A stretch of 64,000 nt of DNA from Hyaloraphidium curvatum (Eukaryota; Monoblepharomycota; Hyaloraphidiomycetes; Hyaloraphidiales; Hyaloraphidiaceae), in contig JAIVFI010000005.1 of assembly GCA_025558095.1 (NCBI GenBank), positions 682,001-746,000 of the forward strand. Direction: 5' to 3'. Each line of letters opens with the position of its first letter. The first letter of the stretch is position 1. A model generated the notes under the pieces. The model was not told the origin of the DNA, searched no databases, and was given only the letters and a program-made list of their open reading frames with translations. Positions 1 to 64,000 of this stretch are shown piece after piece. The translations under genes were made by a program, and so were the position numbers.

Positions 1-537
1 GGAAGCCGGCTCGGCCGCGGCCCGACCGACCAACTGTTCCCAGGACCAGGCGGCATTGAGCGCCGGCGTTGCGGGCGCAGCAGCATGCGAGGGCTGTGCG
101 AAAGTGTCATTGCGGTTGTCCGCGCCCTCGGAGGTGGCGGTCTCCATGAGGTGCACGTCGTCGCCGGCCACGAACGAGAAGGGGTCCGTGGCCCCGAGTC
201 CGGTGCGCTCGCCGTCCTGGCGGACAGAGTTCTGAGCGCACATCGAGTCGACAGCGCTGAGGCGATTGTCATCGGCTTGCCCGGCGCCGGCGTGGTGCAC
301 GGCTGCCTGTGCCGTCTCGGAGTGCAGGCTCGCCTGCGAGGCGACCAGCAGCTGCGGGAACGGCTTGAACGGGAGCCGCGGAGCATAAGGGGGCTCATTT
401 GCGAGGTCCTTGAGGGTGACGGCGGCGACGGCAGCAGAAATGTCCGACGTGAGGTGCAGGTCGTCCCCGGGCACGAAGCTGAACTCCCGGGACCACCACA
501 GCTGGTGCTGGGGAACAGCGCGGCGCAGCGTGTGCAT
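1..537 (-). CDS. Hypothetical protein, 3' end beyond the window
   Basis: An open frame on the minus strand starts at an ATG at 537 and runs out of the window without a stop (179 codons visible). I do not recognise the family. The visible part carries a short motif twice: FSFVPGDDLHL near residues 16-26 and FSFVAGDDVHL about 90 residues later, so the protein may hold two diverged repeats of a small domain. Third positions are strongly GC, as in the neighbouring real genes. The frame stays open upstream of the ATG, so an earlier exon is possible. The plus-strand ORF over the same bases looks like a shadow. Confidence 0.5.
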   Translation of the reverse strand, partial: MHTLRRAVPQHQLWWSREFSFVPGDDLHLTSDISAAVAAVTLKDLANEPPYAPRLPFKPFPQLLVASQASLHSETAQAAVHHAGAGQADDNRLSAVDSMCAQNSVRQDGERTGLGATDPFSFVAGDDVHLMETATSEGADNRNDTFAQPSHAAAPATPALNAAWSWEQLVGRAAAEPAS

Positions 538-1790
538 TGTCGCGATGCGGTCGAAGCGCAGAAGTCGCGGTAGCTGCCGAAGTCGCCGCGGGAAGGGCGG
601 GAGTCGGTTGAGTGATAAAAGGAAAAAGGGCAGGCAGGGGTCCAGCGCAAGGTCGCAAGGTCGCTCCAAACTCATCGACCATCGACCCGTCCCTTCGATG
701 AGTGACACAGAAGACCGAAGGAATGCCAGAGAGATCCGCTTTCGCAAAGTCCGCCCGACTTTCAACCGCGCGGTCTGAGCTTCCTCGGAATGAGCGAGCG
801 GCGTAGCAGCACCGGCGATCTCCTCTCTCGTTCCGTCATTGAGCCTCATTCAACGGCCAGCAAACGGCCGATTCGAAACTGTCAGCGAAGTTTGTCCAAG
901 CACGCATCGTCAGCGTTCATCGACTCGAGCGCCACCTCAGCTTGTGGCTTACCTGAACGCCGATTCCTAACGACGCCTCCCCGACGCGTCTCCGTCGTTT
1001 GAATTGCCCATTCTCACGGCCCAATGGCCGCATACACTTCTTTGGACCTCCGTGGCTCGCGGGAATTGGGAAGCGGCCCGCACATCTGGCTCCGGGAGCA
1101 ACTGCCAGGGACGCTCAAAGGCGAAATGCCTGCCGTCTTTCGCCTCCAGACCTTCCTATGCGAAGCTTCATTGCTTCCTTCCTGCCACAATGGTTCCGAT
1201 ACGTGCCTGCGACTTGCCGGAAGGACCTCCACGGACGAACAGTTCCATTCCCCTCGGCTGCGGCGAGAACCACGTTTTCCCGCCGTTGCCGTGCCGAATT
1301 ATCCCCGGAGACCCCATGGAGCAGCCGGAGACCCGGATTTGCTCACTCCCCACCTTGGCTTTGGAGGGAACGGGACGTTGGTGGACCGACGCCGGGCTGG
1401 TGTGTGTCAACACCGTTCACAGATCGGGGTCCCCAAATCTCTGCGGTCGGACGGGCGAAAAGTCGCTGTTTCTCCAGCTCTCTGACATCTTCGGTTTGGC
1501 TGCTTGCCCTTTGCCAGCTTTCGGACCTCGTCTGCCATCTGTTGGTCGCCAGGTGCCCTCTTCGGCCTGCGCGGACAGGAGACTCGTGAGGCACATCCGC
1601 AACTCTCATTGAGCCAACTAGAGGTCTACAGACAACAGCCCTGCATCGTCAACAATCATTCTAGACACAGTCAGGCCACCAGGACCTCGCAAGCCCGTAC
1701 ACGACTTCGCCCATCCCACATCGTCCCCGTCCGCGTGTCCGCTGCCCATCTCGGGCTCCAAGAATAGATAGCATTTGTCACTGGCACAGC
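538..1790. other. Intergenic stretch, no supported gene
   Basis: Several overlapping open frames of 60-200 codons lie on both strands between about 790 and 1770, but none has a recognisable domain, a clear start or a splice pattern like the other genes here. Base composition is less GC-rich at third positions than in confident genes. I treat it as intergenic, probably carrying the 5' flank of the gene that ends at base 1. Confidence 0.5.
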
Positions 1791-2255
1791 TCACTGGGCA
1801 CTGCGGCGCCAGAACCGCAGGCGGATGTCTGAGAGGCGCGGGAAGAAGCGGCGGCGGGCCGGCTTCGCCTCGGTGACGGCAGGGATGGCGTCCGGGGCCT
1901 CGGGCTCGGCAGCGGGCTCGGCGGCGGCGACAGGCTCCGAAGCGGGCTCCTCCGCGATGGCTTGCAAAGCAAACATGTCCTTCACCGACTCGGGGCCGAA
2001 CCTCCCGCGCAGGAACGCGGCGAAGGCCTCGTGGGCGCCGGGCTTGTCCGCGGCGACCGCCCACTTCAGCCGCACCTCCTCGAAGGCGAAGAAGCCCAGC
2101 CGGTCCGAGAAGTCGTAGCAGCTGAGGTAGCGGCCGAGCGACGGCTGGCGTACGACCACCCGGGGCATCACGTCGCGGGCGGGTGCGTCGGGGTTGCCGC
2201 TGTAGAGAGAGATGTACCGGGGGGCGGCGGCGGCCTCGCAGGTGCAGAGCGACAT
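1791..2255 (-). CDS. Hypothetical protein, 154 residues
   Basis: A single minus-strand exon. The frame is open further upstream to 2507, but that extension consists of a 33-base tandem repeat and low-quality sequence, so the ATG at 2255 (protein begins MSLCTCEAAAAPRYISLYSG) is the likelier start. The middle is a compact, conserved-looking part with many aromatic residues (YLSCYDFSDRLGFFAFEEV), followed by an Ala/Glu/Pro-rich spacer and a very basic, aromatic tail (RRRFFPRL, RLRFWRRSAQ). No family recognised and no signal peptide or membrane segment is obvious. Confidence 0.5.
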   Translation of the reverse strand: MSLCTCEAAAAPRYISLYSGNPDAPARDVMPRVVVRQPSLGRYLSCYDFSDRLGFFAFEEVRLKWAVAADKPGAHEAFAAFLRGRFGPESVKDMFALQAIAEEPASEPVAAAEPAAEPEAPDAIPAVTEAKPARRRFFPRLSDIRLRFWRRSAQ

Positions 2256-2344
2256 CTTCTTCGGCGGCAGAAAGTCGCGAGGAGGCGGCGAGTCGTGGCC
2301 TCGGAGCGGAGGCGATGCGACGGCGAGAGTGTGATGAGAGGATG

Positions 2345-2410
2345 GAGAAGAAAGTGAAAAGTTCTCGAGCTCATGCCGAGAAGAAAGTGAAAAGTTCTCT
2401 AGCTCATGCC
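2345..2410. repeat. 33-base unit in tandem, two copies
   Basis: The unit beginning gagaagaaagtgaaaagttc occurs at 2345-2377 and again at 2378-2410, with one difference (cgagct versus ctagct). It lies just upstream of the 154-residue hypothetical gene on the minus strand, so it may be in its promoter or 5' leader. Confidence 0.9.
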
Positions 2411-3372
2411 CATCACGCTGGACCCCTAGGATTCGTAGACCCCAACGCCGTGTGGCGCCAGAAGCCACGAAGCGGAGGCCGCAAGGCACATTGGCCAATG
2501 TCGCCATGCATGAAGAGACCAGGGGTGGAGCGTGGAGTGAGGAGGAGCATTCATTGGTTTCGCGAGGTTCGGAGGCAGTTCAAGGGATGCGACCATCCTG
2601 TCAGTTGCGGCCACCGCACAGGACGGCCCATGCATGTTTCGGAGGAGTCCACGCTCCAATGGACGGCCAGAGCCGACCGGGCATCGGTCCGGCCACTCTA
2701 CTTGACGAGGCGCGACGTCTCCGGGTCCCCACTTCCCACTTGCAGGCACTGAGCATGCAGAAGCATCCAATTCAAGTCAGAGAAGAGGCACAAGGATGTC
2801 GTTTCCGAGTCCGAGCGTCGCGCATGCACCCCGCCACCTTTTGCGGTGGCCGCCCACCCGTCCCTCGAGGAAGCCACGCTCGAAAGCGCCAACAAAAATG
2901 CTGTCCCCACAGGCTTCTGATGAAAGGATCCTGCTGGGAATTCATTCGCTTGTTCCAGGTGCCGGTTCGGGGGTTGGGCGGGTCGAGTAGCGTTGGCGGT
3001 CGGGCGAAGGGGAGGGGTCCCGCGGCGCCCGGCGGTTATCCCGTACAGCTTTCAGGCGCGGCCTGCCAAACATTCGGGTTCCTTTCTTGCGGCCGACATC
3101 GAAATTGGGGCCGCGGCGTCGGAATGCGCGCGAGGGATCGCTCGGTTGTGAGCGGGGGACGGAGGGCGCGCCCATACCAGGGGAGTCGGAAGACGAGGGG
3201 CATCCCGGGATTTGCCGTGCTACGGAAATGAAATGCAGATTGTTGACATGCGGAGGAGGTAGCGGTTTGCAGCGACGGGGCGGCCAACGCTGTCTCCCGC
3301 GTCGCTGACGCGATCAGTGTCGCCCGTCGAGTCCATCGGGTCCAAGGTCACCTCGTGTTCATCGAGACGACA
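2411..3372. other. Intergenic stretch, no supported gene
   Basis: This separates the minus-strand hypothetical gene from the plus-strand glutathione transferase. Overlapping ORFs on both strands (for example 2452-3231) show no domain or codon bias, so I see no gene. It presumably holds both promoters. Confidence 0.45.
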
Positions 3373-4032
3373 ATGACGCCGACGCTGTACCACTGCATCG
3401 CGGCGCGATCCTTCCGCCCCCTCTGGCTCCTCGAGGAGCTCCGCCTCCCCTACAAGCTTGTCGTGCTCCCGTTCCCTCCCCGGGCAAAGCGCCCCGAGTA
3501 CCTCTCCGAGAACCCGCTGGGCACGATCCCGCTGTGGGTCGACGGCGGCACGCGGATGACCGAGAGCGCGGCGATCACGCAGCGGATCGCCGAGGGGACG
3601 GGGCTCGAAGTGGCCCCCGGCGCGCCGGAGCGGGGGCGGTACCTCGACTTTGTCACGTACGGGGAGGCAACCCTCACGTTCCCGCAGACGATCGTGCTGC
3701 GGTACTCGCGGTTCGAGCCCGAGCGGGGGAACCAGGCGGTCGCGGAGGACTACGCGCGGTGGTTCGTGGCCAGGCTGCGGAAGCTCGACGCCGCGCTGCA
3801 GGGGCGGGACTACGTGTGCGGGAACTTCACCGCGGCGGACGTGAGTGTGGGGTACGCTCTCTTGCTGGCGGAGCAGATCGGGCTGGCGGCGAGGTTCAGG
3901 CCCGCGGTCGAGGGGTATTGGGGGAGGCTCAAGGCGAGGGAGGGGTTCAGGAGGGCGGTGGAGAGGGAAAGGAGGGCGGCGGAGGAGCAGGGGGTCGATG
4001 CGGCGTCGTCTACCGAGGCCGGGGCGGCGTGA
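3373..4032 (+). CDS. Glutathione S-transferase
   Basis: A single-exon gene of 219 residues, the usual length for cytosolic glutathione transferases, which join glutathione to electrophiles. The N-terminal thioredoxin-like half is clear: a TLYHC strand, an ARSFRPLWLLEEL helix, a cis-Pro loop (NPLGTIPLWVD) and the glutathione-binding TESAAITQRIA segment. The C-terminal helical half has the usual FTAADVSVGYALLL motif that caps the fold. I chose the ATG at 3373; an in-frame ATG at 3355 would add six residues. The C-terminal 30 residues are a charged, Ala/Glu-rich tail. Subclass cannot be fixed by eye; it resembles fungal GstB/Ure2-like or bacterial-type enzymes. Confidence 0.85.
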   Translation: MTPTLYHCIAARSFRPLWLLEELRLPYKLVVLPFPPRAKRPEYLSENPLGTIPLWVDGGTRMTESAAITQRIAEGTGLEVAPGAPERGRYLDFVTYGEATLTFPQTIVLRYSRFEPERGNQAVAEDYARWFVARLRKLDAALQGRDYVCGNFTAADVSVGYALLLAEQIGLAARFRPAVEGYWGRLKAREGFRRAVERERRAAEEQGVDAASSTEAGAA

Positions 4033-4811
4033 ACGCTGATCGGCAGGCCGACGCGGTCGACGCTAGGAGCGGGGAGCGGAGTGACATGGTGGACGGAGGC
4101 GGGGACGGCGCGAACGGGGATCGGGGGCCAGACGCGGCCCCGCGATCTATGCATGTAATGAACGGAAGGTTTTCGGGTGGATGCCCACCACCTCGCTCTG
4201 GTTTCGGAGTCGTTTGCCGGGGGTGCCTGATCGCGAAACGAAGGCCCGGCGGCGGATTCCACGGCGTTCCGATCGCGTCCGGCGGGGATGGAAATGTTAA
4301 GGTAGGTATGAATTGGTTGCTTCCGAGGGGAGCAAGTGGCCGATGGCCGGCGACGCGGGTGCGCTGTGGTCCCGGATCTGACTCCTCGGGGTGATGTCTC
4401 CGCGGTGTTCGAGCCAGTGTCCTCACGCCTTCCCCGCGGGCCCACCCACGCCCCGCCGGCCCCGGTCCATGGCCAGCGGGCGCCGCGTTCAAGGTGAGCA
4501 CCCAGCCGCGATCGCGGGGCGCGGAGGACGGCGCGGGCGCGGGGCCGCCAGATCTCCCCGCCAGCGTCCCCGCGCGGCCGACGCCGCGCGAGCACCGGCG
4601 GGCCCGCGCGGCCGGCGCGGCGTGCGCATCGCACTGCGCGGGGCGAGATCGCGTCGCCGCGGCCCCCGCCGGCCGCCGCCCCGCCCGCCGTGTCGCGCGC
4701 GCCGCTAACTCCGTTCGCCCCAGGTCGCACCCTCCTCCGCCCCACACCCCGCACCGCCCGTGCTGCCGCCGCACTTTCCCGCCGCGCATCGCCGCCGCGC
4801 GCCCCGCTTCC
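4033..4811. other. Intergenic stretch between GST and the Jsn1-type gene
   Basis: 779 bases, extremely GC-rich from about 4440 onward. Long frames here on both strands are low-complexity Arg/Pro/Ala/Gly and look like composition artefacts. It should contain the promoter and 5' leader of the downstream gene. Confidence 0.5.
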
Positions 4812-7800
4812 ATGATGGCGTCGGCCGCGCCCGGCGCCGCCCGGCACCCCGTGCCCGCCCCGCCGGGCCTCGCCTCCTTCGGCCCCCTCGGCGCCCCCCC
4901 CGCACCGCCGTCAAAGCTGCCGATCGGCGCCCACGTCAAGCACGACTCGGTCGACACGATTTTGCAGTCGCCGGACTCGAGCGTGACCCTCGCAGACGAG
5001 GGCTTTTACGCCGCGCCGCCGATGGGGTACGTGGATCGGGCTCCCCGCCCCCGCACGCCCGCTGATCTCGCCCGCCGCGCCTCCAGCTTCCCGCCGCTGC
5101 CGATGGTGCTGCCCGTGACGCTGCCCGCGGCCGCCGTCGTCCCCGCCTACGACGGCCGCGACGTGCTGCACTCGTTCCGGCCCCCCGCCGAGCAGTTCCC
5201 GATGCCCGGCCCGGCCGACGACGATCCCGCGGCCAGGTTTGAGCAGCGGCCGTCGACCCCGGTGCAGAACACGGTGGCCGCCGGCGTCGCGGGCGCCCGC
5301 AGGTCGCCCGCACCGCACGTCCTCGGCACCTCGGCCGACAGCTCGTCGACCACCGGCGGGTCCGGCGGCATCGGCTCCAGCATCTGGTCGTACGGGCCCC
5401 GCGACGGCACTTTCACGTCGCCCAAGCTGGGCTGGTCGACCGTCGACGCCGACCGGTCCGCCTCGCGCAACGAAACCGCGCCCAACGGCCGCTTCTCCAC
5501 GCAGGACATGCGTCCGGAGGATGCCATCGCTGCAACGCCCAACCTCGACCCGTCGAGTATACCCGATTTCGACGGCGAGATCAACAGGAGCTTCGAAACC
5601 CTGGCCCTCGACGACAGCGCATCGGTCGCATCCGGCTACGCGGCCATGCAGGCCTCCTCGTCGCCTTACCTCGGCGAACGCGGCCCCGTATCGGGTTACA
5701 GCACGCCGACCCGTCAGCACAGGGCGTCCTTCTCGGGCGTGGGCCCCGCGAGGAACCTGCTCGCCACGCCGCCCACCAAGAACGCCTACCCCGGCAGCGC
5801 CGACAGCAGCCCCATGACCGTCATGTCGGGCGGGTCGAGCTACCTGCTCCCGCCGACCACGCCGCCCGTCAACCTGCGCCGTTCGAGCCTCGGCCAACCC
5901 GTGTTCTCGCCCGACACCTCGGCCGGTTCGCCCACGGTTCGTCCCGCCGGCCTCGGCATCTCGATGCAGCCGCGCCCCGCCTCCGCCACGCCGTACTACG
6001 TCGAGCAGCCCTTCCGCCCCGCCGGCTCGCCCTACCTCGGTTCCGGCGACTTCTCGAGCTGGTCCGCCGCCGACCCTTTCCAGCAGGCCCAACCCCGCTA
6101 CCCCGCCGCCCCCCCGCGCTTCGACCCCCACGCCGACCAATCCCCCACGCGCTCCCTGTGGATCGGCAACCTCGACCCGCACGTGGACGCCTCCACCCTC
6201 GCCGCGGCCTTCCGCGGCTTCGGCCCGATCGAGAGCACCCGCGTGCTCAGGGAGCGCGACTGCGCCTTCGTCAACTTCCTCGACCCCGCGCACGCGGTCG
6301 CGGCCAGGAACGCGATGCAGGGGCGGGCGATCGGGGGGATGCCGGTGCGGATTGGGTTCGGGAGGGTGGAGAGGGGGGAGAGGGAGGGGGCGGGGGAGCA
6401 GGTGCCGACGAAGAGCGTGTGGATCGGGAACCTTCCCGGCGGGGTGGAGGCGGAGGATCTGAGGAGGATCTTCAGGCAGTTTGGGCCGATGGAGTCGGCC
6501 CGTGTGCTGGTGGGCTCTCCGTGGTCGTCGTCGCCCGCGCACCGTACTCACCCTGCCCCTCGCAGACCCACAAGAACTGCGGCTTCGTCAACTTCGAGAA
6601 CATCGAGCACGCCATGGAGGCCGTGCGCGCCATGCACGGCACCCAGATCGGCCCTAACTTCGTCCGCCTAGGCTACGCCAAGGTGCCAGCGCGGGAAGGC
6701 TTCCCCCGCCCGCTCGCCGACGCGGGATACGGGTACCCCGCCGCTGGCACCTGGCAGGACGAACAAGCGTACCGCGACGACGCGGCGTTTGAGGGCCCGG
6801 AGCCCGCCCCCTTCCCGGCTGCGCCGGGCGGTGAGGACTACATGTCGGCCATACCGGAGCTCCCCGACCCCGCGCCGCACCGGAGGCCGGACCAGGCTCG
6901 GCTGCGCGAGATGAGGAAGAAGCTCGAGGGGCAGGGGCACGCGGGGGTCGGGCTCAGGGAGCTCGACGCCATGTTTGCCGAGTGCGAGGACGACTTTGTG
7001 GGGCTTTCCACCGGTGCGTATTTCCGCGATGGGTCGGGGCGGCAATCCGGTAACGCGGCACCTTCGACAGACTACATCGGCAACGTCGTCCTTCAGAAGA
7101 TACTGGAGCGCGTGGGCGACCACTACCGCCAGCGCTTCATCAACCAGGTCGCCCCATACCTGGCCGCGATCGGGGTGCACAAGAACGGGACCTGGCTGGC
7201 CCAGAAACTGATCCAGCTCTCCAGGACGCCGCAGCATGTGCGTTTCTGTTGCCTTCGCCCGTGGTTGCATGCTCTGACCGGTCCTGCCGCAGATGGATAC
7301 CATCGTTGCCTCAATCCGGCCGTACACCTACCGCCTCCTGCAGGATCAGGTCGGCAACTACGTGGTCCAGCAGTGCCTCAGCTTCACCGACGGGCGCAAC
7401 CAGTTCGTCTTTGACGCCATGTCGGGCCCGCGCTGCCGCGAGATCGCCACGGACCGCTACGGCGCCCGCTGCATGCGCACCTGCCTCGAGCTCCCGCAGA
7501 CGTCGCAGCTGCAGCAGCGCCAGGTGGCCGCGGCGATCATCAGGAACGGCCGGCAGCTGGCCGTGAACCCCAACGGCGTGCTGCTGGTGACGTGGCTCCT
7601 CGAGACCAGCCAGCTGCACGGCAGGTACAGGCTTCTCGCCCAGCAGTTCGAGGAGGAAATGGCCGGCCTGGCATGCGACAAGCTGGCCAGCACGATCATC
7701 GTCAAGCTCGGTGCGTCGTCCGCTCGCTTTGGGCGGCGAGCTTTCCTGATCATCTCCCTGCAGTCAACCAGCGTGTCGAGCTCGATGCCCGCCGGATCGT

Positions 7801-8338
7801 CTTTGATGCCCTATTCTTCAACGACGGCTGGAGGTCCGGCATCCAGCACGTGCTCAACGACTTTGCCCACGGCGTCGCCCTGCTCCAGAAGTTCCTCAGT
7901 TCGACATACCTTGATCACGAGGAAAAAACCCGCGTCGCGGACCGCATCAGGATGGGGCTCGCCGCGGCGGCCGCCGACGTCGCACGCAACGCCAACGCCG
8001 GGTACCGCCGCCTGATCGACGAGCTCAGGATGCTCCCCGTCGGGCCGGACGGCGTGCAGGCGGTCGCCACGCTCGGCCGGTTCGGCGTCGACGCGGGGAT
8101 CGGCGCGTTCCCAGGGTACCACGCCATCGACCAGATGGCAGCCCAAGGGGAGGCACCCGTGGTCCTCGCTTCGGCCGGGCCGTCGTTCAGGGATGCACCG
8201 GCGATGCCCGATTTCGCGCCGTTCCAGATGCAGCCGCCGGCCCAGGACCTGCAGGCAGGATGGAACGGCATGCCTGCCTACCCGCCCGCCCGCGGGCAGT
8301 ACAACCAGTCCGCCGACCCGGACGCCCTCCAGCTTTGA
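4812..8338 (+). CDS. RRM and Pumilio-repeat RNA-binding protein, Jsn1/Puf1 type
   Basis: Four exons joined over introns 6510-6565, 7238-7292 and 7711-7763 give 1,120 residues without a break. The first ~440 residues are Ser/Pro-rich and probably disordered. Two RRMs follow: the first opens with SLWIGNLDP (RNP2) and has CAFVNF (RNP1); the second opens with SVWIGNLPG and has CGFVNF, with intron 1 lying inside it. From about 7070 come Pumilio-type helical repeats, with signatures such as GNVVLQKILE, GTWLAQKLIQ, GNYVVQQCL and the weaker NPNGVLLVTWLL. RRM plus a shortened Pumilio domain is the arrangement of fungal Jsn1/Puf1-Puf2 proteins, which bind mRNAs and affect their turnover and localisation. 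The start could be ATG 4812 or 4815. The tail after 8000 looks disordered. Confidence 0.88.
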
Positions 8339-8524
8339 ACTCCCACCACCAGCTCTACAGCAGATCTTGGCCTTGATATCCAGAATCATTGTCGCTCGCG
8401 CATGTACACACATCACCATCGAGTTACTGTAGTCAAGATATTATAGCTTGTACAGGATTCTTTCTTTTGGTCGGTACTTATGTAACTTGTAACATCAACG
8501 GCACGAGTACATTTTTTGATTTGA

Positions 8525-9951
8525 CTACGTCTCGCAAATGACCTGAGGACGGTGTTACGTTGACCTGTCAGACCCAGGCAGGAAGAGCTTACCTCTGTCT
8601 GACCAAAGAAGATGGGCGCCCATGCCCCGACCGCCGTGCGAGTAGAGTTTCGGACCTCAATGATCCTCTTGAAAAGCCTCATCACCGTGCCATCCGCAGC
8701 CTCGTAGGTCCACACCATCCCTTCCCGCCCTCCGGTGTGCTCATCCGTGTCCTGATCGTCGTCCGGGCGCAGGAATAAGCGCACCGTCGGGACTCCCTGC
8801 CAGATCATGCCCAGCGCCGGCTTCGTGCCGCGAGGCACACCCTCGTCCCGGGCCGACACTGCATGATTGACGACCTGGTGCGCGGTCAAAGCACGGCAAT
8901 CCAGGCACGGCGTCGGGCCCACCAGGACGGCAACCCCGTGGTTCGCGGCGATCGACCTCATCATCCTCGCGATTGTGGCGGCGAGCATCTGGCCCGTTCC
9001 TTGCTTCATACTGAGCACAGGCGAAAGCACGGATGCCACCGAGTCGATCACGAGAAGCTGCATGCGCGAATAGAAGTCCTGTTCCGGATGGAGGTGAGGG
9101 CTGCTGTGCTAGGCTTCGAGGGCGTCGACACGCACATTGCCTTTGGAAAGCGCCACGTCCAGCTCCTCCAGCATGCCAATCATGGCGTAGGCATCGTAGC
9201 AATCCATGACGCGAACGCAAGATAGGATCTCCTGGTTCGTCTTGTTGCCGCTCAACAAAGGCACCGCGCGTTGGAATGGGCCTACTCACTACACCACGGC
9301 TCCGCGCCGACGCGAATCTATCGCTGCCGTTGAAGAGCTCCAGGATTCGTGTGGCGCTAAAGGAGTTGGCGGTGTCGACGTAGACAACGGTACCCAAAGG
9401 TTGCCGCAATGCCCCCTCCGGATCAGAGAGAACCACGGCGCAGACGGCGCTGTAGAAGCAGAGCTGGGTCTTGCCTTGATTGCTCGGCCCGGACAGCTCG
9501 ACGACGTCCCCGTGGTGGATTCCGCCGTCCAAGAGAGCGTCAACGCTGCGGGGGGCCGTCGTCATGTGCAGTCAACACGGGCGGTGGCGGAACAAACCCC
9601 TCGCAACCCATGGTCCAGGCTTTGAGCGCTCCCGTATCCGCCAAAGATGCTGCTGCTTCCAGAGCCTCGCTGCCCGTGCGGCAGTTCGCACTGTATGCCT
9701 CGCTCAGGTGGGCCCGGACATCCCGAGCCAGTGCGGCGTCGATTCCCGCCCTTGCAGCGAGGTCCCGCTCGTCCGCAAGCAGCACATCGCGGTCTGTTCA
9801 AAGGGAGGAGGAAGTCGGATCGCGTTCGAAAGGCGCTGTCCTCGAGGCACGGACCCGTGAGGATACCAACGGCGGCGAGCTTCTCGAGGGCCGAGTTCAG
9901 GACCTGGTTCCCGGGGTTCAGCAGCTGCCTAATGTCCTGCAGCGGCGGCAT
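8525..9951 (-). CDS. RAD51D: RAD51 paralogue, RAD51D-like recombination protein
   Basis: Seven exons on the minus strand (introns 9794-9854, 9546-9597, 9241-9289, 9058-9135, 8875-8922, 8543-8592) splice to 362 residues in one frame; human RAD51D has 328. The N-terminal helical domain is followed by the RecA core. Walker A reads GPSNQGKTQLC, Walker B LLVIDSVASVLSP, and the loop after it KPALGMIWQGVPTVRLFL, closely like the KPALGRSW region of RAD51D. The position before the ATPase core reads TMGCEGVDALLDGGI, the usual RecA-paralogue entry. RAD51D acts in a RAD51 paralogue complex that helps RAD51 load on single-stranded DNA. Start at ATG 9951 is provisional. It is head to head with the phosphodiesterase gene. 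Confidence 0.82.
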
Positions 9952-10114
9952 CGGATGCTCCGGATCCCGTGCCGGCCGTGGCCATGTCCTTGAGCTTCGG
10001 CGATCGAGTCGGCGAGCGGGACGCGGGACGCGGATCCCGGGGCCGCGCGCGGCACATCGCGCTCAATTCCCGGCACGGCTAAGCCCCGGTTGTCCAATAC
10101 CCACAGATGCCCGG
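9952..10114. promoter_or_regulatory. Shared upstream region of RAD51D and the phosphodiesterase gene
   Basis: Only 163 bases lie between the two divergent start codons, so both promoters must overlap or be shared. No TATA box is evident. Inferred from position only. Confidence 0.4.
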
Positions 10115-11931
10115 ATGCTGGATGCAATCGAACAAGGAAAGCCGGAGCGCACCAGTGCAGCACCTCGAATCTGCCATTGGCGTGGGCAGAACCCTCGATT
10201 CACGCTGTTCCTTCAAGCATCCCTGGCACTCAACGTGTTCTGGCTGACCAGCTTCCTGCTCGTCCTCCGGAACGATGAGCTCGACTTCAATGCCAACATG
10301 GCAAAGGCCTTGCGGCTCTTTCCGCAACCTCGGGTCGCTGGAGGCCCGTACACCTGGGTCTGTGTGCTGTTCGTACTTTCTACCATTCAAGGCGCCGCGT
10401 CGCTTCACCTCTGGCCGAGGTTGGCTTTGCCAAGGACAGTATACATTGCAGTGGCTCTGCTCGACGTCCTTTTCTTCCTGTGGCCGTGTTCTGTGACGGC
10501 TGTCTTCTTGTGGCTGCAGATCTGGGGCGTCTACGACGTTTCCCTGTGGATTTCCTGGCTGTGCTTCCATGGTCCGATACTGCACCTCCTGATCCCACCG
10601 CTAAGTGGTGGACTGTTGATTATTCGTGATTTGCGACCGGGGAGTCTCCCTTGGGTCGCAGCTTCACTGTTCCTGGCGACCGCGGTCGCGGTCCTTTCCC
10701 ACCCGACAGTAATCTCACTGTGCGGAGCTACCTCCCTGGTGACACATATGGACCGGAACTGGACTGCGTCGAAACCCGCCCTTTGGGCTCATGCAGGGGG
10801 CCGAGCCGAAGCGCCCGAAAACACCGTGCAGGCATTCGGGGCTGTGGCCCGGAACCCCTCCGTTTACGGCATCGAAAGTGATGTGGTGCTGTCTGCTGGC
10901 TGGGAGCCTTTCATTATGCACGGTGAGCACATTTGCACGGTATCATGCCCGTTTCTGACCCGTCGGTTGCATGCAGATTGCCGGGCAATCGGCCGCACGA
11001 CGGATGCGTTCACCGTCTTCAACGCTACAACCGCCAGCAGGCCGTGTTTTGAGTGGGATATATCCCAAATCAACCGTCTGGATGCAGGCAGCTGGTTTGC
11101 ACCGCAGTTTGCGGGCACCGGTGTGCCTGCGTTCTCCGATCTGCTCCGGGTGGCGAGAGAGAGCGGAAAGAAGGTCATTCTCGACCTCAAGTATGGCGAC
11201 TCCGGCCCGGTGCGTACGTTCGGGATTCGGGCTTCCGGCAATCGTTGCGCAGCTCTGCTCACACTCTCTTCGCTCCACAGTACGCTGCATTCGTTACCTT
11301 GCGCAGCGTTCTGGAGATGGACATGCTAGATCAATTTGTCTGGCTAAACTACGGCTTCGGTGCGAACTGGGAAGAGCTGTACGCGCCCGTTTTCGACTAC
11401 TTCGGCGTGCGCGAGCGTATGACTTTTGGCATGAACGCCCCCGCACCCGAGAAGTGGGACTCGGTGTTGGCGATCGGACCGCGCAACGTCACCGTCGTGG
11501 TTCTTCCCTGCGGCGCCCCTGCCAGCTCGTTCCTTTTCTACCGCCAGCGCAATGTTACCGTGCTCACCTACACTGTCAACGCTCAATGGCTCTTTTCGTC
11601 CCTGTGGCTCGGAAGCCTCTCCGACGGAGTCATATCCGACGACCCAGCCGCCCTGGCAGATCTTGCAGCCCCCATCCACCTCCCATGGGACACTTTTGCG
11701 TACTGCGCGGCTGCGAGCTACCTGTCCGCTGCGCTCTTTATCGGAGCTCTTGCGTGGCCCATTGCTCGGAGAAGAATGGCGGGAGCCACGGCTGACGCAG
11801 ACTGCAAGGAATCCAGCGAGGCCTTGGCGCCAATCGAGGAACATCCGCACCGCGACGGCTTTGCGATGAGGCCGCCACTGCTGAGGATGAGATCTGTAGT
11901 CCGAAGCGGAAGCGCGAGGCTCGAGCTGTAG
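10115..11931 (+). CDS. Membrane glycerophosphodiester phosphodiesterase
   Basis: Three exons (introns 10923-10976 and 11210-11280) give 563 residues. The first ~220 residues hold about five or six hydrophobic segments, for example LFLQASLALNVFWLTSFLLV near residue 32. The catalytic GDPD domain starts with HAGGRAEAPENT near residue 226, followed by the metal-binding Glu-x-Asp (GIESDV) and, across intron 1, the His-Asp pair (FIMHD then RAIGRTT). A second metal/substrate segment is ILDLK. A C-terminal hydrophobic stretch (YLSAALFIGALAWPIA) probably anchors the protein again. GDPD enzymes split glycerophosphodiesters into an alcohol and glycerol 3-phosphate. The membrane-first layout recalls the GDE family of animals, though I cannot assign a subfamily. 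Confidence 0.85.
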
Positions 11932-12184
11932 GAATCAGCCAACTCCTTCTCATCTTACCAGCCCTGGGATTGATCTTTTATTTGGGAGGAGAGCAAGCTG
12001 ACTCTGCCGGACTCATTTTTGCTCCAAACTGGTCGAAAAGGCCGGGAGGATAGGAGTCATGTGTGATGAGTCCTACGGGCACTTGACCAACCGAAACCGA
12101 CAACACAGCGTCCGTCGTCCGGCAGCTCACGAGGAACCGCGGCCGCGCCGAAAGCAGACTCGGAATCAAATCGACTACCATCGC

Positions 12185-12951
12185 ATGTCCACTGATATCT
12201 CCAACCTCAAGAGGTGGGCCGACGAGGGGCGCCCACCGGGTGGAGACAACCGCGCTCACAACCCCACAGTTACGATCCCTTTGCCGACACAGGGGAGGAA
12301 GAGCCCGCTGTTTCCGGCTACATCCGTAAGTCATCTATCGCCAGGCCCTCTGCGAGGAGGCGGGCGGCCGCAGAGAGGCCCTCCCGCCGCGTCGCTGGTG
12401 GGGGTACAGCTGGATGAGAGACTCTCGGTGGAGCGGCCGGACACGGCTTGGAGGACGCGGCCGCGTGCTGCGCTTCCGTCGCCATGAAGATCTGCCAAAA
12501 TGTCATAGTTACACTGACTGTTGCCGATGGGCCGGTTGCGGGGAGCTTGACGACTCGGACACGCGTCAGCTAACGATGCGCCGTCCTCGCAGACATCCGG
12601 ATCCAGCAGCGCAACGGGCGCAAGACCCTGACTACCATTCAGGGTCTTCCGGAGGAGCTGGACCAGAAGAGGATCCTCAAGGCGTTCAAGAAGGTGGGTC
12701 GAGCTCCATTGTCGTACCTGAGCGTTGGCCTAAGGTCGGGGGCCAGGAATTCGCCTGCAACGGCACGATTGTCGACGACGAGGAGCTCGGCGAGTGCATT
12801 CAGCTGCAAGGAGACCACCGCGCCAAGGTGCAGCAGTTCCTGATTTCTGGTGCGTTCTCTCCTGTTGCCGCACTCTGAGTGTCTGAAGCGTTGTATCCGC
12901 TTCGCAGAGGGTATCGCCACCAAGGAGCAGGTCAAACTGCACGGCTTCTAA
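12185..12951 (+). CDS. SUI1: Translation initiation factor eIF1 (SUI1)
   Basis: Five exons (introns 12214-12269, 12326-12592, 12694-12746, 12850-12907) join into exactly 110 residues. The product has the eIF1 hallmarks in order: YDPFADTG, YIHIRIQQRNGRKTLTTIQG, a KRILKAFKKEFACNGTI segment, IQLQGDHRAKV and the invariant C-terminal KLHGF. eIF1 binds the small ribosomal subunit near the P site and enforces start-codon choice. The sequence is closer to fungal than plant eIF1 (LPEELDQKRIL). The second intron is 267 bases, about five times the local norm, and has a CTAAC branch-site-like motif about 25 bases before its acceptor. Confidence 0.97.
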
Positions 12952-13342
12952 GCGTGCAGAATTTTGGTGGTTGTGTTCCATGACTTGCTAGCCGTCGGGT
13001 CGCTTTGCTTCGCTTGGTTGGGCCTTTTCTTACCGTGGATGATGAGACGAAGATCAGGGCGTATGAGCATGAATGCTTCTCTGGACATTTCTGGACCTTC
13101 GTTGCCGACCTCTGCGGCGGCATGCCCGGGGGACAGATTAGCACCACGACTAGTTCGCCGGTGACTGGATCTCTGTACAGTAGTCTCAAATGTGACTTTT
13201 CTTTGCAGCCATCTATGTGCAAAGCATCAACCTCGGCAGAGAAGCTCATGGGTATGGCCTCCGAACCCCCCCCCCATCCGCCAACTCCCCCAGCCCCGCC
13301 GCGCGACCTGGAATCAGTGAACCAGACTCCGCTTCAACGCCG
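12952..13342. other. Convergent gap between eIF1 and pinin
   Basis: 391 bases between two stop codons facing each other. It holds a C-tract near 13266-13275 and one copy of a 32-base sequence repeated in inverted orientation at 36364-36395. No gene seen. Confidence 0.6.
13301..13332. repeat. Dispersed 32-base repeat, copy 1
   Basis: These 32 bases match 36364-36395 perfectly in reverse complement. The core is gacctggaatcagtgaacc. A C-rich tract lies about 25 bases to its left, and the other copy also has a C-tract beside it. Confidence 0.85.
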
Positions 13343-14511
13343 TCAGTACTCGATTGCGTCATCGTCACCGTCGCGATCAAGGGCCATCTCATCATCTTCC
13401 TTCACGTCCTCCTCCTCCTTCACCGTGCGCGACTGCTCCTCAGCCGCGCCACTGTCCGGCTGCTGCTCGGCCGCGCCAGTGTCCAGGTCTCCATTGTCCT
13501 CGCGCTTGACCGTCCGAGCGTCCTCTGTCCGCATCATGTCCAGACCCGCATCACCCGCTTTCACAACGGCGTCGGGGCTGCCCTCGTGGCGGCGGTTCTC
13601 CTCGACGGGTGTTAGAGGCTCCGAGGCCGCCGCGGCGGCCCTTGAAGCCTCCATGCTGACTTCGGCAGCTTTCCTCAGGAGCTCCTCCTTCCGTTTCTCC
13701 AGCATTTGACGGGTCGTGTCATTGTGCTTCGCAGGCAGGTAGGAGATGCTAACGCCCTCGGATGGCGAGGTGACAAGGTAGTTGGCATGCGAAGACAAGT
13801 AAGAAACCTTGAGAGCGACCTGGGACGCGAGGGGTGAGCTAACAACACCCGGACACGATCGAAGTCACTAACGGCAGCGGCATGTCGCCTTTGTTCCTCC
13901 TGCTGGCGTTCCCGCGTGATCCTCTCCCGCTTGTCGGTCTGTTCCTTCTTGACGGTAGCTTCCAGTTCCGCCTTTTCCTTCAGCAACTTCTCCTGCAGCT
14001 TCTTGTCAAGCTCTTCGCGCCTTTTCTCCTGCGGATGTCACCCAGTCAACAAGTCGGGTACTCCCCACAGGCAGAGGTCGCTCACAGCTTCAGTCTTCTT
14101 CGTGAGGTCCTGCTTTGCCTGCCGCAACGTTCCTTGCAGCAGCTGCCCAAAGAGGCGCGAACCCCCCATCGGAGTCCTTCCAAGCGGTTTCCGGCCCGCT
14201 CTCTCCTGCGGCGACGTCTTGGCCCGGTTGTCCGAGCCACCATCGGCGTCAACGGGATGCTCGGCCTCCTTCCCGTTCGGAACCACGGCCTGCGTTTCAG
14301 TGTCCATTTCCACATGGTCTCCCGCGTCCTCTCGGGCTTGGCCGGGTTCCGGGCTCCGCGAAACCACGGCTTCGCCGTTTCGTCGCTTCTTCGGGCTCGA
14401 TTGCTCCCCGGGGTCGTCGCCTCCCCGTTTCAGGTCCTTAACGGAATCCATCGTCTCATCGGCCGGGTCACGAGCTGCCGAGCCTCCCTCGGCCGGAGGA
14501 TCCCCGGCCAT
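13343..14511 (-). CDS. Pinin/SDK/memA-type splicing-associated protein
   Basis: Three exons on the minus strand (introns 14029-14085 and 13820-13872) give 352 residues. The N-terminal third is acidic and Ser-rich with a nuclear-localisation-like SPKKRRN. The pinin signature follows: SRLFGQLLQGTLRQAKQDL, then a long charged coiled coil (EKRREELDKKLQEKLLKEK and on) across the first splice, and the LPAKHNDTT segment. The last ~110 residues are Glu/Asp-rich. Pinin is a nuclear protein of the exon-junction/ASAP-PSAP splicing periphery. The short KVSYLSSHANYL region is read through the second splice, which I placed by frame and by local intron length. Confidence 0.75.
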
Positions 14512-14575
14512 TGTGTTGTTCAGAAGACGGACTACCAAGGCTTCCCGCGATAGTAAACAAATCGACGCCACGACA
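14512..14575. promoter_or_regulatory. 64-base gap between pinin and midasin start codons
   Basis: The two divergent ATGs (14511 minus, 14576 plus) are only 64 bases apart, so 5' leaders must be tiny or overlap and the promoter is almost certainly bidirectional. The gap has no clear TATA box. Confidence 0.45.
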
Positions 14576-17500
14576 ATGTCGTCCTTCCAAGTCGACATTG
14601 CCCCGGCTCTGCGGAAGCTCGGTGCGATTCTCGGCAGCCCGGTTAAGAATGCGAACGAGCCGGGGCGAACTGCTGGATCCGCTGGCCAGTCGGGCCCGGA
14701 AACTGCGCGTGAACATGCGCTCTACTTGCAGCCTCTCGAGGACGGTGTCCCGTCATTGAGGAACTTTTGGACCTCATCGCGGACAGCGGACAGTGCTCCG
14801 CGGCAGTACCTTTCAACCGTTCTGGAGGCAGTCCGCACGCTCGACGAGGAGCCCCCGAGCAATGCGGCCCGGGAGGCGATTTTGACATCGCTTTCTGAGC
14901 TCATGCTGGAACCAGGGCTCACCATGGACATTGCACGCTTGTTCAGGCCTTTAGTGATTGACCTGGTGGCCCGGTGGACACTACCCGGTGGACACGCTCA
15001 GAGCAGCGGGCAGGACACCGCCCACACCGGCACGCCGTCACCTCCTTGGGCGGGTTTGGGATCTGAAGCAGGTCCACAAGGCAAGCTGGTCGCCTCCGTG
15101 CTTATTGTCGGACCTAATCGCAAGCCACAGGACCTGGGACGACGATGCCGGAACGCGGACGGAAACGAACACGTGACGAAGCGGAGGACGGGTGGAGAAC
15201 AGAAGGCCAAGCGCCATGGGACTCGCCGCAGCTGCTCCGCGTCGAGCGCATTGCCATTGCACTGTGCCAGCTGCTGCCAAATGCTCCCCAAGTTGCAGGG
15301 TTGGTTGTCTGCTGCCTCTGCGCGTTGGCGGAAGGTTCACGCAATGGACAGCTTCGCCACCGCATATCTTTACCGGAGTCCCGATTTCTCCGCGTACGTG
15401 AAGGAAACCATTGCTGCTCTGTCGCGCGCGGATTGGACCGGGCCAGATTCGCTTCGCGAGGTACGTCGTCGAGCATACCAGGTTGCGTGACGTCGGACCT
15501 GATCTAGCTTTCCCCGCGCCACCGGAACAAGTCGCACATCTACGCCGCACGCCGTTTGACCAGGACAATCTTCCGACTCGTGCGGTGGTCATCGGGCTCT
15601 TACGACACTGCTGCTACAAATCTGCGCTGGTCGTCGGTCGTATCGGGACTACTGGCATTCCCGGATAATGAGACGCGTTCCTATGCCGCATGGGCCATTT
15701 CGTTCGCCAACAACCTCTCGGAGGCGCACCGAAAGGAGCTCTTCGCGACGTATCGTGTAGGCCTTGAACCGCAGGAAGGCCGGAATGGGACCTCCTGCTT
15801 CCCACTGTGGGTGTCGTGGGCGCCACCGCTGTGGACTGCGTTCTGACGGGCTGCCTGCCGAAAGGATGGACGAGGAAGATCTCGATTTTTTCAACCGCGC
15901 AGCTTTATCCGCCGAACGAGCGGCGTATGACGCCATGGAATTGGATACAGATGCGCACGGAGCATGCTGGATTACGGCGCGCCACCTGTGTAGCTCTGTG
16001 ATTGACGTCAGCGGCATTCTTCTTTTCCGAGAGCAGCTGCGACATCCGGCAGTGGCTTCGCCGCCCCTTGTTGGCACTGCTTCCACTCGGCGAAACATGC
16101 GTGCCGTCGCCTTGGCGGTATCGCAAGGGAAGCCAGTGCTTCTGCAAGGACCAACGGGCTCCGGCAAGACGGCTCTTGTCGAGGAGCTTGCTCGCCTCAC
16201 GGGCCGCGGGGGTGCGTGGCCCTTTGTTGTTGCAACAATTTGCTGACCCGCCCCACCCGCAGAGCTGATAAAGGTACATCTCGGAGACCAAACCGACTCC
16301 AAGCTGTTGCTGGGAAGCTACTTGACCACCGCGGTTCCGGGCGAGTTTCGGTGGCAGCCCGGCATCCTCACCCAGGCGGTTCAGCGCGGAAGCTGGATTC
16401 TGTTCGAGGATATCAACCGTGCTCCGCCGGACGTCATGACATCGCTACTCTCCTTGCTGGACAGTCGTCGGTTGTTCATCGCGGAACGTGGGGAAACCAT
16501 TCCTGCTCCCCGATCGTTCCAAGTCTTTGGTACCGAGCGAACATTGCGGGTCCCGACCGGGACCCTGCGATCGGCACATGGGAAGGTTGGGGGAGTTGCA
16601 AAGGGAGTCTTTGGGACGTGGACGGCGGTCACCGTGGAGGAGGCCTCGGACGATGAGGTTGCGTCTATTGTGCGGCAACGGTATCCCGAACTCGGCCACT
16701 TGTGGGACACGATGCTGAAGTGCTACTTTGGGGCCATCGGGGCAGGGCGAGAAAGTGGTGAAGGGAAATCCGTACACGCACAGCTTGGGCGCTCCATAAC
16801 GCTGCGTGATCTGATCAAGTGGTGCGATCGCACGAGCAGCGCTGCGACGGGGGACGGCTATCGCGACCCTAGCATGGATTCTGGTTCCGCGATCACGATC
16901 ACATGGGGCGCTCGCCAACGGCTGCTTTCGGATGCCATCGATTGCTTTGTTGCCATGGTGCCTGATGGAGCTCATCGATCACGAATGATCGAGAGACTGT
17001 GCGATGTGCTCCAGGTTCAGGTGCCAAAGGTGGAGCGGGATCCGAGCACGCGAGAGGTTCGCGCGTGGTCTTTGAGCGCTGCGGACATTGGTGGCAGCGC
17101 GCAGGGCACACAACAAGTGGCACCCACCGCTCGCCCTTTTGCCTACACCGGCCTGGCAGTGGCACTGCTACAACGGCTTGCTGCCGGTGTGAGGCATAGG
17201 GAGCCGCTACTTCTCGTGGGGGAGACGGGGGCGGGCAAGACGACGGTCGTTCAGCATCTCGCGGAGCTGGCAAACAGGAAGCTGGTGGTAATCAACATGA
17301 GTCAGCAGAGTGATTCGTCCGATCTTTTGGGAGGATTCAAGCCCGTGGAAATGAGGACCGTGATGGCGCCAATCAAGGACCAATTCGACGTGCTTTTCGA
17401 GCGGACGTTCCCGCTCAAGAGCAATGCGCCTTTCCTCAATTCTTTGCGGAAAGTTTACACCAAGAGGAAATGGGACAAGGTCCTTTCCGCGTTCACTACC

Positions 17501-20500
17501 GCTTGCCAAATGGCCCGGAAGGCCCTGAACAAGCCGAGAGCGACGACGAGCCCTGGGGTTGACGAGTCTGGCTCGGGGCAGCGGCCGGTGAAGAGGAACC
17601 GCGAGTTGTCTGCGGCGGGAATGGGATCCGGCCCGGACGTCGAGCTTGAGCGCGACGCGCGGATGGAAGAGTGGGATTCGTTTGGCGATCAGGTCGCGGC
17701 TTTGGCACGGCAGTACGATAAACTGCGGACTGGCGTGATGTTCTCTTTCGTTGAAGGACTCTTAGTCAAGGCCGTGCGTGAAGGTCATTGGATACTGCTG
17801 GACGAAGTCAACCTTGCGTCTGCCGAGACTTTGGAATCGCTTTCGGGGCTTTTGCAGGCTTCGCACGAATCCTTGTTGTTGACGGAAAAGGGCGACATCG
17901 AACCCGTTCCCCGGCATCCGGACTTTCGCCTTTTTGCTTGCATGAACCCTGCCACGGATGTCGGCAAGAGAGACCTTCCGCCGGGTCTGAGGGGCAGGTT
18001 CACCGAGATCTTTGTCGAATCCCCGGAAGGCGATCGGGAAGACCTCCTCCTGATTGCGGAACGGTACTTGAAAACCGTAGCCGGATCGGACGCCGGAGTT
18101 TGCGGGAATGTGGTTGATTTGTTCCACGAGCTCATGACCCTCGCCGCCAGCCGCCTATACGATGGATCCGGTCACCGACCTCATTTCACCCTTCGTACAT
18201 TGACGAGGGCGCTGTCGTTTGCCGCGAACTTGGCGTCGACGTACAGCTTGAGGCGCGCATTGTATGAAGGCTTCGGGCTGACTTTTTCGACCGCCTTGGA
18301 CATGCCTTCCCAGGAGATCATGGAGGAGGCTGTGTTTCGGCACCTTTTGGGCGGGATTCGGGATCCCAGGAGTTACGTCGGTCAGGCCCCGAAGAGGCCA
18401 GAGGGTGCTTCGGATTCATACGAGCTCTTTCAAACGTTCTGGGTGGAACGAGGCGCCACCGCGGGCAGGGCTCCGGCTGCGGATCTGGAGCACTACATCC
18501 TGACGCCGTCTGTCAACGCCAAGCTAAAAAACCTCGCTCGGGCGGTGCTCAACCGGAGGTTTCCGGTCCTCATACAGGGTCCGACTTCCAGCGGGAAGAC
18601 GAGCATGATCGAGTATCTTGCGCGGCGAACAGGGCACAAGTTTGTTCGGATCAACAACCACGAGCACACCGACATCCAGGAGTATCTGGGCAGCTACGTC
18701 TCGGACAGCGAAGGCGGGCTTGTCTTCCGTGAGGGCGTACTGGTCGATGCCGTTCGGAACGGATACTGGGTCGTTCTGGACGAGCTCAATCTGGCGCCCA
18801 GCGACGTTTTGGAAGCCCTCAACAGACTGCTCGACGACAACCGCGAGCTGCTGATCCCGGAGACCCAGGAGCTGATCAAGCCGCATCCGCACTTCATGCT
18901 TTTTGCCACACAGAACCCGACAGGAATATACGGAGGTCGGAAGGCGCTGTCTCGTGCTTTTCGGAACCGCTTTTTGGAGATGCATTTCGAGGACATCCCG
19001 CAGTCGGAACTGGAACACATCCTGGAGCAGAGATGCAAACTAGCACCCTCCTACTGCAAGAAGCTCGTCAACGTGTTTCGCGAGCTGCAGGACCGGCGTT
19101 CAAGCTCGCGCGTCTTTGAGGGGAAGGATGGCTACATCACCCTCAGAGATTTGTTCAAGTGGGCGATGCGGGGCGCTGTCGGGTACCAGGAGCTTGCAGA
19201 GAACGGTTACATGATCTTGGCCGAACGGGTGCGCGCTGCGGATGAGAAGGCTATTGTGAAGCAGATCCTCGAACGGGAGTGCAGGGTCAAGATCGATGAG
19301 CAAGCTCTCTACGGCACCGACAGCTTGGCCGTGTCGGTTGGCTCGAGCAGCGGCATCGTGTGGACGAAGGCCATGCAGCGGCTCGCTGTCTTGGTCTCTC
19401 GGTGCCTGGAGAACAAAGAACCGGTGCTCTTGGTCGGCGACACGGGCTGCGGCAAGACTACCGTATGCGAGGTGCTCGCATCAGTAACGGGTCGTCGGCT
19501 ACACATCGTCAATTGCCAGCAGCACACCGAGACGTCCGACTTCCTCGGAAGTCAGCGGCCCGTCAGGGATAGGGCGCATCTGCTGAAAGAGTTTCAGAGC
19601 CGGCTCCTTCAGTTTGTCGCGAGCTTGCCGGAAGGAACAATGCCGTCTCCGCAGCTCCTTGAGGATTCTGCGGTGGACCCGGAAATAGCCGTCCGTCTTT
19701 TCGCGGAGCACAAGGACCGACTGGCAAAGGCTTTGCCGCCGGAAAGCTTGGTCGACTTCGGCGAGATTGCTGCCTTGTACGCCAAGGCGCGGGCTCTTTT
19801 CGAGTGGCACGATGGCCCGCTTGTGCAGGCCATGAAAGATGGCGATTTCTTCCTGGTCGATGAGATATCGCTTGCCGAGGATTCGGTCTTGGAAAGGCTC
19901 AACAGCGTGTTGGAACCTGGGCGCAGTCTTGTGCTGGCGGAAAAGGGAGGCTCTGGAGCTGCATCTCTAGTTGCGCACGAGGACTTCCGCATCCTCGCGA
20001 CTATGAACCCCGGAGGGGACTTTGGCAAGAAGGAGCTTTCGCCTGCGTTGCGCAACCGGTTCACGGAGATTTGGGTACCGCCGGTGGACGAGCGCGAAGA
20101 TGTTCTTGCCATCCTCCAAGCACGCTTCGCCAAGGAACCATTTCATTCGGAGTTGGTTGAGTTCCCCCGTCGGATGCTCGATTTCCTTGGGTGGTTGAGC
20201 GCCGAGCTGGAACGACGTACGGGCTCGCAGAGAACGTTTTACAGCCTCCGCGACCTCCTCTCTTGGGCGGACTTTGTGGTGCACTTGGCACCGCGGCTCG
20301 GTCCCGAAGCAAGTCTTGGCCATGGCCTTTGCATGGTTTTCCTCGACGGTCTGCAGGTGAATCCTTCGTTGGGAATGGTCGGGGCCTCCGCCGACGAGAT
20401 TCGCGACCTTCGGCTGCAAGCTCTGTCGGCTCTGTCCGCTTCCCCGGTTTCTGTCGATCCCGATGCGGAGGAGAGCATCCTGCGAGGTTTCGTTCTGCGG

Positions 20501-23500
20501 GGCTCCGAGATTGGCATTGAGCCTTTCTTCATTGAACGAGGCCCGGAGCCGCGGGACGCTCTGGGCTTTCAGTTGGACGTTCCCACCACAGCGAACAACC
20601 TCCGGCGCGTGCTGCGGGGTCTGCAGTTGCATCGTCCGGTGCTGATGGAAGGAAGCCCCGGCGTGGGGAAGACGAGCCTCATTCTACAGCTTGCGCGATT
20701 GGCTGGGAGGGAGGTCGTTCGCATAAACCTGTCGGAGCAAACGGATTTGATGGACCTGTTTGGCAGTGACCTGCCGGTGGAAGGCGGTGCTCCGGGTCAG
20801 TTTGCTTGGAAAGCCGGACCTTTTCTGGTTGCGATGGAGCGGGGACATTGGGTTCTTTTGGACGAGCTAAACTTGGCTTCCCAGACCGTTTTGGAGGGCC
20901 TGAATTCTTGCTTGGACCACCGTTCCAGCGTTTACATTCCCGAGCTTGACCGGACGTTTCATTGCGCGCCGGGCTTCAGAGTTTTCGCTGCCCAGAACCC
21001 TCACAGACAAGGGGGTGGTAGGAAGGGCCTGCCACGTTCGTTTGTGAACCGATTCGTGCCGGTTCATCTGGACGAGTTGGATGCGAACGACTTGAAGCTC
21101 ATCTGCACGTCCCTGTACCGCACCCTGGCTCCGGACCTCGTTGCAAATGTGGTTGCGTGCAACCTTGCTGTTCACCGCCGGGTGGTTCTCGAACGATCGT
21201 TCGCGCATCATGGCCAGCCTTGGGACTTTAACCTGCGGGATGTGTTTCGCTGGTTGGAGCTCGCGCGGGACGGTGTTGCTTTGCGGAAGGCAGCAGACTT
21301 AGTCTACGTGCGGAGGATGCGAACCAAAGGGGATCGTGCTGTCATGAAGCAGATTCTGGCGTCCTTCGGCTTCGCAGACGACGCGCGAGAAGCCGAGCGG
21401 TTGTGTCTGAAGGTCACGGATCGCGAGGTTTCGCTCGGGGACGCTCGGCTTCAGCGTGAAGGACGTTCCATTGAGCCTCACACCGCCGCGGAGGCGCGCT
21501 TGCGCCCTCTCTGCGGCCACTTGCCGGCGTTGGAGGCTCTGATGAAGGCCGTCCAAATGGGATGGCTGGCCATGGTGAGCGGCCCACAGGGTTCTGGAAA
21601 GACTTCACTCGTAAGGTTGCTGGCCCAATTGTGCGGGAAGGAGCTCGTGGAGTTCGCGATGAGCAGCTCTGTGGATACAATGGAGCTCGTCGGTGGCTAC
21701 GAGCAGGTCGATCTGCGCCGGGAGCTGAGCACGGTGGCAGAAACAATGGGCTCCGTCGTGCGCGACTACATGGACGAGCATGCGATCCGCTTGGACTCTG
21801 TGACCATTTGGAAAGACATGCAAATGGTGCGATCTCGGCTCTCGTGGGATTTGGCCCAAGAAACCGTTGGTGCAGCCGTAGATTCGATGATCTCGGAGCT
21901 CAGGAAGATGGTTTCCGTGCTCTCGACGCTGAATGGCATGGAAGACAGCAGTTTTCGACTCGCGGCGCTTCAGCAAGCGTCGAGCGAGCTGGACCGGCTA
22001 AGGAAGATGAGTGGCGGGTCAGTTGGAGCTTTCGAGTGGACTGATGGCGTCCTGGTTCGCGCCGTCGAAGAGGGGCACTGGATGCTGCTGGACAACGCCA
22101 ACCTTTGCAGTCCTTCGGTGCTGGATCGCCTCAACTCGCTCCTCGAGCCCGGCGGTTCCTTGATTCTGAACGAATGCGGCACTGTGGACGGTGCGGTCCG
22201 CTCCGTAGCTCCGCATCCGAACTTCCGCCTCTTCATGACCATGGATCCCGCGGCGGGTGAGGTGTCGCGTGCCATGCGCAATCGAGGCATCGAGATTGCC
22301 CTTTTGGGAAGCGACGTGCTTGAGAACCCCGCGGACCTGGTACGCGTTGCCATATCGCGTGGACTCGAGTGCGGGCTTGCAGATGCCACAGCTGCGAGTT
22401 CAGTGGGCTATGCTGCAAATGTCGATGGGCAGGTGACACTGCGCCAGTCTGCGGACTATGCTCGAGCAGCGCTCGAGCGATGCCAGCGCGGCCTCGACTC
22501 CGGCCTTGTCGCCGAACTGATGCTCGAACTCGTCCGGGAACCCGATGTGTATGGTCTGCAGGATTCGTTCCGCGAGCTGGGCATCGGATGGCCTTTCCTT
22601 CCGACCATCGATCTTATCCTTCACGAATCTCATGTGGCCTTGAGCTTGGAGCTGTCTGCGGCTTTCCTTTGGCTGGGCGCACGGCATGGCGTGCTTACAG
22701 ACGAGGCTCGGAAGGAGACGAACCTACTCATGCTGCGCTGGGGAGCCCTGTGCGTTGCCGCGCAGTCAAAACGTTGGGGTGTGATCGGGATGGCGAAGGC
22801 TACTCTGAGGAGGTTCATGGCCAGTTACGGCGGCTTGGACGGCCATGCGAACGAGGTGCTCGATCGTTGCTACACCCTCTTGGAGACGCTGCAAGGACCC
22901 GATTTCGACACACAAGATCCGCGCGGCTTTCTCGAACTTGCACGGCATGCATCCGCAGGTGTCGAACTACAAGGGGAGTCAGCGGCTGCAGAGGATGTCA
23001 GCATGTCAATGTTTCGGCAGTCCCATCTTCTGCGGGCGGGAGACCTTATTCTCGCCGAAGTGGAGCATCCGGCCATCGCTCACATTGCCGAGGTCCTGGA
23101 AAGCCTTCACACGTTCATCGGCCACGTGAAGAACATGGTGGGTCAGTCGATATTCCCATTTGCAGGCGCCATTGACCATTTGGAACAGGGCGCCTGGTTT
23201 CGCTTGTGGGACCGGTTTTGGCGGATAGCACGAGGACCGCGGACCGGCTTCCGGGAGAACGAAATGGCCGTCTTGCTGCGGAAGATCTCGAAGGATTTGT
23301 CCAAGGCGGAGTTGATTTCTTCTGAGGAGCTGCAGTCGGCGGGACAGCTGCAAAATGCCGTCGACAGAATGGCGTCCAGGCTGCAAATTGACTACTTGCC
23401 AGCCATGGTTGCGTTTTGGGAAGCTGGGCATGCTCCGCCCATGCGTTCTCGTGCTGCGTCGGACCTCGAGCATGAGTTTCTTCGGATCGATGAAGCGCTT

Positions 23501-26500
23501 CGTTTGCCGAGAACTGCTTCAGGTAAGGCGCACTGACACGGTTTCCTCGAATGCTGGGCCATTGACTTTGCTGCGTTCAGACTGGGAACACTGCGTCGGC
23601 GCTTTGTGCGATGCAAGCACCAAGCGCGTATTGTGCGACGGACTTGCGTCTCTGTATTCTCTTGACCGTGTTAGCGACGCCGGCAAAGAGGATCTGTCAT
23701 GGATTGAGGCTGGCCTCCCGGTGGGTCGGGTTCCGGTTCGTTGGTTTCGCGAGCTGACATCGAACCGCGGTCTAGCTCGTGCGCAAGGCCATTTCGGAAG
23801 AACCAAGCGCCGATCAACGCCGAGATGCTGCATCACGGTTGCTATCTTGGCCGTTGCTGGACTTGGTGGTCCTTCGCGATCGCAGTGCCTTGCTGCGCTG
23901 GGTGCTCGCAACCGACGCGGTGGGGAAATTCGGGATAGCGTGCCGCCGCAGTTTCTGATCTACATTGTAGCGTTCGGCGGACGACAAGGCGATTCTGGCT
24001 GGGCACCTCAAGCTGCACATCGCCAGGGAACTGGGCCTTTCTTCGTTTTCGTTCGTTGACAGCGCAAGGCTCCTTCAGGTCGTATGGTCACTTGAATCCG
24101 CAGGCAAGTCCTTCGCAGTTCTGCGAAGCGGGCGGATCTGATCGTGGACCCCATTCACAGACAACGACTTGACCGCTTTGGCTGACCTACGGCACGATCT
24201 TGTTCTCGGATGGCTTCGCGCTTTGTGGGAAGGTGCCTTCAACGCTCGCCAGGACGGGAGCAGCAACACGGATACGGTGGTTCGTTACTCGTGTAGGTGA
24301 CTTATCAATCGTGCTGACACGTGCATCCGCATCATCCTCCAGGGACGACACCAGACGCACGTTCGCGGGCCACCACATGTCTACGGTGCTGCGTTCGTGC
24401 ACCATGTCAACCACCTTCTGTTGGTTTTCGTTATTCGATGACACGCGAGATTGTTCTGACATCTGTGAATACCGCAGGCAGCGAGTGCAGAACGCGCCGA
24501 TGGAGGATCTCTTGGCCATGCGGCATGCCTTCGACGCTGCAAAGGTCGGACTGGCCACTGCAGTGACGTCCGTGCACGACATGCATCTGGCCGAAATGGA
24601 CTTGCTAGCCTCTTGCGCCTCCCAGGTACGCAATCACAGCATGAGAAACGCCCGGATAACATTGTTGATCTCGTCACCGCAATTCAGGTTCTCGACTGTT
24701 GTGCTCAGTTCCCAAAGTTTGATCGCGGCTTGCTGAACGGGCTGCGAGACAACCTTGAGCGGAGCAGCTCCGCGTTTCGTCTGTTCCAAAGTTGCGGATC
24801 ACTCCTCGATCCTATAATCCAACCGCTCCCCGAGGACTGGCGTATTTTGTGCGGAGATCCCTGGCTTGCCGTTGCTGTTGAAGGCGTCACGTCTGCCGTA
24901 ACCCTGCTGGCCGGGATGGACGCCGCAGAGGAGGAAACCAGGATGGAAAGAGGCTCGTGCTGGATTCTCCTCGCCCTCGCAATCCTGCGGTTCATCGTGC
25001 CCATGATCCCCGTGGACCCTGCGTCCGACGCTTCTATGGAGTGCGCGCTGTTGGAGGACGAACTGGTGGACCTTCGGGCGCGCAAGGGTCTTGCGGATCT
25101 GGACGTCCTTCTTGGCAGCAAGACCACCGTTGGAATCGCAGTCTCCGATATCGACGTGGAGCACATCAGCAACGCCTTTGATGCAGCAAGGAGGCGAGCC
25201 CCTTTGCGTCCCCCAAGATCCGTCCTAGCGCAGATGTTTCAGGACCTCAGGAGCTTTGGGCTGGAGTTTCTCGGTCGTTCGCCCGACCATTCGAGGATCC
25301 TCATTTTGCGGAGCGCTCTTTTGAATTTCGTTGCCGAAGGCACCGCAGCATCGGCGGAGGTGTCGGTGATGCAGGACATGCTCGATCGCGTCTGTGATCG
25401 GCTCTCGGCGTACAGCGATTGCCGGGACGTGGTGGACCCGGTGCGGGCGCATGTCTTGTGGCTGAAGCATGGCCTCGCTTTGCTTGCATCGGCTCCTGCA
25501 CTTCGTCGGTCTGCAGAAGAGCGCGGACCGTTCCGTTGGATGCGTTTCCCCTCTGTTCAAGACCACGAGCCGCTCGATTCTGGCAGATTGGCCGAACCTC
25601 GTGACTTTGATCGCACACTGCTCTTCAACACTGTGGCTGCGTACCGCATGGTAGCGGCTTACCGTGGCGAACCCATTGCATTGCTTGGTGCACTGCATAC
25701 GCTGCTGGGTTCCACGGCCGACATTTGCATTGCAAACGAGGCACGAGACAGGGAAGCTGAAGGGGCCAAAGACGGCTCAATCTACCGTTACAGAGAAGAC
25801 GCGGCCGGAGACGACGAGAAAGTCCGAGAACTTTTTCCTGACTACGCGGTCGACGTGAAGGACTTGGCTGACCAGGACGTCGCTGCCGGCAATGTCCAAA
25901 GTGGCGATCCAACAGTGAATGGCACGGGTGCTCGGCGTTCGACCGGGCAGCCCGACAACTACTGGGAACTTGCTGCCGTTCATTCTCTGGCCATTGGAAT
26001 CGCCTCGGGTCGCCAGGGCGATGCGCATCTGAAGCCATTGGTGGTCCCTTCGGAAGTTGCGGCATTTGGTGTCGGCCTCTCTGCTTTCTCCGTCGCGCTA
26101 GGAGACACAGAGGACCCGATTCTCCTGCCTGCATCGGTGGATCGAGACTGCTTCTACGGTCTGTGTCTTGCTGTGGCCGATGGTGCGGTGAAGATAGGTG
26201 CGAATGGCGGGCTGGGCGGGGAGCCGCTGCCTTCGCTTGGGGAGGCGCTCGGACGCCCACACAACTTCTATGAAGATCCCAACGTCGCAGAAGCTAGACT
26301 TGCACTCGAACCTTTGGTTTCCTTACGCACAAGAGTACGCGATCTCCTGGCCACGTGGCCGGACCACGCTGTGCTCCTCGACTTGGACCGAATCTGTGGT
26401 CGCGTGGCATCGTTTGCCTTGTCTGCACCCGTCATGAAGTTCTTGACGGGTTTCGAGCTAATTCTGCGCAAATGTGACGATTGGGAATCGTACGCCAGCC

Positions 26501-29500
26501 GGGAAGTATCGATCAGACGGCAAATGGACGACCTGTCGTCAATGGTCATCCGCTGGCGAAAGCTTGAGCTGCAATCGTGGAAGGACTTGTTGCTATGGGA
26601 GGACCATAAGTGTGCGAGGACGACGTCAAAGCTGTGGCCGCACCTCTGGACCAGTTTGCTCGGGTGGTCGCTCAGTGATCGTGGAGAGCATGTTCCCGAG
26701 GAAGGCGACGTATCTTCCTTGGTTGCCACGCTCGACCAGTTCATGCTCTCGGCAACTGCGGGGGAGTTTGCAGAGCGTCTCCGCTTGCTCGGCACGTTCC
26801 GCACACACTTGATTGAGCTCGAGCGACTTGAGTTGCGCTCGGATCTGCGACGTGTTGTTCAATTGCTGAGCAACCTGGCCAGCTACTATGCACCGTTGGC
26901 AAGCTACGTGGCCAACCAGATTTCGCATCGTCGGCAGACCATAGAGAAGGAACTCAATGACTACGTTCGTATTGCCTCATGGAAAGACGTCAGCGTGTTT
27001 GCGCTGCGCGAAAGCGCGGTACGCACGCATCACCAGCTGTTCAAGTTCGTGAAGCGCTATCGGGAGGTTTTGGACGTGCCTATGGTTGCCATGGTGCAGC
27101 AGTATCTTGCGGCAGGTTTGGAAGCGCCCAAGCAACTCCCTGTCGCGCTGGACCAAGGCCGGACGGAGTTTGCCACTGATTCGTTGGGACATGACGATGC
27201 TGTTATTGACGTGGCGCTATCTGCGAGGCTCGGCAGTCACCGCCTCCCGGAAGTTCCTCGTTTGCTTCCCAAAATCCGTTCCGTCGGCAATAGCGTGCTT
27301 CGAGGCCTTCACGAACGTTGCGCTTCGACGGAATGGGACGAATTCGCCACGGACATTATCCGGACTACGACCACGTTCGCGGCGGAGTCCAAGGCGCTCG
27401 ATGCAAGCAACGTGCCCGGTCGGAGCAACATGAAGGCAGTGAGGAAGAAGGCGCTTGTGGATCTTTTCCGGCACATGCAGTGGCTCGGTTTATCCGCCCG
27501 ATCTGCCCCAAACGCAGAAGTTGAGGCAACCGCAAAGGTTCTCACCAGTCAGAGGCCTTTGTTCGATGAAGGCTTGCTGGAGCCCGTGAGGATCCGTATG
27601 CGCGAGCATTCGGGATGGGAGGCGGCAGATCGGTACTTCTTTGCTGTCCATTCTTCAATCTCCAAGCTACAGGGCTTACTGGGCAGGCGATCTCCCGATT
27701 TGACGGACTCGGAAGCAAGCAGAGCGCTCAACTTCGCGCGCAACCTTTTCTCGCTGTTGCTGCACCAACGTAACCAGCTCGCTGTGATCGAGGAGCAACT
27801 TTCGTCCATGTCGACCCTTTCCGATCTGTTCAGGGCTGGATTCCGCGCTGGACCCGACATGTCCGTTCTGGAATGGCGAGCAGCTTCTGATTTTGCTTTG
27901 GTGCGCACAGCCGTGCACTCTCTCGAGACCATTCGTTCCATCCACACCCAAGTCAATCACTTGTTTGCGGCATTACCGGAGAGGTTCCCCAAAGCGGACC
28001 GGATCAGACGGTTGCTGACCGTGGATGTGGAACAGATTCTGGGGTCTTTAAAGGCGCTTCTCCCCGCCGGTGGCGGTGAAATGCAGGCGGGCGGGCTCGT
28101 GTTTGAGGATCTGGATTCCTTAGTGAATCGGGCCGTGCAACTCATACGAGACGTCGGAAAGGGAGCAAACCTTGCAGTGTCAGAGGACCCAGAGAACGCC
28201 AGCCTCTATCGATCCATACAGGAACACGCCAGCAACATGGAGGCACCGCTGCTTCGGCATCGTAGTGCCGCCGTTGAGGCCGAAACAGAGGACAGTGATT
28301 GGACACTTCTTGCAGCCCGGATCGACGGACTTATTGATCAGATCTTGATCAGCTATCAAGCATCGCTAGCCGAAGTGAAGGACGAGGAAGCAGGTGACGA
28401 TGAAGTCGACCAGTACGGACTGGCGCATCGCCAGCTCTTGATATCGCATGCGCTGGTGAACGAATGGGCTCGCAAAGCTCGACTTGCAGAGGTGAAAGAT
28501 TACAGTGCGACCTTCGTGAGCTACCTTCGCAACCTGGATTTGCCCGCAACTGGACGAGACTCGCGCCGGAACGTGGGCTCCATGCTTGGGGCGGTTCGAC
28601 TGGTTTACATCGCCTTCGAGGACCACTGCAATCGGTCCTTCGTGGAGCTTTTGCGGCTCCACAGAGCTTTCTGCAAGCTTTCACACGTACTCTGCCAGAC
28701 CTTTACCGGGCTCTTTGAGAATGGCTTCTGCCTCCCGACGGTCACGGAAACCGCGGCGAGGGACGAAGAGAAAGGGCAATCGGGAGCTGGATTTGGAGAC
28801 GGCAGCGGGGAGCGAGATGTTGGCGACCAGGTCGAGCACGAGGATGAGCTCGAGGGCGGTCGCGATGAGGGAGGTCGAGACAACTCGGGGGGCAAAGAGA
28901 TGCAGGCTCGGTCTTCTGAGGACAAGGACGACGTCTCGGTGTCCGAGGACTTTGAAGGCGACCTCGGTGACGTCGACGAGAAGCAGACGGAGGACGAGCC
29001 GCGGCAAGGGGAGGCCGATGCGGAAGAGCAAATGGGAGATGTCGGTGCGGATGGTCCGGAACGAGTGGACGAAGAGCTGTGGAACGCGATCGACGAACAG
29101 GGTGGGGAAAGCGGCGAGGAGCAAAACGCTGACAAGCCGGACGGCGGAAGTGCCGAAAAGGCCAGCCCGGAAGATCGACTGGAGAATGCAAGGGATGACG
29201 CCGCTGGCGGTGACGATGCATCCCTCGACGGGGAGGCCGAAACGGCAGCAGCAAGAGATCCGACATTGGAAGCGGAGAACGAAGGCGAGATGCGAGAGAA
29301 GCTGGGGTCGCCAGAGGATGACCAAGACATGCGAGACGATGGCGAGCCCCATGAGGACACGGCATCCAACGAGGGTCTGGATGGTGACGAAGAGATGGAG
29401 GTCGAAGGTGAAGAAGGCCAGATGGATCGGGAGGAGGGAGGACGCGACTCCGTCGCAGGCGACTCCGCCGAAGTGGACCAAGAAGCTCCGGAACCCCAGG

Positions 29501-31410
29501 GGGAGTTGCCATCGCAGGATCTCGATCTGGGAATGACTCCCGACGAAGAGGACGCAAGATCGGAAGCCAGTGCTTGCCAACTTGACGACGAGGCTGGGCA
29601 GAGTGGCAACGAGGACGCGGGCGCTCAGGCGGCTGGAGAGAGCGCAGTCAACCTCGCGGATCCTGATACCAAGAGCGCACGAAGTGCCCCTCCGTCGTCC
29701 GGTGCCGGGGCTTCAGCCCCAAACGCATCGTTGGATGAAGGAGGAGCGGCAGATTTCCAGGCAAAAGCGGCGCCGCATCCTCCCGAGCAAGACAACAGTA
29801 ACGAAGTGACCTCGGATGGTGACGCGCAATTCAGGGACACGCCGAATCCGTCTCGAAGTCTTGGCGATGCCAAGAGGGCGTGGAAGCGGAAGCTTCAAGT
29901 CATCGAACGAGAGCAACGGAGTAAGCGGAATGCGTTTCCGAACCTGGAAACCTCTCTGATGTGCTCAAGCAGCGCAAGCCGATGGCCGCAACGATCCGGA
30001 ATCTGAGCAAGGAGGCAGCCTATTCGAGCACATACCGATGGACGCTGTGACTGGCTCGACGACACAGACGCTCGGTGCCGCCGAGAAGGAACAGCTGGAA
30101 TCGAGCGCGGTAGATGAGCGTGAATCGCGCGAAATCGGAGGCTCAAGCAACCAGCACCTGGACGTTGCAAGGGATGTGCTCCCCGAGGATGATGCCGCTA
30201 GCACCGATGCAGCAGCCCCGCTGAGTTCCCTCAGAAAGGACGCGCGCGGTGGAAGCGAGGATGAGGCTGCTGCCGAAGAGGATCAAGGAGCATCCCAAGA
30301 TGCCACTCGCGCTGACGATGAACAGAGCGCGCGCCCTCGCTCGCTTGCTGTGTCGAATGCGAAGCAGTCTGCATTCGGCGATGATGCAGAGGACAGCAAG
30401 GTTGACAACGCACCGGCGGAGCCAGACGAGGCGTTGAGGACGGAGCTCGAGGCAACCGAAAGCTTCGGAGACGGCGCCGAGCATGACAACGCCCGCAGAA
30501 CTTGGGCGCAGTTCGAAAATCGAACTGCCCACCTGTCGTCTTCTCTGGCCGAGCAGTTGAGATTGATCTTGGAACCAACGTTGGCCTCGCAACTCCGCGG
30601 CGACTACAAGACCGGGAAGCGTCTAAACATGCGCAAGATCATTCCATACATCGCGAGCTCGTTCAAAAAGGACAAGATATGGTTGCGGCGGACACGGCCC
30701 AACAAGAGGCAGTACCAGGTCATGATTGCGGTCGACGACTCCAAGTCTATGGCAGAATCCCGATCGGTGGAGCTCACGTACCAATCGGTGGCGGTCATAT
30801 CGAAAGCTCTGTCGAACATTGAAGCCGGGCAGCTCGCGATCGCGCGCTTTGGAGAGGACGTTCGCCTGCTCCACGACTTTGATTCGCCGTTCAACACGGA
30901 TTCCGGAGCATCAGTGATCCGCCGTTTCACGTTCCAGCAATCGCGCACCGACGTCAGATTCCTGCTGCAGCAGTCGCTGGCCATCTTCAGCAACGCGAGG
31001 ACCTCCGCTTCCGCCGGGATTGGCAAAGCTGCGGACCTGTGGCAGCTTTTGATCGTGGTTTCGGACGGCATCTACGAGGACCACCCGGCCGTCAGGTCGC
31101 TTGTGCAGCAGGCCGCGGAGCGAAAGGTGCTCGCCCTTTTCGTGGTGATCGACAATCGCTTGGAGAAGGATTCGGTGCTTTCAATGACGAACGTAAGCTA
31201 CTCATATGTCGACGGGAAGCCGGCCATCAAGTTCAACCGGTGAGGGTTGACAGATCCGCGCGAGATTGTCTCAACTCACCCTCGTCTGTCCTCAGCTACA
31301 TGGATACCTTCCCGGCGGAATACTACGTTGTGCTGAGGGACATTGAAAGTCTGCCTTCAGTGCTTTCCTCGGCGCTGCGGCAGTTCTTCATGGCATCCGC
31401 CTCTGATTGA
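14576..31410 (+). CDS. MDN1: Midasin, giant AAA ATPase of 60S ribosome assembly
   Basis: About 16.8 kb encoding roughly 5,300-5,400 residues, in line with yeast Rea1 (4,910) and human MDN1 (5,596). Six Walker A motifs mark the AAA ring: GPTGSGKT (~16150), GETGAGKT (~17220), GPTSSGKT (~18580), GDTGCGKT (~19440), GSPGVGKT (~20655) and GPQGSGKT (~21585). A long helical linker follows, then an acidic Asp/Glu tail (~28750-29850) and a C-terminal MIDAS domain with DDSKSMAES (~30740) and VVSDGIYED. Midasin strips assembly factors (Ytm1, Rsa4) from pre-60S particles. Introns I can place by frame include 16212-16262, 29921-29972 and 31240-31295; several more lie between 14950 and 15900 and between 23525 and 24640, where the exact joins are less sure. 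Confidence 0.95.
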
Positions 31411-31447
31411 GCTTTTGTATTGAACGCTGAAGAGCCAAATGTATCCA

Positions 31448-33215
31448 CTATCTGCGTATCATGGCATCTCGGCCGGCGCCGACGCCGATCCACTCCACTG
31501 CGGGCCGACCCATCAGAACAGTCCGATGCCTTGCCGCCAGACACGGAGGACCCACTTTTGACCCCCATAAGCTCTTCGATGCGCTCCACGTACTTTCTGG
31601 CGTTCGCGGGGAGTTCATCGTACCTCCTCACCTTGCTAATGTCGGTCTGCCAGCCAGGCAAGGTCTCGTACTCGACCTCTACCTTCGCAAGTACGCCCAG
31701 GTCCGCTGCGACGCACGGACGTTGGTGGCAGGTTCGGGAAGGCGTCAGGACTTGCACACACCAGGGAAGGCTTCGAGCCGCTTTCCATTTAGCTTGTAAG
31801 CAACTCCGATCTTGATCTCGGGGAGCTGGTCCAGCACGTCCAGCTTTGTAAGGTTGACACTGGAGGCAGACCAATTGGCATCAATTGCGCCGCTGCTCAC
31901 AGGCCAGGTTGACCGACCTGGAGTAATCGTTGATCATGTGGCTCCAGCGCAACACCACCATGTCGAGCCAGCCGCATCTGCGCTTGCGACCAGTTGTGAC
32001 CCCGACCTCGAAGCCCACCTTTTGAAGGTGCTCCCCAATGTCCTTTGCGGCTCGCGTCAGCTTCGCTCCTCGTCATCAGGCGCAAACTGGGGCTCCTTAC
32101 GTTGAGCTGCTCTGTCGGAAAAGGTCCGGCGCCTACGCGCGTCGTGTAGGCCTTTACGACGCCAAACACCTTGCCAATGCGGCTCGGCGCCACTCCCAAG
32201 CCCGTGCAAACGCCTCCCACCCCGGTGTTTGACGACGTCACAAAGGGGTATGTGCCTGGTGTGGCGGAGATGAGGTACTGAGAAAAGAAGGAGTGTGGGA
32301 CGGTCCCTGCCCACCGAAGTCAATGTCGAGCATGATGGCGTTGGCACCCTCCACAAGGATCTTCTTCCCCTCGGTATAGGCCTTGTAGAGATAAGTCACC
32401 GAATCAATAACGTACGGGCGAATCCTTTCCGCGTAGCCCTGACAGGTTTCAAACGTAAGCCCGGTGTCGGATGATCCCCCAAACGGGCAAACCTTGTACC
32501 GCGCGATCTCCGCGTCCACGTCGTACTCGAAGTTGCCGAATCGCTTTTTCTTGTTTGCGACCATCGATCGCACCCTCCTTTCGAACTCGGGGAAATCCTC
32601 CACGAGGTGGTGGACGCGAACCCCGGAACGGCTTGCCTTGGAGCTGTACGTTGGGCCAATGCCTTTCTTGGTCGTTCCGATGCTGGAGCCCCCGAGCTCC
32701 ACTTCCTTCAGGCCATCAATCATCTGATGGACGTCGAGAACCAGATGGGATCTATCCGAGAGGAACAGACGCCCTGCGCAGGAGATCCCTGTGCGACGCC
32801 GTTGTCACCCAGCTGTCAGGGCGTGAGTGTCAACCATCCCTGCCTTTCTTCTCCGTGGTTTCCAGCTCCTGAAAGAAGGATGGCAGGTGCGTCACAACGC
32901 CGTTCCCGACGATGGAAATGCAGTTGGGCTGCACGAGGCCGGAGGGCAGCATGTGGAAGTCGAACTTGACCCCGTCCACGACGATGGTGTGCCCGGCATT
33001 GTTGCCACCCTAGAAACCGTAGCAGCAACGTGATGCGCAGTACCGGATGTCGGCAATTCCGCGAGGTGTCAGGGCCCGACTAGGTAGCAGGGTCAGGGAC
33101 CAACCTGGCAACGGACGACGATGTCCACGTCCTCGCAGAGCACATCAACCAACTTGCCCTTGCCCTCGTCTCCCCATTGGCTGCCGAGCACCACGTCTAT
33201 CGGTTGCGGGGCCAT
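31448..33215 (-). CDS. ADSS: Adenylosuccinate synthetase
   Basis: The minus-strand gene starts [20 protein letters not shown] at 33215, the GTP-binding P-loop of the family. After intron 33010-33104 the product continues with [19 protein letters not shown] (IMP/metal loop). Further exons carry [60 protein letters not shown] and, after intron 31498-31555, the C-terminal [14 protein letters not shown]. The enzyme joins IMP and aspartate using GTP in AMP synthesis. At least six introns are needed; the inner ones I did not place to the base. Its stop is 37 bases from the midasin stop, tail to tail. Confidence 0.93.
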
Positions 33216-33366
33216 TTGGCCGGCGATTCAGCCGGGGCCGCCGACGTTTGCTTGTGGGGGCCGGCACTGGCGGCGGGCGCTGCGGCGGCGCGCGTCGCGC
33301 GCACAGGTGGCCGGGCCAACTTCTCTCCCTCTTCGCCCGCGATGTCCACGCGGCGCGGTCTCCACC
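33216..33366. promoter_or_regulatory. Shared upstream region of ADSS and SNF5
   Basis: 151 bases between divergent start codons, GC-rich, with no visible TATA box. A bidirectional promoter is inferred from spacing. The plus frame is open through it, but the ADSS reading here is certain, so the SNF5 ATG at 33367 is the better start. Confidence 0.4.
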
Positions 33367-36184
33367 ATGGCAAACTACAGCAGCTTTGAGGAGCTCTTCA
33401 ACCTGCCGCCCGGCCCGGAGAGTGCGTCGCGCGGCGGCACGGCTTCTTCCGGGCCGGGCGGGGACGGCCCGCAGCCGCGCGTGCACGCCGGGGGCGGCGA
33501 TGCAAACGCAGCGCTCCTTGCGGCACTCAGCTCCGCGGCTGCGGCGCGTGCGCGGCCCGCCCGCGCCCTCGAAGCTGCGACCAACGGCCTGGGCGTCGCG
33601 GGCTCCGGGGGAGCAACGTTTCAACCGGACCGCCCGGCGGCCGTTCCCTTCGCGCGGACGCAGGACCCCGGTCTGCCTGCCGACGTTGACCAGCAAGATG
33701 CGAACTCGGCGGCCAACGGCAGGACGGCGCAGGGCGGCACTGGCGGCACGAAGCGGAACCCCCAGTTCCAAGACATTCAGAAGAGCTTGAAGCGGCCTCG
33801 GCGAGACGCGGAAGCCGTGTCAAACGGGGATTTTGGCGACACGGGAATGCTGGATTCGACCATGGCGGACACCGTTGTGGATGTCGCGTCCGCAGCCGAC
33901 GGCGATCTGCCAAGACCCACCGGCGCCGGAGACCCTCCTCGGACACCGAATGGCGACGTTTTGGCCTTTCGGAGTCAAAAATCCGCCGCGTGGGGCAGCA
34001 CTCGCCCTGCTGTATCGTTCTTCTTGGATTTTCAAGAAGCCTCCAATGTTTCCCCGCCGCCTAGCGCCTCGGTGCCGAAGCCCAAGCGCCAGGTCGCACT
34101 CTCGAAGCGTGCCCTCCAAGTATACCGCTTTCGCGAAGAGTACAATTCGGAGGCTCTCCAGCGTCAGCTGGCGTTCAACGAGCGTCTCATGGAGGAGAAG
34201 CAGGCCGAGGCCAAAGACGTGGAAGGCTCCAACAGTGCTCGAAACAACGTGGTGCAAGATGCAAAGGTCCAGGCTGCCGTTTCCGGCCGGCGCAGCGGCC
34301 AAGGAAATGCTCCCCGCTCACGACCGGCCTTTGAGGTCGTGCTGCCTCGGCAACGGAAGGCGTGGAGGAAGATGTCGCGGGATCTGTTCGTGTAGTGGGT
34401 TCCCGGATGGATTGCGCGGCGCTGGGAGGTGTTCATTTCGCCTTCATTAGCTCCGAGGACCAGGTCAAGGACGTAGCGGAGCGGGAAGAGCTGCTTGTGC
34501 CGATTCGGCTCGACGTTGAGTTCAATGGGTTCAGGCTGAGGGACACGTTCACCTGGAACATGAACGGTACGTCTCGTCGCGCGCCATGGGAGCGTCTCGA
34601 TTGAGTTCCTTGTCACGCTCGTAGATCCGCTCGTGAACCCGACCTCGTTTGCCGAGATCCTGTGCGAGGACCTCAAGGTCCCGGACAGCACCGTCTTTGT
34701 GCCCCTCATTGTCCAGCAGATCGTGGAACAGGTTGAGGACTACAGAGTGAACGCTCCTGTCGTCATTTTGGAGCGGAGCACCTTGACGGAAGGACGCATG
34801 GCCGAAGGAGCCGACGGGGACGACAAATGGGCGGACAATCTTGGCGAGCTGAGGATCCCCATTCACTTGAACATCGTCGTCGACAAGATGCATCTGCACG
34901 ATCTGTTCGAATGGGACGTGAGCTGTTGGCGCAACAGCCCCGAAGCCTTTGCGGAGATCCTTGTTCGCGAGGAGCGCCTCGATCCCGAGTTCAAGTGCGT
35001 GCCGCACCACGTGACCCCGGCGACACGTCTGACGCTGATTTCCTTGCAGGACCGCCATCGCACATCAGATCCGGGAGCAAGTGCAAAGCTTTGCAAAGAC
35101 TCTGATGCACGTGGGCTATGCTTTCGACGGATCTGCCGTGGAAGACGAGGAGGCTGCCGAAACCATGCTGGCCGCTGTCTCCACTCGGGACGGCGTCGCG
35201 AGAGACGCAAGGAGCCAGGCGCTGCACGGTCCCACACTCATCGAGCTTCGCCCGGACGAAATCGAGAGGCTGGAGAGGGAGCAGCGCGAGAGGGACAGCC
35301 GTCGGAAGCGCCGCGGAGGTCGAAGCCGGCGGTCCGCAGCTGCTCCGTCAGGAGCGGACCGAGATGGGACCCTGACGAACCGCTCGTTGCCCGAGATAGT
35401 CGTTCAAGGCAGTGTTCCTCCCGCGGAAGCAGCTCGGACCGGTGCTTCCTCTCCTTCGCTCGCGTCGGTTCCCGCGGAATCGGCGTCGGGGGGCAATCGC
35501 CGCAATCGCAGAGCGGCGGCTGTAGCGGCGGCCTCGGCCACAGCGGCCATGCTCGCCGCCGACCGCGCTTTGGACCGCGCCGAACGCGAAGGCCGCGACT
35601 TTGAATCCGACGACGAGGACGCATCTTCGGGGCGGAGTCCTGCCCCTCGCCCGATGGTGCCTCGCGGTATGTTAATGGCGTTTCGCAGTCGATCTATTGT
35701 TGCGAGCGACTGACTCCCCCCCCCCTTTCCAGCCCCCGCTGCAACCCCATTGGGTTACACGCTGCCCAACAACTACCAAGCGTTACGGACTCCGCTGGTC
35801 GCCCAGTCTGCTGCTGCTGCAGCTGCAGGAGCTGGGCAAGTGTTTCCTAGAGTCAGCCAGGACATTGCCAGTCGGGCCGAGGCAGTGGCAACGTTGATCT
35901 CACCGTACCAGGAGACGGTCGATGAACGGGAGCTCGCTCCTTGGCTGCAGGAAGCCCTGCTGATGCTCCGGCGGCAGTATCCCAACGATCTCTTCTCCAT
36001 AGCGCGGAGAGCACGGACCACCCAGGAAGTCGGCTTGCCGGATGATTCGTTGCTTCGCTTGCGCTGCCACGACTGCCCGGGACGGCAGTATGCCCTGGGA
36101 CCCCAGATGTCTCTGAGCAACTTTGAGGTGCACCTCAACAACAGGGCACATCGGCAGGCAGTGGCGTCCAGGGCGGCCCTGTAG
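33367..36184 (+). CDS. SNF5: SNF5/SMARCB1 family chromatin-remodelling subunit
   Basis: Five exons (introns 34395-34450, 34567-34624, 34995-35049, 35667-35732) join to 860 residues in one frame. The N-terminal ~330 residues are low-complexity. The SNF5 domain has its two repeats: the first begins REELLVPIRLDVEFNGFRLR with DTFTWNMND, the second ELRIPIHLNIVVDKMHLHD with LFEWDV. Between and after them are FAEILCEDL and FAEILVREE helices. The C-terminal part ends with RLRCHDCPGRQYALGPQ and FEVHLNNRAHRQAV, a zinc-like module found at the end of fungal Snf5/Sfh1 proteins. SNF5 is a core subunit of SWI/SNF (or RSC, as Sfh1) remodellers; which complex cannot be told here. Intron 4 has a long C-tract before its acceptor. 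Confidence 0.93.
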
Positions 36185-36994
36185 CTGGCACCGCAGTTGG
36201 GCGGCCAGAGGATCAAAGTTGGTGTGCGGAAGCTTATCTTTTGGGCACGGTGTTTTGTGGCTAGTTCCTGGATTTGTTGCAAGGCAGGCACGCTGAATCT
36301 AGAGCCATTGATCCATTCCTCCGAATCGCGCAGCCGCGAGCGGCGATTTCGACCGACAGTCCCGCGGAGTCTGGTTCACTGATTCCAGGTCGCGCGGCGA
36401 ATGGTCTCTGATTCCAGGTCGTTTGGCTGCTGGTATCGCCCCCCCCCCCCCGCCGCTACCTGCCATGTAGCTTTGCCGCGGAGCGGCCCGCGAGCGCCAG
36501 CGAGCCCCGCGCCAGCGGGCACGTACCCCACCGCCGCAGGCAGCAGGCGTATATGACTTTTCGCGGGCAGTTCTTTCCCCCGGGGACGGCCGCCGGCGGC
36601 GCGCGGGACTTGGACCTTGAGATGTAGGAGCATGCTTTTCATGCAATAAAACCCGTTGGGAAATGCATGGGTAGTGAGATCCCCTGCGGGGGGCTTCCGG
36701 GCCGGTGGTGGCCGGACCCCGGGTGGAGCGCGCGCCCAACACCCCCTCGCCCAAACCGGGCTCCCCGTCCACCCGGACGGCGCGTGCGTTCCTGTGCGGG
36801 GGCGGCGCGGCGCGGCGGCGGGACGAGGCGCGGTGGGGGCAACCCGGTGCCGCTCCCCGTCGGACGTCCCTCACGCGCTGCACCCCTCGCCGCCCCTCCC
36901 GCGCAGCCACTGTCGACGGCGGCGGACAGCAAAATGGCGGACATGAAGGGGGACGGCGGCGGAAACACGGCTGAGGGGTGGGAGGGCGGGCGGC
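36185..36994. other. Intergenic, very GC-rich stretch
   Basis: 810 bases after SNF5 with a C homopolymer near 36429-36441, one copy of the dispersed 32-base repeat and Arg/Gly/Pro-rich open frames on both strands, which I judge compositional. No gene supported. Confidence 0.5.
36364..36395. repeat. Dispersed 32-base repeat, copy 2 (inverted)
   Basis: Reverse complement of 13301-13332. A shorter partial copy, tctgattccaggtcg, follows within about 15 bases, so the core word occurs three times in the window. A long C-tract lies about 30 bases further on. Confidence 0.85.
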
Positions 36995-37402
36995 ATGCCG
37001 GGACCGCGGTACCTTCTCACGGCCGACGCTCCCCGCGACAGTTTCGACGTGCAAGGGGCCGGGGCAGACAAGGAGAGCGAGGAGGAGGAGTACGACGACC
37101 TTCCCTCGCTCGAGTACATCTCGGAGGGGGGAGTAGAGGAGGAGCATGGCGAGGACGGTTCGGACAAGGGCGACGCTCCCCGGCAGGAGCAGGCGGTTCG
37201 CCCCTCTCCCCTCGAGATCTACACCCTCCTCGCCAGGAAGGACGGAGCGGGTAGGATCGGCGGGTACGGCGCGGCAGGACGCGGGGGCGATGCCATGCTG
37301 TCCAGGGCGACGGGCTTTGATTGCGGGCGTGGTCGGGCGGAAGTCGGGCGGAACCGCGACTACCTCTGGCGGACCCGAACCCTCCATTTTCCCGCACGCT
37401 GA
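36995..37402 (+). CDS. Possible hypothetical acidic protein
   Basis: An ATG-started frame of 135 residues with an acidic middle (KESEEEEYDDLPSLEYISEG) that reads more like protein than the surrounding Arg/Pro-rich frames. No family is recognised. Antisense and other-frame ORFs of similar or greater length exist in this GC-rich stretch, so it may be spurious. Confidence 0.25.
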   Translation: MPGPRYLLTADAPRDSFDVQGAGADKESEEEEYDDLPSLEYISEGGVEEEHGEDGSDKGDAPRQEQAVRPSPLEIYTLLARKDGAGRIGGYGAAGRGGDAMLSRATGFDCGRGRAEVGRNRDYLWRTRTLHFPAR

Positions 37403-37821
37403 GTTCTTCCGCTAGCCAACGCCTCACTCAAACGAGCACGATGATAATTCGGTGCACTGCTCGTGGATTGTATCCAGAAGCACCCTCGGGTTTCGTTGCT
37501 GCGGCGGACCTCAATAGCCACAGCACAGGCCTGTGTTCCAAGTTCACCTCGTTTCCGCAGCCCAGTAATTCCAAATTAAACTGGTCTGAGGCTTGCTGCA
37601 CGGCTATGTTTGGAAGCATGTCTTTTTCTACGCGGATACAGGAGCCGCAACAGTGTCCGCCGCCATCGTGAGGTGCCTTTCGGGTTTAGGGCATTGGGTG
37701 CGCATGCAGTTGCACAGCCCGTCCCACGCTGCGCCACGAAACCGCGACCGAAGCCCCGACGTGAAGGAAACTCGCCTTCGCAGACGTGCGACATGAATGG
37801 CACCGCAGACGTGCGACATGA
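37403..37821. other. Intergenic stretch with a 25-base direct repeat
   Basis: 419 bases without a gene I can support. At its right edge the word cagacgtgcgacatgaatgg occurs twice with a 25-base period (from 37781 and 37806), the second copy overlapping the start codon of the next ORF. Confidence 0.5.
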
Positions 37822-38031
37822 ATGGCGCCGCTGTCCGTGCTCAACCCGATGGAGAGCGCGCGCAATGAGCTGTACGGTTTCGGCCCGCAGTCGGTCTTTG
37901 TCGCAAGGATCCTTGGCCTCGTCGCAATTGCCATTGCCGCCATCGCCTACTTTGCGTCTACCATCATGGATTTTGGGACCTTCCCATCCAGCGGGCACAA
38001 TGTCAGGCATGCAGCTTCATCTAGGTCCTGA
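37822..38031 (+). CDS. Possible small single-pass membrane protein
   Basis: A 69-residue frame starting at an ATG. The middle is one strong hydrophobic segment (VARILGLVAIAIAAIAYFAS) preceded by a polar MESARNELYGFGPQS stretch, an arrangement typical of small endomembrane or mitochondrial subunits. I do not recognise the family. Codon third positions are mostly GC, as in real genes here. It could also be one exon of a larger gene. It ends 33 bases before a minisatellite. Confidence 0.4.
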   Translation: MAPLSVLNPMESARNELYGFGPQSVFVARILGLVAIAIAAIAYFASTIMDFGTFPSSGHNVRHAASSRS

Positions 38032-38064
38032 AAAGTTCAGTGTTGGTTCTGGTCAAAAGGTGCT

Positions 38065-38298
38065 GGAGTCGCCGTGTAGGCGAGCAAAGAGCCGTAGGGC
38101 TCCTGCCTTCATTCCCCGTGCGTCTTGGAGTCGCCGTGTAGGCGAGCAAAGAGCCGTAGGACTCCTGCCTCCATCCCCGTGTGTTTTGGAGTCGCCGTGT
38201 AGGCGAGCAAAGAGCCGTAGGACTCCTGCCTCCATCCCCGTGTGTTTTGGAGTCGCCGTGCAGGCGAGCAAAAAGCCGTAGGGCTCCTGCCTCTGGTT
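38065..38298. repeat. Minisatellite of 61-62-base units, four copies
   Basis: Units start at 38065, 38127, 38188 and 38249 with ggagtcgccgtgtaggcgag; the last is shortened at its right end, where retroelement-derived sequence begins. Copies 2 and 3 are nearly identical, while 1 and 4 differ at several sites. Each unit can fold: the outer arms ggagtc and gactcc pair (broken in units ending ggctcc), and tcgcc/ggcga form a short hairpin. Confidence 0.9.
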
Positions 38299-38305
38299 CA
38301 GAGCT

Positions 38306-38519
38306 GCTTCCTCCGCAAGAGCATGTTCATGACCATGAGTCGGCTCTCAAGTTCCTCATGCACATCAAAACAACTGACCCCGCATTGTACCTGCTCTACA
38401 AGGAGCTCGAGATCGAGGCACTGAAGGGGTGCTGGAACTGGGCTGCCTTCCTGTGGGAACTACTTGTATACTATGGTGGAGAGGAGGGGAGGGAGATGTG
38501 GGAGAAGGACACCTTTTAA
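38306..38519 (+). pseudogene. Inverted fragment of the reverse-transcriptase element
   Basis: On the plus strand this encodes a piece matching the C-terminal half of the element's protein (HDHESALKFLM, TDPALYLLYKELEIEAL, ELLVYYGGEEGREMWEKDTF) with several substitutions, then a stop. All other copies in the block are on the minus strand, so this is an old inverted remnant. It starts at the edge of the minisatellite. Confidence 0.85.
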
Positions 38520-38640
38520 TGGGCCATGAATAGAACAGTCAACACAAAATCCGCTCTGAAACCACAGCTGATTTTTGACAAACCACGGATGAATTACCAC
38601 AAACCACAGACAGCACACTTTGACCCACTCAAAACAGGGA
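38520..38640. other. AT-richer spacer at the edge of the retroelement array
   Basis: About 120 bases of lower GC with short repeated words such as aaaccaca. It joins the inverted fragment to the first minus-strand unit. No feature recognised. Confidence 0.4.
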
Positions 38641-38936
38641 CGCGCAGTGTCTGGCCCCAGTCATCCATCTTGACGCCATTGAGCACGTCATTGAGGAGGT
38701 TGACAACAGCTTGCTTCAGTACTGCAGTCCCGTACTTGACGAACTCGAGCCGGATCCCATCCTCGTCCTTTGCCTTGCCGTTGGGGGCCTTCTTCAAGAC
38801 CCTCTCCAGCTCCTTGAGGGTGATGGGCGCAGCAGGTCTCCAGAAGGCGTGATCGTGGCCTTGGGAAGTGGTGGAAACGTGAGCCTTGGATCCTCCTCGA
38901 TCTTGGTCACGTACTCGGCGCTGGCGGCCTAGAATA
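38641..38936 (-). pseudogene. Reverse-transcriptase unit A, first part only
   Basis: Carries only the beginning of the RT reading frame (LERVLKKAPNGKAKDEDGIR through KMDDWGQTL), then diverges at about 38640. It therefore lacks its 3' part, the opposite of the 5' truncation usual for LINE-type copies. Confidence 0.85.
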
Positions 38937-41144
38937 GAATAGTATTGGTGACCCGGACCTGCCCCTGGCTTGGCCGCTGTTACACCATGAGTTTGCTGCT
39001 AATTGCAAAGTTCATTGTCGTCGTGTGTCTTTTTCATTTTCCCAGTTTTCCTGTCCTTCATGGACTTTGAGATGAAGCTGGCAATGGAGTTGAGGGCCTT
39101 CTCCTTCTGCCGCCTCGCTTTGATCGTGGGCTCGAACTCCTTGATGCTAAGAGCCCAGAGCCAGGTCTCCATGTTCCACTCGCAGCCTAGTGCTTCCAAT
39201 CTAATCTGCAGCTTCTGGCGCCGCTCTGCATTTGCTGAACAGTGAAACAGAAAGTGTTGTTCGTCTCCAATGTGCTCAGGGTCATGCTTGCACGTTCTCT
39301 GCTGCACCTCAAGTCCTTGGTGCCTGCCTGTCTCCACCTCCAGGTCGTGGGTAGAGCACAGCAACTTTTGGACATCCCTCCGGTGCTTCTCCACCCGGAT
39401 CAGGGATGGTCCGATGTGGCCAAAGGTCATGTCACACATCCTCCAAAAGTGCAGTTTGTCGTTGTCCTTGAGCCTCTGGGCATTGATCTCCCTGAACTTG
39501 CCCTTCACAAGATTCTCCACAGTCTCCTTGGGCCATGAGAAAGTGTCCTTCTCCCACATCTCCCTCCCATCTTCGCCGCCATAGTATACAAGTAGTTCCC
39601 TCAGGAAGGCGGCCCAGTTCCAGGACCCGTTCAGTGCCTCGATCTTGAGCTCTTTGTAAAGTAGGTACAGCGCAGGATCCGCTGTTTTGATGCGCATGAG
39701 GAACTTGAGTGCCGACTCGTGGTCATGAACTGCAAGGGGGTACTGGCCAGTGATCGCATACAGACAGGCCAGGGAGGTAGACTTGGGCAGATGAGTGACG
39801 GCACGAAGAGCCATGCATGTCACTTTGTCCCTGGTGCTTTCCCCGGCAAGGTACTCCTCCTTCGGCAACTCAACAATGAACGGGTTCCCATATTGGCCCA
39901 CTGCCTTGACCTTTGTGTTGTAGAGCTTGAGCTGGAGGTCAGGACTCATCCCAGGCTGCTCCCTGATGTCACGGAGCCAGAGCCCATAAGCAGCGTTCAT
40001 CTTGGCCTCTCTGCCATGCACATGGTCCTTGCTCCGGCCGGTTGAGGTCAGCTGATACCCCAGAAGCTTGAAGCTGTCAACCCTCTTCAGCTCCTGGTCC
40101 CTGTACATGAGCTTTACACGGTGATGAGGTATCCTCCTGGCCATTCACTCTGTCTTGCTGACGTTGATCTCCAGCCCATTGGCACTGGCATATGCAGACA
40201 AAAGATCCAGCTGCATCTTGGCATCCTTCACCGTCTTCGAGATCAAAGTGGTGTCGTCTGCAAAGAACAGAGCCAGCAAGCTGACCATCCTCTCCTGATC
40301 CTCTTCCTCCTCAGACACCATGCCCAGATCCATCCCTTTTGCACCATTGGCCTCCATGAAAGCAGTGATGTCGTTGATGAACAAGATGAAGAACAGCGAC
40401 GAGAGAGGGTCCCCCTGCTTCACTCCGGTCAGGAACTTGATGAAGTCTGACTTGGTCCCGTCTTCATCCCGGAGCCGTCCCCACACGCGCCCGAACGCCA
40501 TCTTGAACATGTCAACAACCTGTTTGGGTACTCCCATCTCCTCCAGCTTCTGCCATAACCTGGGGCGCTCCACCGTGTCAAAAGCCTTTGTGAAATCTAC
40601 AAACACCATGATCAGCTTCTCCTTGCGTGCCTTGGCCAAGGAGAAGAGTGCCTTGGCGAGGAACACTGCATGAAGGGTCGATCTCCGTGCACGGAATCCA
40701 AACTGCGAGCCTTCCAGCAGCTTGTTGCACTCAGCCCAGGGAGCTAGCCGAGCATTCCAGACCAGGGAGAAGACCTTCTCCAGCGTCCTCTCTATGCTGA
40801 TGCCTCGGTAGTTGCCAGCCACGTTCTTGGGCCCCTTCTTGTGCAGCATCACCAGCAGTGTCTGGCCCCAGTCATCCATCTTGACGCCATTGAGCACGTC
40901 ATTGAGGAGGTTGACAACAGCTTGCTTCAGTACTGCAGTCCCGTACTTGACGAACTCGAGCCGGATCCCATCCTCGTCCTTTGCCTTGCCGTTGGGGGCC
41001 TTCTTCAAGACCCTCTCCAGCTCCTTGAGGGTGATGGGCGCAGCAGGTCTCCAGAAGGCGTGATCGTGGCCTTGGGAAGTGGTGGAAACGTGAGCCTTGG
41101 ATCCTCCTCGATCTTGGTCACGTACTCGGCGCTGGCGGCCTAGA
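38937..41144 (-). mobile_element. Non-LTR-like reverse-transcriptase unit B, the most complete copy
   Basis: The reading frame runs from about 41144 to the stop at 38999. It holds RT motifs in order: NGKAKDEDGIRLEF, NYRGISIERTLEKVFS, the first catalytic Asp in VFVDFTKAFDTV, TGVKQGDPLSSLFF and the active-site FADDTTLI, then a thumb-like part and a C-terminal Cys/His motif (CKHDPEHIGDEQHFLFHC) of the kind seen in LINE elements. No apurinic endonuclease domain is present. A TGG to TGA change at 40145-40147 (just after VSKTE) interrupts the frame; unit C's 5' part and unit D have Trp there. Downstream of the stop a ~60-base 3' tail ends in a TATTC-like simple repeat and abuts unit A. Confidence 0.88.
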
Positions 41145-41147
41145 ATA

Positions 41148-41806
41148 GAATAGTATTGGTGACCCGGACCTGCCCCTGGCTTGGCCGCTGTTACACCATG
41201 AGTTTGCTGCTAATTGCAAAGTTCATTGTCGTCGTGTGTCTTTTTCATTTTCCCAGTTTTCCTGTCCTTCATGGACTTTGAGATGAAGCTGGCAATGGAG
41301 TTGAGGGCCTTCTCCTTCTGCCGCCTCGCTTTGATCGTGGGCTCGAACTCCTTGATGCTAAGAGCCCAGAGCCAGGTCTCCATGTTCCACTCGCAGCCTA
41401 GTGCTTCCAATCTAATCTGCAGCTTCTGGCGCCGCTCTGCATTTGCTGAACAGTGAAACAGAAAGTGTTGTTCGTCTCCAATGTGCTCAGGGTCATGCTT
41501 GCACGTTCTCTGCTGCACCTCAAGTCCTTGGTGCCTGCCTGTCTCCACCTCCAGGTCGTGGGTAGAGCACAGCAACTTTTGGACATCCCTCCGGTGCTTC
41601 TCCACCCGGATCAGGGATGGTCCGATGTGGCCAAAGGTCATGTCACACATCCTCCAAAAGTGCAGTTTGTCGTTGTCCTTGAGCCTCTGGGCATTGATCT
41701 CCCTGAACTTGCCCTTCACAAGATTCTCCACAGTCTCCTTGGGCCATGAGAAAGTGTCCTTCTCCCACATCTCCCTCCCATCTTCGCCGCCATAGTATAC
41801 AAGTAG
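41148..41806 (-). pseudogene. Reverse-transcriptase unit C, 3' part
   Basis: Identical in sense to the end of unit B (KETVENLVKGKFREINAQ to the C-terminal DDNELCN and the same 3' tail). It is cut from its 5' part by the LTR element to its right. Confidence 0.88.
41748..41806. repeat. 59-base flanking duplication, left copy
   Basis: The 59 bases of RT sequence left of the LTR element recur at 44850-44908 on its right. LTR integrases normally duplicate about 4-6 bases. Confidence 0.85.
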
Positions 41807-42030
41807 TGTTGGAGTGGCTATGGGGCGTGGGGAAGACGTAGCCCCAGTGGTCTGAACCGGGTCAGAACTCAGATGGACGGGATGGGGAGAGGGACAGTTT
41901 CACGTTGACCCGTTGTCCATTCCCTTGTGATGACAAGTCCCTAGATGACCCCTCCGGTCGTACCCAAGTATCCCCACACGCCAATAGACTCCCTATTGAG
42001 ATAGAATCGAAGCAACAATCCATTCCAACA
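41807..42030 (-). repeat. 3' LTR of the Gag-only element
   Basis: Perfect 7-base inverted ends TGTTGGA/TCCAACA; matches 44628-44849 over almost its full length. Confidence 0.85.
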
Positions 42031-42404
42031 CTCCCCCTTGTTGCAAGATTCCCTCCAGTGCATATCAATCCCAACAACGTAGCAATGCATAGGTTCCAAC
42101 ACTCCCCCTCGTTGCAAAGTTGTCTCCCAGATGTGATCTCCGTTGCAAACCAGTTGCAATTATCAAGTCACTTTCAATACTCCCCTCCTGTCAAGAATCC
42201 CTGAGAAATCTCCAGTTTCACTTTCAAATCTCCACAAATCCCCTAAGTGCTTTGAAATGCTCAAACTTAGCTATCCACTTTTGGTCCTTCAAATTCAGTC
42301 ATTTGCATCACAGTGTTATGCACCTCTTGCTAGTTTCCTGCACACAGACTGGTTCTGCCTCGTTGCACATTGCACAGATCCTTCTGCTGATTCTAAATCA
42401 AAGC

Positions 42405-44477
42405 TCAACAGTCCCATTGCATGCGTGGTTTCTCCAGGTCCTTCCACCTGGTCAGTTTCCACCATTCCAGAGTCTTCCTAGAATGTCTGGCTCTTCCATT
42501 GGTCACATGCTCTGCTCCTTTAGAGTCCATCCAGTTGTCCTTCAAGCTTGTTGGCAAAGCACTCTGATGATGTCCTTGCAACATCCAGTTGTCCTTCAAG
42601 CTTGTTGGCAAAGCACTCTGATGATGTCCTTGCAACACCTCCTCCACGTGTCCCGTGTTGACTGGATCAAAAGCACATCTCCCAGAAAGTGATTCACCAA
42701 CAGCAAGTCTCCCAGAAAGTGAGTCACCCTTCATCACTTCCCCTGAATCGCTTTCTTCTGCTCCTTCCAGGAATGGGTCATTGCCTTTACAGTGTCCAAG
42801 AACATCTGTATCACCAATACCCTTTGTCTCTGGTTCATCACCCTCAGGATCCATTGTGTTGCAAGTACCCAAAATCAAAGACTGCTCATACAACTCCACT
42901 TCCTTCTGAATCATGTCTGTTCCGGAATGATTGTCCTTCAAGATCCCCATGTCAATTTCGCAAAGCAGCTGTCCGTTTGCATCTTTAGTCTCCTTTCCCA
43001 AGTCAGCAACAAAATCTGTTTCAGCATCTCCATTCTGAACCAAATTCAAATCCCCCTGGTTATCCGGCATGTTCAAATCGTCTTGCATGAGTGTCTGCTG
43101 CATCCCTCCATATGATGCGTCCAATTTCTCAGCTCTGCTGAAGGTACTTCCACTTCCACAGTCAGGCCCTCCTCTGGTCAAGTCACACACCTCATGTCCT
43201 TCGAAATCTGAGCCTCTAGCTCCCTCTGCAAGGTAGGGATCATCCTTGACGATCTCTGCGTTCATCTGATACGAGCCGTTGTGCAAACTCAGTGTTCCCA
43301 TGAGTTCACCCTCTGGGGAAAGAATATTGCCACCCTCTGGGCCCAACAGCACCAGGAATCCCATCTTCACCACGCTCTCAATCGATGGCAATGCTCCACA
43401 TCGATCTCCAATGTTTGCATCCTCCATCAAAGTGATGATCTTCCCTGTCAAGAACCTCAGTTGTGTCTTCTGAATACCGCCCGCCATCGCCGATCCCTTC
43501 GTGGTCCCAAAGTCACGTAGGCCACAAACATCCTCTCCAAAAAGTGGTTTCTCGACCTCCAACACGTTCCTAGACGCGTTATTTTCCTCCATGGTCCTGT
43601 CCCCGAGAGCATTCACGTGTGCTGCCTTCCTGGAATCCTCCAGCACTTCATGCTCACGTTCCTCTCCTTGGAACGCGTTCTCCTTCCAATCCTTGACTCC
43701 CAGTGCCACTACCATATCCACGAGGTTCTCCTTGATCAGATTATCGTCCAAGGTAAGCTCCATCTGCTTCTCCTCACGCGCATTGGTCTCCGCGATCCTC
43801 TTACAGAGTGTCTCCCAGTGTCCAGGTTCCCCGCAACGAAGACACGCGTTTCCGCGGTGTAAGCAATTCCTGGCGTAATGCACAACCTCTCCACACATAT
43901 AGCAAGCGTTTCTCGACGCGTTTCTCGTGCTTCCACGTGATTGATCACCACCTCGCTCGACACCGCGTCGTTTCTGACCTCTGACACGTTTTCCATCGCC
44001 ATCTCGGCCTCCCTTGGATGCTCCTCCATCTGATCTTCGAGTTTCCACGGTCGATTGTGCTCCCTGGCACTCCTCATTGGCGCTCCGTCCCGCTGTGCCT
44101 TCAGACGTGTTCCAGAGTTCGTTCTCCCTCGCGAATTTCCTCTCCAGACCGTCCCAGATCTCCCTGGCAGTGTCCACAGAGAAGAATACACGTTGCAGTG
44201 CCCTTGGTAGAGTCTCCAGGATCAATCCCTGGGCCACTTGGTCGTGTGCAATCCAGTCGTCCATGTCCTTGGTCGTGGCCCCTGCCACACCCACAGTTGG
44301 CTTTGCCATTGCTCCTGTCACGTAGGGCAAGAGTCCTTCTATCTGGAGCTTCTTTTCCATCGCAAGCTTCCAGTCTCGGAGGTTCCTTCCGTCCTCCCTG
44401 AGAATGGTCCCCTGTACCACTCTCCATATTCTGCCTCCCATCGTGAACTCAATTCCACGATCCCGCAAGCTCCTCAT
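42405..44477 (-). CDS. Gag-like protein of the LTR element
   Basis: A 690-residue frame from the ATG at 44477. The N-terminal part is of the Copia Gag type (LRDWKLAMEKKLQIEGLLPY, TKDMDDWIAHDQVAQGLILE, DTAREIWDGLERKF). Two CCHC zinc knuckles follow: CYMCGEVVHYARNC and CLRCGEPGHWETLC. The C-terminal ~400 residues are acidic, rich in Asp, Glu and Gly, and unlike a protease or polymerase; they contain an 18-residue block in tandem (LQGHHQSALPTSLKDNWM). In Copia elements Gag packages the RNA. Here it would need enzymes from a partner element. Confidence 0.82.
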   Translation of the reverse strand: MRSLRDRGIEFTMGGRIWRVVQGTILREDGRNLRDWKLAMEKKLQIEGLLPYVTGAMAKPTVGVAGATTKDMDDWIAHDQVAQGLILETLPRALQRVFFSVDTAREIWDGLERKFARENELWNTSEGTAGRSANEECQGAQSTVETRRSDGGASKGGRDGDGKRVRGQKRRGVERGGDQSRGSTRNASRNACYMCGEVVHYARNCLHRGNACLRCGEPGHWETLCKRIAETNAREEKQMELTLDDNLIKENLVDMVVALGVKDWKENAFQGEEREHEVLEDSRKAAHVNALGDRTMEENNASRNVLEVEKPLFGEDVCGLRDFGTTKGSAMAGGIQKTQLRFLTGKIITLMEDANIGDRCGALPSIESVVKMGFLVLLGPEGGNILSPEGELMGTLSLHNGSYQMNAEIVKDDPYLAEGARGSDFEGHEVCDLTRGGPDCGSGSTFSRAEKLDASYGGMQQTLMQDDLNMPDNQGDLNLVQNGDAETDFVADLGKETKDANGQLLCEIDMGILKDNHSGTDMIQKEVELYEQSLILGTCNTMDPEGDEPETKGIGDTDVLGHCKGNDPFLEGAEESDSGEVMKGDSLSGRLAVGESLSGRCAFDPVNTGHVEEVLQGHHQSALPTSLKDNWMLQGHHQSALPTSLKDNWMDSKGAEHVTNGRARHSRKTLEWWKLTRWKDLEKPRMQWDC
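42531..42638. repeat. 54-base tandem duplication inside gag
   Basis: The unit beginning ccagttgtccttcaagcttg occurs at 42531 and 42585 with almost no difference, adding 18 residues in frame to the Gag protein. Confidence 0.9.
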
Positions 44478-44627
44478 CTTGAGCACGCTCTCTTTCAGCG
44501 TTCTCCAACCTGTCCAGGCAGTTCCAGAACCAGCGTTGGTAGATTGCGGCTCCCCCGGCTATGTGCGCCACCCGGCAACTTCACAGCCGCATCTTTCGTC
44601 TTTCACAACCCTTTGGGCTCATAGACC

Positions 44628-44849
44628 TGTTTGAGTGGCTATGGGGCGTGGGGAAGACGTAGCCCCAGTGGTCTGAACCGGGTCAGAACTCAGATGGACG
44701 GGATGGGGAGAGGGACAGTTTCACGTTGACCCGTTGTCCATTCCCTTGTGATGACAAGTCCCTAGATGACCCCTCCGGTCGTACCCAAGTATCCCCACAC
44801 GCCAATAGACTCCCTATTGAGATAGAATCGAAGCAACAATCCATTCCAA
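44628..44849 (-). repeat. 5' LTR of the Gag-only element
   Basis: Matches the other LTR with a single visible substitution and loss of the terminal CA. On the minus strand the sequence just inside it, ggtctatgagccca, sits where a tRNA primer site should be, but I cannot match it to a tRNA by eye. Confidence 0.8.
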
Positions 44850-44908
44850 GAGAAAGTGTCCTTCTCCCACATCTCCCTCCCATCTTCGCCGCCATAGTAT
44901 ACAAGTAG
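44850..44908. repeat. 59-base flanking duplication, right copy
   Basis: Same 59 bases as 41748-41806, on the other side of the LTR element. Confidence 0.85.
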
Positions 44909-45840
44909 TTCCCTCAGGAAGGCGGCCCAGTTCCAGGACCCGTTCAGTGCCTCGATCTTGAGCTCTTTGTAAAGTAGGTACAGCGCAGGATCCGCTGTTT
45001 TGATGCGCATGAGGAACTTGAGTGCCGACTCGTGGTCATGAACTGCAAGGGGGTACTGGCCAGTGATCGCATACAGACAGGCCAGGGAGGTAGACTTGGG
45101 CAGATGAGTGACGGCACGAAGAGCCATGCATGTCACTTTGTCCCTGGTGCTTTCCCCGGCAAGGTACTCCTCCTTCGGCAACTCAACAATGAACGGGTTC
45201 CCATATTGGCCCACTGCCTTGACCTTTGTGTTGTAGAGCTTGAGCTGGAGGTCAGGACTCATCCCAGGCTGCTCCCTGATGTCACGGAGCCAGAGCCCAT
45301 AAGCAGCGTTCATCTTGGCCTCTCTGCCATGCACATGGTCCTTGCTCCGGCCGGTTGAGGTCAGCTGATACCCCAGAAGCTTGAAGCTGTCAACCCTCTT
45401 CAGCTCCTGGTCCCTGTACATGAGCTTTACACGGTGATGAGGTATCCTCCTGGCCATCCACTCTGTCTTGCTGACGTTGATCTCCAGCCCATTGGCACTG
45501 GCATATGCAGACAAAAGATCCAGCTGCATCTTGGCATCCTTCACCGTCTTCGAGATCAAAGTGGTGTCGTCTGCAAAGAACAGAGCCAGCAAGCTGACCA
45601 TCCTCTCCTGATCCTCTTCCTCCTCAGACACCATGCCCAGATCCATCCCTTTTGCACCATTGGCCTCCATGAAAGCAGTGATGTCGTTGATGAACAAGAT
45701 GAAGAACAGCGACGAGAGAGGGTCCCCCTGCTTCACTCCGGTCAGGAACTTGATGAAGTCTGACTTGGTCCCGTCTTCATCCCGGAGCCGTCCCCACACG
45801 CGCCCGAACGCCATCTTGAACATGTCAACAACCTGTTTGG

Positions 45841-46056
45841 GTACTCCCATCTCCTCCAGCTTCTGCCATAACCTGGGGCGCTCCACCGTGTCAAAAGCCT
45901 TTGTGAAATCTACAAACACCATGATCAGCTTCTCCTTGCGTGCCTTGGGTACTCCCATCTCCTCCAGCTTCTGCCATAACCTGGGGCGCTCCACCGTGTC
46001 AAAAGCCTTTGTGAAATCTACAAACACCATGATCAGCTTCTCCTTGCGTGCCTTGG
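45841..46056. repeat. 108-base tandem duplication in RT unit C
   Basis: Two copies, starting at 45841 and 45949, add 36 residues in frame. Units B and D have one copy. Confidence 0.9.
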
Positions 46057-46567
46057 CCAAGGAGAAGAGTGCCTCGGCAAGGAACACTGCATGAAGGGTC
46101 GATCTCCGTGCACGGAATCCAAACTGCGAGCCTTCCAGCAGCTTGTTGCACTCAGCCCAGGGAGCTAGCCGAGCGTTCCAGACCAGGGAGAAGACCTTCT
46201 CCAGCGTCCTCTCTATGCTGATGCCTCGGTAGTTGCCAGCCACGTTCTTGGGCCCCTTCTTGTGCAGCATCACCAGCAGTGTCTGGCCCCAGTCATCCAT
46301 CTTGACGCCATTGAGCACGTCATTGAGGAGGTTGACAACAGCTTGCTTCAGTACTGCAGTCCCGTACTTGACGAACTCGAGCCGGATCCCATCCTCGTCC
46401 TTTGCCTTGCCGTTGGGGGCCTTCTTCAAGACCCTCTCCAGCTCCTTGAGGGTGATGGGCGCAGCAGGTCTCCAGAAGGCGTGATCGTGGCCTTGGGAAG
46501 TGGTGGAAACGTGAGCCTTGGATCCTCCTCGATCTTGGTCACGTACTCGGCGCTGGCGGCCTAGAAT

Positions 46568-48324
46568 AGAATAGTATTGGTGACCCGGACCTGCCCCTGG
46601 CTTGGCCGCTGTTACACCATGAGTTTGCTGCTAATTGCAAAGTTCATTGTCGTCGTGTGTCTTTTTCATTTTCCCAGTTTTCCTGTCCTTCATGGACTTT
46701 GAGATGAAGCTGGCAATGGAGTTGAGGGCCTTCTCCTTCTGCCGCCTCGCTTTGATCGTGGGCTCGAACTCCTTGATGCTAAGAGCCCAGAGCCAGGTCT
46801 CCATGTTCCACTCGCAGCCTAGTGCTTCCAATCTAATCTGCAGCTTCTGGCGCCGCTCTGCATTTGCTGAACAGTGAAACAGAAAGTGTTGTTCGTCTCC
46901 AATGTGCTCAGGGTCATGCTTGCACGTTCTCTGCTGCACCTCAAGTCCTTGGTGCCTGCCTGTCTCCACCTCCAGGTCGTGGGTAGAGCACAGCAACTTT
47001 TGGACATCCCTCCGGTGCTTCTCCACCCGGATCAGGGATGGTCCGATGTGGCCAAAGGTCATGTCACACATCCTCCAAAAGTGCAGTTTGTCGTTGTCCT
47101 TGAGCCTCTGGGCATTGATCTCCCTGAACTTGCCCTTCACAAGATTCTCCACAGTCTCCTTGGGCCATGAGAAAGTGTCCTTCTCCCACATCTCCCTCCC
47201 ATCTTCGCCGCCATAGTATACAAGTAGTTCCCTCAGGAAGGCGGCCCAGTTCCAGGACCCGTTCAGTGCCTCGATCTTGAGCTCTTTGTAAAGTAGGTAC
47301 AGCGCAGGATCCGCTGTTTTGATGCGCATGAGGAACTTGAGTGCCGACTCGTGGTCATGAACTGCAAGGGGGTACTGGCCAGTGATCGCATACAGACAGG
47401 CCAGGGAGGTAGACTTGGGCAGATGAGTGACGGCACGAAGAGCCATGCATGTCACTTTGTCCCTGGTGCTTTCCCCGGCAAGGTACTCCTCCTTCGGCAA
47501 CTCAACAATGAACGGGTTCCCATATTGGCCCACTGCCTTGACCTTTGTGTTGTAGAGCTTGAGCTGGAGGTCAGGACTCATCCCAGGCTGCTCCCTGATG
47601 TCACGGAGCCAGAGCCCATAAGCAGCGTTCATCTTGGCCTCTCTGCCATGCACATGGTCCTTGCTCCGGCCGGTTGAGGTCAGCTGATACCCCAGAAGCT
47701 TGAAGCTGTCAACCCTCTTCAGCTCCTGGTCCCTGTACATGAGCTTTACACGGTGATGAGGTATCCTCCTGGCCATCCACTCTGTCTTGCTGACGTTGAT
47801 CTCCAGCCCATTGGCACTGGCATATGCAGACAAAAGATCCAGCTGCATCTTGGCATCCTTCACCGTCTTCGAGATCAAAGTGGTGTCGTCTGCAAAGAAC
47901 AGAGCCAGCAAGCTGACCATCCTCTCCTGATCCTCTTCCTCCTCAGACACCATGCCCAGATCCATCCCTTTTGCACCATTGGCCTCCATGAAAGCAGTGA
48001 TGTCGTTGATGAACAAGATGAAGAACAGCGACGAGAGAGGGTCCCCCTGCTTCACTCCGGTCAGGAACTTGATGAAGTCTGACTTGGTCCCGTCTTCATC
48101 CCGGAGCCGTCCCCACACGCGCCCGAACGCCATCTTGAACATGTCAACAACCTGTTTGGGTACTCCCATCTCCTCCAGCTTCTGCCATAACCTGGGGCGC
48201 TCCACCGTGTCAAAAGCCTTTGTGAAATCTACAAACACCATGATCAGCTTCTCCTTGCGTGCCTTGGCCAAGGAGAAGAGTGCCTCGGCAAGGAACACTG
48301 CATGAAGGGTCGATCTCCGTGCAC
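46568..48324 (-). mobile_element. Reverse-transcriptase unit D, 5'-truncated
   Basis: An uninterrupted frame of more than 560 codons from the array edge to the stop at 46631, covering RT motifs from RRSTLHAVFLAEALFSLA through FADDTTLI to the C-terminal Cys/His motif. Similarity to the other units stops abruptly at 48324, where unrelated DNA begins, so the first part of the RT domain (NGKAKDEDG to NYRGISIERT) is missing. Confidence 0.88.
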
Positions 48325-49070
48325 ACAAACTAATGGGTGTCAGCTGCTCTGCACCTTACATCTAAAATTAGGCTGCGGGGGTGGGATTAGAAAAAAATCA
48401 GTTGGCGCTGCGCAGCGAAGCCAAAACCGTGCATGCCCGGGAAATTGGCAAACTTAGCCTAAATTTTGGCGAACTTGGCTCAAATTTTGGCGAACATGGC
48501 GTCTGGGGGCCGACGACGCTGGCTCAAGTGGATCGGTGGGGCCAGAAAAGGCGGAAGGTAGCTCATCCACTCGCATTCAACTTAGAGTGTTTTGCTCGAG
48601 CGAGGCTCGGGATCTTCAAGCCCTTGTACTTCCCGAATAATGAGCAAGCTGATCATCCCAGGAAAGGCGTCGGAAAAGCGAGCACGAGCTTGAAAAGCTG
48701 CAAGCTACATTGATCTGTTGAGGCAATTGAGTGGCACGGTGCAGCGGACCCTTTTGTGCGGAATCACTAGTTTCAGTGCCCTTTTTTTGGCGAACTTGGC
48801 CCTGATTTTGGCGAACTTGGCATCCATCCGGACGGACACGGGCACGCAGGGTTCTAGGCCCCCTGCGCCGGCGCAATCACAGGAACGCCAGTCCCACCCC
48901 CCGCGGCCTAATTCTAGGCATATCTCAAGCTTAAATATAGATGTGGAGCAGCTGATGCCCATTAGTTTGTGCGTGAGGGGCCGGGGAACGGGTTTGTGCG
49001 CCAGCCCTTGCGCATGCAACACCCGCCCCAGAATCCCCAAAGATTCGCGCCTCCTGCGGCCCGCCCCGCC
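48325..49070. other. Intergenic stretch with 21-base-spaced repeats
   Basis: No gene supported. The word ttttggcgaac occurs at 48464, 48485, 48785 and 48806, in two pairs each spaced exactly 21 bases (two helical turns); a weaker third copy precedes the first pair. It leads into the phosphoacetylglucosamine mutase gene, so a regulatory role is possible. Confidence 0.6.
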
Positions 49071-51246
49071 ATGGCTCCGCCATCTCTGCCGCGGAAACTT
49101 CTTGCGGAAGATGTTGCGGCCGGGATCGTTGGGGTCGCGAAGAGCTCGCACCCGAAGGACGCGTCCGTCAACTATGTTTACGGGACCGCGGGGTTCCGCA
49201 TGAAGTCAGTGTCGCCAGAACCCCGCTGGCCTTTCGCGCACCATTGACGAAGCGCCTACGGATCGCTTGGGCTTGCCGCATCGACCGGGCCAATTTCATT
49301 CGTGCGCGGTTCTGGTCACGCCGGGTGGTGTCTCGGACTCGGATCCGCGCTCGACGTGGGCCGGCAGAGCGTCCCTTCTGGACCCTGTGATGTACCGAAT
49401 GGGACTTTTGGCTGTCTTGCGCTCACAGAAACTAGGAGGAAAGGTCATCGGTGCCATGGTCACGGCGTCCCATAACCCCGCCGAGGTAGCATGCGACGCT
49501 GCAGTTACCGCGAGCGACTGGCGCTAACGCGCTCGCAGGATAATGGAGCCAAACTCGTGGAACCTCTGGGAGAGATGCTGCTTCAAGCTTGGGAGGGCTA
49601 CGCGACGCGCATCGCCAACGTGCCCGAAGCCGACCTCCCCGAGATGATAGCCGACCTGATCGATGCCGAAGACATCGACACGTCAATCGAGGCAAACGTT
49701 GTCATTGCCAGAGATACTCGGTATGGACTTGACAAGGTCGAACCGATGTTTGCGTGACTGGCTTCCTCCCGAAAGAGCGTCCGGTCCCGCGCTTGTTCAA
49801 TCCTTTGCCGATGGCGTGCAAGCCATGGGGTTCGCCGTCAGCGACTACGGAATCTTCACCACTCCGGAGCTCCATTACGTGGTCCGGTGCTTGAACACGT
49901 GGAACACGCTGGACGCGTACGGCTTTCCCTCTGAGGAGGCGTACATCTTGAAGCTCGCCAAAGCCTACCGTCGAGTGGTCGGCGAACGCGTACCCTCGAA
50001 AGGTCAACTGGTGATCGACTGCGCGAATGGTGTGGGCACGGTCGCGATGGGCAAGATGTTGAAGGCTCTTGGTAGCTCTGTCTCCGCCCGTTTGGAAAAC
50101 GTGGACGTCGACAACTATGAATCACTGAATCACAACGTGCGTAGGAAGCTGCCGTATCTCCTCCGCTTGCTACTGGATCAACGCGCCTCAGTGCGGGGCA
50201 GATTTCGTCAAGCTGTACCAGACCAAGCCAAAAGGCATGGAGACCGAGCCCGGGCATCGCTACGCGTCATTGGACGGCGACGCCGATAGGGTCGTCTTCT
50301 ACTACGTTACAGAAGGCACGGTTAGCTTGCCCGAGATTTTGTGCCGACGGCTCACCATCAACTGGCCTCAGACGGCTCCTTCCGACTCCTGGATGGTGAC
50401 AAGATCGCCACGCTCCTTGCTGCGTTCATCATCGATTTAGTGAGAGACGCCGGACTGTCCGACAAGATCGCCGTCGGCCTCGTGCAGACAGCGTATGCAA
50501 ACGGAAGCTCTACCCGCTATGCTAGGGAGGCTCTTGGTGTCCCGGTTGCCATGGTCCCCACGGGGGTCAAGCACCTGCATCACGAAGCCCAGCACTACGA
50601 CGTCGGAGTCTACTTTGAAGCCAACGGCCACGGTACGATACTGTTCAGCGACAATGCGACAGCGATGCTGAGGGAGCCCAGAAGGTGAGCTCCTCTTGTT
50701 CGCACTTCGCCCATGGCACCTGCGAGCTTTCTTGTTCGTAAGCAACCCGACGGAGGCTTCTGCCGCGGCGAGCCTTCTGGCCCTGGCGGACCTGATCAAC
50801 CAGGCCGTCGGCGATGCTGTTTCGGATCTGCTTGCCGTCGAGGCGGTCCTGGTTTGCAGAGGTTGGACGCTGCCGGACTGGGACTCTGTGTACGACGACG
50901 TGCCAAACAGGCAGGAGAAGGTCAAGGCAAGTGTGGCATGCGGCGTCAGGCGTCCAATCGTGTAACCTGGTTCCAGGTCAAGGATCGATACGCCTTCAAG
51001 ACCACCAACGCGGAGCAGACACTCACTGCGCCCGACGGCCTGCAGGCTCGCATCGACGCCGAGGTCTCAAAGTACTCGAAGGGGAGATGCTTTGTCCGCC
51101 CGTCGGGAACCGAGGACATCGTGCGGGTGTACGCGGAAGCAGACACCCGGGAAAACACGGACAAGCTGGCCTGGACCGTTGGGGCCGTCGTCTTTGACCA
51201 GTACGGGGGTACCGGAGAGCGCCCAAAGCATTTCCCTCAGTTGTAG
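49071..51246 (+). CDS. AGM1: Phosphoacetylglucosamine mutase
   Basis: Eight exons join to exactly 561 residues (introns 49205-49367, 49486-49538, 49721-49775, 50137-50191, 50316-50371, 50685-50742, 50927-50976). Family motifs appear in order: YGTAGFRMK, the phosphoserine loop [16 protein letters not shown], the metal loop [13 protein letters not shown], the sugar-binding [12 protein letters not shown] and the phosphate-binding [17 protein letters not shown]. The enzyme turns GlcNAc-6-phosphate into GlcNAc-1-phosphate for UDP-GlcNAc, the precursor of chitin, N-glycans and GPI anchors; the yeast gene is PCM1. Two introns (50316-50371, 50927-50976) best fit the protein if their donors are GC rather than GT. 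Confidence 0.95.
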
Positions 51247-51355
51247 CGTTGTACCCGGCAGGTTTATCGATGCTTTTATCTATGTCCCGCATCTACAATT
51301 CCAATCACGTCTTTATTTTCTCATGAGCCCCTTCGCGCACCGTGCTAGAGTCAAC

Positions 51356-53599
51356 TCAGTACCGGAGAAGGTGCCACCGGCGAATGTCCTCGATGCTCTT
51401 GTCCTTGAAGTACTGGGCTTCGTTCTGCCTCGCCAGAATAAAAACTTTGCGCATCTCCTCCCCCAGAGCAGTCTTCCAGAGCGGATCCGCAGCGAAAAGC
51501 TCCAGCGACTTTTCCATGGTGTTGGGCAGCTTGACGATGCCCCGAGCCTGTCAGGAAGTCATTAGCCTGCCGCACATGCCCAGGGCGTGCCCGATCTCCG
51601 AACCTTCTGCTCCTCGGGGCTCAGATCAGCGGGATCGCATTGCGTGTTGACGGGCAGCGACAGGCCGCGCTCCATGCCGTCGAGGCCGGCCGCAAGGATA
51701 ATGCCCAGAGCGAGGTAGATATTGGAGGTGCCCTGGAGGCAATCGGCGTCAGGATGGATTGCGGCCTGTTTCGCGACGGCCCGGAGCTCACGTCGATGCA
51801 CTTTATCTCAACGTTGTTGACCTTGCCAAAGGTGTCCTCCGTGACGCGGACGGGTGTCTCCTTGTTCTCGTAGCCCCACGCAGTGTACACGCCCGCCCAA
51901 GCGGAGTCGACCACGCGGAACTGCGACGCAGCCGAGGGCAAGGTCACCGCGACAAGGCTGGGAAGGTGCTCCAGGATCCCGGCCATGAACGCCTGCCCGT
52001 GCTTGGAGATTCCTGCGGGGGTAGACATCTCTCGTCAGACCCGAAGGACACAACGAGGTCGACCCGGACGTAAACTACGTACCCAGTTTGTCGTTGAAAT
52101 CCGGGTAGACGTTCTCTGGAGGTGCAGCAGGGCTTCAGAGGCGTTCGCAGCAACTGCCTCAACCAACGTACCCCCGGTCTTGATGTCACGGAAGGAGAAG
52201 TGAACGTGAGATGCCGAGCCTGCCTGATCGGCGTACACCTTGGGGGAGAAGGTGGCTTTCATTCCGTGCTTGGCCGCGATCGACTTGACGGCATCGCGGA
52301 TGAAGATCGTGGCGTCGGCAAGCTCCATGGCCTCCAGCGGCGACGTCGTGATTTCGTACTGCCCGTCGCTGCACTCCGTGTGGTACTGTGGACGACGGAC
52401 GTGAGCACGAGCGGCACAGCGCGTCTGTGATGGCCCCTCAAACCTGGTTCAGGGCTGCGACGGCACCGTCAGCTCGTCCCCAACGGGAACGCAGCATTAG
52501 ACTCACGAATGCCGACATCAATCATCGCCGTCACAATCTCGTCCATGACCGCAGCCATGTTGCCCATCAGGCCGGCCGTCTCGGAGTAGTTGCACTTGTT
52601 GACGGCAATGGCGCAGCCCTCCGCGTCAACGTCGGTGTAGAAGATGAACTCGTTCTCCACGCCGGCAATGACCTCGTAGCCGTACTTCTCTTTGAAGACT
52701 GCCAGCTGCTTAGCAAGGAAGGTGCGGGGGCAGAGGCCCCAGGGCTTGTGTTCTAGCGGTTTCCCGTCAGCCGTTTGATTTCGAAACCCACAGAGTCCCA
52801 GCAGACACTAACCCGATGTGTAGAGGTTGCCCATCACCATCGAGTGGTTCTTGTACCACGGGATGGCCTTCATGCTCTTGAAGTCTACCGGGAATGATCA
52901 GCCGTGATCCAGGCTTGTTTTCGCAAAAGTACCCACCGGGCTTCATGACAACGCCACCAGAGACACCAGCATCGCCCATGCCAGGAGCCACGCTGTCGTA
53001 CATCATCGGCAGGGACATGGCTGATGGGGAACGGAATGATCAGCAACGAACGTAACCGTGTGATCCACATGACCGCCGGAAGCGATTGTGACCCTCCTAA
53101 CGCTTCCGACAGGCGCCATGAGACACGAGAACCGTGCCACTAACCTCCACCAAAGACAGGTGTGCCCTTGTCGGCCACGGACGAGAAGATCCGTTCGGCG
53201 GGGATCACACGGCACCGGGTGAGGGCCCTGGAGCACAAAGCAGCGGGGGAAGGAAAAGAAGGAAGGTCAGAATCATCGGAATCACGACCGGAAACAGCCC
53301 AGGCCGAGCGATACGCGATAGAGCACCGGGAGACGCCCGCGTGGCGGCGGAGGCAAGCTCTTGCCCAGAGCCCGCTGCTACGGTTTCCCCAGAAGCGGGG
53401 GGGGGAGCAGCCTCCTTGTCCTTCGCCTGCCGGGTCTGGCGCCCGCGCCAACACGTCGCGCAGGACACGACGCCACCGCGCGAGTATCAACCCACGCAAA
53501 GTCCGTCCAGAGGAGGCGGACAAACTTGCTGCCGGCATCGGCGACAATCTTCTCGGCCTTGGCCGCGTCCTCCGACTTGGTGGGACCGTTGGCTGCCAT
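51356..53599 (-). CDS. Glutamine synthetase, type I-like (FluG/lengsin class)
   Basis: The minus-strand gene begins MAANGPTKSEDAAKAEKIV at 53599 and moves quickly into KFVRLLWTDFAWVDTRA, the start of a type I-like GS domain. Later exons carry a catalytic-domain ENEFIFYTDVDAEG, EIVTAMIDVGI, a KVYADQAGSASHVHFSFRD segment (the HxH metal/ATP region), SKHGQAFMAGILEHLPSLVA, DSAWAGVYTAWGYENKETPV and SVEIKC-type NNVEIKCIDVSS, and the protein ends EDIRRWHLLRY. This is the class related to bacterial GSI, seen in FluG and lengsin, not the usual fungal cytosolic GSII. At least seven short introns are needed; I did not fix them all. No N-terminal amidohydrolase domain (as in FluG) is visible upstream. Activity as a true glutamine synthetase is not certain. 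Confidence 0.85.
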
Positions 53600-53895
53600 C
53601 GCGTCGACTGTGGAGTGTTCGAAGTGGGCTCGAAGAGGCAAAGATGCGGGACGGGATTGGCGTTGGTCTCGAACCCAATCTGACCGATCGGTGCGATTGC
53701 ACAGCCGCACCCGAACACCCGATCATCCGCCGCGAGCGGAATTATGAGAGCGATCATCAATCAGAGGGCCGAGGCGCGTTCTACGATAAGCATCCCCCAA
53801 GCGGCTCCATCACCCAGCGCTTCGTCCAGATCGATCGCGTGACGGATCTGCGGCAGATCGAAGATTGAGGAACCACCTTGGTGTGTAAGAGTCTG

Positions 53896-55513
53896 CTAGC
53901 AAGGACTCACCAGGTGAGGAAACGTCGCCCTGATCTGCCTGAACCACTTGAGAGCGGCGGGAACGACGATCAAACACACGGGCTGCCCAGCATGGCGGCA
54001 ATCGACCCCTCCTCCGATCGCGGGTCCCGCCCTCATCGCCGCAAGCATCGCGCGAGCGACCTCGGCCGGCTGAGGCGAGAAGGTAACGAACTCGACGCCG
54101 AGCACGATCGGGTCCCCCAGGTGGAACAGGAGGAGATCGAGGCGGATGCTGCCAAGGCGGAGGATGTCGCGATCGCCAACCGAGCCGAGCGCAACGGGAG
54201 CGGTGCTTGATGCGCCCAACGGATCGACGATGCGGAGCATCCTTGTGACGCAATGCGAAGTTCCGAAGGCGAGCGTAATGTCTTGCGCTACAGGCTCGAC
54301 CGCGAGCAGGGTCGGCCGGGGCTGAAGCGGGACGAGGCCCGGAAGCTGCATGGCCCAGGTACCCGAGGCCTGCGAAAGCGGGACGGCGCTGGCGGCAGGT
54401 TCCGAGACCAACGTCATAGATGATGCCTGTCGTTCTGCGTCGTGAGTCTTCTCCAAACGTTCTTTCGTAGTCATGCTTTTCATCATCTCGGTGATTGAGC
54501 TCAGAAGCTGCGTCTGCTTGGCAAGCTGGCTTTCCGGTATCCTCGCATCGCGTTTCGAAAGCTGCGTCTGCTTGGCAAGTTGGCTTTCCGGGATCTTTGC
54601 ATCCCGTTGTTTGCGGCCCTGCCGATCGGCACCGCGTTTCGCAGCTTCCGACTTGATCGAGTCCTTGCCACGGTCGGCATCCGTGGTCGACTTTCGCCTC
54701 GACGCGTTGCCGCCCGAAGAGTCCACTTTCGTCCCCTTTGTTTTGGCCGCATCAGGCTGCACCGCCGTGGGTGACTTGGGAGACGGCGGGGGCGCCTCCG
54801 GATCAATGTCCGTGAGGCAAACGACCTTCCCTTCCGCCGCCCAGGCCTATCGATCGAACAATCAGTGTGAGGAAGCCGACGTGGTCCTCATTGACTCACA
54901 GGCTGCCTCCTCGCCGCGTAGGCCATTGCCCTGGCCCCCGCATCGGGATTGGGGAAGAGCAACGAAGCCGACGTGAAAGGCACCGAAGCGTCTTGAGGAA
55001 CTACTCCTGGGCGCCGGACAAGCCTGCGAATAGCGATTCGACAATGAGCACAGATCGCTTGGCAGAGATCGCGACCCACTTGTGCTGGGGCTGTGAGATC
55101 CACGATTCGACCTGCGCCGCGGTGGTCGACGAGGGCAGGTTCGTGGCAAAAAGACGGTTGCTGTCCGGATAGTGGAAACCACCAAGAGTCGGCTCTGTCT
55201 TCGCCTGGTCAAGGAAGCTTGCCGCCGACGCGTGGTCGGGAAACATGAGGACCGCCTGGCCCCCGTCCTCGATGATGCAGAGGTCCTGAAGCTCCCCAAG
55301 GCGCTTGCATGTGTCCCAAAGGTGCGGCAAGGCCGCTCCCGCGGGGACGGAGCCGAGCAGGACTGCCGAGTCGCCCTCGAGGTCGCGGACTTTCGGCACC
55401 GTAACGGCCTTGGACGGCGGTGAAACCGTCCGCTCCGGCGCCTCCGCAGCTGGAGACACGTTGTGCATAGAGGACGATCGCTGGCTCGCAGCCGGCTCAG
55501 TCGCGTTGGACAT
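53896..55513 (-). CDS. Hypothetical protein with RRM-like and coiled-coil parts
   Basis: The first exon starts at ATG 55513 and encodes an RRM-like fold (DSAVLLGSVPAGAALPHL, later GGQAVLMFPDHASAASFLD) and the beginning of a second one (SNRLFATNLPSS). After one or more short introns near 55000 and 54880 the frame continues at 54762 and earlier with KVVCLTDIDPEAPPP, a charged segment, a Gln/Lys-rich helix carrying an 18-residue tandem duplication (IPESQLAKQTQL twice) and a hydrophobic Ala/Val/Leu C-terminal part. No precise family found. The intron at ~55000 would be unusually short, so the join is uncertain; the C-terminal end could be different too. Confidence 0.5.
54507..54614. repeat. 54-base tandem duplication
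   Basis: The word gctgcgtctgcttggcaag recurs with a 54-base period (54507 and 54561), adding 18 residues in frame to the RRM-like gene. The copies have diverged slightly. Confidence 0.85.
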
Positions 55514-55616
55514 GACGGTGAATCGAGTGCGAGAGGCGTCTCTCGTCGCGCCAAGTCACCCTCGCCGCCCGCCGCCCTCCAACGACCCCCCCAACGTCAC
55601 GCCGCATCCCGCCGCG
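55514..55616. promoter_or_regulatory. Shared upstream region, RRM-like gene and small basic protein
   Basis: 103 bases between divergent start codons, C-rich; inferred bidirectional promoter. Confidence 0.35.
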
Positions 55617-56054
55617 ATGTCGCTACTTCGCCGTGTGATGTCTCATTTTTGGGTCCCGACGAGCTCCGCGGATTTGAAATGGCTTTACTTGGTCAATCCG
55701 CGGCACTACGACCTTCCCCTCCTCCCCGGCCCCAACGAGTGGGTGAGGGCGCTGTTGGGGAAGAAGCGGGTCTTGATGCCGTCTCTATGCAGATACCGGT
55801 CGCCGGCCCCCGCTTCGCAGGCTCCGTACAAGAAGCCGGTCGCGAAGGATTCGCGCCACTCGGGCGTCGACCCCGCAACCTCGGTGAGTCTCGGAAGATG
55901 GCATCCTACGCGCTCTTCCTTACGCCGTACGAACGTTACCTCGCTGCAGCACTACTATTGGCCTCGGGATCTTCGTCGGTCATACCCCAAGCCGGCAGTC
56001 TACACGCAGGGTGACATCGCCGGCCTCCTTGCCGGTTCCGCCGAGAAGCAGTGA
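55617..56054 (+). CDS. Hypothetical small basic protein, possibly mitochondrial
   Basis: Two exons around intron 55884-55949 (66 bases, GTGAGT donor) give 123 residues. Because 66 is a multiple of three, the unspliced frame is also open. The N-terminus MSLLRRVMSHFW is the kind of basic amphipathic start seen in mitochondrial imports. Conserved-looking parts are WLYLVNPRHYDLPLLPGPNEW and, after the splice, HYYWPRDLRRSYPKPAVYTQ. It could be a mitochondrial ribosomal or respiratory-chain accessory subunit; I could not place it. Confidence 0.55.
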   Translation: MSLLRRVMSHFWVPTSSADLKWLYLVNPRHYDLPLLPGPNEWVRALLGKKRVLMPSLCRYRSPAPASQAPYKKPVAKDSRHSGVDPATSVSLGRWHPTRSSLRRTNVTSLQHYYWPRDLRRSYPKPAVYTQGDIAGLLAGSAEKQ

Positions 56055-56769
56055 GTATTGCGCGGCGCTCTGCCACGGGAAACCCGAAGACAATCAAGCC
56101 CTCCTGCGAGTGGAGGCGCTTGCAATACTAGTTGGGAAGATTCCAGTCAACGCCGGCCTATCTCCCGCGGCTCTCCTTGCGACACGAGCCCCGGGTTAAA
56201 TACCCGTCGAAGATTCGCCATCCTGGAGGTGCAGCAGTATTGATCACGTGCCCGCACCGCAGGCTTTCCGGTGGCGAGGGCGGTGCCGTCACTGCCGCCG
56301 GCCAGTACTCCGTCAGCAACCTGCCGCCGACGCCAGGCAACGGTCGCAAGTGGGGGAGCAAGCCGCACCCCGACGTCGACCAGCTTCCCACGGCGGTGTG
56401 GCCGTATCCGTTGGTGCTTAAGTCGTGATGGAAGCCATGACATCGATCTCCCCCAATTTTCCCGACCCCTGGCCCTGCCGCAGTCTCCACCGCAGCGACC
56501 ACAAGAGGCTCGTCCTCGTCCGAGTCCGGAATGACGTACGCCGGCGCCGCCATTCCTCCCGGAGCGTGCGACGCGTCGAAGCAGTGTTTGCATGAGACCG
56601 CGCGCGGCGGGCGTGAGTTCCAGCGTACGCGCGGACGAGCAGCGACTGCATGAGTTCCCATACCAGACGACAACGTTTGCCCTTCCCGCACGGGGCCGAT
56701 GGGTGAGGTCCGCACGCGTGCCACGTGCCCGTGAGGGCGCAGCGTCGTCCTACGCCGCTTAGCGGTCAG
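56055..56769. other. Ambiguous stretch before the Fanzor-like gene
   Basis: Both strands look partly coding. On the plus strand 56240-56428 reads like an exon (GQYSVSNLPPTPGNGRKWG) and could be a 5' exon of the Fanzor-like gene. On the minus strand an ATG at 56553 starts MAAPAYVIPDSDEDEPLVVA, which looks like a genuine acidic N-terminus. They cannot both be translated exons of non-overlapping genes. A CAG acceptor ends at 56769. Confidence 0.35.
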
Positions 56770-59700
56770 GTTCCAGATGGGCAAAGAGTCCCGGCGTTGG
56801 CACAAAATCCGGCCGCCGCGTGGAATGAAAAAGGATGCCGGATCTATTCGCACATCGCCAAGGACGAGCTCGGCCTCGAGTTCAGGAAGAACACAACCTC
56901 GGACAAGGAGATTGCCGACAAGGACAAGTCGCTTTACCTGCACCGCAGCATCCTGCGACTCGCGCCCTTCGCCTCGTGGGCCCCGCGAGCGCCCGTGGAG
57001 AAAGGTTCCGCTCTCGGAATCCCGGAGGAGCTGGACCTCGCTACCTATTTCCGCCCGGCACCACCCGTCGACGAGGGCAACGCCGTCGGGGACGCGGAGC
57101 CGCCGCCGGCTACGGCTTCCACGACCGCGGAGCTCAAGTTCACGGCGGAGCCGTTGACGCCGGCGCTGAGGCAGGAGTACCTCGACGCGACGCGCAATGG
57201 ACACCTCGCGCAGGCCATGCTGGGAGTGCTGTCGGCGATGGAGGCGGCTGCCGGGCTCGGCGGCAACGAGTTCATGACGCGCGTTGAGGCGGTGTACCGG
57301 ACGACAACGATCGGGGGTCTGGAGCCGCGGCACGGGAACCCGGCCGACGCCGGTGGCCGCTGGGTCTACGGGGACCTGTCCGAGATCGTGGACCCGCGGC
57401 TGCCGACGACCGAGATCTGCGCCAACTGCCCCAAGGGCGACGTGGTGCTGGGCTCCCGCCGCTACTTCCTTAACGCGACCAACAGGATCTTCTTCACCGC
57501 CCTCGACACCACCGCTTTGGACCGGCTTCGAGGTCTGCTGGCCGAGACGACGGTGGGCTCGCCTCCGCCATGGACGCGCTCATGTCTGATCCGCGCACGG
57601 CCGTGTCGCAGGACGAGGCGACCAAGACGGCCATCGGCAACGACATCGCCGTCATTGAGTTCGAGCTGCATTTTGCACGCCCGCGACACGCAGCCCGCCG
57701 ACTTTGACGATCAGCACTGGCCCAAGGCGACTCGCGCCCGCGCCCGCGTGATGGGCAACCTGGTCTTCACGGACGCTGGCAAAACCTGCCCCCTCCTATT
57801 CGTGGGCATCGTGCGCACACTGCCTCTGATGCGTTTCCTGACAGCCCTTTTGCGCCCAGATCGACGGCGACGATGATTGTTGCTGTTGCGACAGCATGTC
57901 TAAGATGATGGGAGGCGGCGAGTGGGATGCCGACGTCGCCAAGCGAGCTCTGCTCCTTCACCGCCGCATCCAGCTCGAGCACCTTCGGCTGGAACTCGCA
58001 GCATTCCGCCCGACCTTGGTCATCGGCTTGGGGTCAAACATGGCCCGGATGCTGTGCTCCACGAGCGGGAGCCCTCACCTGCCCAAGCGCTCCCTTCCGT
58101 TTGCGACCGGCGGCATCCTCAACGTGGAATTCAACGTGCGCGGCTCCGATCCCGCAACCGCCTTCCAGCTCGCGGTCGCGCCGCACCCTGTGGCATGCGC
58201 AATGCTGCCCTCCCACCTGGCCGACTCGGTCACCGCCCTCTGCCTCCTCCCGAACCCTGCCAAGGCGGAGGCCGGAGCGGTGTTCGACCCGTCGTCGTAC
58301 TCGGCGGTCGCCGCGCTGGACGCCGCGTCTCGGCTCGCGGCGCGCACTATCGTCCCTGAGGTCTTCACTTTCTGGCCCGAGCGGGGCACCGAGGGCGTCA
58401 CCCACCTGGAGTCGCTCCCCGCGGCTCACCAACGGATCCCTGAGTCGTTCATACCCAGCTGGCTGATATCGAGCTGCGCCAACCTCTTCACGTCGGGCTT
58501 CAAGGAAAAGTTCAAGGACCGGTTCCAGGCCTACCTTGAGATCTTCGCTGCGAATGGCCTCCGCGACCTCGCCTTCGGGAAGTCCCGCACGTACCTGGAT
58601 CGGGCCACCCGCGCGCGGATTGGGCAAGATGCGCCCGCACCGCCGGCAGGCCTCCTGGGCGCGCTGGCCTACCGGCTGCGGTGTCTGCTGGTCCCGCGGT
58701 CCGGTCAGGCGGCGTCTGCTGCGGTCGCCGAGGATGGGGATGAGGTTGCCGTGCTGCTCGAGGACGACGGGCAGGACGCGGTGGCGCTGACGCCGCGAGA
58801 GAGCGTCGCCGCCATCTACGGCCTGAAGCCGCAGGTTGCGGATATCGTCAAGGATCTGGATGGCCTCGGGCGGCATTTTCTGGAACGTTCGTCGGACAGG
58901 ACGCGCGCCAGCACCCAGTCCCTCCTGGATGCCGCGCGCGACCTTCTCTTTGGAGCTCCGGGCGGTGCCGCGCGCCTCCGTCCGATCGCCGACATCCGCC
59001 GCGACGCCGGGCTCGGCGAGGTCGCGTTGACGGACCTGAAGCTCGACGATAAGCTGGGATTTGTCCGGAGCGCTGTCGTGGCTGGGGACCTGAACCAGCG
59101 GCTCACGCCGAGGCTCCATGCGGGCGATCGCTTCTCCAACCTGGACAACGCGGTGTTTGGGAAGTGGCTTGCAGCGTACGTCGGCTTCCTGCTGCGCCAA
59201 GACGAGGGCGGGAAGGACGAGTTCGGTGCTTCCGTGTCGTTTGGCCTGGCGGACTCCCTGGACCACTGCAGGATCCCTGGGGCGGCAGACGGTAGGGTTC
59301 TGGCCAAGGTCAAGAAATGTCTCCGGGACCAGGATCCCGGCGTGAAACTCGAAGGAGGCGACGTGTCCACCCTCCTCCGCAACTATGCCTTGCCAGGCGC
59401 CGTGGCGCTTGGCGCCGGCTCTCCCCGAGATCGACTTCATCGTGAATCGAGCAACTACATCGCGTCGAACGGTGTCGCCACCAGGGTGCTCTTTGAGCAC
59501 CCGCATCATACCAAGGGCTTCAACCGGCTGGGTGGGGCGCGCAGCGCAGTCAAGGTAATGGCATGCTCGCAGCCAAGTTGATGGTCCGCTGACGGTCGAC
59601 CCACCTTCCTCGCAGCCGGGTCACGGTGATCTGCCTCAAGATGCCAAGTGGGTGGCTAGTTGCGTCGGGTGCCAAGGAGGAAGGGGCTGCGATCGCAAGT

Positions 59701-61526
59701 ATCCGAGATGCGGGTGAGCTTTGCCCCAGTCAATTGGTGCTCATTTCCTCCTAATCCTTAACTATCTACTCACCCGTAGCGCCTGCACCAACGCGAATCG
59801 GCAGTGCATCTACAAGATGCCTGTGTGCGAGTGCTGCAACAAGGCGCGTCGCGTCTGCGACGGCAGAATGCCCTCGTGCGGGTAGGTTTCCGTTGTTGAC
59901 ACCTCCTCGCACCTCGTGTTGCTGACTGACACGCTTTCGAACATCAGGCAGTGCACGTATGCAGGGGACACCTGCTCGTGGGAGTTCTTGACAGCCAAAG
60001 GAAGGCGGAAGGCCGGCGACGCCGAGGACTTTGAATGGATCTCCCACGCGCACCACCGCACCATCCCCGAGCTCGCCGGCTGGCACGTTCCCGGCGCCGG
60101 CGCCTCGTCGACGCACGCCTTCATGCGTGGCGTGGTGCTCGAGGGCGAACTCTGCACCAGCTCGGATCCCGGCCCCCGGAACGGCGTCTTTTTCCAGAAG
60201 ATGAAGCAGGGCGAGAAGGACGTCGTCTATTACTTCGACCACAAGCCGAGCGTCGAGACGGCCACCGACGTCGCCTACAACATCGTCGCGGCCTCGGTCG
60301 ACCCGGGTGCCAAGGGCGACACGATTTCGGTCACGGCCTTTGCTGTGGGGAAGGACGGCAAGCTCGAGGAGCTGACGCTCCACCGCTTGTTCCGGCCGCT
60401 GTCGTCGAAAGGGTACAGGGCGAAGGACGAGGCGGCGCGGCCCGACGAGTGGTGGACGGAGCACGAGGACCTGTCGACGCTGATGGCCGAGGTGTCGAAG
60501 TCGCCGTACCCCGTCGACGGCATGCTCGCAGGTGGGCATTGACGAAGCTGCTCTGGCTCGTGGTCGCTCACCCGCTCCTATATTCGCCGATCCGCCTCGC
60601 AGCGTCTGCGTTCCTCAACCACGCCGGCTCGCTCCTCGACCACGCGCAGAGCCGCCACGCCCAGCTCGCCAAGGAGTACCGCTTCCGCGAGAACCAGGCC
60701 CGCCAGGCGGCCATGAAGAACTGGATTCTCGCGGCCGGGGAAGCGGTGTGGCGCCAAAAGGTCTACCTGGAGGCCTTCAACGCCCACGTGGAGAAGGAGC
60801 GGCCGAAGCTCGGCGAGCCGCCGCCTGACCGCGACCACGCGCGCAAGATCGAGGAGGGTGCGCACGCAGCGGGCAGGGACGCGGTGGCGGCGATCGAACG
60901 GATCCCCAACCCCATCGTCCTGTGCGGTGCCGGCCAGGGCACGGGCTCCCGCATGCCGTACGTCGGCAGCATCGCCGATTCTCGCGGCCGGGGAAGCGGT
61001 GTGGCGCCAAAAGGTCTACCTGGAGGCCTTCAACGCCCACGTGGAGAAGGAGCGGCCGAAGCTCGGCGAGCCGCCGCCTGACCGCGACCACGCGCGCAAG
61101 ATCGAGGAGGGTGCGCACGCAGCGGGCAGGGACGCGGTGGCGGCGATCGAACGGATCCCCAACCCCATCGTCCTGTGCGGTGCCGGCCAGGGCACGGGCT
61201 CCCGCATGCCGTACGTCGGCAGCATCGCCGAGTTCCTCTCCCGCCACTTTCTCGTCTTCTTGCTGGGCGAGTACTTTACCTCCCAGCTGTGCCCGACCTG
61301 CCTCGCCAAGCTCGAGCCCAACCCGCTCAAGCGCGGCGACGTCGTGCACAAGCGCTGTGCGACCTGCAAGCGCAACCCCGACCGCGACGGCTTCGACGGC
61401 GAGCTGGTTCTCAACAAGAACCGCTCCGCCACCCTCTGCCTCGTCAGGATCTTCCTTCACATCGTCGCCACTGGCGACCGGCCCGCAGTCTTCACCCATC
61501 GGGCCGCCTCTCGCAACGCCGGATAA
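56770..61526 (+). CDS. Fanzor-like (TnpB-related) nuclease with embedded zinc clusters
   Basis: A multi-exon gene; its 5' end is unsettled, and from ATG 57896 alone it spans 1,037 residues. Introns placed by frame: 57802-57859, 59555-59615, 59714-59779, 59882-59947, 60532-60602 and perhaps 60761-61013. The C-terminal part has the Fanzor/TnpB signature: first RuvC Asp in NIVAASVDPGAKGDT (~60295), ~218 residues later GEYFTSQLCPTC (second RuvC Glu plus [TS][TS]-xx-Cys), then HKRCATC closing a C4 zinc ribbon, and LVLNKNRSATLCLVRI as the third motif. A Fanzor-like NYIASNGVATRVLFEH segment lies further upstream. Fanzors are RNA-guided DNA nucleases carried by transposons in eukaryotes. Oddities: two Zn2Cys6 clusters, a 253-base duplication, Asn at the third motif, two compensating frameshifts (~57561 and 57671-57674). 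No guide RNA or terminal repeats seen. Confidence 0.72.
59661..59975 (+). other. Two tandem Zn(II)2Cys6 clusters within the Fanzor-like protein
   Basis: After splicing 59714-59779 and 59882-59947 the product reads two Gal4-type clusters: Cys-x2-Cys-x5-Cys-x6-Cys-x2-Cys-x6-Cys, six residues, then Cys-x2-Cys-x6-Cys-x6-Cys-x2-Cys-x6-Cys. Both have the usual basic-Cys-Asp and Pro-x-Cys words (GCDRKYPRCGAC; RVCDGRMPSCGQC). The frame is continuous on both sides with the nuclease reading. Each intron falls at a Cys-Gly of the pattern (TGC GG|). Confidence 0.8.
60724..61229. repeat. Perfect 253-base tandem duplication in the nuclease gene
   Basis: 60724-60976 and 60977-61229 are identical over all 253 bases. 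The length is not a multiple of three, so reading straight through shifts frame and stops at 61081. The unit contains exactly one AGGT (AG at 60759-60760), so splicing from GT 60761 to AG 61013 would remove one copy and restore the frame. Confidence 0.95.
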
Positions 61527-61682
61527 ACCTACCCGGCACTTATCTGAATGAGTGAGTCTCGCGCCCATAGATGGGGTATCAGGGTGTTGCGAGTTTTTGA
61601 TGGGGGCGGTTAACTGACGGAAAGCACGCCCCCCTCCCCCTTCTTCCTCCCCCGAAGCCATGACATCCGAATGAGAAGAGGT

Positions 61683-62855
61683 TTATTGGACCCCAAACCG
61701 GCCCATAAGCCGCTGGAAAAGCCCGCCGCTCTTCTTCTTTGGTTCCGCTTTCTCCGCATTCCCACTGTCCTCCTCAACCTCCTTTTTGGCCTTTGGAGAC
61801 GCCGGTGCCGGCTTCGCGGCGGTCGGGCCTACAGCCCGGGCCTTCACGGCCTCGATCAGCTCCAGTCCCTTCTGCTGCCGTGCCAGCATCTCCTCCAGCA
61901 GAGCTCGCTTGTTATCCCCGGCCTGCACTTCGCCCGTGGCCAGGTACGTCGTCCAATCGTCCCACGAGATGCGCGCTTTCCACGCCAGGTCGTACTTTCC
62001 CCGTTCGATGATGCTACGAAGGTCGTCGTCCGAGATCGACGCATCCAGCCTCGCGTAGGCTTCCAGCTTGGCCTTGATGTCGTCCATCGCCTCCTTCCGC
62101 GCGGCAACCTCGCGCGAGATTTCCCACTCGGCCCAGTCGACCCGGGTCTGGTCCGCCTTCCGCTTGTCCTCCAAGGCGTGCTCCAACCGCGTCACCAGCC
62201 GCTCCAAAAAGCGCTCCCGCGTCGACAGCTTCGCTTCCTCCTTCTTTTTGAGGTACCGCGCGTACCAGTCCGGCTCCTTCTTCTGCTGCGAGGCAAGGAG
62301 CCGCAGCCGCACCAGCTCCAGTTCCCGCCGGACCTTGGGCAGGAACTCCAGGGCAAACAGGCTGTGCGTGTCCGTCGGCGAGTCCACGAGCTCGATCAGG
62401 GCGCGCTCGCCCTGGTCGCGCTGCCGGTAGCCCGCGAGGGTGACGCGGGCAAAGTTCTTCTTGCGGTCGCGGTAGCGGAACCGCAGCTCCCCGAGCAGCT
62501 TGGGGACCACGGTCTCTTGTTGCTGCAGGATGGCCGCGGCGCGATGCGCCCGTGAGCAGGATTCCGGCGCCGATCGCGGCGGGCACCCACGTAGACCTTG
62601 TAGCGGAGCGCCCACCGCGCGTAGTCCGTATCGCGCTTCGCCAGCGCGATGGCCTGCCGCCACATGAGCCGTATTAGGGACATCGAGGCGCGCGGCCGGC
62701 GTTCCCACCTTCTCGGCCACCTTCTGGACCTCGCGCGCCTTTGCGTTTGTCGTGATTATCTGCTCGTGCACGACGAGCTGGCCGAGCAGCGTCCGCAGCA
62801 GGTCGCGGCGGTGCAGCGCCGTGCGGCCGAGCTTCCGCATTCGCTGCATCGGCAT
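61683..62855 (-). CDS. Mitochondrial large-subunit ribosomal protein bL17m
   Basis: Three exons (introns 62654-62708 and 62523-62590) give 349 residues. The N-terminal bL17 domain is clear: RKLGRTALHRRDLLRTLLGQ, EQIITTNAKAREVQKVAEK and, past the second splice, VVPKLLGELRFRYRDRKKNF with QRDQGERALIELVD. In yeast the protein is MRPL8. A C-terminal extension of about 200 residues follows, with a long charged helix (WYARYLKKKEEAKLSTRE) and a Lys/Ala-rich end; such extensions are common in mitochondrial ribosomal proteins. It faces the nuclease gene tail to tail, 156 bases apart. Confidence 0.88.
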   Translation of the reverse strand: MPMQRMRKLGRTALHRRDLLRTLLGQLVVHEQIITTNAKAREVQKVAEKVGTPAARLDVPNTAHVAAGHRAGEARYGLRAVGAPLQGLRGCPPRSAPESCSRAHRAAAILQQQETVVPKLLGELRFRYRDRKKNFARVTLAGYRQRDQGERALIELVDSPTDTHSLFALEFLPKVRRELELVRLRLLASQQKKEPDWYARYLKKKEEAKLSTRERFLERLVTRLEHALEDKRKADQTRVDWAEWEISREVAARKEAMDDIKAKLEAYARLDASISDDDLRSIIERGKYDLAWKARISWDDWTTYLATGEVQAGDNKRALLEEMLARQQKGLELIEAVKARAVGPTAAKPAPASPKAKKEVEEDSGNAEKAEPKKKSGGLFQRLMGRFGVQ

Positions 62856-62957
62856 CGTGGCGGCGATGCGCGGGATGGCGCGCGGGGAGAGGTGTGCGGC
62901 GGTCGCGCGCCGCGCGCGCTGCGAGTGATGCGGGGAAGACGCGACTTCAATGCGCCA
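62856..62957. promoter_or_regulatory. Shared upstream region of bL17m and the GPHR gene
   Basis: 102 bases between divergent start codons; a bidirectional promoter is inferred from spacing alone. Confidence 0.4.
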
Positions 62958-64000
62958 ATGCCCACGGCCGCCCTGCTCTTCAATGGAGCGGTCGTCTTCT
63001 GGTGCGAACTGTTCCGAAGCGGCGATCGATCTCCCCTGAGTTTCCGCGGAGCTCCCTCGCCGTGTTCTACCTCTTCGGCTGGGTCTTCACGGAATCGAAG
63101 CTCTTCGCCAACTACGCGGTCCACAACAATGTCGTCCGCGTCGTCTTTGCCCTGCTCTTTGCGCTGTCGTGCGAGGTGTTTGAGCTCATCATCTTTGAGA
63201 TCCTGGACGTGCTGAACAGGGAGTGGGTCGGTCTCCCGGAGCTTGTGTTCCCGAGCTGACGTGTCGTCCGCAGCTTCCGGCGCTGGCACTGGTACGAATC
63301 GCTTCCTTTGGCGCTTGACTCACCCGTTCGGATCGCTGAATGGCCGTTCCGCCGCTTGTTTTGGGAGCAGGAAGTTCTCCCTCTTCCTCATCCTCACGAT
63401 CACCGTCTGCGTGGTCCCGTTCTACCAGTTCGTCATATTCTTTTCTAATCGCCGCTACGGTGCGTTGTCAGACGTGCTCTTTACTCCCTTGGAGGAGCGA
63501 AGGGAGGACCAACTGACTGGGATGCCGGCCAACAGCATGGACAAGGCGGTACCGATATCACCTCTCGTCCCTCTTCTTCATCCCCTACGCTTTCCTCTTC
63601 TGGAAGGTCGGCGACTGGTTCCCGATCCGCTCGGACGGCGATGCGGGGAGAAGGAGCTCCTGTGAGCACTGCAACGGGCCCATGGCCAGGGGGCACACTG
63701 ACAGCCGTGGCAGACCTCGGGGAGGCGCAGATTGAGGCGACCATGGGCCGTGTGGGGGTGGTCGGGGTCACGATGATGGCTCTGCTTTCGGGCTTTGGCG
63801 CGGTGAACGCGCCGTACACGTCTCTTTTCTTCTTTCTCCGGTGCGTTGGCTTCCGTCGGTCATCAGCCTCGCACTCACTTTCGGGACAGACCAGTGACTG
63901 CCGCGCAGATCACTGCCGCGGAGAAGCGTCTCGCCCTGGCGGACGACCAGCTGGCGCACAAGCGCCGCAAGATGGAGGCGGCGCGGACCAAGGTGCAGGA
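62958..64000 (+). CDS. Golgi pH regulator (GPHR/GTG family), cut by the window end
   Basis: Exons joined over 63002-63051, 63223-63273 and 63292-63370, with further introns after 63460, match the start of GPHR: FYLFGWVFTESKLFANY, a second hydrophobic segment LFALSCEVFELIIFEILDVL, RRWHWKFSLFLILTITVCVV leading to VPFYQFVIFF, then WKVGDWFPI and the well-conserved GVVGVTMMALLSGFGAVNAP followed by a helix with EKRLALADDQL. GPHR proteins are multi-pass Golgi/ER anion channels affecting lumen pH; plant relatives were called GTG. The start at ATG 62958 gives a short, mildly hydrophobic first exon. The C-terminal half lies beyond the window. Confidence 0.88.

Follow-up and report, generated by a model that had tools for sequence, protein, structure and literature searches.

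The locus described here raises the question of whether a fungal gene has joined two zinc clusters of the transcription-factor type to an RNA-guided nuclease. The window, meaning the whole stretch of DNA analyzed, is 64,000 nt of Hyaloraphidium curvatum contig JAIVFI010000005.1 (682,001–746,000 of the forward strand), and the first-pass annotation had read in it a Fanzor/TnpB-like protein with two tandem Zn2Cys6 clusters ahead of its catalytic core. Below, the locus is compared with its relatives in the same genome.

The window copy and its relatives in the genome

The gene lies on the plus strand in a mobile-element copy that occupies 56836–61624 (right end at about 61624–61640) and is 92–97% identical to a copy on contig 14 (C14), which stops at the same limits. 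Homology to the C14 copy starts only at 56836 and the window copy lacks its 5′ part; the ATG near 56770 that had been proposed as the start of the gene is in another reading frame. The remaining 5′ exon piece (56836–57552) keeps its frame with the C14 and C8 copies. It is followed by an exon at 57612–57801, whose frame, compared with C14, is broken by a 2-bp deletion near 57670, and by a long exon at 57860–59554, which is open and conserved (39–40% identity to the C8-B copy). The GT-AG introns between these exons (57553–57611 and 57802–57859) match introns of the C14 and C8 copies. These two introns and the deletion are corrections to the gene model first proposed.

Farther downstream, the four introns originally proposed (59555–59615, 59714–59779, 59882–59947, and 60532–60602) are borne out. 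Each is GT-AG and 61–71 nt long, and together they join the 5′ exon, both zinc clusters, and the RuvC-I exon in one frame. The exons so delimited carry cysteines 1–4 of cluster 1 (59616–59713), the remainder of cluster 1 together with the first part of cluster 2 (59780–59881), and the end of cluster 2 with RuvC-I (59948–60531; VDPG at 60297–60311). The next exon runs from 60603 to a frameshift at 60978 and contains the first copy of an exact 253-bp tandem duplication (60724–61231; copies at 60724–60978 and 60977–61231), which is single in the C14 copy. Because 253 is not a multiple of 3, the duplication shifts the frame between RuvC-I and the zinc ribbon. The ribbon-bearing frame resumes in the second repeat and encodes, at 61266–61430, the alternative RuvC-II Glu, a C4 zinc ribbon (~61287–61367), and the RuvC-III motif NKNRSA (61410–61430). 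The window copy alone thus does not encode the whole fusion, and its 5′ truncation, the deletion near 57670, and the duplication mark it as a decayed copy, a pseudogene, although the duplication could alternatively be an assembly error. The in-frame fusion of clusters, RuvC core, and C4 ribbon does hold in the open frames of the C14 and C8 copies, and in the window it holds as far as RuvC-I, beyond which the duplication cuts off the ribbon.

Compared over 950 codons, the window and C14 copies have a dN/dS of 0.21; in the cluster region it is 1.6, a value that rests on few changes. The non-synonymous excess at 59616–59975 falls mostly in the first cluster and may be due to chance, and purifying selection is strong elsewhere. 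Two further features of the window may be recorded: a 54-bp unit repeated 1.9 times within an open frame at 54505–54608, and the downstream neighbor of the element copy, a minus-strand frame at 61683–63086 that contains a ribosomal protein L17 domain of mitochondrial type (Pfam E 7e-18).

A protein search of the genome (31.9 Mb in 55 contigs; the window is part of contig 5) gives 23 exon matches at about eleven places, and the copies fall into four subfamilies. Subfamily A comprises the window and C14 copies. Subfamily B comprises those on C8 and C31, which are 94.9% identical across ~13.4 kb, together with a shorter copy on C17 and a fragment on C15; Bp is a second place on C8, and the distant subfamily C is found on C11, C30, C13, and C2. 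Subfamilies A, B, and Bp have ~52–54% identity in the RuvC part. No relatives were found among the viral contigs searched.

Over the whole length followed, the coding frames assembled for C14 and C8-B contain no stop, have six introns at corresponding positions, and specify a protein of >1,900 residues with a provisional start. The cluster and RuvC exons lie at around 250.4–252.1 kb in the C14 copy and around 330.6–332.4 kb in the C8 copy. Two long frames (C14 and Bp) are free of stops from an upstream conserved block into the nuclease gene, so that block and the Fanzor gene may form one still larger protein, or they could be two genes. The upstream block is present only at C8 (two places), C31, and C14, and is absent beside the window copy. 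Motifs upstream resemble those of an XPG/FEN-like nuclease and a ubiquitin-like domain, but both assignments were rejected, as searches of the PDB and Pfam were negative. In mid-protein the motifs NCPKxDVxLGSRxHFxNPTN and APHP..PSHLAD recall a DNA glycosylase (MUG/TDG), an assignment that received no support from the PDB, Pfam, or an hhalign comparison with 81 MUG/TDG sequences (probability 0.3%). Outside both conserved coding blocks, the left portions of the B and A elements share blocks (L034 1033–1442 and L037 2964–4145) that are 75–84% identical, although the coding parts are only ~66–70% identical.

The tandem zinc clusters

The Zn2Cys6 pattern is C-x2-C-x6-C-x5-12-C-x2-C-x6-8-C. Two such clusters lie in tandem at window positions 59661–59975, where they had been predicted, and all 12 cysteines, as well as the intron positions, are kept in subfamilies A, B, and Bp. 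Six residues separate the two clusters, and the exon between the two inner introns is 102 nt in all three. Cluster 2 has canonical spacing throughout, and the first gap of cluster 1 is x5, x4, and x7 in A, B, and Bp, respectively. With the Pfam Zn_clus cut-off at 21 bits the window copy scores 18.4, under the cut-off, and one copy of each of the three subfamilies exceeds it: C14 with 22.7 bits (E 1.1e-4), C8-B with 27.5 (E 3.4e-6), and C8-Bp with 27.2 (E 4.2e-6). In subfamily C no clusters were found by tblastn and none are visible in its reading frames.

Each cluster is interrupted by an intron between cysteines 4 and 5, at the identical place and in the identical phase, an arrangement suggesting that a single intron-bearing cluster was duplicated to give the pair. 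With more than 100 Zn_clus matches above the cut-off in the host genome, several of them as close pairs, a donor in the host itself can readily be envisaged; no specific donor was identified among these matches. The clusters thus share the cysteine pattern, the Zn_clus match, and, in this host, the tandem arrangement with fungal Zn2Cys6 transcription factors, and they differ from those factors in being fused to a mobile-element nuclease, in having an intron in each cluster, and in the slightly unusual spacing of the first.

Do these clusters read DNA? The loop of DNA-reading Zn2Cys6 clusters is usually basic, and one cluster per protein retains such a loop; together with the full cysteine pattern of both clusters, this counts against a purely structural role. 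Acidic loops are seen instead in B (cluster 2) and Bp (cluster 1). Gal4-like CGG-N11-CCG sites were considered as a target and rejected: there are 25 against 11 expected at the C14 locus but 14 against 12 at the C8 locus, and so no consistent enrichment. Both observations, like the multi-copy state of the clusterless subfamily C, would suit clusters that were structural parts, kept the fold together or made contact with the guide RNA or a partner protein, read no DNA sequence, and left the protein an otherwise ordinary, if giant, Fanzor1. We regard such a structural role as a plausible but somewhat doubtful explanation. Our best guess is that the clusters bind the element's own DNA.

The nuclease part and its kinship with Fanzor1

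A five-copy alignment shows no variation at the RuvC-I Asp, the Glu, the ribbon's four cysteines, or the third catalytic position, which is Asn rather than the Asp usual in Fanzors; the C4 ribbon as a whole is invariant or nearly so across copies. Exactly six residues separate the invariant Glu from the first CxxC (GEYFTSQLCPTC and relatives). At RuvC-I, subfamilies A, B, and Bp carry VDPG or MDPG, and subfamily C carries DVG or DFG; the assignment of this stretch to RuvC-I, made by motif and position only, should be taken as putative. DPG and the alternative Glu are a Fanzor fingerprint (PMC10711439), and of the Fanzor motif [TS][TS]xx-C4-RD (PMC3627910) the family matches [TS][TS]xx and the C4 zinc finger (TSQLCPTC...CATC). 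The RD is absent: RuvC-III has KN in every member. Since GtFz1, an accepted Fanzor1, likewise has Asn here, we have not treated the missing RD as an exclusion.

Searches with single sequences give weak results: no member reaches the Pfam TNB cut-off, and a direct PDB search with the giant family retrieves none of the solved Fanzors. Profile comparison nevertheless finds Fanzor1, so the HMM check that had been proposed for Fanzor/TnpB similarity does not refute the assignment. By hhalign, the giant family matches a set of the host's own Fanzor1 proteins with E 1.2e-7 (probability 94%, 71 columns) in a stretch that spans RuvC-II, RuvC-III, and the ribbon; the controls gave E 0.13 (reversed profile) and 0.29 and 0.54 (two unrelated profiles). 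The host Fanzor1 profile in turn matches SpuFz1 (1.7e-7) and GtFz1 (2.1e-6) in the PDB. The proposed fusion of a Fanzor/TnpB-type nuclease to tandem fungal zinc clusters is upheld by paralogues with open frames and by profile comparison. Both this architecture and the kinship of the giant family with Fanzor1, which is linked through the genome's own ordinary Fanzor1 proteins, are well supported. A structure prediction from the window's last exon alone was unusable (mean pLDDT 50.7).

The giant proteins are like the known Fanzor1 nucleases of Guillardia theta (GtFz1) and Spizellomyces (SpuFz1) in the DPG, the alternative Glu, and the C4 ribbon, and like GtFz1 in the Asn at the third catalytic position (PMC11423790, PMC10432273). 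They differ in being far larger, in having tandem Zn2Cys6 clusters before RuvC, and in the wider spacing of their RuvC motifs. The ordinary Fanzor1 proteins of the same genome (L040, L042, L043, L045) are homologous in the C-terminal part by hhalign, including a G-x-RP-xx-F end, but unlike the giant family they have ~390 aligned residues, RD at the third motif, and no zinc clusters that we could see. Among these ordinary genes, about ten near-identical copies of one (NEYLTSQMCSWC; L044–L051 plus places on C28 and C35) are scattered over the genome, a recently active Fanzor element. L043 has a different, long open Fanzor1 frame at ~1–1716 (GDPGR, DEHNTSQTCPSC).

GtFz1, with its Asn at the third catalytic position, cuts DNA, and the SpuFz1 D606N mutant is more active than wild type (PMC11423790). 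Asn at this position is therefore no proof of a dead enzyme, and the intact copies need not be dead; by analogy, nuclease activity of the intact protein is likely. This bears on the possibility that the protein is a nuclease-dead Fanzor that serves as a regulator, much as TldR proteins do in bacteria, and reads DNA through the clusters. The Asn in place of the third catalytic Asp in all members and the transcription-factor type of the clusters would suit such a regulator, but we think it unlikely in view of the activity associated with that same Asn in GtFz1 and SpuFz1, the invariant Asp and Glu, and the presence of the gene in a multi-copy repeat rather than at a single host locus. The multi-copy repeat, the retention of catalytic positions in the family, and the pseudogene state of the window copy likewise leave the earlier idea of a host-captured Fanzor turned regulator unsupported. 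That the zinc-cluster exons are a separate gene adjoining the Fanzor gene, as the broken frame of the window copy might be taken to indicate, is very improbable given the matching intron positions, the constant 102-nt exon, and an assembled frame that is open through the clusters into RuvC in three subfamilies.

The element and the possible role of its protein

The giant Fanzor gene ends repeats of ~13 kb, which are multi-copy with sharp limits; the copies have their 3′ end in common and vary in 5′ extent. DNA transposon superfamilies that carry Fanzor1 include MuDr, Mariner, Helitron, and Sola. The ORFs scanned here contain no known transposase or reverse transcriptase, and no shared direct repeat of at least 7 bp was found at the junctions of the six copies tested. 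The Mucor MCi-2 Fanzor elements are arranged similarly, with a Fanzor-coding 3′ region common to the copies and a differing 5′ end, and have target-site duplications of 11–12 bp and a partial Crypton recombinase (PMC3627910); neither such duplications nor a Crypton recombinase was found in the giant element at those six-copy junctions and in the ORFs scanned.

In other Fanzors the guide RNA comes from about the 3′ end of the gene. In the giant family the stop codon and the next ~30 nt form a block that is similar in all four subfamilies (61519–61556 in the window, by 3′-end alignment), a possible guide-RNA or terminal signal. Folding energies are unremarkable in A and B (z 0.84 to −0.33), and only C (−2.1) and Bp (−3.4) have low values; given the ordinary folding in A and B, a guide RNA at this block is a suggestion, and what we say of the guide RNA and of the clusters' target should be read as guesses.

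The comparisons above show the architecture, its conservation in three subfamilies, the kinship with Fanzor1, and the decay of the window copy. In the better-preserved copies of this large fungal mobile element, a single giant protein (or a pair encoded side by side) has a Fanzor1 nuclease at its end, with RuvC, the C4 ribbon, and a D-E-N active site, and two fungal-type Zn2Cys6 clusters are inserted ahead of the RuvC core. We consider the following reading as a whole fairly probable. The intact protein would cut DNA guided by RNA from the 3′ end of its gene, as other Fanzors do, and would probably serve its element as an RNA-guided nuclease of the Fanzor1 kind. Through the clusters the protein itself would also bind DNA, most likely within the element, and that binding could help to recruit the nuclease or to control the element. 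The more specific proposal, that this is an RNA-guided nuclease with a second, protein-based DNA reader whose clusters bind the ends or the promoter of their own element and either bring in the nuclease or act as regulators of that element, in a giant protein that may also have a flap-nuclease-like part, is quite possible, and we put it forward tentatively.

The first-pass annotation knew of no described Fanzor with zinc clusters, and among the open-access papers searched we found none on Fanzor with Zn2Cys6, nor on TnpB with fungal zinc clusters. If the clusters do bind DNA, the family would be a natural case of RNA and protein guidance within one nuclease, and it would offer a way to ask whether Fanzors assist their elements in locating or avoiding particular sites, with the clusterless sister subfamily in the same genome as a built-in comparison.
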